DNA of 40,924 nucleotides from a virus, in the IMG/VR virus record IMGVR_UViG_3300007735_000726, positions 1 to 40,924 of that record; one strand, given 5' to 3'. Positions 1 to 40,924 of this stretch are shown here, in pieces. Position 1 is the stretch's first letter, and each line of letters opens with the position of its first letter. A program made the position numbers and the translations under genes. Under the pieces are notes generated by a model. That model searched no databases, had not been told where the DNA came from, and worked only from the letters and a program-made list of their open reading frames with translations.

Positions 1-47
1 GTGCAAAGAAAAATGTTCGGAAAGAATACACCTACCCCCACTACCCG

Positions 48-716
48 TCAGCAGATCAACATTAATTGCCCGCTGTAGCTGGCTCCCTTGAGTGAGTTGC
101 ACGCATGGTGAGCCGGTCGCAAATTACACAGATCGTGCCACCCACCTAATGCCAATGGCACCACGTGATCCATGGTTGCCGACATGGGCTGATTGGCTGT
201 ACTGTCGTCCACTTTGCTGCCACATATATGGCACTTCTTGCCGTGGGCATTCAATACGTCCCGCAAAGACACCGGCGCGGCAATCACGTCACTCTTTCTT
301 GCTCGTCGCTTGGCTTTTGCAGACTTCCGACTCCTGCGCGACGCCTCGCTGTGCTTCATCCGAATTGCGTGCTGAGTCTTACAATCCGCGCATCGCTGTG
401 AGTAATGCTCGCGCTTCTTTCCGCAGTCTACGCATTTCAATCCGGCAATCGTGTGTGCCTTTGACCCGCATGGGATTGAACAATACGCTACCGTTTCAAC
501 CTTGCACAAAAACGCAGACTCACAATACAAGCAGTTCCGCCATTCGGCAAAACACTGCTTGCCGGTGTTATCCGTTAGCCATCGCTCTCGCCTGGTATCG
601 CGGATGTACTTGAACCCACACTCCCGAGAACAACACCGAGCGGCGTCCTTCTTTTTCTTCGCTCGCTCAAACTCTTTTTGACACACCGTACACGTTCGGG
701 TATTTGCGCTTGTCAT
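48..716 (-). CDS. HNH endonuclease with N-terminal zinc fingers
   Basis: 222-residue protein. The C-terminal third carries an HNH module: CHICG near residue 161, then MDHVVPLALGG and NLRPAHHACN, the D-H, N and H positions expected of this metal-dependent nuclease fold. The first ~120 residues hold several Cys pairs (CTVC, CSREC, CLYC, CSIPC, CVDC, CADC), which look like zinc-binding knuckles, followed by a very basic stretch of Arg/Lys/Ser. It is the last gene before the left window end and overlaps the upstream HNH gene by 50 bases, so it may be expressed from inside that gene. Such finger-plus-HNH proteins are common as free-standing homing endonucleases in phages. A second role with the terminase is possible but less likely than for its neighbour. 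The exact start is uncertain. Confidence 0.8.
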   Translation of the reverse strand: MTSANTRTCTVCQKEFERAKKKKDAARCCSRECGFKYIRDTRRERWLTDNTGKQCFAEWRNCLYCESAFLCKVETVAYCSIPCGSKAHTIAGLKCVDCGKKREHYSQRCADCKTQHAIRMKHSEASRRSRKSAKAKRRARKSDVIAAPVSLRDVLNAHGKKCHICGSKVDDSTANQPMSATMDHVVPLALGGWHDLCNLRPAHHACNSLKGASYSGQLMLIC

Positions 717-1020
717 CTTCAGTCTTGATCCCGTGATGGTGGCGACACATCGAAACTAGATTCTCGGCGTCATGCGTTCCACCGGCTGCAAGCGGGATGT
801 AATGGTCAACAAGATCGGCTAATCGAACTAAACCCTTGTCCTTGCACCACTCGCACAGCGGATCACGCGCCCGCTTAATCGCCCTGATCTTTTGCCATCG
901 CCCATCGTAGCCGCGCTCGGTAGCGTTCGGCCTGGTGTCTACTCGTGGTTGTTGGTTGGGACACTTGCCGGCGTGTGCTGCTTTGCATCGGCTGCACCAG
1001 CGGGGCGGGGCGGTTGGCAT
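667..1020 (-). CDS. HNH endonuclease, terminase-associated type
   Basis: 117 residues. The core reads CEWCKDKGLV, LVDHYIPLAAGG, DAENLVSMCRHHH, a typical phage HNH with a CxxC metal site, D-H catalytic pair and terminal H. An extra Cys pair (CSRC, then C) lies at the N-terminus. Compact HNH proteins of this kind sit next to the terminase genes of HK97-like phages, where HK97 gp74 stimulates large-terminase cutting at cos. If the molecule circularises, this gene lies about 760 bases upstream of the small terminase with one other HNH gene between. It follows the 93-residue gene by 3 bases. The function in packaging is inferred from family and position. Confidence 0.85.
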   Translation of the reverse strand: MPTAPPRWCSRCKAAHAGKCPNQQPRVDTRPNATERGYDGRWQKIRAIKRARDPLCEWCKDKGLVRLADLVDHYIPLAAGGTHDAENLVSMCRHHHGIKTEDDKRKYPNVYGVSKRV

Positions 1021-1023
1021 CCA

Positions 1024-1305
1024 TCATCCACGCGCCTCGCCCATCAGCCCCAGGTTGCGCGTGTGAATCCACGTACTCGCGCCAACCTTCACCACTTCGG
1101 CCTGCGCCGTGATGCGGCTGGCGATCTCGTTAGGCTCGGCCAGTAGGAACACCCGTGTAATCGCTTTGTCTTTCTTGCGCTCAACCATCCGCGCCACACG
1201 TCCCGCTTGCTTGAGGATGCGCAGGGTTGCCAGTGTGATAGCTCGCCGCTTGCCTGATGCGTTCTCGCAAATGCAAGTCGGTCCAGCCAGTTTCAAAGTG
1301 TCCAC
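1024..1305 (-). CDS. hypothetical protein, 93 aa
   Basis: The start is GTG, chosen because GAGGAG lies 6 bases upstream. The protein is basic (KRRAITLATLRILKQAG, MVERKKDKAIT) with a predicted helical middle and no motif I recognise. LRILKQAGRV could be part of a winged helix but this is not firm. It is the first gene after a 125-base gap and leads directly into the HNH gene, so it is probably the first gene of a late transcript that would read through the HNH genes and, in the circular form, into the terminase operon. Confidence 0.6.
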   Translation of the reverse strand: MDTLKLAGPTCICENASGKRRAITLATLRILKQAGRVARMVERKKDKAITRVFLLAEPNEIASRITAQAEVVKVGASTWIHTRNLGLMGEARG

Positions 1306-1403
1306 GCGCGTCTCCTCGGTGGTAGCCCCTAAGGGCTGGTAGCGTATGGCACCCGCTAGGGAGAGGTCCAGTCAAGTCGGCTGAAGTCACCGGACCCAAG
1401 TAC

Positions 1404-1434
1404 AGGATAGAACGGGTTTCGCTTTGTGAGTCAA
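1404..1434 (-). promoter_or_regulatory. possible leftward promoter before the HNH genes
   Basis: On the minus strand TTGACT (1434-1429) is followed 19 bases later by TATCCT (1409-1404), with A-runs just upstream. The spacer is longer than the 17-base optimum and the -10 is imperfect. It sits in a 125-base gap, one of the few in this strand, before the genes that precede the terminase in the circular map, which is where a late promoter would be expected. Weak support. Confidence 0.3.
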
Positions 1435-1604
1435 GCACTTTTTTTCACTTTTTTCAGCGCGCCGACCACACGCAATAATTCCCACATTGCCACCTGATCC
1501 GCCGACACTTGGGCCAAGCACCGTTGCAGCAGCGTGTTCTGCCGCTGGAGGTCGCTAAGTTCGGCGCGCATGGCCGCTATTTGCTGGATTTCGGCGCGGG
1601 TCAT
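1431..1604 (-). CDS. small coiled-coil protein, 57 aa
   Basis: The start MTRAEIQQ was chosen because its ATG overlaps the upstream stop as ATGA, like most gene pairs here; an in-frame ATG at 1622 would add 6 residues. The protein is almost entirely helical with heptad-like leucines (AAMRAELSDLQRQNTLLQ), so it is a probable short coiled coil with a basic tail (KKVKKSA). No family recognised. It is the last gene of the replication operon before a 125-base gap. Confidence 0.6.
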   Translation of the reverse strand: MTRAEIQQIAAMRAELSDLQRQNTLLQRCLAQVSADQVAMWELLRVVGALKKVKKSA

Positions 1605-2080
1605 AGATTGCCACCCACGCATTTACAACGCCCGCTGAAGTGGTACGGCTGCTTTAGGTCGTTCCCGTTCTCGTCTACCATTCCCTGCACGCGCACCCAC
1701 TTAGTGACGCGCACTTCGCCATTGATACATCGCGACTGGTGCAGCACTTTGTTCAGGCTGCTTCCACTCACTTCGTAATCCCAGTAGGTCATGCCATCGA
1801 ACACGCGCCCGCAGCCGCCAGAAACGGCCCGTGGCGCTTCTGAGACTGGTTCCCGATGCTTCGCCTCGTTCAGCGCATCGGCGATGTCCTGCGGCCCCGC
1901 TGGAAGCGCTTTGCGAGACAACAGCAAATCCACTGCGGCCCGTGCGTGTGAGGCGTCATCGGAATGGCTGCAAAGAACATCGATCAGGCCCGTAAACGCT
2001 TCAGGTGCCATGAAGCCAAAACCTTGCAGGTTTGACAAGCGATTGAGTTGGGCGGTGGCAGTTCCACGGTTACAGGGCAT
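1601..2080 (-). CDS. hypothetical protein downstream of the initiator, 159 aa
   Basis: GGAGG lies 6 bases before the ATG. The gene overlaps the end of the replication initiator by 11 bases. The N-terminal half looks helical (APEAFTGLIDVLCS, ARAAVDLLLSRKALPAGPQDIADALNEAK); the C-terminal half has Cys residues (SGGCGRVF, SRCINGE, GRCKCVGG) that could bind a metal. In lambda-like phages the gene after the initiator encodes the helicase loader; this protein holds that position but has no AAA+ motifs, and I do not recognise its family. Being a loader is only a positional guess. Confidence 0.7.
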   Translation of the reverse strand: MPCNRGTATAQLNRLSNLQGFGFMAPEAFTGLIDVLCSHSDDASHARAAVDLLLSRKALPAGPQDIADALNEAKHREPVSEAPRAVSGGCGRVFDGMTYWDYEVSGSSLNKVLHQSRCINGEVRVTKWVRVQGMVDENGNDLKQPYHFSGRCKCVGGNL

Positions 2081-3137
2081 CTTCCACCTCCAACCCGGCC
2101 TTCAGGTCCACAGGGCCAAACCGCCGTGGCGCTCGTGGCGCTGGCGGTGATTGGGCATATACGCCGTCACGGGTCCACCATTGCGCGGCCTTCGTCCGCA
2201 GGTCCGGGTTGTTGTCGTATGCGGCGCGCCATTTACGCACGCTGGCTGTGTAGGAAAGGCAGAATCCAGCCGGGTTGCCGTCAAAGCTCGCAGACTTTTG
2301 GAACTCCGTCCGCATGGCTGATACAGTCAGTCCGATATCGCCGCCAGCCGGCAAATACTCACACGCGAATTTTGCCGCCTTCTGGAATAGCTCGTCAGGA
2401 TCGGGAGCGTTGGCTTCGAGCAGAAGAGGCTGTTGTGCGGGAGGGGGCGGCGCGGGCGTCAGCCCGGTATTCCGCTCTCCCCCTTCCTCATTCCTCTTTC
2501 CACTTTCTACATTCAACATTCCACATTCAACATTCAGAGGGGAAGACCCCCCATCCCATGCCTGTTTAGGTAAACCTTTTGCCTCATGAAGTGGGGTTTC
2601 ATGAGAAAAAGCCGTACCTAGGCGCGGCTCGGTGGCCATGTATGGCCCTTCAGCCGTACCTAGGTTTTCATGAAGTGCATTCCATGGCCCTTCAGCCGTA
2701 CCTAGGCGCGGCTGGACCCCCATGCATGAGGCATCAGCCGCGCCTAAATTTTCATTAATGTGATTCCATGGGGTGTTAGCCGTACCTAGGCGCGGCTTTT
2801 GGTCGAAGTAACTCGGAAGCGCGCTCGGCTCCTCTCGCGGGTGAGGTTTCTGATGCTTGACGAAATTCGGTATCTCGATCAGCTTTTGCCCGTCGATCTG
2901 GTAGCGACAGACGAGACCAGAGGCGTCTAATTCCGCCAGCCAGCCGTCCACCGCGTCAGCGCCGATGGCGTCATAACGGAAGGCAAACGCTTTGATCTGC
3001 ATCGGGCGGTCCAGTAAGCGCCCCTCGCGGTCGGCTAATTGCCACAGCGAGATAAAGAGGAGGCGCGCGGAGATAGACACGCTTCCCACCTGCTCGCTCT
3101 CAAAGAATCCTGGTTTGATGTTACGGGCGCGCGCCAT
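2070..3137 (-). CDS. replication initiator protein with internal repeat array (O-like)
   Basis: 355 residues from ATG at 3137; a GTG two codons earlier is an alternative. The N-terminal ~100 residues (MARARNIKPGFFESEQVGS, LLFISLWQLADREGRLLDRP, ELDASGLVCRYQIDGQKLIEIPNFVKHQKPHP) match the winged-helix region of phage replication proteins that act like lambda O. Residues ~115-195 form a 14-residue tandem repeat (PRLGTA... / ENLGTA... alternating), encoded by 42-bp direct repeats. Then comes a low-complexity linker (LNVECGMLNVESG) and a C-terminal domain (DELFQKAAKFACEYLP, GFCLSYTASVRKWRAAYDNN) typical of the ends of such proteins. It would bind the origin and recruit the host helicase. A repeat array inside the initiator gene is also how the lambda origin is arranged. 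Confidence 0.75.
   Translation of the reverse strand: MARARNIKPGFFESEQVGSVSISARLLFISLWQLADREGRLLDRPMQIKAFAFRYDAIGADAVDGWLAELDASGLVCRYQIDGQKLIEIPNFVKHQKPHPREEPSALPSYFDQKPRLGTANTPWNHINENLGAADASCMGVQPRLGTAEGPWNALHENLGTAEGPYMATEPRLGTAFSHETPLHEAKGLPKQAWDGGSSPLNVECGMLNVESGKRNEEGGERNTGLTPAPPPPAQQPLLLEANAPDPDELFQKAAKFACEYLPAGGDIGLTVSAMRTEFQKSASFDGNPAGFCLSYTASVRKWRAAYDNNPDLRTKAAQWWTRDGVYAQSPPAPRAPRRFGPVDLKAGLEVEDAL
2475..2536. other. G-free, strand-asymmetric stretch (candidate DNA unwinding element)
   Basis: The plus strand has no G for 62 consecutive bases in otherwise GC-rich DNA. It is C/T-rich then A/T-richer, with ATTCAACATTCCACATTCAA repeating ACATTCAAC. It lies inside the initiator gene, about 75 bases from the 42-bp repeat array. 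The lambda origin likewise has an AT-rich segment with purines on one strand next to its repeats. It also encodes the LNVECGMLNVESG linker, a repeat type I recall as common in acidobacterial and related genomes. Confidence 0.55.
2610..2797. repeat. five 42-bp direct repeats (candidate origin iterons)
   Basis: AGCCGtACCTAgg occurs at 2610, 2652, 2694, 2736 and 2778, exactly 42 bases apart. Copies 1, 3 and 5 carry the same 20-mer, AGCCGTACCTAGGCGCGGCT, an almost perfect inverted repeat centred on CCTAGG. Copies 2 and 4 replace its second half with a TTTTCAT segment, giving an alternating A/B pattern with an 84-bp super-period. A partial sixth unit may precede (CTCATGAA...TTCATGAG, 2583-2605). 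The array is in frame and encodes 14-residue repeats. Dyad iterons inside an initiator gene are the hallmark of a lambda-type origin, so ori is the best reading; a purely protein-level repeat is the alternative. Confidence 0.65.
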
Positions 3138-3198
3138 AGACACCCCCGTAAAAACGCGAGTATGCGCGCGTGCGTTCGCCGCGATTCAGCGTGTGCAT
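3121..3198 (-). CDS. 25-aa leader peptide upstream of the initiator
   Basis: ATG at 3198 has an excellent ribosome binding site (AAAGGAG, 7-base spacing) and opens a 25-codon ORF, MHTLNRGERTRAYSRFYGGV then YGARP, ending at 3121, 16 bases inside the initiator gene in another frame. The site is stronger than that of the initiator itself. Termination next to the initiator start would allow coupled re-initiation. The ribosome binding site lies in the 3' arm of a 15-bp stem (3207-3286), so the peptide is probably regulatory. Not recognised as any known leader. Confidence 0.5.
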   Translation of the reverse strand: MHTLNRGERTRAYSRFYGGVYGARP

Positions 3199-3206
3199 TG
3201 TGTTGC

Positions 3207-3286
3207 TCCTTTTGTCTTGTCTTGGTGTCCTGGAGCCTTGTTTTATTCCGGGCGGGGTCGGCACCCGCCCGGACAAGACAAAAGGA
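3207..3286 (-). promoter_or_regulatory. leader stem-loop that buries a ribosome binding site
   Basis: A perfect 15-bp inverted repeat (3207-3221 with 3272-3286; arm TCCTTTTGTCTTGTC) encloses a second perfect 9-bp GC hairpin (CCGGGCGGG at 3248-3256 with CCCGCCCGG at 3264-3272). In minus-strand RNA the 3' arm of the outer stem contains AAAGGA of the leader-peptide ribosome binding site, so the 5' arm is an anti-ribosome-binding sequence. The GC hairpin shares its first base with the outer stem, so the two could stack or compete. It most likely controls translation of the leader peptide and initiator. Confidence 0.6.
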
Positions 3287-3327
3287 CTAAGTGGGGGATC
3301 AGTCCCACATAATTATTTTACGGCACG

Positions 3328-3510
3328 TTAGTATCTGTGTTCCGCTTTCAGCATCTTGCGTAGTGCGGACAGTTGATTCTTCACCGCGCGCCCATCGCTT
3401 GGCGTATGGGCCATGACGTAGTTGCGCCCATTCGGCAACCGCCATATCTGGTGGTTCTTGGTCCGCACCAGGACGGCCCCGGCGCGCTTGAGTTGGTCTA
3501 GGATCGTCAT
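3328..3510 (-). CDS. HicA-like small protein, 60 aa
   Basis: The ATG overlaps the stop of the RusA gene (ATGA). The sequence LKRAGAVLVRTKNHQIWRLP, then AHTPSDGRAVKNQLSALRKML, follows the HicA pattern: beta-alpha-beta-beta fold, His in the second strand (KNHQIW), then a final helix. HicA proteins are double-stranded RNA-binding-fold mRNA interferases that normally pair with a HicB antitoxin. No HicB is adjacent, so this may be a domesticated RNA-binding protein. It is the last gene before the structured initiator leader. Confidence 0.6.
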   Translation of the reverse strand: MTILDQLKRAGAVLVRTKNHQIWRLPNGRNYVMAHTPSDGRAVKNQLSALRKMLKAEHRY

Positions 3511-3926
3511 TTAATCCGCCACACCCGCACGGCGGCACCGCTGGCAATCGAGCCATCCGGCATCTCGTCGGCGTATCGCTTGCCGGTTTCGGCGTACTCA
3601 ACCACCCGCGCATCGTCAGCCCAGCCGCCGGAGGTCGTGATGGCGTCCTCGGTGGCCCTGATTAGCTTCGACAGGTCCGGTTGCCGGTCATGCTTGTCCG
3701 TCTTCCGGCGCGACTTGGGCCTCGGAAAGATAAACACCATTGACGCCCGCAATGGCCCATCGAGCGGCGGTTTTCCGTCCATGGCCTCCCGCACGGCCCA
3801 GGCTACGGAATCGCGCCACGGCTTGACCTTCTTGCTGGATTCGATCATGCGCCCGCCGCCGACGTGGCGTTTGCTGCCTTGCGGACCCGGCACGCCGAGG
3901 ACGATAAACTCAAGGTCTGGCGTCAT
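3507..3926 (-). CDS. rusA: RusA-family Holliday junction resolvase
   Basis: 139 residues, the usual RusA length. It shows the family layout: an N-terminal strand with GVPGPQGSKR, then RQPDLSKLIRATEDAI and GGWADDARVVEYAETGKRYA, which correspond to the conserved D-L-K and D-D metal-binding segments. RusA dimers cut four-way DNA junctions symmetrically, here probably to resolve replication and recombination intermediates made with RecT or before packaging. GAGGAG lies 6 bases before the ATG. Confidence 0.85.
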   Translation of the reverse strand: MTPDLEFIVLGVPGPQGSKRHVGGGRMIESSKKVKPWRDSVAWAVREAMDGKPPLDGPLRASMVFIFPRPKSRRKTDKHDRQPDLSKLIRATEDAITTSGGWADDARVVEYAETGKRYADEMPDGSIASGAAVRVWRIK

Positions 3927-4068
3927 GCTGCGCCTCCTCGGTCAAAATGAACTCCTCGGCGAACGCATCGAATAGCCCGAGAATTGCCCCTCGCTGATCC
4001 GGCCCTCCGTCGATGATGTATTGCGCGCATTCGAGTTGCTGCGCGCGGAGGGATTCAATCGAGTCCAT
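3910..4068 (-). CDS. hypothetical protein, 52 aa
   Basis: The start MDSIESLRAQQ was chosen inside the methyltransferase end (14-base overlap); the longer ORF upstream is the antisense-frame extension. The protein is short and acidic, with two helical segments (SLRAQQLECAQYIIDG and GAILGLFDAFAEEFILTEEA). No recognisable family. It is coupled to RusA by a 17-base overlap. Confidence 0.55.
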   Translation of the reverse strand: MDSIESLRAQQLECAQYIIDGGPDQRGAILGLFDAFAEEFILTEEAQHDARP

Positions 4069-5047
4069 CGAACAACCCTCCCTGCGCGCCCGCATACGCT
4101 TCGGCGCTCTCCAGGTGTTTGATGGCCGTTGCAAAGTAGCCCGGTTTAAGCTCGATTCCGACAAACTTCCGGTGCATGTCGAGCGCTACGAATCCCTCCG
4201 ATCCGACTCCAGCAAACGGAGAGAGGACCACATCGCCCTCGGATGACCACAGTTCGATGCACCGCCGGATGAGTCCAAGTTGCAGCGGGCAGATGTGCTT
4301 TTCGTCCTTTTCGTCGCGGGCAATGCGGAAGTTAAGCACGTCCGTTTGGTCGATGTCCCACCAAACCGGCTCAGCGTAGCGACGCCAAATCTCAACGCTG
4401 GTCCTCCCGTCTCGTCCCTTGCGGGCGTATTTGGATGGGTGTGTGTCGCATTCGCGCGGATCGAGCGCCGGATCTCCGACGTAGCGGGTGAAGCCGTTAG
4501 GCCGTTCAATTGGTTTCGTGCTGAGATTGTCACCGGGAGGAGTTTTGCGGAACGCCAGCACATAGTCCGCCATGCCCTGCCGGATCTGCGAAGAGTCGCG
4601 CATCACGGTCTTATGCAGTAGTCCGTTATTATTAGTACGCTCGCGTTCGGTTACAGGACACTTCCACACCGTCACCCGGCTATGGAATGTCCACCCGGCC
4701 CGCTCCATAGCCACGATGCATTGCCCGGGAAAGTCTCGCAGCCCGCTGGCGCCGTCGCTGTTGCGATACGTCGGCAGGTCTTTGACGTGCATGACGCATA
4801 GCCGGCCTGTCGTTGTCACCCGCAGCAACTCTGGAGCAAGAAATCCAAAGTGAGCAAAAAACTCCTCATCGCTCGCGCAGTTTCCCATATCGGCCTCCGA
4901 GTCAGAGTAGGTGTATAAGCTGGAAAACGGCGGCGAAAACACCGTCAGGTCTACCGACTCGTCAGGCAATCCTTTGATGACTTCGCAGCAGTCACCGTTA
5001 TAGAGCGCCCAGTTGCGGCCATGCCGCTCGTCAAGAATCACGTCCAT
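4055..5047 (-). CDS. DNA methyltransferase (N4/N6 type)
   Basis: 330 residues. The ATG overlaps the helicase stop as TAATG with GAGGTGG just upstream; a GTG three codons earlier is possible. Motif IV is FSPPF near residue 38, the S-P-P-F/Y form commonest in N4-cytosine enzymes. The S-adenosylmethionine-binding motif comes late (DVVLSPFAGVGSEGFVAL, then KFVGIELKPGYF), the beta-class order. It probably modifies phage DNA against host restriction, or mimics a host modification. No restriction endonuclease is adjacent, so it looks like an orphan enzyme. It is tightly coupled to the helicase gene. Confidence 0.88.
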   Translation of the reverse strand: MDVILDERHGRNWALYNGDCCEVIKGLPDESVDLTVFSPPFSSLYTYSDSEADMGNCASDEEFFAHFGFLAPELLRVTTTGRLCVMHVKDLPTYRNSDGASGLRDFPGQCIVAMERAGWTFHSRVTVWKCPVTERERTNNNGLLHKTVMRDSSQIRQGMADYVLAFRKTPPGDNLSTKPIERPNGFTRYVGDPALDPRECDTHPSKYARKGRDGRTSVEIWRRYAEPVWWDIDQTDVLNFRIARDEKDEKHICPLQLGLIRRCIELWSSEGDVVLSPFAGVGSEGFVALDMHRKFVGIELKPGYFATAIKHLESAEAYAGAQGGLFDGLD

Positions 5048-6417
5048 TAGATCCACCTCGGGAGAGTCATTGATTTAGTGCCTTGCGCGGATGCCAGTTG
5101 CCGGCGTCCGGTTCCGTTTTGGATATCGGCCATCGCGTGAACCATGGCCGCTTTCATTTCTTCGTGCTTTTTCTGCTTTTCACGGATGGTCTTCAGGACC
5201 GGGCCTTCGGTTTCCGCGATTACCATGTAGGCGTCAACTGGACGCGTCTGACCAAACCGCCACGACCGCCGCACGGCCTGATAGAACTGTTCGTAGGAGT
5301 AGGACAGCCCGCAAAAGATATGCTTATTGCAGTGCTGCCAGTTCATTCCAAATCCAGCGATGCTCGGCTTTGTGACGATGCGCGAAAAGGCCCGGTCAGT
5401 AAAGCCGAGTAACTTCTCCTCTTTGACCTCCGTCCGCTCATCTCCGCGCACCTCTACCGCGCCGTCAATCACCCGCATCAGCTCGTCTGCCTCGTAGTTG
5501 GTGTTGCACCAGATACACCACGGATCTTTCGAGTCGCCGATGATCTCGGCAACGCGCGCCGCCCTTGCCGGCGCCGTCAACCGCATCTCCTGATGCAAGC
5601 CTGTCGCCGATACATCTGCCACTCGAAAAAGCTGACCGTTGGCGTTGATAGATTGATCGACGGCGACTATTTCCTCGTGGATGTTCAGCGCTGGCATAAC
5701 CCACCCGTCGTCCGAAAACCCCAGGTCGGATGGCTTTTCCATACAGACGGACCACGACGCCACCCACCTCCAGTAGTCGGCCTCCGCGTGGCCTTTCAGC
5801 CGGTATCCTCCCGCCTTCATGGTGTCATTCAGGAACCAGCGCATTAGCATCTGTCCGCCGCTCATGATGTCAAGGAACTCCGAGTGGTTTCCGAGTTCCA
5901 TGTGGTCATTCGGCGATGGCGTGGCCGAACAGCACAGCTTGTATGGCGTGCCGGCAAACGAGTCTTGCAGCATCCTACGAGTTGCACCTGTGAAGTTCTT
6001 GAGGATGCTCGATTCGTCCAACACGACGGCCGCGAAGTGCGCCGCGTCGAAGTGCTTCAACATGTCGTAATTGGCTACATTCACGCCCGGCCGCACGTCC
6101 TTCTGGCTGCGACACTGCGTGATCTCTATGCCGAACTTTGCGCCCTCTGCTACGGTTTGCGCCGTCACTGCCAGCGGTGCCAGAATCAGCGCATCGCCGC
6201 CTGTGTGCTGGCATACCTGCCTCGCCCATTCCGCTTGCATGGCCGTCTTTCCGCTTCCGCACTCGGTAAACAGCGCAAACTTTCCAGCGTTCAGCGCCCG
6301 CGTGATCGAGTGCCGCTGGAATCCAAATAGCTTTCCGTTAAGGTCAAACTCGCCGTCAATTCCAGATAGCGGCGGAATGACGTGTTTAGCATCTAGAAAC
6401 TGCCGATATGCGCTCAT
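5047..6417 (-). CDS. SNF2-type superfamily 2 helicase
   Basis: 456 residues from MSAYRQFLDAKHVIPPLSG, whose ATG overlaps the upstream stop (ATGA). Motif Q/I: FGFQRHSI and TECGSGKTAM (Walker A). Motif II is VVLDESS rather than DEAH. Motif III: LCCSATPSPND. Motifs V/VI: AGFGMNWQHCNKHIF and QAVRRSWRFGQTRPV, the QxxxRxxRxGQ arginine-finger pattern of SNF2/RapA-like translocases. It is probably a double-stranded-DNA translocase or remodeller rather than a replicative helicase. It is coupled to the methyltransferase, and such pairs recur in phage genomes. Confidence 0.88.
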   Translation of the reverse strand: MSAYRQFLDAKHVIPPLSGIDGEFDLNGKLFGFQRHSITRALNAGKFALFTECGSGKTAMQAEWARQVCQHTGGDALILAPLAVTAQTVAEGAKFGIEITQCRSQKDVRPGVNVANYDMLKHFDAAHFAAVVLDESSILKNFTGATRRMLQDSFAGTPYKLCCSATPSPNDHMELGNHSEFLDIMSGGQMLMRWFLNDTMKAGGYRLKGHAEADYWRWVASWSVCMEKPSDLGFSDDGWVMPALNIHEEIVAVDQSINANGQLFRVADVSATGLHQEMRLTAPARAARVAEIIGDSKDPWCIWCNTNYEADELMRVIDGAVEVRGDERTEVKEEKLLGFTDRAFSRIVTKPSIAGFGMNWQHCNKHIFCGLSYSYEQFYQAVRRSWRFGQTRPVDAYMVIAETEGPVLKTIREKQKKHEEMKAAMVHAMADIQNGTGRRQLASAQGTKSMTLPRWI

Positions 6418-6761
6418 CCCCGCACCCCCGCCAACACTGCCAGCATCACAGCTCCTGCCCACTCGGGAGCATCACCCATGACCGGGTACCGCCCGTCGTG
6501 CTGGTGGTGCAGCGTAACGCAATACTGCCGCTTTTCCGCCTCCCAGCGCTGCCAGCTACTCACGCCATCCATCTGCAACGCCGCCAGCGCCATCGCCGCC
6601 GCCGCCGGGTCGTTCGGCCAGTCAGGAACCGCGCAGGTTGCCAGCCAAGCTGGACGCTGGTCTGAGTCTGCTAGGAACAGCCGCCCGCCCTGCTCGGTTA
6701 CCTGCCACTCCATCACCCGCTCGGCGATCAGCCGGGATTCGGCGATGGTCCAGGCCCTCAT
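6414..6761 (-). CDS. hypothetical protein, 115 aa
   Basis: The start MRAWTIAESRLI overlaps the previous stop as ATGA. It contains WQVTEQGGRLFLADSDQRPA and DPAAAAMALAALQMDGVSSW, with a single domain of mixed alpha/beta character. I do not recognise the family. Its position between a zinc-finger protein and the helicase suggests an early accessory role. Confidence 0.65.
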   Translation of the reverse strand: MRAWTIAESRLIAERVMEWQVTEQGGRLFLADSDQRPAWLATCAVPDWPNDPAAAAMALAALQMDGVSSWQRWEAEKRQYCVTLHHQHDGRYPVMGDAPEWAGAVMLAVLAGVRG

Positions 6762-7207
6762 ACCCGCCGCCCATCCAGCGTGGCCCAGCCCTGTACGCTC
6801 GTTGGACCGTTCTCCCACTCGCCACCGGGACCCCGCAGCCCCGGCCACGCCTGCGCAATCGGCCTCGGCGCTTCCGCCGGCCCACGGGTGGCCTCGCGCA
6901 ACTCGCGCTCCTGCCGCCGCTTCGCCATCATTGCCTCGGTACCCTTCCGCGCCCCCTCTGCCCGCCGCTTTGCCACGCAGGCATCGCAACGCTCCTTGGT
7001 ACCAATCGCGCTCATCCACACCCGGCAGTCTAGGCAGTGCCGCTCAGACGGTCGTGCTGCTTTGCGGGCGTCGAGGTACTCCCGCCGCGCCTGCTGCCCG
7101 CATGGGCGGCAAACATTGTGCGAGGCCTTGTACATCTCTGCCCGTGAGTACACGGGCTGTTCGCATCGCGGGCATAAGTCGCCCGGTTTCCATGGTGGTC
7201 TTGCCAT
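6758..7207 (-). CDS. zinc-ribbon protein, 149 aa
   Basis: GAGGAG lies 8 bases upstream of the ATG. Two zinc-knuckle pairs are visible: CPRC near residue 12 with CRPC near 34, and CLDC near 58 with CDAC near 74. They are followed by a basic helix (RRAEGARKGTEAMMAKRRQE) and a disordered, proline-rich tail. It resembles phage recombination-endonuclease-like and other double-zinc-ribbon proteins that bind nucleic acid, but no nuclease residues are evident. It starts a block of ATGA-linked genes after a 38-base gap. Confidence 0.65.
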   Translation of the reverse strand: MARPPWKPGDLCPRCEQPVYSRAEMYKASHNVCRPCGQQARREYLDARKAARPSERHCLDCRVWMSAIGTKERCDACVAKRRAEGARKGTEAMMAKRRQERELREATRGPAEAPRPIAQAWPGLRGPGGEWENGPTSVQGWATLDGRRV

Positions 7208-7245
7208 CTCTTTGCTCCTCTTTTCCCCAGGTCGGCAAACCAGGG

Positions 7246-7407
7246 TTACTGCTTGTCGTTCTCGTGTTGTATTGCGTACCGCTCATCCGCCTCATACTGC
7301 GCATCGGCCAGCGCCTGGGCCTTCGCGTCCGGTTCGCCGCGCGCGAGGTACAGCGTGTATAGCTCCTGGAAACGGGCCATGGACGGGCGTTGGCGTGGGG
7401 CGGTCAT
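7246..7407 (-). CDS. hypothetical protein, 53 aa
   Basis: The start MTAPRQRPSMARFQELYTLY is chosen because its ATG overlaps the preceding stop (ATGA). It is a helical, charged short protein (AKAQALADAQYEADERYAIQ). No family recognised. Confidence 0.5.
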   Translation of the reverse strand: MTAPRQRPSMARFQELYTLYLARGEPDAKAQALADAQYEADERYAIQHENDKQ

Positions 7408-7688
7408 GGCTTCCTCCTCTGCACCGGCGGCAATGTCCGCTTCGGCACGTCCACCACCACCGCCGCGTAAGTCCAGACTGCTTTCCCGGCGGGGCAAAAC
7501 ACCACCATTTTTTCGCCCTCAATCCAGTAGTCGTCGTTCTCGGCCAGAATCCTGTCGCCGCAGATAACGGGCGCGTCTACGATTGCGGGATAGCGGCCCT
7601 TGGCGTCCTCCACCAGATCCACGCGGATCAGTTGCACTTGCGTGGTCTGCGCGGCCAGGGCGAGGGAGAGCAGGAGGAGGCGGGTCAT
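7404..7688 (-). CDS. small secreted protein, 94 aa
   Basis: The start MTRLLLLSLALAAQTTQVQ overlaps the upstream stop as ATGA. The first ~14 residues are an n-region plus hydrophobic core ending in AAQ, a clear Sec signal peptide. The mature part has two Cys (PVICGDRI, VVFCPAGK) that could form a disulfide and is beta-rich. Export of an early-region protein suggests action in the periplasm or at the envelope, for example superinfection exclusion; that role is inference only. Confidence 0.6.
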   Translation of the reverse strand: MTRLLLLSLALAAQTTQVQLIRVDLVEDAKGRYPAIVDAPVICGDRILAENDDYWIEGEKMVVFCPAGKAVWTYAAVVVDVPKRTLPPVQRRKP

Positions 7689-8119
7689 TTCGTGCCTCGT
7701 GCGGCATCGATTTGCTGCCGTCCGGTGCGGTTCGGTGGCGTGCTGCGTTGGGCTTCGGCAAACTTGTCTGGGTTTGCCCACGCCCACTCCAGCCTCGCTC
7801 GGTCAGCTTCCGCCTCCGCCAGCCGAGACTCGGCGTCGGTCAGGCGTTGGCGTAGGGCGGGGTAGGCGTTGTGAAGGGCGGCAATGTACTGTGCGATTTT
7901 GCACTCTCCCGGTGGTCGGTAGCCAATCACCCCGTCACGAGGCACCTTGGGCGTTACTGTATTCAAGACCGTTCCAGTCGGCGAAGAGATAGCCGTTTTG
8001 CAATTGCGTCGATGCTTATTCCAGGCAGGCACCTCGGGTCGCCACTCACCCGGTGTTGCCGCCGCGTGCAGACGGTCCAGTTCCGCCAGGGCGGCGTCGG
8101 TGATGGGGTTATTTGGCAT
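7685..8119 (-). CDS. Ea22-like early protein, 144 aa
   Basis: The start MPNNPITDAALAELDRLHAA lies inside the upstream gene end (11-base overlap). The AATPGEWRPE motif, then AQYIAALHNAYPALRQRLTD, matches the Ead/Ea22-like phage family, with ATPGPW and IAA.NA..AL signatures, followed by a coiled-coil region (ESRLAEAEADRARLEWAWAN). The role is unknown in the family; such genes are common in early operons of temperate phages. Confidence 0.6.
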   Translation of the reverse strand: MPNNPITDAALAELDRLHAAATPGEWRPEVPAWNKHRRNCKTAISSPTGTVLNTVTPKVPRDGVIGYRPPGECKIAQYIAALHNAYPALRQRLTDAESRLAEAEADRARLEWAWANPDKFAEAQRSTPPNRTGRQQIDAARGTK

Positions 8120-8495
8120 GGTTGGCCTCCTTCCATTGGGCGCACAAATCGAGTAACTTCCGCATCTCATCCAGTTCGTAGTCGTGGTACTGGAACTCTC
8201 GATATTTCATACGCGGGTCGATCTTGTCCGGCATCCCTTCTAGCGTGTCAGCGATATGCTTTTCGCACGCCGCTATCACCTCCGCAGCGGTCGGCTTCCC
8301 GGCTTCGCGGGCCTCCGGCACTGCTGGCAGCGTATCCGGTATCGGAAAGGCTTCGCGGGCCTCGGCGGCGGCGAGGAGGTCAGTGATCCGATCTAGCAAT
8401 AACTGTGGGTTACAGCCGCTCGCATCGCCGCCATGCCATTTGACGATAGCGGATAGCCCGTCGCGCAAAAACTCCGTGCTACGATTCTGCGACAT
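8109..8495 (-). CDS. hypothetical protein, 128 aa
   Basis: The start MSQNRSTEFLRDGLSAIVKW was chosen over a longer form because it keeps only a 17-base overlap with the preceding gene. It is helical and acidic, with AAEVIAACEKHIADTLEGMP, then YHDYELDEMRKLLDLCAQWK. No family recognised; it is similar in style to neighbouring early accessory genes. Confidence 0.6.
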   Translation of the reverse strand: MSQNRSTEFLRDGLSAIVKWHGGDASGCNPQLLLDRITDLLAAAEAREAFPIPDTLPAVPEAREAGKPTAAEVIAACEKHIADTLEGMPDKIDPRMKYREFQYHDYELDEMRKLLDLCAQWKEANHAK

Positions 8496-8724
8496 GCAAC
8501 ACCTCCGAAGTAGCCACCAATTTCCGCCACTCTGCAAGTGAGCGTGTGTGTGGCTCTCCCGTGAACTCTCGCGTTTGTAGCGCGATATTTAGCGACACCT
8601 TGACGTCTTTGCTTGTTTCTGTTTCCGTCGTTATCAGGCCAACGCACTTTGCCTTCTTCCCGAATTCGCCATGCGTCCCAACCACATCTCCCGGCCGTGG
8701 GTCTATCCTCGGGTCACGCTCCAT
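8479..8724 (-). CDS. hypothetical protein, 81 aa
   Basis: A compact beta-rich protein beginning MERDPRIDPRPGDVVGTHGE; the PGDVV-x-G pattern followed by strands (KKAKCVGLITTETE) suggests a small beta-barrel. The C-terminal helix is RSLAEWRKLVATSEVL. No family assigned. It overlaps both neighbours by 11-17 bases, consistent with coupled translation. Confidence 0.6.
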   Translation of the reverse strand: MERDPRIDPRPGDVVGTHGEFGKKAKCVGLITTETETSKDVKVSLNIALQTREFTGEPHTRSLAEWRKLVATSEVLHVAES

Positions 8725-9070
8725 TACTAGCCTCCTGTGGCGGCTCTGGCATGTGGGTCCAGTGGGTGGGAGGAGGCTCGATGTAATCCCCGCTTTCGTC
8801 TAAGTAATCAACCCGATCCCCCTCGTCGTTCCGCTGCGCAAAGCCGACGCCATGGTGAAATCCGTTCCAATACAATACGAACGTCGCGTGGCCTTCTCGC
8901 TCGTCGTAGGGGTGAAGGTCGCCAACGGGTATGCTCTCAATCGGCCTCCACCGCCGCGCCTCGTTGGCGGCGACTACGGCGTCGGCTACGGCTTGCCATG
9001 ACTCGTTCGCTGGCAGCGACCACGCTTTATCCATCGCACGGCAGGCAATCATGCCTAAGTCTTCAGCCAT
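8714..9070 (-). CDS. DUF551-like protein, 118 aa
   Basis: The C-terminal PPTHWTHMPEPP matches the PTHWMPLPEPP signature of DUF551 phage proteins, and VLYWNGFHHGVGFAQ is a matching strand pair. The N-terminal ~40 residues are helical (ACRAMDKAWSLPANESWQAV). The family is widespread in early regions of temperate phages; its function is unknown to me. Confidence 0.7.
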   Translation of the reverse strand: MAEDLGMIACRAMDKAWSLPANESWQAVADAVVAANEARRWRPIESIPVGDLHPYDEREGHATFVLYWNGFHHGVGFAQRNDEGDRVDYLDESGDYIEPPPTHWTHMPEPPQEASNGA

Positions 9071-9242
9071 GCCCCACCTCCGCTTCCAAATACTCCCGCC
9101 GCCGCTGCTCCCGCGTGATCGCCGCGTCCCGATTCGCCGCCGCCCATGCCGCTATCCAGTTCCAGCATTCAGCGCGCGTTGGCTTCCATCGCAGGTAGGC
9201 CCCGCCGCCCAGTAAGACCGAACCAATCAAAGCAATCTCCAT
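9063..9242 (-). CDS. small protein with N-terminal hydrophobic segment, 59 aa
   Basis: Found by reading the gap after ssb. ATG at 9242 has AAGGAGAG upstream. The protein begins MEIALIGSVLLGGGAYLRWK, a probable membrane segment, then a Trp-rich stretch (CWNWIAAWAAANRD) and a basic coiled helix (ITREQRRREYLEAE). It ends 8 bases inside the next gene. No family recognised. Confidence 0.5.
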   Translation of the reverse strand: MEIALIGSVLLGGGAYLRWKPTRAECWNWIAAWAAANRDAAITREQRRREYLEAEVGHG

Positions 9243-9265
9243 ATCTCTCTCCTTGGTTTAAAATT

Positions 9266-9291
9266 GCGGCGCGTCCTGCTTCCCGCGCCGC
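9266..9291 (-). terminator. hairpin terminator after ssb
   Basis: A perfect 8-bp GC stem (GCGGCGCG with CGCGCCGC, 10-base loop) is followed on the minus strand by AATTTTAAA, in the ~175-base gap after the SSB gene. The U-tract is short and offset by two bases, so termination may be partial. The gap has no other convincing gene. Confidence 0.5.
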
Positions 9292-9418
9292 TTCTCTAGT
9301 GCTCGACAGAACGCCTTTCACCGCGCCCGGTCTGCCGATTCGCTGGCGGTCATCCTCCCCGGACTCCCGAGTCTCCCAACGTGGTCGGCAGGCCGCGCGC
9401 GGCTTGCGCGCGGGTGGA

Positions 9419-9853
9419 TCACCACGGCACGTCATCGTCTCCAATGCCGCTGTCAATCGGTTTCCGCTGTGCGCTGCGCGGCTGGCTGACCAGCCCGCCG
9501 CCGTCCTGCTTCTCGCCGCCACCGCCGCCAATCAGAATCACCTCATCGGCTACCACCTCGGTCGCGTATGCCTTCTTGCCGTCCTTGTCCTCGTAGCTCC
9601 GAGTTTGCAGACGGCCCTCGACGTAGACCTGCTTCCCTTTAGTCAGATACGGCACGAGGTTCTCAGAGCGCCACAGGGACACGTTCGTCCACTCTGTCTC
9701 TTCCTTCCATTCGTCGGACTGCTTGTCCTTCCAGCGACGGCTGGTCGCCACGCTGAACTTCGCCACGCTGACGCCAGACGGCAGGAACTTCGCCTCCGCG
9801 TCCTTGCCGAGATGCCCCAGCAGTGTCACCTTGTTAACGCTTCGTGATGCCAT
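9419..9853 (-). CDS. ssb: single-stranded DNA-binding protein
   Basis: 144 residues. The OB-fold N-terminus is typical: MASRSVNKVTLLGHLGKDAE, then SVAKFSVATSRRWKD and EWTNVSLWRSE, and VYVEGRLQTRSYEDKDG. The C-terminus ends DDDVPW, the acidic hydrophobic tip (like DDDIPF in cellular SSB) through which SSB recruits repair and replication partners. It sits one base after recT, so the pair forms a recombination/replication unit. Confidence 0.95.
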   Translation of the reverse strand: MASRSVNKVTLLGHLGKDAEAKFLPSGVSVAKFSVATSRRWKDKQSDEWKEETEWTNVSLWRSENLVPYLTKGKQVYVEGRLQTRSYEDKDGKKAYATEVVADEVILIGGGGGEKQDGGGLVSQPRSAQRKPIDSGIGDDDVPW

Positions 9854-10732
9854 CTATTTGCTCTTTCCGGCTTTCGCCAATTCGGCCGCGCCGACTTCGA
9901 GAAGGCGCTGTTTCTGCTCGTCCCGCGTATCACCGCCGCCGTCCACCATCGGGCGGTTGTCAGCCGGGTCAATGTCAAACTCCACCTGGGCAATTTCCGG
10001 CGCCAGTGGCATCGGTGCGCCAATGGCCTCGGCATCGTCCACCTCCTGCGACAGCGCCAACTGCGACGACATCGGCAGGTAATTGCAGATACGGTGCGCC
10101 AGGGTCTTGCGTGCCATCTGGTCCCAGTGTTTGACCCACGGAGACGACGGGTTGTCGGTGCCGCGCCCACTTTTGCGCACCTTCTCAATCTGGGCCAGCG
10201 TCATCGTCTCGATTTGCCACCCGTGCGCCAGCTTCGCCGCCGCGTACCCGGCTACGACCCGGCCACGGTCTTCCACCGGAACCAGCACGCCGCCGCTACG
10301 GTCAAACAGATTTGGCCTGTGCCGAAACACTCGCCCTTCGAGGCCAAAGCCAGTCTCAAATTCGTCGGTTTCATGGACAAGCTCGAGAGCAATTTCGCCG
10401 ACTCCAGCGCGCCGCGCCAGTTCCAGCTTTCCTCGGTAGTCGATGATAAGCTGGCACTCACGCCCATATGGAATCAGGTACGCGCTATTCTTGCGGATCT
10501 CGAGCCCCATGTTCGCGGCCAGCAGCACCGAATTCAGGAACGATACCGGGGTGCAGCCAGCCAGCGCTGGAACAGCGCGGATGTTGTTGACGATCAGCCA
10601 GCGCCACCGCTCCGCTGTCAGCGCCTTCGGCAGAACGCCGGAAAACGAGCGCTCGTACTTCTTGAGCAAGCCCATTAGGCTGTTCTCTGCCTGTTTCTCG
10701 ATGGCCGTGTCGGCCCGTACCATATCACTCAT
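9854..10732 (-). CDS. recT: RecT single-strand annealing protein
   Basis: 292 residues with the RecT core: GVLPKALTAERWRWLIVNNI, then CTPVSFLNSVLLAANMGLEI, LIPYGRECQLIIDYRGKLEL and SPWVKHWDQMARKTLAHRIC. RecT anneals complementary single strands and drives strand invasion, usually with an exonuclease partner (RecE or lambda Exo). No exonuclease is recognisable nearby; the partner may be a host enzyme or one of the unknown early proteins. It overlaps the upstream small gene by an ATGA. Confidence 0.92.
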   Translation of the reverse strand: MSDMVRADTAIEKQAENSLMGLLKKYERSFSGVLPKALTAERWRWLIVNNIRAVPALAGCTPVSFLNSVLLAANMGLEIRKNSAYLIPYGRECQLIIDYRGKLELARRAGVGEIALELVHETDEFETGFGLEGRVFRHRPNLFDRSGGVLVPVEDRGRVVAGYAAAKLAHGWQIETMTLAQIEKVRKSGRGTDNPSSPWVKHWDQMARKTLAHRICNYLPMSSQLALSQEVDDAEAIGAPMPLAPEIAQVEFDIDPADNRPMVDGGGDTRDEQKQRLLEVGAAELAKAGKSK

Positions 10733-10917
10733 TGCCTTGCGTCCTCCACTGCCTGAATGAATGCGTAATCTAGCCGCCGCCGTAGTTCGGTGAGTCCAGC
10801 CTCGCCAGCCTCCACCATCAACTGGTCAAGCGCCGTTCTGATGATGAGCGCCACGTTTTCCTTACTGCCAATCGCCGGCAACCCATGCTCGCGCCGTCGG
10901 TCATTAACCGCGCCCAT
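10729..10917 (-). CDS. hypothetical protein upstream of recT, 62 aa
   Basis: A helical, charged small protein (ENVALIIRTALDQLMVEAGE, then LTELRRRLDYAFIQAVEDAR). It overlaps recT by ATGA and the upstream gene by 14 bases. No family recognised; its position suggests co-expression with RecT. Confidence 0.55.
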   Translation of the reverse strand: MGAVNDRRREHGLPAIGSKENVALIIRTALDQLMVEAGEAGLTELRRRLDYAFIQAVEDARQ

Positions 10918-11101
10918 CTTCGCCCTCCTTGATCGCCTGGGCCAGCGCCTTCTTTAACAGCGCCGCCACCTCGTGCCGCCCGCGATCCCGCGCCATCGAA
11001 ACCAGGTTGTCTATCTCGTACGCCAGTTCGTCGGCCCCGCAGTCCGGCACATGAGCCGCCAGCGCGTCGAAGCGTGCGGCGTGAACGAATTGCTCACCCA
11101 T
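10904..11101 (-). CDS. hypothetical protein, 65 aa
   Basis: The start MGEQFVHAARFDALAAHVPD is preferred to the longer ORF because it overlaps the upstream tiny gene by only 8 bases. It is helical and acidic (LAYEIDNLVSMARDRGRHEV). No family recognised. Confidence 0.5.
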   Translation of the reverse strand: MGEQFVHAARFDALAAHVPDCGADELAYEIDNLVSMARDRGRHEVAALLKKALAQAIKEGEDGRG

Positions 11102-11195
11102 GGAACACCTCGTAAAGCCAGCCGCCAATCGCCAGCGCGCAGCAGAACATGAACGCAAGCCACAGGATCTCCGGCGTGTCGTCGCGACGGTTCAT
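11094..11195 (-). CDS. single-pass membrane micropeptide, 33 aa
   Basis: The ORF MNRRDDTPEILWLAFMFCCA, then LAIGGWLYEVFHG, is one membrane segment with a charged N-terminus. Its ATG overlaps the preceding stop (ATGA) and its end overlaps the next start. It is supported by the unbroken chain of overlaps rather than by family, so confidence is modest. Confidence 0.4.
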   Translation of the reverse strand: MNRRDDTPEILWLAFMFCCALAIGGWLYEVFHG

Positions 11196-11374
11196 CGCGT
11201 CACCGCCATGACCACCACGGCCAGTACCGAACAGGTCGCCAGCGCCAGCGTTCCGTATAGCAGCCGCTCGGCCTTGCGGAGCTTCGCCGCCGTCGCCGCG
11301 TGCGTCTCCTCGTGAATCTTGTTGATGTGGACGATGAAGTCGTCCAGCACGTCGGCCATGACTTCGCGCTTCAT
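11192..11374 (-). CDS. membrane-anchored coiled-coil protein, 60 aa
   Basis: The first ~38 residues are helical (DVLDDFIVHINKIHEETHAA, TAAKLRKAERLL), followed by one membrane helix (YGTLALATCSVLAVVVMAV). It is joined to the genes on both sides by ATGA overlaps. No family recognised; the layout resembles small inner-membrane exclusion or anti-host peptides. Confidence 0.5.
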   Translation of the reverse strand: MKREVMADVLDDFIVHINKIHEETHAATAAKLRKAERLLYGTLALATCSVLAVVVMAVTR

Positions 11375-11577
11375 GCGGCACCGCCAGCGTCAACGAATGC
11401 GATCAGGTCGGCGGCTTCGTGGTCGCCAGCCTTTGCGCGCGCCTCATGCAGCGCCCAGGCCAGCCGCCACGCCTCCTTGCGGCGCGACGAGCGCGTCATT
11501 GCCTCATCTGCGGCCCGCGCGGCCTTCGGCATCGGCAACGCGGCGGCGTTGCTGGAGTATCGTTCAATACCCATCAT
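11371..11577 (-). CDS. first gene of the early operon, 68 aa
   Basis: GAGGGAG precedes ATG by about 6 bases. The protein is basic and helical (MTRSSRRKEAWRLAWALHEA, then KAGDHEAADLIAFVD). It is the first gene downstream of the attP region, and all genes from here to the initiator run the same way in near-continuous overlap. No family recognised. Confidence 0.5.
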   Translation of the reverse strand: MMGIERYSSNAAALPMPKAARAADEAMTRSSRRKEAWRLAWALHEARAKAGDHEAADLIAFVDAGGAA

Positions 11578-11615
11578 CTTTGCTCCCTCTCCTCCCCGCG
11601 TCGGCTGGCGGGTGT

Positions 11616-11634
11616 GTTCCAGTTTTGTACCAGT
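11616..11634. repeat. arm-type repeat, left of attP
   Basis: GTTCCAGTTTTGTACCAGT here matches GTTCCAGCTTTGTGCCAGT at 11773-11791 in 17 of 19 positions, same orientation. The two copies flank the tRNA-like core at about 85 and 70 bases, the layout of integrase arm-binding sites. The right copy lies inside the 3' end of the integrase gene. Confidence 0.55.
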
Positions 11635-11641
11635 TTGTGCT

Positions 11642-11667
11642 CAAATTACGGCATTGTGTGTAATTTG
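11642..11667. repeat. inverted repeat beside attP
   Basis: CAAATTAC (11642-11649) and GTAATTTG (11660-11667) form a perfect 8-bp inverted repeat with a 10-base spacer, AT-rich against the GC-rich background. It lies between the left arm repeat and the tRNA-like core, so it may bind an accessory factor such as excisionase or a host bending protein, or act as a weak hairpin. Confidence 0.4.
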
Positions 11668-11697
11668 CGCGTTGCAAACAAATCTACTTACGCTTCG

Positions 11698-11725
11698 GCG
11701 GGTTCGAGCCCCGGCCGACTCACCA
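11698..11725 (+). other. attP: attP core: 3' end of a tRNA gene
   Basis: The plus strand reads as a tRNA T-arm and acceptor end: stem GCGGG, loop TTCGAGC, stem CCCGG (one end mismatch), acceptor strand CCGACTC, discriminator A and CCA. Just before it, CGCTTCGGCG could be a class II variable arm. No 5' half is present, so it is not a gene. It lies 18 bases beyond the integrase stop. Tyrosine integrases often use tRNA 3' ends and carry the identical piece in attP to restore the host gene. The host tRNA would have a 5' end complementary to CCGACTC. Confidence 0.75.
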
Positions 11726-11742
11726 TCAAAAACCGTGTGTTT

Positions 11743-12879
11743 TCAATTCTTTAGCGGCGTGGATTCTGCAGCGTTCCAGCTTTGTGCCAGTGAATCCATG
11801 GCCCACATCTTGCCAAGCTCGGCCTTTAGCTGCTCCTGGCGAGACTTCACCCACGGGTCGTAGTGCTTGTGGGTCACCTTCGTGGAGGTGTGACCCAGGA
11901 GCCTCGAAACAATCTCAATCGGTACGCCAGCATTAAGCGACTCAACGGCGAACGTGTCGCGCATCCGGTGTAGTGACGGACGGCCCACAATTCCAACCCG
12001 CTTACACAGAGTCCGAAACGCGCGACCAAAGTTTCCGCCGACGATGTCGGGCGAACTGTTGCCGGTCCAAAACCAGAACCGCTCAGACACCCGCTCGATG
12101 TGCCGCAACTCGTCCACGACAGCCGGCGGAAGCACGGTGTACAGCGGCTCCCCGGTCTTCTCTTGCCGGAGGAGCAACTCGTTGCCACGCAGCGCCGCGC
12201 ACGGTAGCGTAGCGGCATCACCACGGCGAAGCCCGGTATATCGCAGCACCATCAGGTATGCGCGCAACCGTCGCCCTTCGGCTGGCTGGCCCTGGTTGGC
12301 TGCGGCACCGATCAGCGCGGCCACCTCCTCCCGGCTAAACGGCAGCGTCGGAGCCGTGCGTACTTTCGGCGACTTCAACCGGTCGGCCACAGCTTCGGTA
12401 GTGTACCCTCTGTCCTTGGTCCACCGGAAAAACACCCGCAGCCGTTCCACTGCTTTGCTCTGGCTGATCGCCGCTCCCGTCCACGTCGCCCGCCATGCGG
12501 TCAGGTCGGCCAGTGACACGGACGAAACCGCAGATCCCGAAAACCGCATCACCAAGCTGGAGCAATCGCGGGAGGTTAGCAGAGTCCGGTACTTCCTGAT
12601 CGTATTCGCTGCCATCTTCCGCGCCTCCTGATCTTGTATGAACTCTTCGCATACGGCCTCAACCGTCCTCTCAACCTGCTTGCGTCCGGTGACTTCCCAA
12701 TTGTGCAACCGCTCCTCGGCGACCTTCCAAGACCGCGTATCCATGCTCTGCTTCACCGCGCGGCCACCGATGGACCCTTGCGCCCAAATCGGACATTTAC
12801 AGGTCCAGTGCGCTTTGCCTTTGTCGGCAAATTTGCACGTTTTCGAGTGGCGGCGGTAGGCTTTGAGCATGTAGAGCAT
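11743..12879 (-). CDS. int: tyrosine integrase
   Basis: 378 residues from MLYMLKAYRRHSKTCK; a second Met three codons in is possible. The N-terminus has a Cys/His cluster (HSKTCKF, TCKCPIW) followed by DTRSWKVAEERL, a head I recall from acidobacterial integrases. A SAM-like core-binding domain follows (~95-180), then the catalytic domain: R218 in YTGLRRGD, K241 in RQEKTG, H304 and R307 in HRMRD, H330 in LLGHTS and Tyr340 in HKHYDPW, a complete active set. It catalyses integration at attP, which lies just past its stop codon. It sits one base after the excisionase-like gene. Confidence 0.95.
   Translation of the reverse strand: MLYMLKAYRRHSKTCKFADKGKAHWTCKCPIWAQGSIGGRAVKQSMDTRSWKVAEERLHNWEVTGRKQVERTVEAVCEEFIQDQEARKMAANTIRKYRTLLTSRDCSSLVMRFSGSAVSSVSLADLTAWRATWTGAAISQSKAVERLRVFFRWTKDRGYTTEAVADRLKSPKVRTAPTLPFSREEVAALIGAAANQGQPAEGRRLRAYLMVLRYTGLRRGDAATLPCAALRGNELLLRQEKTGEPLYTVLPPAVVDELRHIERVSERFWFWTGNSSPDIVGGNFGRAFRTLCKRVGIVGRPSLHRMRDTFAVESLNAGVPIEIVSRLLGHTSTKVTHKHYDPWVKSRQEQLKAELGKMWAMDSLAQSWNAAESTPLKN
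11773..11791. repeat. arm-type repeat, right of attP
   Basis: Second copy of the 19-bp direct repeat described at 11616-11634, differing at two positions. It is inside the last codons of the integrase gene, which is unusual but seen in compact attP regions. Confidence 0.5.
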
Positions 12880-12880
12880 T

Positions 12881-13066
12881 TTACGCCTTCTGCGCCAGCC
12901 GTTCGATGGCTTCGGCGGAAATTCGCAGCGTCCGGTACCCTCGCCGCCCCGGCTTCGGATTCGCCAGCGTGATGACGCCCGGTTGTCCAGCAAACGTCTC
13001 GGTGACTTTGTTTGTGGACAGCTTCAGCATTTGCGCGACCTCCTTTGGCGTGTAGTACGTTTGCAT
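12881..13066 (-). CDS. excisionase-like HTH protein, 61 aa
   Basis: MQTYYTPKEVAQMLKLSTNK opens a MerR/helix_17-type winged helix, with GRRGYRTLRISAEAIERLAQ forming the wing and last helix. The size and position directly upstream of int fit a recombination directionality factor. The alternative is a small transcription factor for the int operon. Confidence 0.7.
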   Translation of the reverse strand: MQTYYTPKEVAQMLKLSTNKVTETFAGQPGVITLANPKPGRRGYRTLRISAEAIERLAQKA

Positions 13067-13124
13067 GTTCTCCCCTTTGTGCTAATCTCAAACTGCTGGT
13101 TCGGTTTGCTCCCTCCAGCACCCA

Positions 13125-13157
13125 GGCGCGGTCTAGTCGGCAAAATTGGACCGCGCC
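13125..13157. repeat. 9-bp inverted repeat before xis-int
   Basis: GGCGCGGTC (13125-13133) and GACCGCGCC (13149-13157) flank 15 bases in the 158-base gap between the DGQHR gene and the excisionase-like gene. There is no T-run on either side, so an ordinary terminator is unlikely. An operator or an RNA hairpin limiting read-through into xis-int is possible. The rest of the gap shows no gene. Confidence 0.4.
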
Positions 13158-13224
13158 ACCTTCGCTCCGAGCGCCGTTCGGCAAAACCTTGCACACTTCG
13201 CGAGGCCCGGCACTCACAGCGGAT

Positions 13225-14064
13225 CTACTGAGTGAAACTGGTCGGCGTGGCTGGGGTGGGAGCAACGCGTGCGCTGCTGGCGTCCACGGAGATAGTGCCG
13301 GTCGACCGCTTCGTGTTGTAAATCTGCGTCAAATCGCAAACAAATTGGCGCGCAAGAGACTGGCGCATCGACTTACAGTTAACGCGGGCAAAGGCGATGA
13401 TTTGCGCCGGGATCTGCTTCGACAAACGCTTCGTAAACCCGCTGATATCCAAGTTGTTGCGGTTATTCCGGGCCAGGAAAACCGACAGTCCCTCTATCAG
13501 CTTTCCCTCCAAGCTGGCGCCCTTAAAGCTCCAAGCGTCCTCGATAATCTTCAGCGCAAGAGCTAGGGATTGCCCGGCATCCAGCGCCCACGCTGCCCTC
13601 AGGCTGGTGATTGCGGAAATCGCCCGCCCGCCATTGTACCGGTCAATACGTAGGCCACGGGCCTCAACGATCTTTGTCATGCTCGATACGGCGGAGGCAC
13701 CTGATCGCAACTCATTGAGATACTTGTCGTAACCGCCCACAACGGACCTATCGTTAAGCCGCAAAAACAAGCGTGACGCCTGTGCGTCAGTCTTCACGTC
13801 CGTGTGGACCATCACGCTCACTTCCCAGTCGCCGAGTCCTTGAGACATCAACAGCGTGGCGCGGTGCTGCCCGTCAACCAGCCAGGTGCCAAACACGCCG
13901 TCAATCGAGTACTCAACAGCGTGAAGCGTGCCGATAGCGTCAAGATCAAATGACTTTTCAATTTGCTTCAGCTTGGTCGGCACCAGCGCCCGCTGCGCTG
14001 TTGGGTGAATCTTCAAATCCTTCGCCGGAATGCTCCGGACTATCGTGCGTGCTGCGGTAATCAT
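13225..14064 (-). CDS. ParB-fold protein with DGQHR motif, 279 aa
   Basis: The start MITAARTIVRSIPAKDLKIH has GGAGAG upstream; the longer ORF runs antisense-like through the preceding gene. The first ~100 residues look like a ParB/Srx domain: IEKSFDLDAIGTLHAVEYSI, then TWLVDGQHRATLLMSQG with the DGQHR signature. The middle and C-terminal parts are helical (VVGGYDKYLNELRSG, SLALALKIIEDAWSF). Such phage proteins bind DNA or act as nucleotidases or nucleases in some families; the specific activity here is unknown. It overlaps the other ParB-like gene by 107 bases. Confidence 0.7.
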   Translation of the reverse strand: MITAARTIVRSIPAKDLKIHPTAQRALVPTKLKQIEKSFDLDAIGTLHAVEYSIDGVFGTWLVDGQHRATLLMSQGLGDWEVSVMVHTDVKTDAQASRLFLRLNDRSVVGGYDKYLNELRSGASAVSSMTKIVEARGLRIDRYNGGRAISAITSLRAAWALDAGQSLALALKIIEDAWSFKGASLEGKLIEGLSVFLARNNRNNLDISGFTKRLSKQIPAQIIAFARVNCKSMRQSLARQFVCDLTQIYNTKRSTGTISVDASSARVAPTPATPTSFTQ

Positions 14065-14899
14065 GCTTTGCTCTCTCCAGTGATTTCTTAAAGGTTCTGA
14101 GTTGCGCAATGGCTGCCTCAATAGAGCGAATCCATTGCGATAGATCACTAACACTACTTGCTGCAACTGCGTGCTCCACCTTGATAGTTTCAAGGCACCC
14201 ACAGTGGGCCGCAATCGACCCAACGGATTCGGCGATTTTTCGGAAGTGGGCATTCTGAATGACATCCGCCCGCTTGCCGGTAAGCGGCTGGGCTGGCTTG
14301 CGCGTCACATCCTCGCCCTTCACCGCGCGCCGGTATTCCGTGTTGACCTTGGATTCGCCGCTCTTGATCCGCTCGAACGCGGCAGGGTCAGCTTCTTTGA
14401 CGGCAGCGGCCCTGTCAACGGATGTCTCCCCGACACCAACAGCCTTCGCGGCGATTGAGCGGGCGCGGCCGGTGTCGGGAGCAGGTGCTTTCTCCCCGCT
14501 AGAAGGTGTGGGTAAAGTTACCCGGACCTTATCACCGATCTTCTTACCCGGTGCGGCCTGCGTTGCCGCTTGCCGCTTCCGCGCCTCCTCCTCCAACAAC
14601 GGCAACATCTCAACCGCCACCGCCGCTTGCTGTCCTAACGTCAGATGTCGTCGGCTAAGGTTCTTCGACACCGCGAACATCGTCGGCGATCCGCCCGCGC
14701 CGTCCCACTTGGCGTAGCGCGGCTCGACCCCGGCAAGACCGCACGCCTTCGCCCGGTTCCTCCCGTCCAGAATCATATCCTCGTGAGTGATAATCGGCTC
14801 GATCAGACCTTGCTCTCGAATGCTTTTCGTGAGTCGGTCAAGCTCCTCTGCGCCCATCATTGGGAATAGGTCAGCAGCGGGATGATTCTGGAGGGTCAT
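13958..14899 (-). CDS. ParB-like partition/nuclease-domain protein, 313 aa
   Basis: The N-terminal ParB domain is plain: AEELDRLTKSIREQGLIEPI, then LDGRNRAKACGLAGVEPRYA (the GxxR box) and VSKNLSRRHLTLGQQAAVAV. A KorB/ParB-like HTH region follows (RSIAAKAVGVGETSVDRAAA), then a variable tail with a disordered acidic end. No ParA ATPase is encoded, so plasmid-style partition is unlikely; DNA-binding regulation is more plausible. The gene lies 2 bases after the 91-residue HTH gene. Confidence 0.8.
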   Translation of the reverse strand: MTLQNHPAADLFPMMGAEELDRLTKSIREQGLIEPIITHEDMILDGRNRAKACGLAGVEPRYAKWDGAGGSPTMFAVSKNLSRRHLTLGQQAAVAVEMLPLLEEEARKRQAATQAAPGKKIGDKVRVTLPTPSSGEKAPAPDTGRARSIAAKAVGVGETSVDRAAAVKEADPAAFERIKSGESKVNTEYRRAVKGEDVTRKPAQPLTGKRADVIQNAHFRKIAESVGSIAAHCGCLETIKVEHAVAASSVSDLSQWIRSIEAAIAQLRTFKKSLERAKHDYRSTHDSPEHSGEGFEDSPNSAAGAGADQAEAN

Positions 14900-14901
14900 A
14901 A

Positions 14902-15177
14902 CTACGCCGCCCTCCGCGCCATCGTCGCCGGCGGAGCCGTCAACAGCGACCGCCTCCCGGCCTTGTAGCCTCGCATTTCGGCCTGGGCCTCACGCCATTG
15001 CTGATGCTCAAAGATGGCATCAGCGGTGACGTTGTACTCCAGGTCCATAAATCTGGCCACTTGGCCAACAGTGCGCCCAGCTCGGTAGAGGTTGAACGCC
15101 TCCAGGCGAATCTGCGGCGAAGGCGCGGCGGAATGACTACCGCCGTCAATGACGTGCAAACGGCGTTGCGGCTTCAT
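14902..15177 (-). CDS. small HTH protein, 91 aa
   Basis: The segment RLEAFNLYRAGRTVGQVARF (residues ~24-43), then MDLEYNVTADAIFEHQQWRE, looks like a helix-turn-helix of the homeodomain/resolvase type, with basic flanks (MKPQRRLHV, GYKAGRRS). It overlaps the RHH-like gene by ATGA, so it belongs to the switch operon. It may regulate, but no operator can be assigned to it. Confidence 0.6.
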   Translation of the reverse strand: MKPQRRLHVIDGGSHSAAPSPQIRLEAFNLYRAGRTVGQVARFMDLEYNVTADAIFEHQQWREAQAEMRGYKAGRRSLLTAPPATMARRAA

Positions 15178-15386
15178 TGTGATACTCCTTTACAATTCTT
15201 CGTGTGGAAGTCAGCAACAGCCCGACGCAACGCCGCATCGACAAACTCCCTAATTTCCTGCCCAGTGAGAGCGCAAATGCTTTTAACTTGAACATACAGG
15301 CCAGGATCAACGTCGATAGAGCGCGCAACCCAAGCAATCGCTTTTGATAGCATGGTTGGCGTGTTTGGCTGTGTTGAACTAATCAC
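15174..15386 (-). CDS. ribbon-helix-helix regulator, leftward (candidate repressor)
   Basis: 70 residues from GTG at 15386; ATG at 15353 would shorten it by 11. ARSIDVDPGLYVQVKSICAL, then TGQEIREFVDAALRRAVADF, fits an RHH fold: strand, helix A, turn with TG, helix B. It begins where a transcript from the promoter at 15393-15421 should start, so its mRNA may be leaderless, as lambda cI is from PRM. It is the first gene of the HTH-ParB-ParB-xis-int operon and faces a second RHH-like gene across a 22-bp palindrome. Arc and Mnt of phage P22 are the known RHH precedent. Confidence 0.65.
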   Translation of the reverse strand: MISSTQPNTPTMLSKAIAWVARSIDVDPGLYVQVKSICALTGQEIREFVDAALRRAVADFHTKNCKGVSQ

Positions 15387-15392
15387 AATCTG

Positions 15393-15421
15393 ATCTTAGG
15401 TGCAATTGCACCTAAGTGCAA
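15393..15421 (-). promoter_or_regulatory. leftward promoter overlapping the palindrome
   Basis: On the minus strand TTGCAC (15421-15416), a 17-base spacer, then TAAGAT (15398-15393). The expected start falls at about 15386, the first base of the GTG codon. The hexamers are moderate (3/6 and 4/6 to consensus), but the exact 17-base spacing and the position make it plausible. The palindrome fills the spacer and most of the -10, so a bound repressor would block it. Confidence 0.45.
15395..15416. promoter_or_regulatory. 22-bp perfect palindrome, operator of the switch
   Basis: CTTAGGTGCAA followed directly by its reverse complement gives 22 symmetric bases with no mismatch. A third half-site (GTGCAAT, 15416-15422) follows immediately. 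It lies in the ~70-base space between two divergent RHH-like genes, exactly where a shared operator is expected. Two RHH dimers binding the two half-sites would be the simplest model. Confidence 0.7.
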
Positions 15422-15457
15422 TCACTTTCTGTGTCTTTGTAAAAAAAGGTGCTTTGT

Positions 15458-15901
15458 ATGAAAAAGTATGGAGTGTTGCTATCCGCGTTAGAACATAAGG
15501 CGCTAAAGACCGCAGCGGCGGAGCGCGGCGTACTCATGCAAGACATCGCCCGCAACGCCGTCCTCGCCGCCCTCACCGGCCCCACCCCCATTGCCGCCCC
15601 GAAATCGTCCGTGATACCATCGCTCCACCGCATCCACGCGCAGCTGCTGTCCGTCGCAGCTGCCTTACAAAATATAACGGATGCGCTTGGAGAGATAGAT
15701 GTCACAGAGGACACGGAAACGACCGACGCAATCGCTGCTAGTGATGCCGCCGCCGCAAACGGGCAGCGAGTGGCTCGCCGAATACTGCGCGGGCTGGAGC
15801 AGCCTGCTGGACGCGCAGGAGCGAGTTCTGGCGGCCCAGACGCAACTGCTGGCGGCCCAACGGAAGCTGCTGGCGGGCCTCAGCGTAAAGCACAGCCGTA
15901 A
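15458..15901 (+). CDS. ribbon-helix-helix-like protein, rightward, 147 aa
   Basis: The ATG at 15458 follows AAAAGG by 8 bases; a GTG at 15449 is possible. Residues 1-42, MKKYGVLLSALEHKALKTAA, then AERGVLMQDIARNAVLAALT, fit the CopG pattern of strand, helix, RG-turn, helix. A helical segment follows (IPSLHRIHAQLLSVAAALQN). The last ~65 residues overlap the next gene in another frame and are Gly/Ala/Pro-rich, so they may be poorly constrained. It is divergent from the leftward RHH gene across the palindrome, and is a candidate counter-repressor. Confidence 0.6.
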   Translation: MKKYGVLLSALEHKALKTAAAERGVLMQDIARNAVLAALTGPTPIAAPKSSVIPSLHRIHAQLLSVAAALQNITDALGEIDVTEDTETTDAIAASDAAAANGQRVARRILRGLEQPAGRAGASSGGPDATAGGPTEAAGGPQRKAQP

Positions 15902-15917
15902 GACAAGGGCCGTGTAA
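15699..15917 (+). CDS. small coiled-coil protein overlapping the RHH gene, 72 aa
   Basis: ATG at 15699 has GGAGAG 4 bases upstream. The protein has a convincing helix with regular leucines (WSSLLDAQERVLAAQTQLLA, then AQRKLLAGL) and a basic end. It overlaps the upstream gene by 203 bases in another frame, so one of the two readings in this stretch must be constrained by the other; this frame looks the more protein-like. It ends 7 bases before the hairpin terminator. Confidence 0.5.
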   Translation: MSQRTRKRPTQSLLVMPPPQTGSEWLAEYCAGWSSLLDAQERVLAAQTQLLAAQRKLLAGLSVKHSRKTRAV

Positions 15918-15923
15918 GACAGC

Positions 15924-15960
15924 AAAAGCCCCCCGCACCTGTTATGGTGTCGAGGGGCTT
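15924..15960 (-). terminator. hairpin terminator at convergent ends
   Basis: AAGCCCC (15926-15932) pairs with GGGGCTT (15954-15960), extended inside by CG and CACC/GGTG pairs around a 6-base loop. On the minus strand the stem is followed by TTTTGCTG. It would end the leftward fibre transcript just past the 124-residue gene, and its stem would also hinder the rightward RHH transcript. Confidence 0.75.
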
Positions 15961-15986
15961 CCTGGCGGTCGTGCTGGGGGTTGGGT

Positions 15987-16361
15987 TTATTTCGTAGCGG
16001 CGGCTTCGAGGGCTTTCCGGGCCGCCGCTAGATCGGCTTCGGCTTTTGCCTTCGCGGCACGCAGCGCGGTTGTCGCGCTCGTCGGGTACTGGTCGCTGAG
16101 TTCTAGGATCTTGCCAACGATCAGCGCTTGCAGCACCTCGCCAACGTCGGCGTATTTGTAGGTTTTCACGCCATTTGTTTCGGTGAATTGCGTGAGGCGG
16201 AACGCTTCCAGCACTTCGAGGCCAGCGGTGACCGGAGCGCCGCTGATGGTCTTGGTTTTGCTGATGCCGGGCGCATCGAGCGTGATGGTGAGGCTTTGCG
16301 CGTGGGCGGTGAGGCCGAGCGCGAGGAAGAGTAGGGCCGCAGCCCAGAGGATGGTGGTCAT
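15987..16361 (-). CDS. secreted protein downstream of the SGNH fibre, 124 aa
   Basis: AAAGGA precedes the ATG. The N-terminus MTTILWAAALLFLALGLTAH, then AQS, is a clear Sec signal peptide with an AHA-Q cleavage site. The mature part has a beta-rich half and a strongly helical Ala/Lys-rich C-terminus (TTALRAAKAKAEADLAAARK), probably a coiled coil. It is the last gene of the SGNH-fibre operon, so it could be a fibre chaperone, a small fibre partner or a periplasmic factor. No family recognised. Confidence 0.65.
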   Translation of the reverse strand: MTTILWAAALLFLALGLTAHAQSLTITLDAPGISKTKTISGAPVTAGLEVLEAFRLTQFTETNGVKTYKYADVGEVLQALIVGKILELSDQYPTSATTALRAAKAKAEADLAAARKALEAAATK

Positions 16362-16375
16362 GAGTGGTCCTTTCG

Positions 16376-18988
16376 TTAGAACGTGGTCAACGCGACGCGC
16401 TTGATGGTGCCGCTGGCGGTCTGCACGTAGATGTAAGTCGCGTCGGCCCAGATCGCTCCTGCCGTTCCGGCATCGGTTGAGGCGGCTGGCGTTGATTGTT
16501 CGGTGATGATTTTCGAGACCTTCAACGGCGCAAATGCGGAGTTGTCTGCAAGCGCTATCTCAGCTTGCGCGCCGGATCGCCTGATGGCCGGGTAAGAGGA
16601 GGTTTCTCCACCCAGTTGCAGCAGTCCAAAGTTATTAGCTCCTGAGTTTGACACTACAATACGCCCATCAACGGACGATTTGATAATTGAACGGCCAGTC
16701 CACCCGATGTACTTTGAGGCTCCAGACTCAAAATCCCCTGTGATTGTCAGGTTCCCTGATCCGCTGATATTACTGCTTACCTTCAGCGTTCCACTAACCT
16801 GCAGGCGCGTGACCGTGTCATCAGAACCAGGACCCACTACAACGCGTCCAGACGTCGGATTCAGCAATAGGTTTCCACCGCCGGTCCAGCTTTGAAGAGA
16901 CAAATCGTTTCCAGATCGCGCCAACTGTCCAAGCGACGTTCCGTTGGCTGTGAGGTTAATCCACGTTGTAGGCGTGGCGGTCGATTCAATCCCAAATGGA
17001 ACATTCGAGCTTCCCGCGTTAACCGTGAGCTTGTACCCCACGGTTTCGCTGCCGATGCCGACGTTGCCACCCAGCTTTTGCAGAACGAGGTTTCCATTGG
17101 AACCAGTAAATGTTTGGATGTTTAGCCCGTTGAGCGATCTCCCGATTGTCCCGATGGCCGTTGCCCCATAGCTGGACGCAAACGTAATATAGGTTCCATC
17201 CGATACGCTGTTAAGCACGGCGACCGTCGAATTAGATGTTTGGTTTGAGCCAGATTGAAGTTTGTAGGTGGTGAAATCCGTCGTTTGAATTGTCGGAACC
17301 TGTTGAACTGGAGACGAAAAACCGAGTGCCGTCAAATTGTCTTTCGTCGCTGCCTCAAAGGCCGACGCGACATGCTGGTTTCCGATATCGGTAAAGTGTG
17401 AGATGTCCGTTGGCTCTTGGTCCTGCGCCTCGTTCCAGCGAGACACATTGTCCACCAGATAAACCGGATACGTTCTATATTTGGCGACGGCCTTCGCCGC
17501 GGCCTGCGCCGCTCGGTGAATGATTTGGGCGCTGCGATTTACCGCCTGATTGCCGCTTACCGTGCTGTATAGGATAGTGCGCTGCGACGTAAGCGAAGAT
17601 GGATTGTCAACCCATCCGTAAGCCATGAAATACACATGCCCAGAGCCGACGTTTGCCTGTAGCTTCACGACCGCCGGAGAATCCGGCGCTTCGATCCACA
17701 CGACTCCAGGATAGGCGCCCGCGTCGCTACCCCCGCCCGGCGTATACGCAGAAGAATAGGTTCCAACGCTACTCCCGTTGACCGTGACGGTGAACGCTCC
17801 GCCATCCGTAGACGTTTCATAGAACAGCGCAATAGCCTTCTTCCCGGTCAAAGAAAACTGTACGTATTGCGTCCCGGTCAGCGACGTGCGGACTCGGTTT
17901 CCGTTTGCGTTGCCGTAGTAGAACGGCATCACATTCCGCACTTCTCCAGCGCTTAACGAAACCGTGTCTGTCGTTCCCGTTGTAATCCATGAGTTTCCGC
18001 CAGTGGCTCCGGTTCGGTCCATGCCAGTGGAAGACAGCCCCCCGTAGTCATCAATCAAAAGTCGAGCAATCATGGCCTCATGCGAGCCTTGAAAGACTCG
18101 GTAGAACGCATCCGTGTCAGAGCCTGGAATATTGTTCCACCCCGCCATCACCGCCGTCACCCCAGTCCAGTTGTAATCTAGGTAGCCCATGGCACACCAG
18201 ATGCACTTGTCTCCGCCGCCTTGGTATGAAATCTTGGAACCGCCAACGCCTCGATTGTAGACAGTGAGTGATTTGCCGCTGGAGGACGCAAAGATGTTGA
18301 CCCAACGATACGCCGCGAGCAGATAACCCCCGCTGGTGTACGATTTTGTCGCGGCGTTGATCCCCTCAGTCTGGGAATCACCAAACGCATACAGAGCGCC
18401 CGAAGTCGGAAGCGTCGGAGAGGTTGGGTATGCGCCAGTGATCTTGGAATACGCCAACCCCGTCAACCACGCCGGATCGCTATAGCTTCCGCTGGTCACC
18501 ACGCACGTCGCGCACGCCGGGACACTGCCCCAAGCCGTCGCCCCGCTGGAGGTGGTCAGCACTTGGCCGTTGGTGCCGGGCGCGAGTTGCGACGGCTGGA
18601 ACGTGACGGTGGGGGATGGAACCGTAGTCGCCCGCATGGCGCGGATGGTCGTGGTGCCGGTGGTCGGCGTCCAGGTTTCTGACCACGGGCTGCCGCTCGT
18701 CGGCTGGTAGCGCGCGCTGTAGCTCGTGCCGGATGGCGTGATCGTGTCGGTACAAACCAGCGTCACCGCCACCGCGCCGTTAGCCGACGCAGGCACCTCG
18801 ATGGTCGTCTGCCAGCCGGTTAGGGTCTGGGAGCCGCTATACAAGGGTTGCGCGGAGCCTGGCGAGTTCAGCGCGACGACGATCCGCCCCGCGAAGTAAC
18901 CGCCAAACGGCGTGCGCACGGTGTCGCTGATTGTGCAGTCAGTGCCGTAGGCGGCGAGCGCGCCAAGGAAAATGAGTAGTTTTTTCAT
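16376..18988 (-). CDS. fibre-like protein with SGNH hydrolase domain, 870 aa
   Basis: AAAGGA precedes ATG. The N-terminus MKKLLIFLGALAAYGTDC looks like a signal peptide, odd for a tail protein. Residues ~195-545 form an SGNH/GDSL hydrolase: block I FGDSQTEG with Ser205, block II RGVGGS, block III GWNN at 283-286, block V DISH with Asp528 and His531. A beta-rich insertion (~340-460) probably binds sugar. The C-terminal ~300 residues are fibre-like strand repeats (NGNLVLQKLGGNVGIGS; ISGSGNLTITGDFESG). SGNH domains in phage fibres remove acetyl groups from surface polysaccharides. It is encoded far from the main tail genes. Confidence 0.8.
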   Translation of the reverse strand: MKKLLIFLGALAAYGTDCTISDTVRTPFGGYFAGRIVVALNSPGSAQPLYSGSQTLTGWQTTIEVPASANGAVAVTLVCTDTITPSGTSYSARYQPTSGSPWSETWTPTTGTTTIRAMRATTVPSPTVTFQPSQLAPGTNGQVLTTSSGATAWGSVPACATCVVTSGSYSDPAWLTGLAYSKITGAYPTSPTLPTSGALYAFGDSQTEGINAATKSYTSGGYLLAAYRWVNIFASSSGKSLTVYNRGVGGSKISYQGGGDKCIWCAMGYLDYNWTGVTAVMAGWNNIPGSDTDAFYRVFQGSHEAMIARLLIDDYGGLSSTGMDRTGATGGNSWITTGTTDTVSLSAGEVRNVMPFYYGNANGNRVRTSLTGTQYVQFSLTGKKAIALFYETSTDGGAFTVTVNGSSVGTYSSAYTPGGGSDAGAYPGVVWIEAPDSPAVVKLQANVGSGHVYFMAYGWVDNPSSLTSQRTILYSTVSGNQAVNRSAQIIHRAAQAAAKAVAKYRTYPVYLVDNVSRWNEAQDQEPTDISHFTDIGNQHVASAFEAATKDNLTALGFSSPVQQVPTIQTTDFTTYKLQSGSNQTSNSTVAVLNSVSDGTYITFASSYGATAIGTIGRSLNGLNIQTFTGSNGNLVLQKLGGNVGIGSETVGYKLTVNAGSSNVPFGIESTATPTTWINLTANGTSLGQLARSGNDLSLQSWTGGGNLLLNPTSGRVVVGPGSDDTVTRLQVSGTLKVSSNISGSGNLTITGDFESGASKYIGWTGRSIIKSSVDGRIVVSNSGANNFGLLQLGGETSSYPAIRRSGAQAEIALADNSAFAPLKVSKIITEQSTPAASTDAGTAGAIWADATYIYVQTASGTIKRVALTTF

Positions 18989-19001
18989 GGTGATCCTTTC
19001 G

Positions 19002-19184
19002 TTACCGCAGCGCCTTCCACGCCTTCAGCACCGCGTCCCATGCCTTCAGGTCGATGATGCCGCGCTGGAGTTGGCTCACGTAGTAGTTGCCGCGCCCCGC
19101 GAAGTCGTTCCACGCGGACTCTGAGACGGGCGGCGGTTTGTCCGCATCGGCGGCGGCGAGAAAAAATAATGCGCGGCGGGTCAT
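19002..19184 (-). CDS. small protein before the SGNH fibre, 60 aa
   Basis: MTRRALFFLAAADADKPPPV has a short hydrophobic N-terminus after two Arg, followed by a helical part (WNDFAGRGNYYVSQLQRGII, then DLKAWDAVLKAWKALR). No strong ribosome binding site. It ends 13 bases before the fibre gene start and begins next to a TATAAT on its own strand (19221-19216 region), so it may lead the fibre operon. No family recognised. Confidence 0.5.
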   Translation of the reverse strand: MTRRALFFLAAADADKPPPVSESAWNDFAGRGNYYVSQLQRGIIDLKAWDAVLKAWKALR

Positions 19185-19192
19185 TTTTATTC

Positions 19193-19221
19193 TTGACAGT
19201 AATGCAGCGTTGGATTATAGT
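19193..19221 (+). promoter_or_regulatory. near-consensus rightward promoter
   Basis: TTGACA at 19193-19198, exactly 17 bases, then TATAGT at 19216-19221: a perfect -35, optimal spacing and a 5/6 -10. The expected start is about 19228, the A of the first ATG, so the transcript may be leaderless. On the opposite strand the same bases read TATAAT. It is the best promoter in the window. Confidence 0.8.
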
Positions 19222-19227
19222 TAGATC

Positions 19228-19389
19228 ATGAACAGCGCACAGCGTCACTACACAGTCAAAAGCTACTTCGGCCAATCGCAGTACTGGATCATGCGCGCCG
19301 ATGGCAACCTAGCAGCCTATAAACCATTCGCTACCAAGGAAGAAGCGGAAGCATACGCTCTGACCATGGACCCGGCCAACTTCCGCTAA
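19228..19389 (+). CDS. 53-aa protein, probably from a leaderless mRNA
   Basis: The ORF MNSAQRHYTVKSYFGQSQYW continues IMRADGNLAAYKPFATKEEA and ends in FR. It has the look of a small strand-strand-strand-helix domain (YTVKSYF, YWIMRADG, then KEEAEAYALTM), like many phage DUFs. ATG falls at the predicted transcription start and there is no ribosome binding site. It is the first of three plus-strand genes in an otherwise minus-strand region, so it is moron-like. Confidence 0.6.
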   Translation: MNSAQRHYTVKSYFGQSQYWIMRADGNLAAYKPFATKEEAEAYALTMDPANFR

Positions 19390-19442
19390 CCACCCCAACG
19401 CCAGCGGGCGGCGTAAAGCCCGCAGACCTCAGGAGAAACCAG

Positions 19443-19667
19443 ATGCACTACAACACCGAACACGCCATGTCAAAAGCCGCAATGGCGAACATCGGCACAA
19501 TTCGCCGCGAACTGAAAGACGACGGCTACTACCACCTCCGCGCCGCCAACGGCGAATGCCGCGTGATTGCCAGCGGGTCAGCCAACACCGCCTGGGCAAA
19601 CGCCGGATGGCCCAAACGCGGAGCCAACGCTGTGATCTGGTGGTACGCAAAGCCGGTGACGAAATGA
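19443..19667 (+). CDS. small plus-strand protein, 74 aa
   Basis: AGGAG lies 7 bases before the ATG. The sequence MHYNTEHAMSKAAMANIGTI, RRELKDDGYYHLRAANGECR, VIASGSANTAWANAGW suggests a helix followed by a small sheet. No family recognised. It is the second gene of the plus-strand unit, 53 bases after the first, and overlaps the third by ATGA. Confidence 0.6.
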   Translation: MHYNTEHAMSKAAMANIGTIRRELKDDGYYHLRAANGECRVIASGSANTAWANAGWPKRGANAVIWWYAKPVTK

Positions 19668-19954
19668 CCCCCTCCACCCGCGACTACCTGCTCGGCCTCG
19701 CCATCGAGCGCCGAGACGCAGCCGCCGAGGCAATGATGCAGCACGGCCACGACACCTCCCCCGCCTGGGGACAAGCCGCCGCAGCCGTCCGTGAGTTGCT
19801 GGAGTTGCCAACCACTGCCGCCGCCGCGCTAAATGCCCTCCGACGCACGCGCACCGGGGGCCGTAACGGTGGCCGGCCCCGCACCGCGCCGCGCTGCCCG
19901 TGTGGGCAGATGACGCTCAAACGGGCCGAACAGCGGAATCACCGCTGCGCTTAA
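19664..19954 (+). CDS. small plus-strand protein, 96 aa
   Basis: The start MTPSTRDYLLGLAIERRDAA overlaps the previous stop as ATGA. It is helical (AWGQAAAAVRELLELPTTAA), then basic and Gly-rich (RRTRTGGRNGGRPRTAPRCP), with a terminal Cys/His set (CPCGQM, RNHRCA) that may bind zinc. Its last 38 bases overlap the convergent HELLH gene. Possibly a nucleic-acid-binding protein; unrecognised. Confidence 0.55.
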   Translation: MTPSTRDYLLGLAIERRDAAAEAMMQHGHDTSPAWGQAAAAVRELLELPTTAAAALNALRRTRTGGRNGGRPRTAPRCPCGQMTLKRAEQRNHRCA

Positions 19955-20240
19955 GCCGCACCAGCAGGGCCGCTATCGACCGTATCCACGGTTCATGGAC
20001 CTGATCGGTGCAGCCGGTGCGGACGTGCAGTAGTTCGTGGACCAGCACTATTTCCGGGTCGTCAATGTACCCGCGCTGGATCTTGATAAGCCAGCCATCC
20101 TCGATAGCGCGGAAATACTCGGTCACCGCGTAGCAGCCGGGGATCTCCTTCGATGCGACAAACTTGAGCCGAGGAGGCGTCTCTATGCCGAGGGCCACGC
20201 ACCACTCGCCAGCGAGGAGGTGCCAGCGCTCGCGGGTCAT
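19917..20240 (-). CDS. HELLH zinc-metalloprotein, 107 aa
   Basis: IVLVHELLHVRTGCTDQVHE (residues ~64-83) contains the HExxH zinc signature followed by a second His-Glu pair, as in small zincin-like peptidases. It is preceded by GWLIKIQRGYIDDPE, a usual edge strand. The protein is too short for most peptidase families and has no signal peptide. It is the last gene of the lysis-region operon, so it might be a lytic factor, a proteolytic maturation enzyme or SprT-like. A true lytic role is unproven. Confidence 0.6.
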   Translation of the reverse strand: MTRERWHLLAGEWCVALGIETPPRLKFVASKEIPGCYAVTEYFRAIEDGWLIKIQRGYIDDPEIVLVHELLHVRTGCTDQVHEPWIRSIAALLVRLKRSGDSAVRPV

Positions 20241-20467
20241 TTCGCCCGCCTATAGTGCGGCACCGGGTACACCCGCGCCCCGGTGCGGATACGGAACGTC
20301 CGCGACTCCATCAAACCAGCCTCCAACGATCCGGCGATGATCCGGCGAGTTTGCGCGGACCTATAGCCGTACTCATCGGCGAGTTGCTTGGCGGTCTTCC
20401 AACCGGGCGGTACTTGCTCAATTCCGCCGTCAGCCAGCGCGGCGGCGAGGTCGGCTAGGAGATTCAT
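20237..20467 (-). CDS. winged-helix DNA-binding protein, 76 aa
   Basis: WKTAKQLADEYGYRSAQTRR, IIAGSLEAGLMESRTFRIRT, then RVYPVPHYRR reads as a small winged helix: HTH near residues 22-46 and a wing at the end. ATGA overlaps on both sides place it in the operon between the phosphoesterase and the HELLH gene. Probably a local regulator or DNA-binding accessory. Confidence 0.65.
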   Translation of the reverse strand: MNLLADLAAALADGGIEQVPPGWKTAKQLADEYGYRSAQTRRIIAGSLEAGLMESRTFRIRTGARVYPVPHYRRAK

Positions 20468-21213
20468 ACCGGAAGCCTCACGTCCTCACGCTCTCCGTGT
20501 TCGCACTCCCAGGCGTGTAGGTATGCGGTGGTCTTGTCCTCGCAATACTCGCCCCAGGCTAGTCCGTGGCCGTGGGCCAGTGTGGCTGGCCTCCGCGATG
20601 AATAGCTTGGCTTGTCCGGGTCCATACCAGTACCCACGCAGATCCCGTAGTGACTGCCGACGTTGCGGCCCCGGTAGACGTGCGGCGAGTGCAGGTGCGC
20701 CATCAGCACATTGCCGCCGCGCCGCTCGACGTGGTCGCGCAGAGCATGCATGTTATACATCCATCCGTGGCATATCCACAGGTCGCCGATTTTCGCCCAA
20801 CTCTTGCGGATGTGTTCGTAACGGACTAATTGGCACTTCAGCTTTGCCGCTGTCGTTTCGATGTCCTCAACAATGCGGCGGGCCAGTTCGGAGACGACCG
20901 CTGACGGGTGGCCCATGAGGTCATATGGCCGCGCGTCATGATTGCCCATGGTCCAAATAGCGGGCCGCATCTCGCGGACCCAATCGAGTCCGCACGCCAT
21001 ATCAGGCGCGATTGGCTCGCATTCGTCCTTAGTACCGCGTGCGCCACTGCGGAGCGCGGCGGTGTCGAACACATCGCCTAGCTCAATGTACGTTTCGGGC
21101 TTCCACGCCCTGCGGAACGCGCGGACGTTGCGTTTGTACTCGTCGCACGCATACACGCTATGGAAGCACCCCGTGGCCATCCAGCGTTTCCAGACGCGGT
21201 TGATGTTGGCCAC
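20464..21213 (-). CDS. calcineurin-like metallophosphoesterase, 249 aa
   Basis: The start was moved to GTG at 21213: GGAGG lies 6 bases upstream and the GTG overlaps the previous stop (TAGTG). Metal-binding motifs appear in order: IELGDVFD (residues 43-50), TMGNHDARPYDLMG, LWICHGWMYN and LMAHLHSPHV, the usual D, N-H, H and H-x-H set of the superfamily. The fold serves nucleases, nucleotide phosphatases and phosphodiesterases; the substrate cannot be told. Its place among holin-type genes is unusual. Confidence 0.85.
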   Translation of the reverse strand: MANINRVWKRWMATGCFHSVYACDEYKRNVRAFRRAWKPETYIELGDVFDTAALRSGARGTKDECEPIAPDMACGLDWVREMRPAIWTMGNHDARPYDLMGHPSAVVSELARRIVEDIETTAAKLKCQLVRYEHIRKSWAKIGDLWICHGWMYNMHALRDHVERRGGNVLMAHLHSPHVYRGRNVGSHYGICVGTGMDPDKPSYSSRRPATLAHGHGLAWGEYCEDKTTAYLHAWECEHGEREDVRLPV

Positions 21214-21530
21214 TATTTGCCTCCGTGATTTGCCCACCACATCGCCACTGCGCCGATGATACTGGCGGGAATGGATGAGATGAGCGCAACGAATTTCCAC
21301 GCGCCACGAACTTCGGCCAGCGCGGTTTCGAGGACTGATATTCGATCCTCGCTTTTCGCGGTTCGACCGTTTAGCGTGGTCAGGTGCGCGGATATGGTAG
21401 TGAGTTTCTCTACGGTCACGGCTTGAGACGTGCGGGATTCCGCCAGGTCATCACGCAAGTTGACGAGTACCTCGCCAATGCGGTGCAGTGCTGCGAGTGG
21501 TTCCTGTTCAGCCAAAATAGACTCCGGCAT
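21213..21530 (-). CDS. coiled-coil protein with C-terminal membrane helix (holin-like)
   Basis: 105 residues: a long helix with heptads (LHRIGEVLVNLRDDLAESRT, TVEKLTTISAHLTTLNGRTA, KSEDRISVLETALAEV) followed by one membrane segment (FVALISSIPASIIGAVAMWW) and a short tail. This layout matches XhlA-type haemolysin/holin accessory proteins and similar phage membrane proteins. It pairs with the small two-segment membrane protein just upstream. Confidence 0.65.
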   Translation of the reverse strand: MPESILAEQEPLAALHRIGEVLVNLRDDLAESRTSQAVTVEKLTTISAHLTTLNGRTAKSEDRISVLETALAEVRGAWKFVALISSIPASIIGAVAMWWANHGGK

Positions 21531-21537
21531 GTGGGAT

Positions 21538-21735
21538 CTACTGCTCTTTCGGTGGTGCTTTAGGCTCGATTGGTGATTGCGTCAGGTGGCCGACTAGGCC
21601 GAGGATGGCCCCGGCAATAGCTGCGGTCTGGAGTGCCTCAGGCTTCGCGCCTTCCTGCGCAGACTGCGCCACGGCACCCACGGCACCGGACGCGGCGGCG
21701 ATTAACGCGGCTTTGAGCAATTTGCGCCAGTTCAT
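21538..21735 (-). CDS. candidate holin, 65 aa
   Basis: Starts MNWRKLLKAALIAAASGAVG with a basic N-terminus, then two hydrophobic Ala/Gly-rich segments (KAALIAAASGAVGAVA and AAIAGAILGLVGHL) separated by a short polar turn, and a Pro/Lys tail. The size and topology fit a small holin. It overlaps the preceding gene as ATGA. It may act with the XhlA-like protein to make the membrane lesion. Confidence 0.6.
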   Translation of the reverse strand: MNWRKLLKAALIAAASGAVGAVAQSAQEGAKPEALQTAAIAGAILGLVGHLTQSPIEPKAPPKEQ

Positions 21736-22163
21736 AATTTCACCCAGAATCCGCCGAACGGGGTCGGACGCTTGTAGACATACATTGCACCCGCCGCGCG
21801 GTAGTCGTCGCCCGGTTGCGGATTCGTGCCGCTCTGCGCGTAGAACTTGCCCGGCGCGCCCGGTATCGGCCCGCCAACTGGTCCGCCGACGGCGTCCGTG
21901 TCCGTGGCAAATTTGGGCAGAAACGATTCCGGCTTGATGTCGCTGACCGGCGTATTGGTCGGCTTGAGTGTCAGCGCAAAGCCTGGCTCAAATTCAATCA
22001 CGGCCTCCACGTTGTACGGTACCAGTGGCGGCGGAGCAGTATCCTGCGATAGCGCCCAGTTTTGGCACGCCTGGATATAGTTCTGTGCCTTCAGGCGGTT
22101 AATCTGTGCCGCCATCGCACGGCCTTGCGCCGCAAATGTGGCTTTTATTTCTTCGTCGAACAT
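21732..22163 (-). CDS. hypothetical protein, 143 aa
   Basis: The start MFDEEIKATFAAQGRAMAAQ has AAGGAG upstream; the longer ORF is an extension through the previous gene. The N-terminal helix (QINRLKAQNYIQACQNWALS) is followed by a Pro/Gly-rich beta region (VEAVIEFEPGFALTLKPTNT; GGPVGGPIPGAPGKFY) and YKRPTPFGGFWVKL at the end. It may be a small virion or tail accessory protein; unrecognised. Confidence 0.6.
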   Translation of the reverse strand: MFDEEIKATFAAQGRAMAAQINRLKAQNYIQACQNWALSQDTAPPPLVPYNVEAVIEFEPGFALTLKPTNTPVSDIKPESFLPKFATDTDAVGGPVGGPIPGAPGKFYAQSGTNPQPGDDYRAAGAMYVYKRPTPFGGFWVKL

Positions 22164-22318
22164 GGTTGCTCCTTCGCTGTTAAATCGAGCGGCCCGTGCT
22201 GTCGCGCGAGTTGGTTGATTTCGGTTTTGGCTTCGGCGTCGAGCGGGAGGAAATACGGTCCGCCGATCTTGTCGCCGTCGTCGGTGGTGGCGACTACCGC
22301 CGCCGTGCGGAGCCTCAT
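22145..22318 (-). CDS. hypothetical protein, 57 aa
   Basis: A short ORF found between two larger genes: MRLRTAAVVATTDDGDKIGG, PYFLPLDAEAKTEINQLARQ, HGPLDLTAKEQPCSTKK. Its ATG overlaps the DUF3310 gene stop (ATGA) and its end overlaps the next start by 19 bases. Continuous overlaps support it; no family recognised. Confidence 0.5.
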   Translation of the reverse strand: MRLRTAAVVATTDDGDKIGGPYFLPLDAEAKTEINQLARQHGPLDLTAKEQPCSTKK

Positions 22319-22566
22319 TTGTCGAGCGCCGCCAACGCTCGATCAAGATACCAACGCGCTTTCTCCAAGTCTTCCCGCATGGTTCCCTTGTCCTGGCAGC
22401 GCCAAAGGTATTTCATGGCGTTGCCCAAGCAGTAGAACAGGCCCCACCCGTGATCTTCGATGATCTCGATGCACTCCGCGCGGCAGCCGGTGTAGTGCGG
22501 AGGAGTGTTGATTAAATCCGGTGGCGGCGGTGCTTGCTTGGGAGGTGCCGGATATTGCTTGCTCAT
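22315..22566 (-). CDS. DUF3310 protein, 83 aa
   Basis: TPPHYTGCRAECIEIIEDHG, then FYCLGNAMKYLWRCQDKGTM and EDLEKARWYLDRAL, match DUF3310: HY.....E.I, GNA.KYLWR..KG..DL.KA.WYL. The Pro-rich N-terminus (PAPPKQAPPPPDL) is usual. The family is very common in phages and is sometimes called nucleotide-kinase-like, but its biochemical role is not settled. Confidence 0.85.
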   Translation of the reverse strand: MSKQYPAPPKQAPPPPDLINTPPHYTGCRAECIEIIEDHGWGLFYCLGNAMKYLWRCQDKGTMREDLEKARWYLDRALAALDK

Positions 22567-22958
22567 TGCTCCACCGCCCGATACACCCGCACGCTGACCT
22601 CGGTATGCTCCGCGCCGTCGAAGACTACGAGCGCAACGCGACGGCCCCAGGCGTCGGTGGACAGGTCGGCAAACTTCGCCACGCCGTCGACGGTCACCCG
22701 CACGACATCGCCCTCGCGGATGTGCAGCAAAACCTGGGTTACTTTGCCAGCAGGCCAGGGGTACTGCGGGCTGGCCGCGCGGAGGGCGTCATAGTCCACG
22801 CAGGCCACTTGCAGTAAGTCAATGTTTGGCGAGTGGTTCTGGCGGTCGAGGCCGCAAATGGACTCGGCCCGCATCACGCCCGCCGCCATCAGCGCGAACG
22901 CCACGACGATCAGCCAGTCAATGCGACGGCCCAGTGTGGTACGCGGGAGGGGTGTCAC
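22563..22958 (-). CDS. membrane-anchored or secreted protein, 131 aa
   Basis: GTG start at 22958 overlaps the upstream stop (GTGA), preferred to the longer ORF. N-terminal TPLPRTTLGRRIDWLIVVAF, then ALMAAGVMRAES: a basic region, one hydrophobic helix and a possible cleavage after MRA. The rest is beta-rich (VTQVLLHIREGDVVRVTVDG) with two Cys (SICGLD, VACVDY). Probably periplasmic. It could serve in lysis in place of a spanin, but no spanin signature is visible. Confidence 0.6.
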   Translation of the reverse strand: MTPLPRTTLGRRIDWLIVVAFALMAAGVMRAESICGLDRQNHSPNIDLLQVACVDYDALRAASPQYPWPAGKVTQVLLHIREGDVVRVTVDGVAKFADLSTDAWGRRVALVVFDGAEHTEVSVRVYRAVEQ

Positions 22959-23230
22959 TTCTTTACCTCCGGTTTCGGCGGCTCCGGTTTGGCGAGCGTG
23001 CCGTCTGGCCGGATCTCGCACGCGGGGATGTCGAGCGCGCGGCGGCAGGCGTCGGCGCGTACAGTACCGCGCTGCTTGTCGAGGGCGTCGAACTCTTCGC
23101 GGATGGCCTTCATGCGCGCTTCAATCGAGTTGAGCGCTATGATTTCGGCGGTGTTCAATGCGGGCGTGGTTTTCGGCTGTTCAGCCGCCCCGGCAATGCC
23201 CATTGCCAGGATGAGTAGGGTGGTACGCAT
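22955..23230 (-). CDS. secreted helical protein, 91 aa
   Basis: MRTTLLILAMGIAGAAEQPK is a clear signal peptide with cleavage near AGA-A. The mature part is a helix (IIALNSIEARMKAIREEFDA, LDKQRG), two Cys (ADACRRALDIPACEI) and a Pro/Lys-rich tail (KPEPPKPEVKK). It is the first gene after the big fibre, in the lysis region. An exported coiled coil with a proline tail could be spanin-like, but it lacks a lipobox. Confidence 0.6.
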   Translation of the reverse strand: MRTTLLILAMGIAGAAEQPKTTPALNTAEIIALNSIEARMKAIREEFDALDKQRGTVRADACRRALDIPACEIRPDGTLAKPEPPKPEVKK

Positions 23231-23240
23231 AAAGTCATGA

Positions 23241-23262
23241 GCGAGTGTTTTCGTACACTCGC
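23241..23262. repeat. hairpin between the fibre and the lysis region
   Basis: GCGAGTGT and ACACTCGC form a perfect 8-bp stem with a 6-base loop (TTTCGT) in the 70-base gap between the large fibre gene and the first lysis-region gene. A second GC repeat (CCCGGG twice) lies beside it. No T-run follows, so it is more likely an RNA stabiliser or processing element than a strong terminator. Confidence 0.45.
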
Positions 23263-23300
23263 GGAAACGCCCGGGCGGGAGAGTGGCACCCGGGAATCCT

Positions 23301-26300
23301 TTAGCAGGTGCCGCCGGTCATGATGCCCGCCGAGAACGTCAGCGTGCATGTTCCGGTACCGGCTGAGTCGCGGACGGTCTTTGTGCCAGTGAACGCGGTT
23401 CCGCTGGGAGGCGTGACTGTCCCAGTGATGTCAATATCGGTCGTGTACATCTTTCGGATGCGCCTGGTCGCGCTGCCGACGTCAACAGTGGTGACACCTG
23501 AGCCGGGAACAAACGACGTGTAAGCCGTGATTGCGCCTCCGTGGATGGCGTTCCAATACGCAGACGATGACCCGCTTATGTAGGTGTTGTTCGTCGTCGG
23601 GATCATATCGCCGGTTAACGTCCCGTTAAAGGTGAAGGTGCTGGAAACATTGAGTGTGGACAGGTACCCAAGCCAGCGCACACCACTGGAGCCGAGGGCG
23701 TAGGTGGCGTTCGTGGTGGCTATCAGGTCACTGGAAAACGTAGACGATGCCGTGACGGTTGAGCCGCTGAAATTGACCGCGCCGGATGCGTCGAGCGCGG
23801 AGGTCCACACTTTCGACGGGCGAAGGCTGGTAGTGCCGATGGTGTAGGAGGTGTTCGCCACTGGCACAAAATGCCCATCGTGTTCAATGGTCCATCGGGC
23901 GGTGCGGGTGGCGGCGCCGTTGCTGTTGGTGGCAAATTCCAGGTATGCGCCCTCTGCGCTGCCGAGGCTCCATGCCTGCGAGGCCTTCGCGGTGATTGCG
24001 GCCCGGTTGTATTGCGTGCCGCTGATCTCCGCGCCGAAAACGAGAAACCCGATGCGGTCGCCGCTGGCCGTGGGTGCGCTGCCCTGGTGGGCGATTATGC
24101 CGCCGCCGCTTATTGAGCTCACTGCGCCGGTGTATTTGACTTGCAGGATATTGACGCTGGCGCTGTTTTCGACTTGCAGCTTCGCGCCGGTATTATTCGC
24201 CGAGCCGCCAATCCATACCGCACCGGTCGAGCGATAGATGTTGCCGCCGCTCGTGGTCCACTGCGAGGCCGTAGAGGCGGCGCAAGCGAGGTTTCCCGAT
24301 GCGTCTGATGTCCAGACATCACCCAGCGCACAGGTGCGGCCGTCCGTGAACGTCGCGCCGGTTTGGATGGTGATGCTTGACCCGGAGGACGCGAAGGATG
24401 AGCCGTAGGTGGTCCAGCCGGTGGCATACAGGCGACGGGCGCGAGCTGATGAGGTGCCAAAATCATAGGTCTGATCGGCTGAAAATGTCGAGGATGCGCC
24501 GAAGGCCACGCCGCCGCCGGCCGTCAGCACGCCCGAAAAGTTACCCAGTACGGATTCAACGTCCGCCCACCGCAGCGAAGATGTTCCGCTGACGTAGGTG
24601 TTATTCGCCGTGGGCGTCCAGGCGGTGCTCACGCCCGCGATGTTTAAAATTTCGCGCGAGGAGTTTATGACCGTGGTTCCGCTGACCCGGTAGGCCGGTG
24701 AGCCGGTCGCGTTCATGACGGCCACGCTCAGATTTCCGGGAATATCCACGGTGCCGCTGGTGTCGATCAGGAATCGCTTCGCTGGTGTGCCTGCGCCCTG
24801 GTTTTGGTAGATGGCGAAGTCGCCGACCGATACTGCCGAAGTTCCGATCAGCCATCCGCCGTTGGTATCGTCAGTCCGGTAGACTCCCAGCGAAACAAAC
24901 CCGCTGGCCCCGTTAGCCCACACGTTGCTGATGTTCTGCCCCGCGCCGAGTGCTGGCCCGTTGCCATCAGCGTACACCTTCCCGCCAGTGAAGCGGTGCA
25001 AGCTGGCCCCATAGAGAAGGCCGTTGCTGTAGCCGTAGGTGTAGATCACGCCGTAGGCGTCGGAAGGCGTGGCCGCGCGAGTCCAAAACATGCCCATGTT
25101 CCGCGATGCCGACTGGCCCAGCGCGACGGCGGAGGAGTACGAGGCATCGAGGATACTGATGCCGTTTTTGGTGGCCGAAAGATCACTTGATGTGTCGCCA
25201 ATACGGATGCGCCCTTCGTCGTACGCGTTTATAGCCACGTCGCCGTAGGTCGTCGTGAACTTGAGTCCCGCGCGCTCGATGGCGCTCCCGGTGTCTGTAC
25301 GCCCAATGACATCGTAGATCATGCCCTTTGTGGAGGTGCCGGTGATCTGCGCGTCAAGCACACCACGCCCGCGATTATTGGTCACGGTTGAGTTGTGTAG
25401 GTTATAAAACCGAAAATCCAGCGCGTAGCCGTCGATTTTATTCCCAACGATGACAAGGTTTTCGCCATAGGAGCAGATGCCCGTGGCAAACGTGCCATTG
25501 TCGCAACTGATATCAAACCCGATCCAGCCACCCTCCATGTGGTTGTCGTTAAGCACCGTGTCGCCGACGTACCCATGGATGTAAAAGGCCCTGTTGCCAC
25601 TGGTGGCCCCAAGCGCTTCAGCAGTGCCGCCGAAGAAGTTGCGGCTCCAGATAGAGCCGCTCGACGTATGCAAGGACTCAATGCCGACCGAGTTCGTGAC
25701 CGACATGGAAAACGCGCAGTCGAGGATATTGTTATCACCTAGGTCCGTCGTGTGGCCCAACTTCACGCCGCGCCACATGCCGTCAAAATAGATGTCGTGA
25801 ATGGTTGATACGCCAAATCCGGCGGTGGCGGATTCGATGCCGTTCTGCGATGTTCCGGCCCCGTTTCCCTGAATCGTGAAGTCTGAAAATTCGAGGTAGT
25901 AGACCGGCCCCGCGTTGTCGATTTTGATTACTGGCGCATTGGTCGTAGACTTCAGCGTTGAGTTGCGCCGCCCTTGGCCGCGCAGGCCTGCGTAGCTGGC
26001 CGTTATGTTGATCGTGGTCACAACACAGACGCCTTGCGGCAAAATGGCCCGTTTTTTTACGCCGCTACCCGCGTTGATTGCGTTGGTGATGGCCGTCGTG
26101 TCGTCGGTCGTGCCGTCGCAAACCGCGCCGAAGTTGCGCACATCGTAGGCGTCACGCCCGCCTTCGGCCCACGCGCCAACGCCTGACCCTTGATCGGTCC
26201 AGACGTAGCCCGCGCTGCTGCCGGTGGGAATAGTCAGGGCGCTGAAATTTGCCGAAGTAGCGTTGACCTGAGAAAAAGGAACGGCCGATGTGCCAACCTT

Positions 26301-27311
26301 TCGCGTATTTGCGGCGTCAGGAATGATGTCGGTGTAGAAAATCGAGCGGTCAACGGTTCCGCCGCCGTTAACGGCCTCAATCTTGAGCATGTTCGATCCG
26401 GCATTGTTGCGGATGTAGAAGTTGCTCATGGCGGCTGCGCCAACACCGCTGGCCACGGCGTTCAGGTCCCATTCGCCAGGAACGGCGATGCTGCCCGTGT
26501 TGTCATATAGCGTCAACTTTCGGCTGGCCAGTTTGGACTCCGCGTAGATGGCCGCAGGGTTGCCGCTGCCTACGCCGATGGAAAAGCCGCCGCCGATATT
26601 CCAGGCGTTATTGGTGCCTGCGGTCAGATGTCCTGATTTGTCGATGCGCCACCGCTCCGTCATCGTGCCGGATGCATCGGCGGTGCGAAAACGGATGCGC
26701 CCCGGAACCACGCCGCTGGACACTGTGCCATCCACCTCGCCGATCACTTGAGCCGCGCGCTGGTAGTTGGTGCCGTCGCTCCCCCTGAACACGATAAATC
26801 CAAGCGTGTCTCCGCTGGCTACTGCGCCGTGGGAGCCAAGAGTGCCGCTGGCGGATTTGTTGAAATCCAGCACGGCCCCATGGCCCCCGGTGGCCGAGAA
26901 CACGTTCATCGCCATGCCGCCGAAATCTCCGGCGTAGTTGGTATTGAGGTTCTGGCCGAGGCGCACGGTCGGGCTGGTGTGGCCGATGGTGACCACTCCC
27001 GTGCTGCGGTAGATGTCGGAGCCGCTCAGGGTCCAGTAGCCCGCACACGCCGCGAACGACAGCACTCCCGCGCCGTCCGTCTGGAGGCACTGGCCGCTGG
27101 TGCCATCGGCGGCGGGGAGGGTCCAGACGGTCGAAGCCGCGACCGACTGCGGTGCCTTGAGGCCCACGTAGTCGGTGCCGTTAGTGCGCCGCTCCTGCAT
27201 ACGGATTTCGCCCGTAGCGCTTCCGGCGGATTGCGTGATAGTGAATGGCGTCTGGGCCTGCGGAAACACCGCAATGGCCGTCAGAACGCAAATAATGAAG
27301 TGTTTATTCAT
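23301..27311 (-). CDS. tail fibre with pectate-lyase-like domain, 1336 aa
   Basis: The start MNKHFIICVLTAIAVFPQAQ was chosen: it overlaps the tail-tip stop by 8 bases and looks like a signal peptide. Layout: fibre module (~90-240), pectate-lyase/right-handed beta-helix domain from DAYDVRNFGAVCDGTTDDTT at ~387 to ~690, further strands, then a second copy of the first module (GGNIYRSTGAVWIGGS versus GSDIYRSTGVVTIGHT). A motif like NTYISGSSSAYWNAI or NTYVSGTSSLRWADV recurs at least six times. The end CTLTFSAGIMTGGTC is a usual fibre terminus. It probably binds or degrades surface polysaccharide. Confidence 0.8.
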   Translation of the reverse strand: MNKHFIICVLTAIAVFPQAQTPFTITQSAGSATGEIRMQERRTNGTDYVGLKAPQSVAASTVWTLPAADGTSGQCLQTDGAGVLSFAACAGYWTLSGSDIYRSTGVVTIGHTSPTVRLGQNLNTNYAGDFGGMAMNVFSATGGHGAVLDFNKSASGTLGSHGAVASGDTLGFIVFRGSDGTNYQRAAQVIGEVDGTVSSGVVPGRIRFRTADASGTMTERWRIDKSGHLTAGTNNAWNIGGGFSIGVGSGNPAAIYAESKLASRKLTLYDNTGSIAVPGEWDLNAVASGVGAAAMSNFYIRNNAGSNMLKIEAVNGGGTVDRSIFYTDIIPDAANTRKVGTSAVPFSQVNATSANFSALTIPTGSSAGYVWTDQGSGVGAWAEGGRDAYDVRNFGAVCDGTTDDTTAITNAINAGSGVKKRAILPQGVCVVTTINITASYAGLRGQGRRNSTLKSTTNAPVIKIDNAGPVYYLEFSDFTIQGNGAGTSQNGIESATAGFGVSTIHDIYFDGMWRGVKLGHTTDLGDNNILDCAFSMSVTNSVGIESLHTSSGSIWSRNFFGGTAEALGATSGNRAFYIHGYVGDTVLNDNHMEGGWIGFDISCDNGTFATGICSYGENLVIVGNKIDGYALDFRFYNLHNSTVTNNRGRGVLDAQITGTSTKGMIYDVIGRTDTGSAIERAGLKFTTTYGDVAINAYDEGRIRIGDTSSDLSATKNGISILDASYSSAVALGQSASRNMGMFWTRAATPSDAYGVIYTYGYSNGLLYGASLHRFTGGKVYADGNGPALGAGQNISNVWANGASGFVSLGVYRTDDTNGGWLIGTSAVSVGDFAIYQNQGAGTPAKRFLIDTSGTVDIPGNLSVAVMNATGSPAYRVSGTTVINSSREILNIAGVSTAWTPTANNTYVSGTSSLRWADVESVLGNFSGVLTAGGGVAFGASSTFSADQTYDFGTSSARARRLYATGWTTYGSSFASSGSSITIQTGATFTDGRTCALGDVWTSDASGNLACAASTASQWTTSGGNIYRSTGAVWIGGSANNTGAKLQVENSASVNILQVKYTGAVSSISGGGIIAHQGSAPTASGDRIGFLVFGAEISGTQYNRAAITAKASQAWSLGSAEGAYLEFATNSNGAATRTARWTIEHDGHFVPVANTSYTIGTTSLRPSKVWTSALDASGAVNFSGSTVTASSTFSSDLIATTNATYALGSSGVRWLGYLSTLNVSSTFTFNGTLTGDMIPTTNNTYISGSSSAYWNAIHGGAITAYTSFVPGSGVTTVDVGSATRRIRKMYTTDIDITGTVTPPSGTAFTGTKTVRDSAGTGTCTLTFSAGIMTGGTC

Positions 27312-29175
27312 AGTTGACCGAATATGGCGCGCAAGACGCCCACCACTTGCCGTCCGCGCGGCCACGGAACTGGAAGCACGTAACCGCGCCGCTCTTGGCT
27401 GGCAGGTTAGTTGAGAAGTTCGTATCAAACTCGGAATCAAACGAAATCGTGTACGGCCCAGCGCCTTGCGTGATGTACAGCGTGAGCGAGTCCGCCGCTG
27501 TCGGCGTGTACGGGCTGGCGATGGTTGTATTGGCCGTCAGCGTGATCTCAATGGGCGTTGATCCGCCGCCGGTCCCGGTGCTGCCTCCAGCGACAAATGA
27601 GCCAGTGCTGCCGCCGCTAGTTGATCCGCCGGCGACCGCCTTCCAAAACTCCACAGCCCCGCCGAGACGGTTTGTTGAAATGGCCTTCACGGTGAACTGC
27701 AACCACTGCCCGAACACATCGCGGAGGGACACCTCGCGGATCAGATACGTCCCGCTGCTTACGTTGAAATAGCTGTTTTCGATGGTCTGCAACTGCCCAG
27801 GCCGCAGCGTGTGGCATGTGGCTTCGACCTGTTGGTCCGTCTCGTAGGTAATCTCGACGGCGTTGTTTTTTCGCGCCGACACCAGCGCCAAGCCTTCCGC
27901 CGCCGCCTGCTGCTGGCCGATGCCGGGGCGGTCGAACGGTAGCGCGTAGATGCCGGATGCGCCCTCTAGCGTGGCCGTGGCCGAGATATCGGCGGTGTCC
28001 TCAACCGCAATGGTATTTGCGCCAAACTTTCGATAGACCACGCGGAGTGTATCGGCGGCGGTCAGCACCGCTTCGTCGGCGTCCTGCCGAATGTAGACCT
28101 TGCCGAGTTCGTAATAATAGGCCCGGTCGGAGTCCGTCAGCCATTGGGCAAACTCTTTGTCCTCGTCATTGACCTGGATACGAACGATCTGGCCCACTGG
28201 ATTCGCAAGGGACCATTTGACCGTGCTGCCGTCGCCCGTGAACGTCTCGTCCTCGTAGCCGATCTGCTCGATGTCCACGTTGACCAGCGCGGAGTTGCAT
28301 TTGTCTTCTCGCGTGGTGCGGACTCGGATATTCCGGTAGTTACCGCTGGACGCCGTGATTGAGAATGGAGCAGTTGCAAACGTGCGCGGCTTGAAATATA
28401 GCTCGCGCTCCTCGTCAATCCACCAGACGTAGTTCGAGGCGTCGGCAAGCGCGGCAATGGCGGCAGATACTGAAGTTGCGGCGTCGAAGATGACCGTATC
28501 AACCACCGCGCCGAGGTCGATATTCGATGTGCCAAGCGGCTCAGATGTGGCCGCATCGGCGAGTAGGTCGGCGACGATCAGCCCAGCCCGGTTAGTGATG
28601 AGGATTTGGTCCAGTGTACCGGCATCGGTTAGGTTGACCGCAGCCCCGCCAGCCGTCAGGGAAAGTTGAAGCGCGGCGCCGCTGGCGCTGATGACGTAAT
28701 ACTCAACGGTGGCATCCAGCCCGCCAGGAATTGCGCCGTTGGCATGGGCCTTGACGCGCACCCGGTCGCCGTTGCTGAGTCCGTGCGCAATGGTGCAGGT
28801 CAGCGTATCGGTGCCAGCGTTAGCCGTGTACTCAAAGTTCCGCTCGTATAGCAGCGGACGACCGGTTGCGCCGTCGTAGCAGAAGCGCTTGTCTAGATAC
28901 TGCTCCCAGGACACCGCGCGGATCGCGTAATAGCGGCCCGTTGGCGCTGCCTCGGTAATGGACCGCTCGTCCACCTCATCCACGGAGCCGGCCCATAGCT
29001 TCGTCGCGCCCTCGAATAGTTCGAGGTCTTTGCCGACGACCGGGCGGTAGCTGCCATCAGCGCTCTTGACCGTCACATTCAACCCGGCCCGCTGGCCGAG
29101 AGAATAGGACATGTCGAGCGTACCGGGCATAGCCTCTACAGTCGTGCCGTCGATTTTGATAATGGGATCAGGCAT
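27304..29175 (-). CDS. tail tip / baseplate hub protein, 623 aa
   Basis: Begins MPDPIIKIDGTTVEAMPGTL and continues with GSVDEVDERSITEAAPTGRY and YAIRAVSWEQYLDKRFCYDG, the strand pattern of phage hub proteins (Dit/Tal or gp27-like N-terminal domain). An inserted domain (~110-190, NAGTDTLTCTIAHGLSNGDR) looks Ig- or carbohydrate-binding-like. The C-terminal part has a Gly/Ser linker (GGSTSGGSTGSFVAGGSTGT) and a small terminal domain. It starts on the base after the tape-measure stop, the standard place for the tail tip. Confidence 0.7.
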   Translation of the reverse strand: MPDPIIKIDGTTVEAMPGTLDMSYSLGQRAGLNVTVKSADGSYRPVVGKDLELFEGATKLWAGSVDEVDERSITEAAPTGRYYAIRAVSWEQYLDKRFCYDGATGRPLLYERNFEYTANAGTDTLTCTIAHGLSNGDRVRVKAHANGAIPGGLDATVEYYVISASGAALQLSLTAGGAAVNLTDAGTLDQILITNRAGLIVADLLADAATSEPLGTSNIDLGAVVDTVIFDAATSVSAAIAALADASNYVWWIDEERELYFKPRTFATAPFSITASSGNYRNIRVRTTREDKCNSALVNVDIEQIGYEDETFTGDGSTVKWSLANPVGQIVRIQVNDEDKEFAQWLTDSDRAYYYELGKVYIRQDADEAVLTAADTLRVVYRKFGANTIAVEDTADISATATLEGASGIYALPFDRPGIGQQQAAAEGLALVSARKNNAVEITYETDQQVEATCHTLRPGQLQTIENSYFNVSSGTYLIREVSLRDVFGQWLQFTVKAISTNRLGGAVEFWKAVAGGSTSGGSTGSFVAGGSTGTGGGSTPIEITLTANTTIASPYTPTAADSLTLYITQGAGPYTISFDSEFDTNFSTNLPAKSGAVTCFQFRGRADGKWWASCAPYSVNYE

Positions 29176-31518
29176 TTAGCCGCGAGGAATTACGCCGTAC
29201 TGTTTGAGGGTCCGCGTGATCTCTTCGAGTGCGGCTTTCGGATCGCCGCCATTGAGGTTGATGGTTACCGTGGTTCCGCCAGCCATCGCACCCTTCCCGA
29301 GGAGGTCGTAAATATTGAGGTTGGTCTTCCACATGTCGTCCAACTTGGCAAACAGGTGAGCTTCCCGCAGCCACGAATCCGCGCGGAGGTTGGCGAGGTC
29401 GTTGGCGGTTTGCAGCGTGTGCTTTACGATCAGATCGAGGGATTTATTCATCCCCATCATTTGGAAGTTTCCAATGACTGACGACACGGCACTGACCACA
29501 CCGGCGACCGCGCCCACAATAGCTGTAGCCCCGCCAGAAGCAACTGCTCCCCCAACCGAGCCAGCGGCACTAGCTGCCCCGCCGCCAATACTGCCAGCCG
29601 CACCCGCGATACTTCCACCAGCGCTTCCGGCTGCGGAGAATACGGTACCGCCGGCAGACGTAGCGCCGCCGAATACCTTACCCATCAGCCCGCCCACATC
29701 AAATAGCTTATTGGTCAGCTTTTGTAGCGCGCCTTCAATGAGTAATCGCGTGATGCTTTGCGCGGCCTGCTTGGCCACGTTCACGAACATGTCGCCCAGC
29801 TTTCCGCCTTTGAAAATCACGTCGGTGATGCCGCGCGATAGGTCAGTCACAACGGTGGATACCTGCTGCATCGCGGCTTTGCCGACTTTGCCCAGGTCTT
29901 TGTAGCGCGCAACGATGGCCGCGTGCTGCTCCTTGGTCATCATGCCTTCTGGCCCAATGTTTTTACCGCCGCGCACAAAGTCTTCAAACCCACCCGGCCC
30001 CGGCAACCCTGCATCTGGTGCCTTCGGCAGTTTCTTGAAATCAATGGCGTTCAGGTTGCCGAGGTCTGGCGCATCGGACAATTGCCGATAAGACACGAAT
30101 AGGATATCCAGTGCCTTGGCGGCGCGCATGGCAGCATCAGCCGTCACCACGCCATACCGCTGCATGATGTCGGCGAGTTTGTCGATCTGCTCTTGCTTCT
30201 GCTTGGCGGCGTCCTTGAAACGCTCGAATAGTGCCAGAAGGTCGGAGGACGGCAGCTTCGCCGACTCCATGGCCTTGGCGTGCTTTTCGACGGCAGTCGT
30301 GGCGGCGGTGTGCGCTTCCGCGGATTTGGCTACCTGCTCCGTCTGCGGTGCAAGCACCTGCATGTAGCCCATAATGGCCGCGGTGCCAGCGCTGAATGCT
30401 ACAGGCGTGCCGGTGCCAGCTCGCTCGTTCAACTTCTCCAGTGCTTGCGCCGTGGTGTCGATAGGCTTTCCGCCGTGCTGGATCAGCCAATTGAGGAACA
30501 GGCCAACGCCAGCGGCGGCGGCTCCAGCGGCGACACCGGCAACGGACAGGCTGGCGGCAAAGCCTTTAAGAAGCGGGATGCCTTTATTGAGCACGCCGAC
30601 GATAAGCAACCCGGTTTCCGCTAATTTTGCAAGTCCAGTCACCACAATCGGAGTGGCGACAAGAATTCCGCCCAATGATAGGGCTAATTTCTGAGTTTCC
30701 GGCGAGAGTTCTTGAAACGCCGCCGCGAGTGCCTTTGCGCGTTCAATACCCGGCGTGAGGAAATCGTCCAGCACCCGCTGCGCGATAGGCAGAAGCGTCT
30801 TGCCAAACTCCGCAGCCGCATCCTTCGCGGCCATCTGGATATTCTCCCAGGAGTTTTTGTACGTGTTCCCAGCGCGCTCACCCTTGGCCAGTTCGTCGGT
30901 GATGATCTGGATGAACTGCTGAGAAGAGATGCCCAGCTTCTCGAACGTCTTTGCGGGGTCGCCGAGCGCCTCCGGCCCAAACTTTTCCTTGATAATGGCG
31001 GCAAGTTGCGGGATGCGCTCAATGATTGGATCTAGGTTTTCTTTCGTCACCTTGCCGACAGCGCCCAATTGCGACAACTGGCGGATCACCTCGTTGAAGT
31101 CCTCGCGCCCGCCGCCGACGACAGCCAGCGCGTTGCCGAGTTCGCCCATGATGCGGCGGGATTGGTCGGCGGAATTGCCAAGGATTTGCAGCCGGATCGT
31201 GCCTTTTACGGCCTCTTCCAGCCCCAACCCAGGCAGTTTCGCCACTTCGCGCAGCTTCGCCATTTCCGCCGCCGTGGCTTCGCTCGACTTCATCACTGCC
31301 TTGAGGCCCATGGTGAGCGATTCCATGTCACTGCCGGCCTTGATGGCGGCAGCGCCAGCGGCGATCAGCGGAGCGGAGAAGCCAATAGAGAGCGCGGTAC
31401 CGGCGGCGGTGACGTCGGCGGCAAAGCGCTTGACTTTATTGAGGGAGCGGTCGACGGTTTTATCGAATTCGTCTGTACTCGCGCCAATACGCACGATAAG
31501 GTTAGAAAGTATGGGCAT
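29176..31518 (-). CDS. tape measure protein
   Basis: 780 residues. The N-terminal tape-measure domain (MPILSNLIVRIGASTDEFDK, TVDRSLNKVKRFAADVTAAG, SDMESLTMGLKAVMKSSEAT) is followed by LAKGERAGNTYKNSWENIQM, a segment usual in this family. The middle has hydrophobic helices (ASLSVAGVAAGAAAAGVGLF) and a Gly/Ala/Ser-rich stretch (~600-680). The family sets tail length at roughly 0.15 nm per residue, suggesting a tail of about 115-120 nm. It follows the frameshifted chaperone genes, as in most siphoviruses. Confidence 0.92.
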   Translation of the reverse strand: MPILSNLIVRIGASTDEFDKTVDRSLNKVKRFAADVTAAGTALSIGFSAPLIAAGAAAIKAGSDMESLTMGLKAVMKSSEATAAEMAKLREVAKLPGLGLEEAVKGTIRLQILGNSADQSRRIMGELGNALAVVGGGREDFNEVIRQLSQLGAVGKVTKENLDPIIERIPQLAAIIKEKFGPEALGDPAKTFEKLGISSQQFIQIITDELAKGERAGNTYKNSWENIQMAAKDAAAEFGKTLLPIAQRVLDDFLTPGIERAKALAAAFQELSPETQKLALSLGGILVATPIVVTGLAKLAETGLLIVGVLNKGIPLLKGFAASLSVAGVAAGAAAAGVGLFLNWLIQHGGKPIDTTAQALEKLNERAGTGTPVAFSAGTAAIMGYMQVLAPQTEQVAKSAEAHTAATTAVEKHAKAMESAKLPSSDLLALFERFKDAAKQKQEQIDKLADIMQRYGVVTADAAMRAAKALDILFVSYRQLSDAPDLGNLNAIDFKKLPKAPDAGLPGPGGFEDFVRGGKNIGPEGMMTKEQHAAIVARYKDLGKVGKAAMQQVSTVVTDLSRGITDVIFKGGKLGDMFVNVAKQAAQSITRLLIEGALQKLTNKLFDVGGLMGKVFGGATSAGGTVFSAAGSAGGSIAGAAGSIGGGAASAAGSVGGAVASGGATAIVGAVAGVVSAVSSVIGNFQMMGMNKSLDLIVKHTLQTANDLANLRADSWLREAHLFAKLDDMWKTNLNIYDLLGKGAMAGGTTVTINLNGGDPKAALEEITRTLKQYGVIPRG

Positions 31519-31521
31519 TGG

Positions 31522-32042
31522 CTACCGTCGTCTAATTGGCGTTGGGGGTGTTTGTGGTTGGGCTTTTTGGGCTTTTTCCTGCTCGTCAGCTTTGAGCTTC
31601 AGATAGCAGACCCATTCGGTGAGTTCAGAGGAGGGCATCGCGGCAGTGAGTTCCGCCACGGTTTTATGCAGGATTTCGGCGAGGGCGAAAAGAAATCGCC
31701 GCTCGCCTACGAGTTTTTTTCCAGGTCGTCGGCGGCTTTGTCGGTGAGGCCGGAAAGCTCGCAAATCTTCGTCGCGATGCGGTCGATGACATCGCCGGAT
31801 TTGCCCAGGAGCATGTCCTGGTGCGCTTTCTCAAACAGTTTTGCGCCCGTTGCCGGGTCCGTGGCGCAGTCGATAATCAAACGCACGGCGGCGGCGTGCG
31901 GGATGTTCTTCGCGTTAGCGCCGAACTCCACCCGCTCCTTGGCCGTCATCTCCCGAACCCCGATCTCCACTCCCCACTCGGGAATCGTGATCGTGTCCGT
32001 TTTCAGCGTTACCGCTGAGATCCTCTCCAGAATCGTACTCAT
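31522..32042 (-). CDS. tail assembly chaperone, -1 frameshift fusion (GT-like), 173 aa
   Basis: Join of the 110 in-frame residues of the short chaperone with a 63-residue -1-frame extension beginning LVGERRFLFALAEILHKTVA, then ELTAAMPSSELTEWVCYLKL. The extension carries the T-domain pattern (A.IL..TV.EL...M.SSEL.EW..Y..L). It has no good start of its own, and the two frames meet at a classic slippery heptamer. In lambda the ratio of G to GT controls tube assembly around the tape measure. Confidence 0.85.
31707..32042 (-). CDS. tail assembly chaperone (G-like), 111 aa
   Basis: AAAGGAG lies 5 bases before the ATG, fixing the start. Sequence: MSTILERISAVTLKTDTITI, PEWGVEIGVREMTAKERVEF, then a helical domain (LIIDCATDPATGAKLFEKAH). 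This is the usual short product between tail tube and tape measure. The ORF ends EKNS-stop, two codons after the slippery site, so most ribosomes make this form and a minority make the extended form. Confidence 0.88.
   Translation of the reverse strand: MSTILERISAVTLKTDTITIPEWGVEIGVREMTAKERVEFGANAKNIPHAAAVRLIIDCATDPATGAKLFEKAHQDMLLGKSGDVIDRIATKICELSGLTDKAADDLEKNS
31713..31719 (-). promoter_or_regulatory. -1 ribosomal frameshift site A AAA AAC
   Basis: On the minus strand the frame reads GAA AAA AAC TCG TAG. The heptamer A AAA AAC (31719 to 31713) is the canonical tandem-slip sequence. Slipping back one base turns TCG TAG into CTC GTA GGC GAG, opening the T-like extension. It is followed by a GC-rich region that could fold (GGCGAGCGGCG). 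Confidence 0.9.
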
Positions 32043-32187
32043 TTGGCTCCTTTGCCTTGATCGTGATGGGGCCGGGCAGGTTCAATACCCACCCGTTCCG
32101 GTAGTCGATTTCCGCGCCGTCGCGGCAGACGCGGTTGATTTCAGACTCGGGGACGACGAGCGCCCGCGCCTGTTTGTCGTAGTGCAT
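31915..32187 (-). CDS. small tail-region protein overlapping the chaperone, 90 aa
   Basis: The start MHYDKQARALVVPESEINRV lies 4 bases after the stop of the second tube gene. The first ~48 residues look like a real domain (CRDGAEIDYRNGWVLNLPGP, ITIKAKEP). The remainder (from NEYDSGEDLSG) overlaps the chaperone by 128 bases in another frame and is Gly/Asp-rich. Either the tail is tolerated read-through or it has its own function. No family recognised. Confidence 0.5.
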   Translation of the reverse strand: MHYDKQARALVVPESEINRVCRDGAEIDYRNGWVLNLPGPITIKAKEPNEYDSGEDLSGNAENGHDHDSRVGSGDRGSGDDGQGAGGVRR

Positions 32188-32191
32188 ATCG

Positions 32192-32803
32192 TTAAGAACT
32201 CGCGAAGTCGATCTCTCCATGCAGAGAGAAGGACACGTTTTCTTTGAGCAGTTCGTTTTCGCCGCTGCTGATACCGACCGAACTACAATGGCCGCACGCC
32301 ATGAAACGAATGTTCGACGACTGATTCACGTACAGCGCCAGGACGTAGTAACTGCCTAGGTTTGTGCTGGTGAAGTAGGCGTCATTGAGAAACCGCTGAA
32401 ACGTCACGGAACCCGAGCGATTGACCAGAGTCCGTTCCTTCCAGGCATCGCCAAAAGTATGCGATTCCTCAAGTATGACTTCGGTGTCAAGCGACCACTC
32501 AAAGCCCTGCGCGGCCTGCGCCAGCGTCAGGTATTTGGCCGTCACTGTAATCGTTCCAGACGCCGTGTAGCCATTCGTAAGGGTGATCTTGCCGGATGCA
32601 AAGCCAACTTGATAGTTGGTCTTCGGCACCGTTGCCACGCCGTCGAGAACGGTTACGGACGAGTTGGGGTCAATCGCGCGCTTGGCCGCGTTGGTGATTT
32701 GGTAGACACCACTGCCGAGGGAGGTCACGGCCTCCCCCGTCATCGTGGTGCCGGTTCCGCTGGCGATGTAGATGTCGGCTGCGTTGCCTGCTTGTACGGC
32801 CAT
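32192..32803 (-). CDS. second tail tube paralog, 203 aa
   Basis: Begins MAVQAGNAADIYIASGTGTT. Residues ~105-150 (WSLDTEVILEESHTFGDAWK, then ERTLVNRSGSVTFQRFLND) align with LDIQTGLEETQSFGDTWKER of the neighbouring 126-residue tube protein, so the two are paralogs. It has an extra ~80-residue insertion near the N-terminus (GVYQITNAAKRAIDPNSSVT) and Cys in RFMACGHCSSVG. It may form part of the tube, a terminator ring or a decorating subunit. Confidence 0.7.
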   Translation of the reverse strand: MAVQAGNAADIYIASGTGTTMTGEAVTSLGSGVYQITNAAKRAIDPNSSVTVLDGVATVPKTNYQVGFASGKITLTNGYTASGTITVTAKYLTLAQAAQGFEWSLDTEVILEESHTFGDAWKERTLVNRSGSVTFQRFLNDAYFTSTNLGSYYVLALYVNQSSNIRFMACGHCSSVGISSGENELLKENVSFSLHGEIDFASS

Positions 32804-32812
32804 TTAGGCTCC

Positions 32813-33193
32813 TTAGTTGTAGGTCAGCGCGCCAGTGCCGGTGAAGGTGTACGACACCGTCACAAGGCCGTTTTCAGACGCAGACATGGACGCTTGGACG
32901 AACGCCGAACCGCTGTAGTAGTTCGTGCCGTCAATGTAGAAGCGCATGGTGGCCGTGGTTCCGCCGAGGAACGCCGTTTTGAGCGCGATGTGGCCGTTGG
33001 TGTCGGTAGTGTCCCAGCGGCCAGCGCCGGAGCCAGACCACTCTTTGATAGTGGCGGTGCGCTCTTTCCAGGTGTCGCCAAAGGACTGGGTTTCCTCCAG
33101 CCCGGTCTGGATGTCGAGCGTGTACGAGTCCATTTCGGCGACGGTGTTCGCGCCGACCTTGAGCGAGGCGGCATTGCCTACATAAACAGCCAT
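32813..33193 (-). CDS. major tail tube protein, 126 aa
   Basis: Begins MAVYVGNAASLKVGANTVAE and has the compact strand pattern of siphovirus tube proteins: SYTLDIQTGLEETQSFGDTW, then ATMRFYIDGTNYYSGSAFVQ and ENGLVTVSYTFTGTGALTY. GGGAG precedes the start. It is placed after the neck genes and before the chaperones, the standard slot of the major tail protein. Confidence 0.75.
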   Translation of the reverse strand: MAVYVGNAASLKVGANTVAEMDSYTLDIQTGLEETQSFGDTWKERTATIKEWSGSGAGRWDTTDTNGHIALKTAFLGGTTATMRFYIDGTNYYSGSAFVQASMSASENGLVTVSYTFTGTGALTYN

Positions 33194-33205
33194 ATTGGCT
33201 CCCTT

Positions 33206-33220
33206 CTGCCGTCTCGGCAG
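33206..33220. repeat. short hairpin upstream of the tube gene
   Basis: CTGCCG and CGGCAG form a 6-bp stem with a 3-base loop in the 79-base gap between the DUF3168-like gene and the tube gene. A second GC inverted repeat (GGCGG ... CCGCC, about 33236-33261) lies next to it. Hairpins here may protect or separate the highly expressed tube mRNA. Confidence 0.4.
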
Positions 33221-33272
33221 TAGTTAGAAGTGGGTGGCGGAACATCTCTCGACGTGCCGCCGGCACCCGCGC

Positions 33273-33698
33273 CTAAATGGCGTGGATGATGTCAAATTCA
33301 AGAACTACGGCATAGAGCTTCTGGTTCGTCTCTAGGTCGTTTTCAAACTCGTTACGCCGACCATTTAGGTGCGTGCTGTAGACCGTCAACGATGCCGCGG
33401 CGGTCGTGATTTCGGAGGCGTGGTTGATGACGTTGGCGTATACCAAGTCAGCTAGATCTTCCGCGGCCTTCGGGTTGCCCTGCGCCATGCAGTACAGCGC
33501 AACAGGGCGGCGAGTGGCGGTCGGCGCAGTAGATCCGATGGAGTGAAACGGCGCGCTGTCGATCACCTCGATGACGATGGCCGGATAGTCGGTCGTGCGT
33601 CCCTGGTCGGCGTGCATGTCATAGACGCGCGTGCCGACTAGATCGGTGATTGCTGATACGGTCTGGATGTACTTGTAAAGCGCCTGATAGATTCTCAT
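33273..33698 (-). CDS. DUF3168-like tail terminator / completion protein, 141 aa
   Basis: MRIYQALYKYIQTVSAITDL, VGTRVYDMHADQGRTTDYPA, IVIEV is the DUF3168 layout (short helix, then VxxRVY and YPxIVI). The C-terminal YAVVLEFDIIHAI is the expected last strand. Members close the tail tube at the neck. The ATG overlaps the previous stop (ATGA). Confidence 0.8.
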   Translation of the reverse strand: MRIYQALYKYIQTVSAITDLVGTRVYDMHADQGRTTDYPAIVIEVIDSAPFHSIGSTAPTATRRPVALYCMAQGNPKAAEDLADLVYANVINHASEITTAAASLTVYSTHLNGRRNEFENDLETNQKLYAVVLEFDIIHAI

Positions 33699-34222
33699 GC
33701 AGCACGCCCCAGCGCATCGAATGCGGCCTTAACACGCGATTCCAGCAGCCGTTTCACGTTGTTGCGCTGCGCCTTGATGGCATCGCGGAAAAACGGGATT
33801 TCGCGGCTTCCGGGGTGTTGCACTTTCTTCGCAAATCGCTTAAACAAATTGCCGAACACCAGGAACTTCTTATTCTTCGGCGTGATGATATGCGCCTTGG
33901 TCCCGAACTCGACTAAGTGCGCGTGTGGTGCGGCTTTCTTTAGCGAGAATGCGAACGCTTGGAGGAAGGTCTTAAATTGCCGCCCAGCAGCCGCAGCAAG
34001 CGATTTTCTCAGCCCGCCGGGGGCGATGGCCGTCCCGCGATAATTCGTTGCGTATGGGGCGATTGGGGCGCGGGCGCGGGCCGCATCGCTAATGAGGTTG
34101 GCACCGTCGAGGAGCGCGGCGCGCACTTCCTCGCCGTGCGCCGTTTTCTTGAGTTTCTCAAGCTGGCCCGCTAGTTCCGTCATGCCCTCGACTTTGATTT
34201 TCAAATCGTCACCTCGGAACAC
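33695..34222 (-). CDS. HK97 gp10-like neck protein, 175 aa
   Basis: KVEGMTELAGQLEKLKKTAH, then LLDGANLISDAARARAPIAP, follows the HK97 gp10 family (tail completion/neck). HAHLVEFGTKAHIITPKNKK is the typical H..VEFGT segment. The start is uncertain: GTG at 34222 (given) or TTG at 34204, which has GAGGTG upstream. It overlaps the head-closure gene by up to 22 bases. Confidence 0.8.
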   Translation of the reverse strand: MFRGDDLKIKVEGMTELAGQLEKLKKTAHGEEVRAALLDGANLISDAARARAPIAPYATNYRGTAIAPGGLRKSLAAAAGRQFKTFLQAFAFSLKKAAPHAHLVEFGTKAHIITPKNKKFLVFGNLFKRFAKKVQHPGSREIPFFRDAIKAQRNNVKRLLESRVKAAFDALGRAA

Positions 34223-34542
34223 TGGAGGGAAAGCATTTCGTTGCGCTCGTCGGGGTTAGCGATGGCGCGGATGTTGAAATAGCGGGCGGCGTCGGAGTTC
34301 TTCGGGTCGGTGTACTTTACTCGCATATCTGCGGTGATCCCCGCTTTGTAGCGCACCGCGATGGCGTGCGTGAGGTCGCTGATGGTCTGCTTGGCTGCAA
34401 AGAACTCGCGCCCGCCGCTGGTTTCAATTGATCCCCAGCACTCGGCATAGGTAGCCCAGGTCTCCGTGCGGTCGCCGTTGGCGTCAACGGACAGGCTTTT
34501 CTGCTCAATGAGTAGCCAGTGGTGAAGTTGACCGGCGCGCAT
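34201..34542 (-). CDS. head closure protein, 113 aa
   Basis: The start MRAGQLHHWLLIEQKSLSVD overlaps the connector stop as TAATG; the much longer ORF upstream of it is out-of-frame connector sequence. The DANGDRTETWATYAECWGSI pattern and SGGREFFAAKQTISDLTHAI, then VRYKAGITADMRVKY, are those of SPP1 gp16/HK97-type head-closure proteins, which plug the connector ring. Confidence 0.85.
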   Translation of the reverse strand: MRAGQLHHWLLIEQKSLSVDANGDRTETWATYAECWGSIETSGGREFFAAKQTISDLTHAIAVRYKAGITADMRVKYTDPKNSDAARYFNIRAIANPDERNEMLSLQCSEVTI

Positions 34543-35132
34543 TAGTAGATCCGCCAATTGACCAGCAGCGCGCGGGAGCCGAGTTCCAGCGCCTTGCTTT
34601 CGACGCTGGCCGAGTTGCCCAGGACGACATCTTCGCGGTGTTCGTACAAGTGCGCCGCAATGAGAAGGATGGCCGCTTGGATGTCGTATGGCACATCCGC
34701 TGCCGTGGTCCACCCGCATACAAACTGAATTTCGATAGGGTCGAGGACGCGCAGTGTTGTGGATGGCCATGATTGCCCATAGGACAGCGCCAGGACGCCA
34801 GGATCGCGGGCGGTGGATACTTCCCAGTAGTCGGCGGAAAACGTGGTCTGAGTGCCTGCCGTGTCCGTATATTTCACATGCGTGACGGACTGAAGTTGGC
34901 CGAACGGCATTTCGATCCGGTCGCCGCACGAAAACGCATCGAGAAACCACTTCCACGTCTGCGTCACCAGCTTGCGCCCGGTGATCTTTTCCACAAACGC
35001 CTCCGCCGCTCGCACGTATGGCTGATACTGCTCGGCTGGTTGGCCGGCAGCGCGGGCGTGCGCCTCCATCTGCGCATCCGTGATGGCAAATTCAGTCGGC
35101 GCGGTGACGAGGGTGTAGGCGTAGGAGGTCAT
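34542..35132 (-). CDS. head-tail connector protein (phiE125 gp8-like), 196 aa
   Basis: Contains EFAITDAQMEAHARAAGQPA, then AAEAFVEKITGRKLVTQTWK, the helical head of the phiE125 gp8/HK97 gp6 family; a strand region (SVTHVKYTDTAGTQTTFSAD); and a final helix (DIQAAILLIAAHLYEHREDV), the usual DI..AIL.L.AHWYE.RE motif. It forms the dodecameric ring under the portal. It lies just after a hairpin terminator. Confidence 0.88.
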   Translation of the reverse strand: MTSYAYTLVTAPTEFAITDAQMEAHARAAGQPAEQYQPYVRAAEAFVEKITGRKLVTQTWKWFLDAFSCGDRIEMPFGQLQSVTHVKYTDTAGTQTTFSADYWEVSTARDPGVLALSYGQSWPSTTLRVLDPIEIQFVCGWTTAADVPYDIQAAILLIAAHLYEHREDVVLGNSASVESKALELGSRALLVNWRIY

Positions 35133-35135
35133 GGG

Positions 35136-35161
35136 AAAAAGTGGGGCGGAGGAGCCGCCCC
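35136..35161 (-). terminator. intrinsic terminator/attenuator after the decoration gene
   Basis: GGGGCGG and CCGCCCC form a perfect 7-bp GC stem with a 5-base loop, followed on the minus strand by ACTTTTTCCC. It sits between the capsid-decoration pair and the connector genes, so partial termination would keep capsid expression above that of the low-copy neck proteins. Confidence 0.65.
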
Positions 35162-35180
35162 GGTTCGGAGGAGGGAAGGG

Positions 35181-35654
35181 TTAGTCGATGGCCGAGTTGG
35201 TCGCGGAGCCGCCGAACTTGGGACCAATGAGCGCGATGGCAATACCGCCCAACACGGGCGAATCCACTACCTCAACGGCCTTCAAGCGGACATACTTGTA
35301 GCCCGCGCTGGCGAGTTCCTGCGCGTCCACCTGCACGGCGTAAATCTGCGATGAGCCGGCGGTGGTGGTGAACCCAGCGGAGGTAGCCGCCGTCACAGCG
35401 CCCTGCGTATCGTTTGACGTGATGGCCTTGTAGTAGAACGCGACCGCCGTCGTGTTGGACGGGGTAACGTCATCGCAGGCCTCGACGGTGATCGTGCTGG
35501 TCCCGGTCGTCCCAACGCCCTTGTAGACGAGAAACAGCGCGCCCTGGTGGTTGGAGACATCGACAACATCGGAGGCGACGGTACCGGAGAAGGCATCGGC
35601 CACCGGATCGATGCCCTTAATGAAGTGCTGATTTTGGAGTTCTTCGTAACGCAT
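35181..35654 (-). CDS. probable capsid decoration protein, 157 aa
   Basis: MRYEELQNQHFIKGIDPVAD, then AFSGTVASDVVDVSNHQGAL, is followed by a beta-rich domain (TVEACDDVTPSNTTAVAFYY) and KYVRLKAVEVVDSPVLGGIA. It lies between the capsid and connector genes, with hairpins on both sides, as expected for an abundant head protein. I recall similar proteins in that position in other siphoviruses. Decoration is inferred from position and strand content. Confidence 0.6.
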   Translation of the reverse strand: MRYEELQNQHFIKGIDPVADAFSGTVASDVVDVSNHQGALFLVYKGVGTTGTSTITVEACDDVTPSNTTAVAFYYKAITSNDTQGAVTAATSAGFTTTAGSSQIYAVQVDAQELASAGYKYVRLKAVEVVDSPVLGGIAIALIGPKFGGSATNSAID

Positions 35655-35676
35655 GGTTTTCCTTTCGTTTCATGCG

Positions 35677-35698
35677 CGGGCGGTGTTACCCGCCCGCC
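35677..35698. repeat. GC hairpin between capsid and decoration genes
   Basis: GCGGGCGG and CCGCCCGC form a perfect 8-bp stem with a 6-base loop in the 55-base gap. There is no T-run on the minus-strand side. It probably stabilises the capsid mRNA or gives an RNA processing boundary. Confidence 0.5.
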
Positions 35699-35709
35699 CG
35701 GTGGAATGG

Positions 35710-37020
35710 TTAGCTGCGGGTTTCGACCGTGACGAACGGCGATTGCGTGTTGGAGCCTTTGAACGGGGTGATAGGCTTGCGCACCATCGCGTGGCCGTTG
35801 AAATCGACGGACCATTTGAACGTCATTTCGTCGTAGATGAAACGGACGTGCATGGACTGCGCCGACCGCACGCCGCCCTGCGAAATCGTCACGTATTTAG
35901 ACAGATTGGCAAGAACCACGTCGCCCGCGGTGCCGAGCGTTTCGGCCTGCTCCACGATGATGACCGGGTAGCCGAACAGCGTGCCGAAGTACGGGGAGCC
36001 GGCGGCGTTGCCATTGGGCAGGAACACAGGCTGCTGGCCGACCGTCATCAGCGGCAACTGGCCGGTAACGTCACGGTTAATGAGCCACGCCACCTTGTCA
36101 CCCGGCTGCGCGTACAGGCGGGAAATCATCGAGGAGGCGTTTTCGATCACGAACGTAGCCGCCGTCTGCGCGGCCTTCTTCGTCACGGAGACGAGCAGCG
36201 AAGCGCCTTCGTAACTTTGCGTGGCAAAGCCGAGGCACTGGCCGACGCCGGTACCGCGCCAGATTTCATTGTCCTTCGTGAACGCCAGTTCGGAGCCGAA
36301 GGCATTCTCAAGGATGACCGAGGTGGCGGGAGCATTGCGCAACTGGCGATCAGTGACGTAGGCCAAGCCCTTCAGGGTTTCCAGCCGCAGATCGTGACGG
36401 GCAAACTTCGGCTTCGAGGAGGTCGGAGCGTCGGCTTCGGCGGTGCGGTACACGCGAACTCCGCCCCAGCGGGAGCCGGTGGCGCGGGAGGTTTCGTCGA
36501 TGTACGGCAACTCGATCCCGTCCGAGCCTTCGCCGATGGGAATATCGAAGCACAGCGGAGCGATCTTGCCCATTTCCGCGGCTTTCGCCAGCAGCGCCGT
36601 CGAGAATTCCGTGCCGATCATGTAGCCGCCCTCGCTGGGGACCGTCGAGTTCACACCCGAGGCCGCGAGGTTGGTTTCAAACAGGCGCTTGTCCACATGC
36701 CCGCCGAGGCCGTTGAACGAGCCGCCAGGGGACTGAGCGTAGGCGATGGCCGCGAGCTGTTCGCCGAAGTTGGCGAACGGACGCTTCGCTTCGTTGTCGC
36801 TGGTCACGCGGGCCGGTTCGCGCGTGGCGTTGGCCTTCGCCTTCGCTTCCAGCGCTTCGATAGCGGCGAGTTCCTGCTTAGCCTGATTCAGTTCGGCTTC
36901 CTTGGCGTCAACGGCGGCGAGATGCGTGACGGCATCGGCGGCGGCGTCGGTAGCCTTGAGCAACGCTTCGTATTCAGCCGTGGTTGCGGCCAGCTTCTCG
37001 ATGAGTAGCTTTTTCTTCAT
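35710..37020 (-). CDS. major capsid protein, HK97 fold, 436 aa
   Basis: The N-terminal ~100 residues are a coiled-coil scaffold (delta) domain (KKKLLIEKLAATTAEYEALL, AKEAELNQAKQELAAIEALE). The mature shell domain shows SEGGYMIGTEFSTALLAKAA, ITDRQ-like VTDRQLRNAP, the E-loop region with PYIDETSRATG, and LFGYPVIIVEQAETLG, the G-Y-P-V signature of HK97 capsids. The scaffold is presumably cut by the protease encoded next door, near the K/R-rich junction before FANFGEQLAAI. Confidence 0.95.
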   Translation of the reverse strand: MKKKLLIEKLAATTAEYEALLKATDAAADAVTHLAAVDAKEAELNQAKQELAAIEALEAKAKANATREPARVTSDNEAKRPFANFGEQLAAIAYAQSPGGSFNGLGGHVDKRLFETNLAASGVNSTVPSEGGYMIGTEFSTALLAKAAEMGKIAPLCFDIPIGEGSDGIELPYIDETSRATGSRWGGVRVYRTAEADAPTSSKPKFARHDLRLETLKGLAYVTDRQLRNAPATSVILENAFGSELAFTKDNEIWRGTGVGQCLGFATQSYEGASLLVSVTKKAAQTAATFVIENASSMISRLYAQPGDKVAWLINRDVTGQLPLMTVGQQPVFLPNGNAAGSPYFGTLFGYPVIIVEQAETLGTAGDVVLANLSKYVTISQGGVRSAQSMHVRFIYDEMTFKWSVDFNGHAMVRKPITPFKGSNTQSPFVTVETRS

Positions 37021-37061
37021 GTATGGCTCCTTCCGCCTTGCGGCGGTGGTCTGGTTTCTGG

Positions 37062-37694
37062 TTAGCGGCCAAGGACGCGGAAGCGCCGCTGCTTGATTTG
37101 CAGCGCGAGGCGTGCCTTCTGTTCGCTGTCATCTGCTTCGCTGGCCGCGCCAGTGGGTGCAGAGATGTCGAGGAGGAGTTCTGCCGGTACTTCCATGTGG
37201 CAGTCACTCAGAAATTGGGCTTGTGAGTCGGCACCGCGCGAAACTAATGACACATGGAACGGCTGCCACTTCATTGCTCGCAAGTGTGGAACGCCCTTTT
37301 CAATGCTTGGCGCTTTTGCTAGATCGCCAGTGATTCGCGCTCCCATAGAGACATTTGGTAACTTGCGCGCGTTGATATCGCCAATGATCCCAGCGAACTC
37401 TTGGCGGTCTGAAAATCGCACAAAAGCACGTCCATGAGCGCCAATAGACGCCCTCTCGATCACGCCTAGCGTGTGGTCAATGTCCTCAATATGGTCAATC
37501 ACAAACGGAGCCCGTCCACTGTTAAGCAGAGAAAGGTCAACGTCTTCAGGGTCCATTGAAAAGGACAAGTGGAACAACTTGCGGCCATCACTGCGCAGCA
37601 CGGGAGTGCCAGCGTAGAAGATAATTTCACGAACTTCCGGCGAGTCGGGTTGGGCGGCTAGTATTTGACCGCCAAATATATGATTGGTTTTCAC
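37062..37694 (-). CDS. HK97 prohead protease, 210 aa
   Basis: Contains APFVIDHIEDIDHTLGVIER (catalytic His in the DH segment) and NARKLPNVSMGARITGDLAK (catalytic Ser in VSMG), with the pattern of the S78 family. The C-terminal WQPFHVSLVSRGADSQAQFL is the usual E-SLV-A-D region. It cuts the capsid scaffold and itself. Its ATG overlaps the portal stop (ATGA). Confidence 0.9.
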   Translation of the reverse strand: MKTNHIFGGQILAAQPDSPEVREIIFYAGTPVLRSDGRKLFHLSFSMDPEDVDLSLLNSGRAPFVIDHIEDIDHTLGVIERASIGAHGRAFVRFSDRQEFAGIIGDINARKLPNVSMGARITGDLAKAPSIEKGVPHLRAMKWQPFHVSLVSRGADSQAQFLSDCHMEVPAELLLDISAPTGAASEADDSEQKARLALQIKQRRFRVLGR

Positions 37695-38923
37695 TGCGCC
37701 ACCGCCTTCTGTTGTTGCTGCCCGGCCATGGCCACCGGAATCATCGCTCCCTGCACCATGTACACTTCGCCGCCGTCGTAGGGGTTCATGTTTTCCCGCG
37801 CGCGGATCTCGTTGGCGTTGATTGCGCCGATATTACGGAGAGATGAGTAAAAAGCCGCGCGGCCAGCGCTATCACCGCGCATGAGTGCATCCAAATTGAA
37901 CTCGGCATGATAGATGGCCGCTTCGCGCGGCCCGAATAGCTGCATGTTGATACGCCGTTCGATGCGGGTACACTCGGGCCGAATGGTGTTAGTTGCCCAC
38001 TCAAGGCCCTGGTGTTCAATGTTGTTGTTCGTGGACCGGCTTAACTCGCCGATCATATGCAGCGGCACCCGGTACATACGGGCGATCTCTTCTACCTGAA
38101 ACTTCCGCAGTTCCAGGTACTGCATGTCGGTGTGGTTGATAGGGACGGTTTTCAGTTCCATCCCCTCTTCAAGAATGCCCAGCTTGCCAGCGTTGCGGAC
38201 GCCGCCGAAATGCTTCATGAAGTAGTTGAGGATTCCGTCCTTCGCCTTGTCTGAAAGCGTGTTCGGATGCGCGATGTAAGCCGGAGGTGCCGCGTTGTTG
38301 CGGAAGTACCGAGCGCCGTAGCTTTCGGCGTCGGCGGACAGTTCCAGCGATTGCCGCATGTAGGCGACTGGCGACATGCCCTTCAGCCGCTTGCGCCCGT
38401 CGTAGCCCATGCCGGGAATGTGAAGGATATCGCCTTGAACGTGGGTCTTTGTAGTGGCCCCATTGCGCTCCAGATAGACGATAAGCCCGGTCTGATCGTC
38501 GCGCCGCACGTCCATCTGCTCGGGGTCAAGCGGGATCAGTTCGGCGACGTTATTCCGCGCGTCGGTGAGGATCTGCGCGTAGGCGTTGCCGTCCGTGCAA
38601 AGGTTTTGCTCTACGATTTGCCAAAACTCGAAAGCCGACATGGCGTCATTCGGCGAGTCGTGCAGAATCCGATACAGCGGGTGAGCGCGCTCGACCGTGC
38701 GGCCATCTCCTTCGCGCCGATACACCTGACAGGGCAGGGAACCGATGGTTTCTGAGCGCAGGCGCACGCAAGCGTTAACTGCATTGATGCGGAGCGCACT
38801 GCTACCGCCATCGAACTGCGCCAACCATGACGCCGAGGGGACATTAACGGGCTGGTACCAGAACTCAGAATCGGGCGGTGGTGTCGCGCCAAGTTTCGTC
38901 AGTAGTCGTCCAAAAACGTTCAA
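37691..38923 (-). CDS. portal protein, HK97 family, 410 aa
   Basis: Typical portal motifs: AVNACVRLRSETIGSLPCQV, RREGDGRTVERAHPLYRILH, SPNDAMSAFEFWQIVEQNLC, then DILHIPGMGYDGRKRLKGMS and EEIARMYRVPLHMIGELSRS. The C-terminal part is helical, ending in Gln/Met-rich sequence. It forms the dodecameric DNA channel at one vertex. It overlaps the terminase by ATGA. Confidence 0.95.
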   Translation of the reverse strand: MNVFGRLLTKLGATPPPDSEFWYQPVNVPSASWLAQFDGGSSALRINAVNACVRLRSETIGSLPCQVYRREGDGRTVERAHPLYRILHDSPNDAMSAFEFWQIVEQNLCTDGNAYAQILTDARNNVAELIPLDPEQMDVRRDDQTGLIVYLERNGATTKTHVQGDILHIPGMGYDGRKRLKGMSPVAYMRQSLELSADAESYGARYFRNNAAPPAYIAHPNTLSDKAKDGILNYFMKHFGGVRNAGKLGILEEGMELKTVPINHTDMQYLELRKFQVEEIARMYRVPLHMIGELSRSTNNNIEHQGLEWATNTIRPECTRIERRINMQLFGPREAAIYHAEFNLDALMRGDSAGRAAFYSSLRNIGAINANEIRARENMNPYDGGEVYMVQGAMIPVAMAGQQQQKAVAQ

Positions 38924-40491
38924 ATTGGCGCTCCTCTCGTTTCCCAGATGGAAGTCGTTTTGGTGTTATGGGCGATGCCCACGGCCATCGTCACGGCGAC
39001 GGCTCCGTCAATGCGTTTTGAGTTCGTATTCCGGTTTGGCTTAACCAGCCGCATCATTCCGTACTCGGTCGATTTGACCGTGGCGCAATCAAAGCACCAG
39101 CGGGTAACCGGGTTGGACTCGTGCAGTAGTTTGCGGCTGTAGACCAGCCGCTCAACTTTTAGGCAAGGTTCGGTGAAGTTTGCCGGCGACTGCTTGAATG
39201 TCGCCAGCGGAATCTTTTCTTTCTCAAGACGCTGCGCCAACTCCTGAGCGAAAGCCGGGTCATATGCGAGAAGTGAGACTTCGTGGGTATGACACAGCGT
39301 CTTGATAGCTTGCTCCACCATGGCGAAGTCGGTAACATCGCCAGGGGTGAGAGAGATAAAACCGTCAGCGGCCCATTGTGCGTAGGGAACACCGTCACGC
39401 TTTGACTTGGCGTCGATCCCGTTTTCGGGGAGCCAGTACCACGTTCGGATGTAGTGTGTTTCTCCATCCACCCACACCAGTGAGAGCGCCGTTAAATCCT
39501 GCGACCGGGCAAGGTCGAGGGCCGCGTAGCACGGGAGGCCGGTGAGATCAGGAAAATCAGTCAGTTCGCAGGCGTCCCATTCGTGCATGGGAATCCACTG
39601 GGTTTCGGAGGAGGTCCACTGGTTGAGGTAAAGCCGCCGAAATTGATTCTGGAGTTGCGGGCGTGCCAGCGCCTCGCGGAACTCGTCTTCATAGTCAGCT
39701 AACGAATGGTGGCCGGTATCTAGCAGTGGAAGCGCCAACGGCCATAGCTTTGTATCGGTCCAGTCCGCATCGCTAGGGACTTCATAGATCAGCGGTAGAT
39801 AAGACTCATCCACCACCTCGCCGGATAGCACGCGCTTTGCGTACTCATACTCCCGGTAACAGATGCTTTCTTGGTCGAAACCTGCCGTAGTGACGATGAT
39901 CCGCAGCGGCTGTCGGCGGGACTTGCTGCCGGTGGTCAGCGCGGCGTATAGTTCCTGATGCGCCGGCCCCCAGGCGTGCAGCTCGTCGAAAATTACCATC
40001 GACGGGTTGTATCCGTGCTTGCGCTTTCCGTCCGATGACAGCACCCGAAAAATTGAGTGCGTTTCCTTGTGCCGGATCAGCTTTTTAGACGGCGTGAACT
40101 CGCAAAGGTCTGAGAGGTCGGCGTTTGAGCGGATCAAGTCGGACGCTGCGTCGAAGACAATGGCCGCTTGGTCGGTGTCCGTCGCTGCCGCGTAAATCTC
40201 CTGCTTCGGCTCGGGATTGAGAAAGAACTCGCAAACCGCTACCGCCGCCGCGCCTTGCGTCTTTGCTTGCTTGCGGCCCAGCGTCTGAAACACCTTACGG
40301 AACTGACGGGAGCCGTCCGCGCGCTTCCAGCCAAATACGTTGGCGATCAGCTTCCTGGTGTGCGGGAGGAGGACGAAGGGTTCAGGCCCACCGCTTTTGG
40401 TTGATTTCGTCAGCGTCAGCGTGCCGATCAGTGCTTCGGCTACCGCTACGGCCTCCGCGTCGAAAAAGCTATGCTGGTTGTCTCCTTGCAC
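38920..40491 (-). CDS. terminase large subunit, 523 aa
   Basis: The ATPase domain has a Walker-A-like loop LGRKQAKTQG (usually RKNGKS/T), a Walker B with catalytic Glu (MVIFDELHAWG) and a coupling motif (LRIIVTTAGFD). The nuclease domain shows ALDLARSQDLTALSLVWVDG, LLAYDPAFAQELAQRLEK and RIDGAVAVTMAVG, supplying the acidic metal-binding residues. It is of the HK97/phiC31 Terminase_1 type. It translocates and cuts DNA at the portal. It overlaps the small subunit by 23 bases. Confidence 0.95.
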   Translation of the reverse strand: MQGDNQHSFFDAEAVAVAEALIGTLTLTKSTKSGGPEPFVLLPHTRKLIANVFGWKRADGSRQFRKVFQTLGRKQAKTQGAAAVAVCEFFLNPEPKQEIYAAATDTDQAAIVFDAASDLIRSNADLSDLCEFTPSKKLIRHKETHSIFRVLSSDGKRKHGYNPSMVIFDELHAWGPAHQELYAALTTGSKSRRQPLRIIVTTAGFDQESICYREYEYAKRVLSGEVVDESYLPLIYEVPSDADWTDTKLWPLALPLLDTGHHSLADYEDEFREALARPQLQNQFRRLYLNQWTSSETQWIPMHEWDACELTDFPDLTGLPCYAALDLARSQDLTALSLVWVDGETHYIRTWYWLPENGIDAKSKRDGVPYAQWAADGFISLTPGDVTDFAMVEQAIKTLCHTHEVSLLAYDPAFAQELAQRLEKEKIPLATFKQSPANFTEPCLKVERLVYSRKLLHESNPVTRWCFDCATVKSTEYGMMRLVKPNRNTNSKRIDGAVAVTMAVGIAHNTKTTSIWETRGAPI

Positions 40492-40879
40492 GTTCGATAA
40501 TCGCCAGGGTCTTCGAGATGCCCTTGTGCTGTACGGTGTCTTTGATCCCGGCCCGCTGCCGGTTACGCGGCCCGATGTTTAGCTGGCTGCGTAGTTCATC
40601 GATTTGCCGGCCCCAGGCAAGCTTAGTGCGCCCGTCTGATTCGTTCCGCCGCTCGATCATGGCGTCTGCCAGTTCTGCGTATTGGTCGGCGTCCACCTGC
40701 CGGATCGCCACGCCCGCCGCTCGGTTCTCGGCGACAATCTTCTGGAACAGCTTCAACCGCTCTGACTTGCACCATGCGGGAGGCGTGATGTCTTCCTGAA
40801 TGGGCTCCGGGATGATGCCGCCGTTGGCGACCGTGCCGCGCTTAGAATCCGGTCGCGGCTGAAAGCCTCTTGCTCCCAT
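40469..40879 (-). CDS. terminase small subunit (P27 family), 136 aa
   Basis: Begins MGARGFQPRPDSKRGTVANG. PEPIQEDITPPAWCKSERLK, then LFQKIVAENRAAGVAIRQVD and ADQYAELADAMIERRNESDG, match the P27-family pattern (P.wL...a...w......l...G.lt..D...l...c). The small subunit recognises the packaging site, normally adjacent to its gene, which here means the last 45 bases of the window and the first bases at the other end. No strong ribosome binding site is seen. Confidence 0.85.
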   Translation of the reverse strand: MGARGFQPRPDSKRGTVANGGIIPEPIQEDITPPAWCKSERLKLFQKIVAENRAAGVAIRQVDADQYAELADAMIERRNESDGRTKLAWGRQIDELRSQLNIGPRNRQRAGIKDTVQHKGISKTLAIIERARRQPA

Positions 40880-40924
40880 ATTGATAAACCATTTTCAAAA
40901 AGTTGGGAAAATCTCGCGCGTGAG
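40880..40924. other. right terminus, possible packaging-site half
   Basis: 45 non-coding bases beyond the small terminase, ending with CTCGCGCGTGAG, an inverted repeat broken only by one G:T-type mismatch, right at the end (40913-40924). Joined to the 47 non-coding bases at the left end, they would give a 92-base gap between HNH and terminase genes, the usual place of cos. No direct terminal repeat is visible between the two ends. Confidence 0.4.

Follow-up and report, generated by a model that had tools for sequence, protein, structure and literature searches.

A divergent pair of ribbon-helix-helix proteins as a candidate immunity and early-control switch of a temperate-type siphophage

Known switches and the layout of the locus

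Primary lysogeny switches are usually viewed as HTH-based (CI/Cro-type) or as relying on special repressors, and pairs of ribbon-helix-helix (RHH) proteins in phage immunity are so far known as the auxiliary immI region of P22. There, two divergent RHH genes (mnt and arc-ant) are separated by a gap of 90 bp, the Oarc operator lies inside the spacer of the Pant promoter, and Mnt consists of an RHH domain plus a C-terminal helix. P22 immI governs an antirepressor only, from within a late operon, and it is C2 and Cro of immC that make the main switch. The immI region has been located in the late-operon ant moron (PMC2629481), and P22 is described as maintaining lysogeny with both Mnt and Arc (PMC10516654). 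In SPbeta, YosL is an Arc-type RHH protein in lysis-lysogeny control (PMC10516654); the master repressor of that phage, however, is MrpR, which is not an RHH protein, and no divergent RHH pair is described there. Our literature search, which covered open-access text, found no paper on an RHH pair as the main lysogeny switch.

Here we describe a locus in the IMG/VR virus record IMGVR_UViG_3300007735_000726, all 40,924 bp of which (positions 1-40,924) were analysed and are referred to as the window. As part of our best explanation, we hold with moderate confidence that it governs immunity and early control in a temperate siphophage, with two divergent RHH proteins in place of CI/Cro. The minus strand carries nearly all of the window's genes, and the chief exception in the control region is a short unit starting at 15458. 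The leftward RHH gene (15174..15386, minus), a putative Arc/Cro-like early regulator, stands at the head of an HTH-ParB-ParB-xis-int run, as the earlier note had proposed and as the gene order supports. The second gene of this operon encodes a 91-aa HTH-like protein with homologues in relatives (HTH91; 14902..15177, minus), and it is followed on the same strand by a ParB-like protein (13958..14899; ParB_N E 0.004; PHROG ParB-like), a ParB/DUF6551-like protein identified by family match (13225..14064), an excisionase-like HTH_17 protein (12881..13066; 5.7e-5) and a tyrosine integrase (11743..12879; PF00589 7.5e-15). Directly downstream of the integrase gene lies a putative attP core resembling a tRNA 3' end, GGCGGGTTCGAGCCCCGGCCGACTCACCA (11697..11725, plus). 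In the other direction, the gene for a putative, Mnt-like lysogeny repressor (15458..15901, plus) is overlapped by ORF2 (15699..15917, plus), which would encode a coiled-coil-like protein of 72 aa, and a terminator-like hairpin region (15930..15980) separates this rightward operon from convergent late genes.

The integrase, the xis-like gene and the tRNA-3'-end-like attP indicate a temperate-type phage. The sequence at 11697-11725 resembles a tRNA T-arm/acceptor and is a likely attP core. Neither an integrated copy nor a host tRNA to match it was found, and a host search in Acidobacteriota gave distant portals only. Family scans of 43 window proteins plus the rest of the control region recovered no CI-, LexA- or XRE-type repressor, which bears out the earlier remark that no CI-like or LexA-like repressor is recognisable; in place of an HTH_3/XRE or LexA-type repressor the scans returned only the xis-like HTH_17 protein.

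P22 mnt/arc is a precedent for divergently paired RHH genes in phage immunity, with near-identical operator geometry. In the window, as in P22, a divergent RHH pair has a candidate operator in a promoter spacer; the gap is about 71 bp here, and the window palindrome (22 bp, Oarc being 21 bp) sits at the same offset as Oarc, both counted from the last -35 base. In both phages the operator, a putative one in the window, is placed in the promoter spacer of the operon whose first gene encodes the smaller of the two proteins, and the window's rightward protein, like Mnt, combines an RHH with a C-terminal helix. Unlike immI, however, the window pair heads the early/integration operon and no CI/Cro was detected; the leftward mRNA is of leaderless type, the putative repressor gene is followed by ORF2, and the operon holds no recognisable ant-like antirepressor gene. 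Sequence comparison returned 33% identity over 30 aa between Mnt and the rightward protein, at an E of 0.28 obtained with a tiny set, and no significant match between Arc and the leftward protein. The region may thus work like immI by layout, which does not imply membership in immI, homology being undetected. Lambdoid CI/Cro regions also place a repressor gene and an early regulator gene back to back with operators in common, and there, as in the window, the first early gene encodes a small DNA-binding protein; unlike that system, the window has RHH rather than HTH proteins, one compact operator site and no LexA-type autocleavage domain. With SPbeta the window would share an RHH protein in the lysogeny decision, its role here being putative.

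The divergent proteins and the palindrome between their genes

The leftward gene is best read from the GTG at 15386 (70 aa) rather than from the ATG at 15353 (59 aa), a start that is supported by the conserved promoter position and by a 70-aa homologue in record G458 (46% identity). AF2 modelling of the 59-aa form gave two confident helices (residues 17-30 and 34-54, pLDDT 83-88), the strand not being modelled in the monomer. Most of the 21 Foldseek matches of this model in the PDB are RHH proteins, among them ParG, CopASO, Rv0298, MazE, MatP, AmrZ, NikR, TacA2 and CopG, but at E values of 2.5-10. By sequence, ParD was the top match, a weak one; the leftward family profile likewise found ParD as its best PDB match (E 0.015) and also matched HP0222. 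Taken together, these results are consistent with, though not decisive for, membership in the RHH (MetJ/Arc) superfamily.

The rightward protein has a predicted RHH at residues 1-42, followed by a helix at 54-79. An RHH profile built from relatives, with the rightward protein excluded, scored it at 19.5 bits (E 2e-5), second among 421 window ORFs and behind the leftward protein only, and none of 5000 shuffles reached this score; in a leave-out test of the profile, several RHH-like subfamilies were not recovered once removed. A three-row profile (the window, G038 and G054 proteins) matched VapB26, CopG and ParG in the PDB, again placing the rightward protein in the RHH superfamily. Structure prediction, which the earlier note had suggested for both proteins, was thus informative for the leftward one; the single-sequence AF2 model of rightward residues 1-88 formed helix 54-79 but merged residues 3-39 into one long helix, leaving the RHH part unresolved. 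Several weak but agreeing tests of profile, family and fold therefore suggest that both divergent proteins are RHH-type, as had been proposed.

The codon signal of the rightward gene follows the RHH frame to about 15720-15740 and then shifts to that of ORF2, while the RHH frame stays open to 15901. ORF2, in frame +1, shares about 200 nt with the 3' part of the RHH ORF and has a GGAG Shine-Dalgarno; similar overlapping ORFs exist in G038 (L258) and G458 (L377, 3074-3301, minus). The end of the unit previously delimited as 15174-15917 thus belongs to ORF2, the rightward RHH ORF itself running over 15458-15901. ORF2 matched no toxin or defence family and is possibly a co-repressor or anti-repressor.

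Between the divergent genes lies the palindrome CTTAGGTGCAATTGCACCTAAG (15395..15416), with 11+11 bp and zero mismatches as first noticed. The separation of about 70 bases reported earlier corresponds to 71 bp with the GTG start at 15386, and to 104 bp with the ATG at 15353. No other perfect palindrome of at least 14 bp occurs in the 40.9-kb window, and since shuffled windows average 0.13 palindromes of at least 20 bp per whole window, chance does not readily account for this one in a 71-bp gap. As had been claimed, this putative operator is overlapped by the leftward promoter, TTGCAC-17-TAAGAT (15421..15393, minus): the palindrome fills the -35/-10 spacer, beginning at the last -35 base and ending within the -10. 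A strict sigma-70 consensus scan detected no promoter, and the leftward promoter is weak by consensus; the call rests instead on positional conservation, the layout -35 / 17-18 bp / -10 / 6-9 nt / GTG or ATG recurring in 12 of 13 related loci. As the promoter lies 6 nt from the GTG, the sequence suggests a leaderless-type leftward mRNA. No rightward promoter was recognisable. The additional half-site described earlier, CCTAAGTGCAA (15411..15421, plus), is present; it contains the -35 and lies partly on the palindrome, but it is imperfect (2 mismatches). At that stringency the window contains 7 matches against 7.1 expected; we therefore rejected it as an independent signal, and it counts through its position only.

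RHH proteins are common as antitoxins and as ParG/ParR-like adaptors, ORF2 overlaps an RHH gene and ParB-like genes lie nearby, so that the rightward RHH and ORF2 could be read as a type II toxin-antitoxin system, or an RHH protein and the ParB-like proteins as a partition system. We consider both readings very unlikely and unsupported. No toxin gene was recognised beside the RHH gene, ORF2 being without a toxin family match. A ParABS- or ParG-type partition system would be expected to have a ParA-type ATPase with centromere iterons, and no ParA family was found among the scanned window proteins; the integrase and tRNA-like attP favour integration over plasmid partition, and the repeats sit inside a promoter.

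Distribution of the control elements among relatives

Neither an IMG/VR pattern scan nor INPHARED tblastn found direct relatives of either RHH protein, and relatives were reached via the terminase, portal, metallophosphatase and exonuclease genes. The terminase scan led to a syntenic record, G001, and the other three scans led to many more. In at least 15 related records, some with and some without an integrase, the first gene of the early operon is RHH-like; they comprise G001, G027, G036, G028, G053, G041, G050, G054, G038/G450, L290, L293, L301, L302, L303, G458, L392 and others. In most of these RHH-headed relatives no tyrosine integrase was detected, some of the records being fragments. 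In G027 the RHH gene lies immediately upstream of a homologue of the window gene at 11371-11577, whereas in the window and G458 the block from HTH91 to int lies between the two.

A second divergent RHH pair occurs in G038 and its near-twin G450, with a 70-bp gap, xis, integrase and tRNA-like attP. The G038 counterpart of the rightward protein matched Pfam Antitox_RHH (5.7e-5) and RHH_1 (0.0014), and G450 has a tRNA-3'-end-like element after int at 5438-5462, the tRNA end differing from that of the window. G458 is a looser third example, with a homologous leftward RHH and HTH91, an integrase, and a divergent gene plus ORF2, although its divergent protein scored poorly against the RHH profile (3.1 bits). 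The divergent unit of gene and overlapping coiled-coil ORF was thus found in the window, G038/G450 and G458, all three integrase-carrying, and it is absent in integrase-less relatives. Integrases also occur in G050, G462 and G464; in G050 the divergent gene was not observed. The integrase frame of G050 (C1:37702-38889) is broken by one TAG and may be a broken gene.

MetJ-type RHH repressors bind as adjacent dimers on 8-bp tandem boxes, and the promoters of three relatives resemble such arrays. The promoter spacers of G038 (lag-8 p=0.0055) and G001 (p 0.003) each contain two 8-bp tandem repeats, and G458 has four 8-bp repeats overlapping the promoter (0/2000 shuffles). Unlike MetJ boxes, the window has an inverted repeat, the palindrome standing in place of 8-bp direct repeats, and there is no link to methionine control. 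Lag-8 direct periodicity is absent in the window itself, so this argument covers G038, G001 and G458 only; the regulatory regions of G038, G001 and the window can nevertheless be aligned around the repeats or palindrome. G001 (L168:12999-13215) keeps its 8-bp promoter repeats and HTH91, but a 52-aa membrane-protein-like ORF replaces the divergent RHH and no tyrosine integrase was found. Both int and the divergent RHH seem to have been lost from this member, an apparent loss of lysogeny.

The gene after the leftward RHH encodes an HTH91 homologue in G001 (76% identity) and G458, and an analogue has the same place in G038. Since an HTH-like protein is common to the integrase-bearing lineages, HTH91 itself might act as the lysogeny repressor, with the RHH pair in an auxiliary role, which we regard as quite improbable. 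The HTH91 proteins of the window and G001 share 76% identity while the promoter repeats of the two are unrelated in sequence, so HTH91 is not expected to be the repeat binder; it also belongs to an operon expected to be silent in a lysogen, and G001 keeps it without an integrase.

Integrase-less relatives retain an RHH-like first gene and the leaderless promoter, but spacer repeats were not found in them except in G001; G054 gave a marginal signal (p 0.037). These distributions bear on a further alternative, that the palindrome serves the leftward RHH alone as a site of autoregulation, like Arc on Oarc, providing early-operon feedback, with the divergent gene accessory and lysogeny kept otherwise. 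Conservation of an RHH-like first gene in integrase-less relatives agrees with it, as does P22, where the product of the first gene binds Oarc, a site in the equivalent position. Integrase-less relatives with a leftward RHH lack such spacer repeats, however, even L392, whose strand residues (KSIDVD) are nearly identical to those of the window (RSIDVD), and one integrase-less branch has instead a fixed TATA[T/G]AGC element (14/15), placed 72 nt before the start. Promoter repeats thus appear to track with the divergent gene and the integrase-bearing branch, G001 excepted, and we consider the alternative rather unlikely, if the most serious of those weighed here. In integrase-less L243, L244, L254 and others, the region some 72 nt ahead of the RHH start carries a fixed palindrome, GCTATATAGC; it is absent from the checked integrase-bearing loci and G001.

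A candidate two-protein switch

Because RHH-like first genes occur in many relatives without a detectable integrase, the leftward RHH appears to be an ancestral early regulator, Cro/Arc-like and not lysogeny-specific, and by its distribution only the rightward RHH (plus ORF2) seems to track with lysogeny. The idea that the main switch is built from two RHH proteins therefore needs qualification: the RHH pair, the temperate genes and the second pair in G038/G450 speak for it, but the leftward protein is not specific to lysogeny. The best reading of the comparative data is that the rightward RHH would be the lysogeny repressor and the leftward RHH an early counter-regulator. Overall, a two-RHH immunity and early-control switch in place of CI/Cro is the best explanation, and on balance a probable one.

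Building on the gene order, palindrome, promoter position, RHH character, int/attP and co-occurrence in relatives computed here, we infer how the palindrome is bound, how repression occurs and how lysogeny is maintained. In a lysogen, the rightward RHH, with ORF2 as a possible partner, would bind the 22-bp palindrome as cooperating dimers. As the palindrome is the -35/-10 spacer of the leftward promoter, its occupancy would block that promoter and silence RHH-left, the HTH protein, the ParB-like proteins, xis and int, and probably early genes beyond. Upon infection or induction, the leaderless leftward transcript would yield the Arc/Cro-like RHH-left, which would damp its own and/or the rightward promoter, leading to commitment to lytic growth. 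The assignment of the palindrome binder could be reversed: the P22 analogy favours the leftward, Arc-like protein, whereas the distribution of repeats among relatives favours the rightward one.

A stronger version, to which we give an even chance, is that this is a primary lysis-lysogeny switch of two RHH proteins without CI/Cro, in which the early RHH of virulent relatives became the Cro-like half when an integration module was gained together with ORF2 and a divergent RHH repressor. In that case the operator, lying within the leaderless early promoter, would vary in sequence by lineage, as immunity specificities do. If true, an RHH pair heading the main early operon would constitute a minimal two-protein switch and suggest a reason for the lack of a recognisable repressor in some environmental prophages; the integrase-less sister phages, retaining just the early RHH half, offer an evolutionary comparison.

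Elsewhere in the window, a HicA-like protein is encoded at 3328-3510 (PADLOC 1.7e-6; Pfam HicA_toxin 0.0022 among window proteins), and no HicB partner for it was recognised in the window. At the window ends (1-1020 and 40469-40924), the left-end HNH gene adjoins terminase genes in the relative G001, and the record therefore looks circularly permuted.
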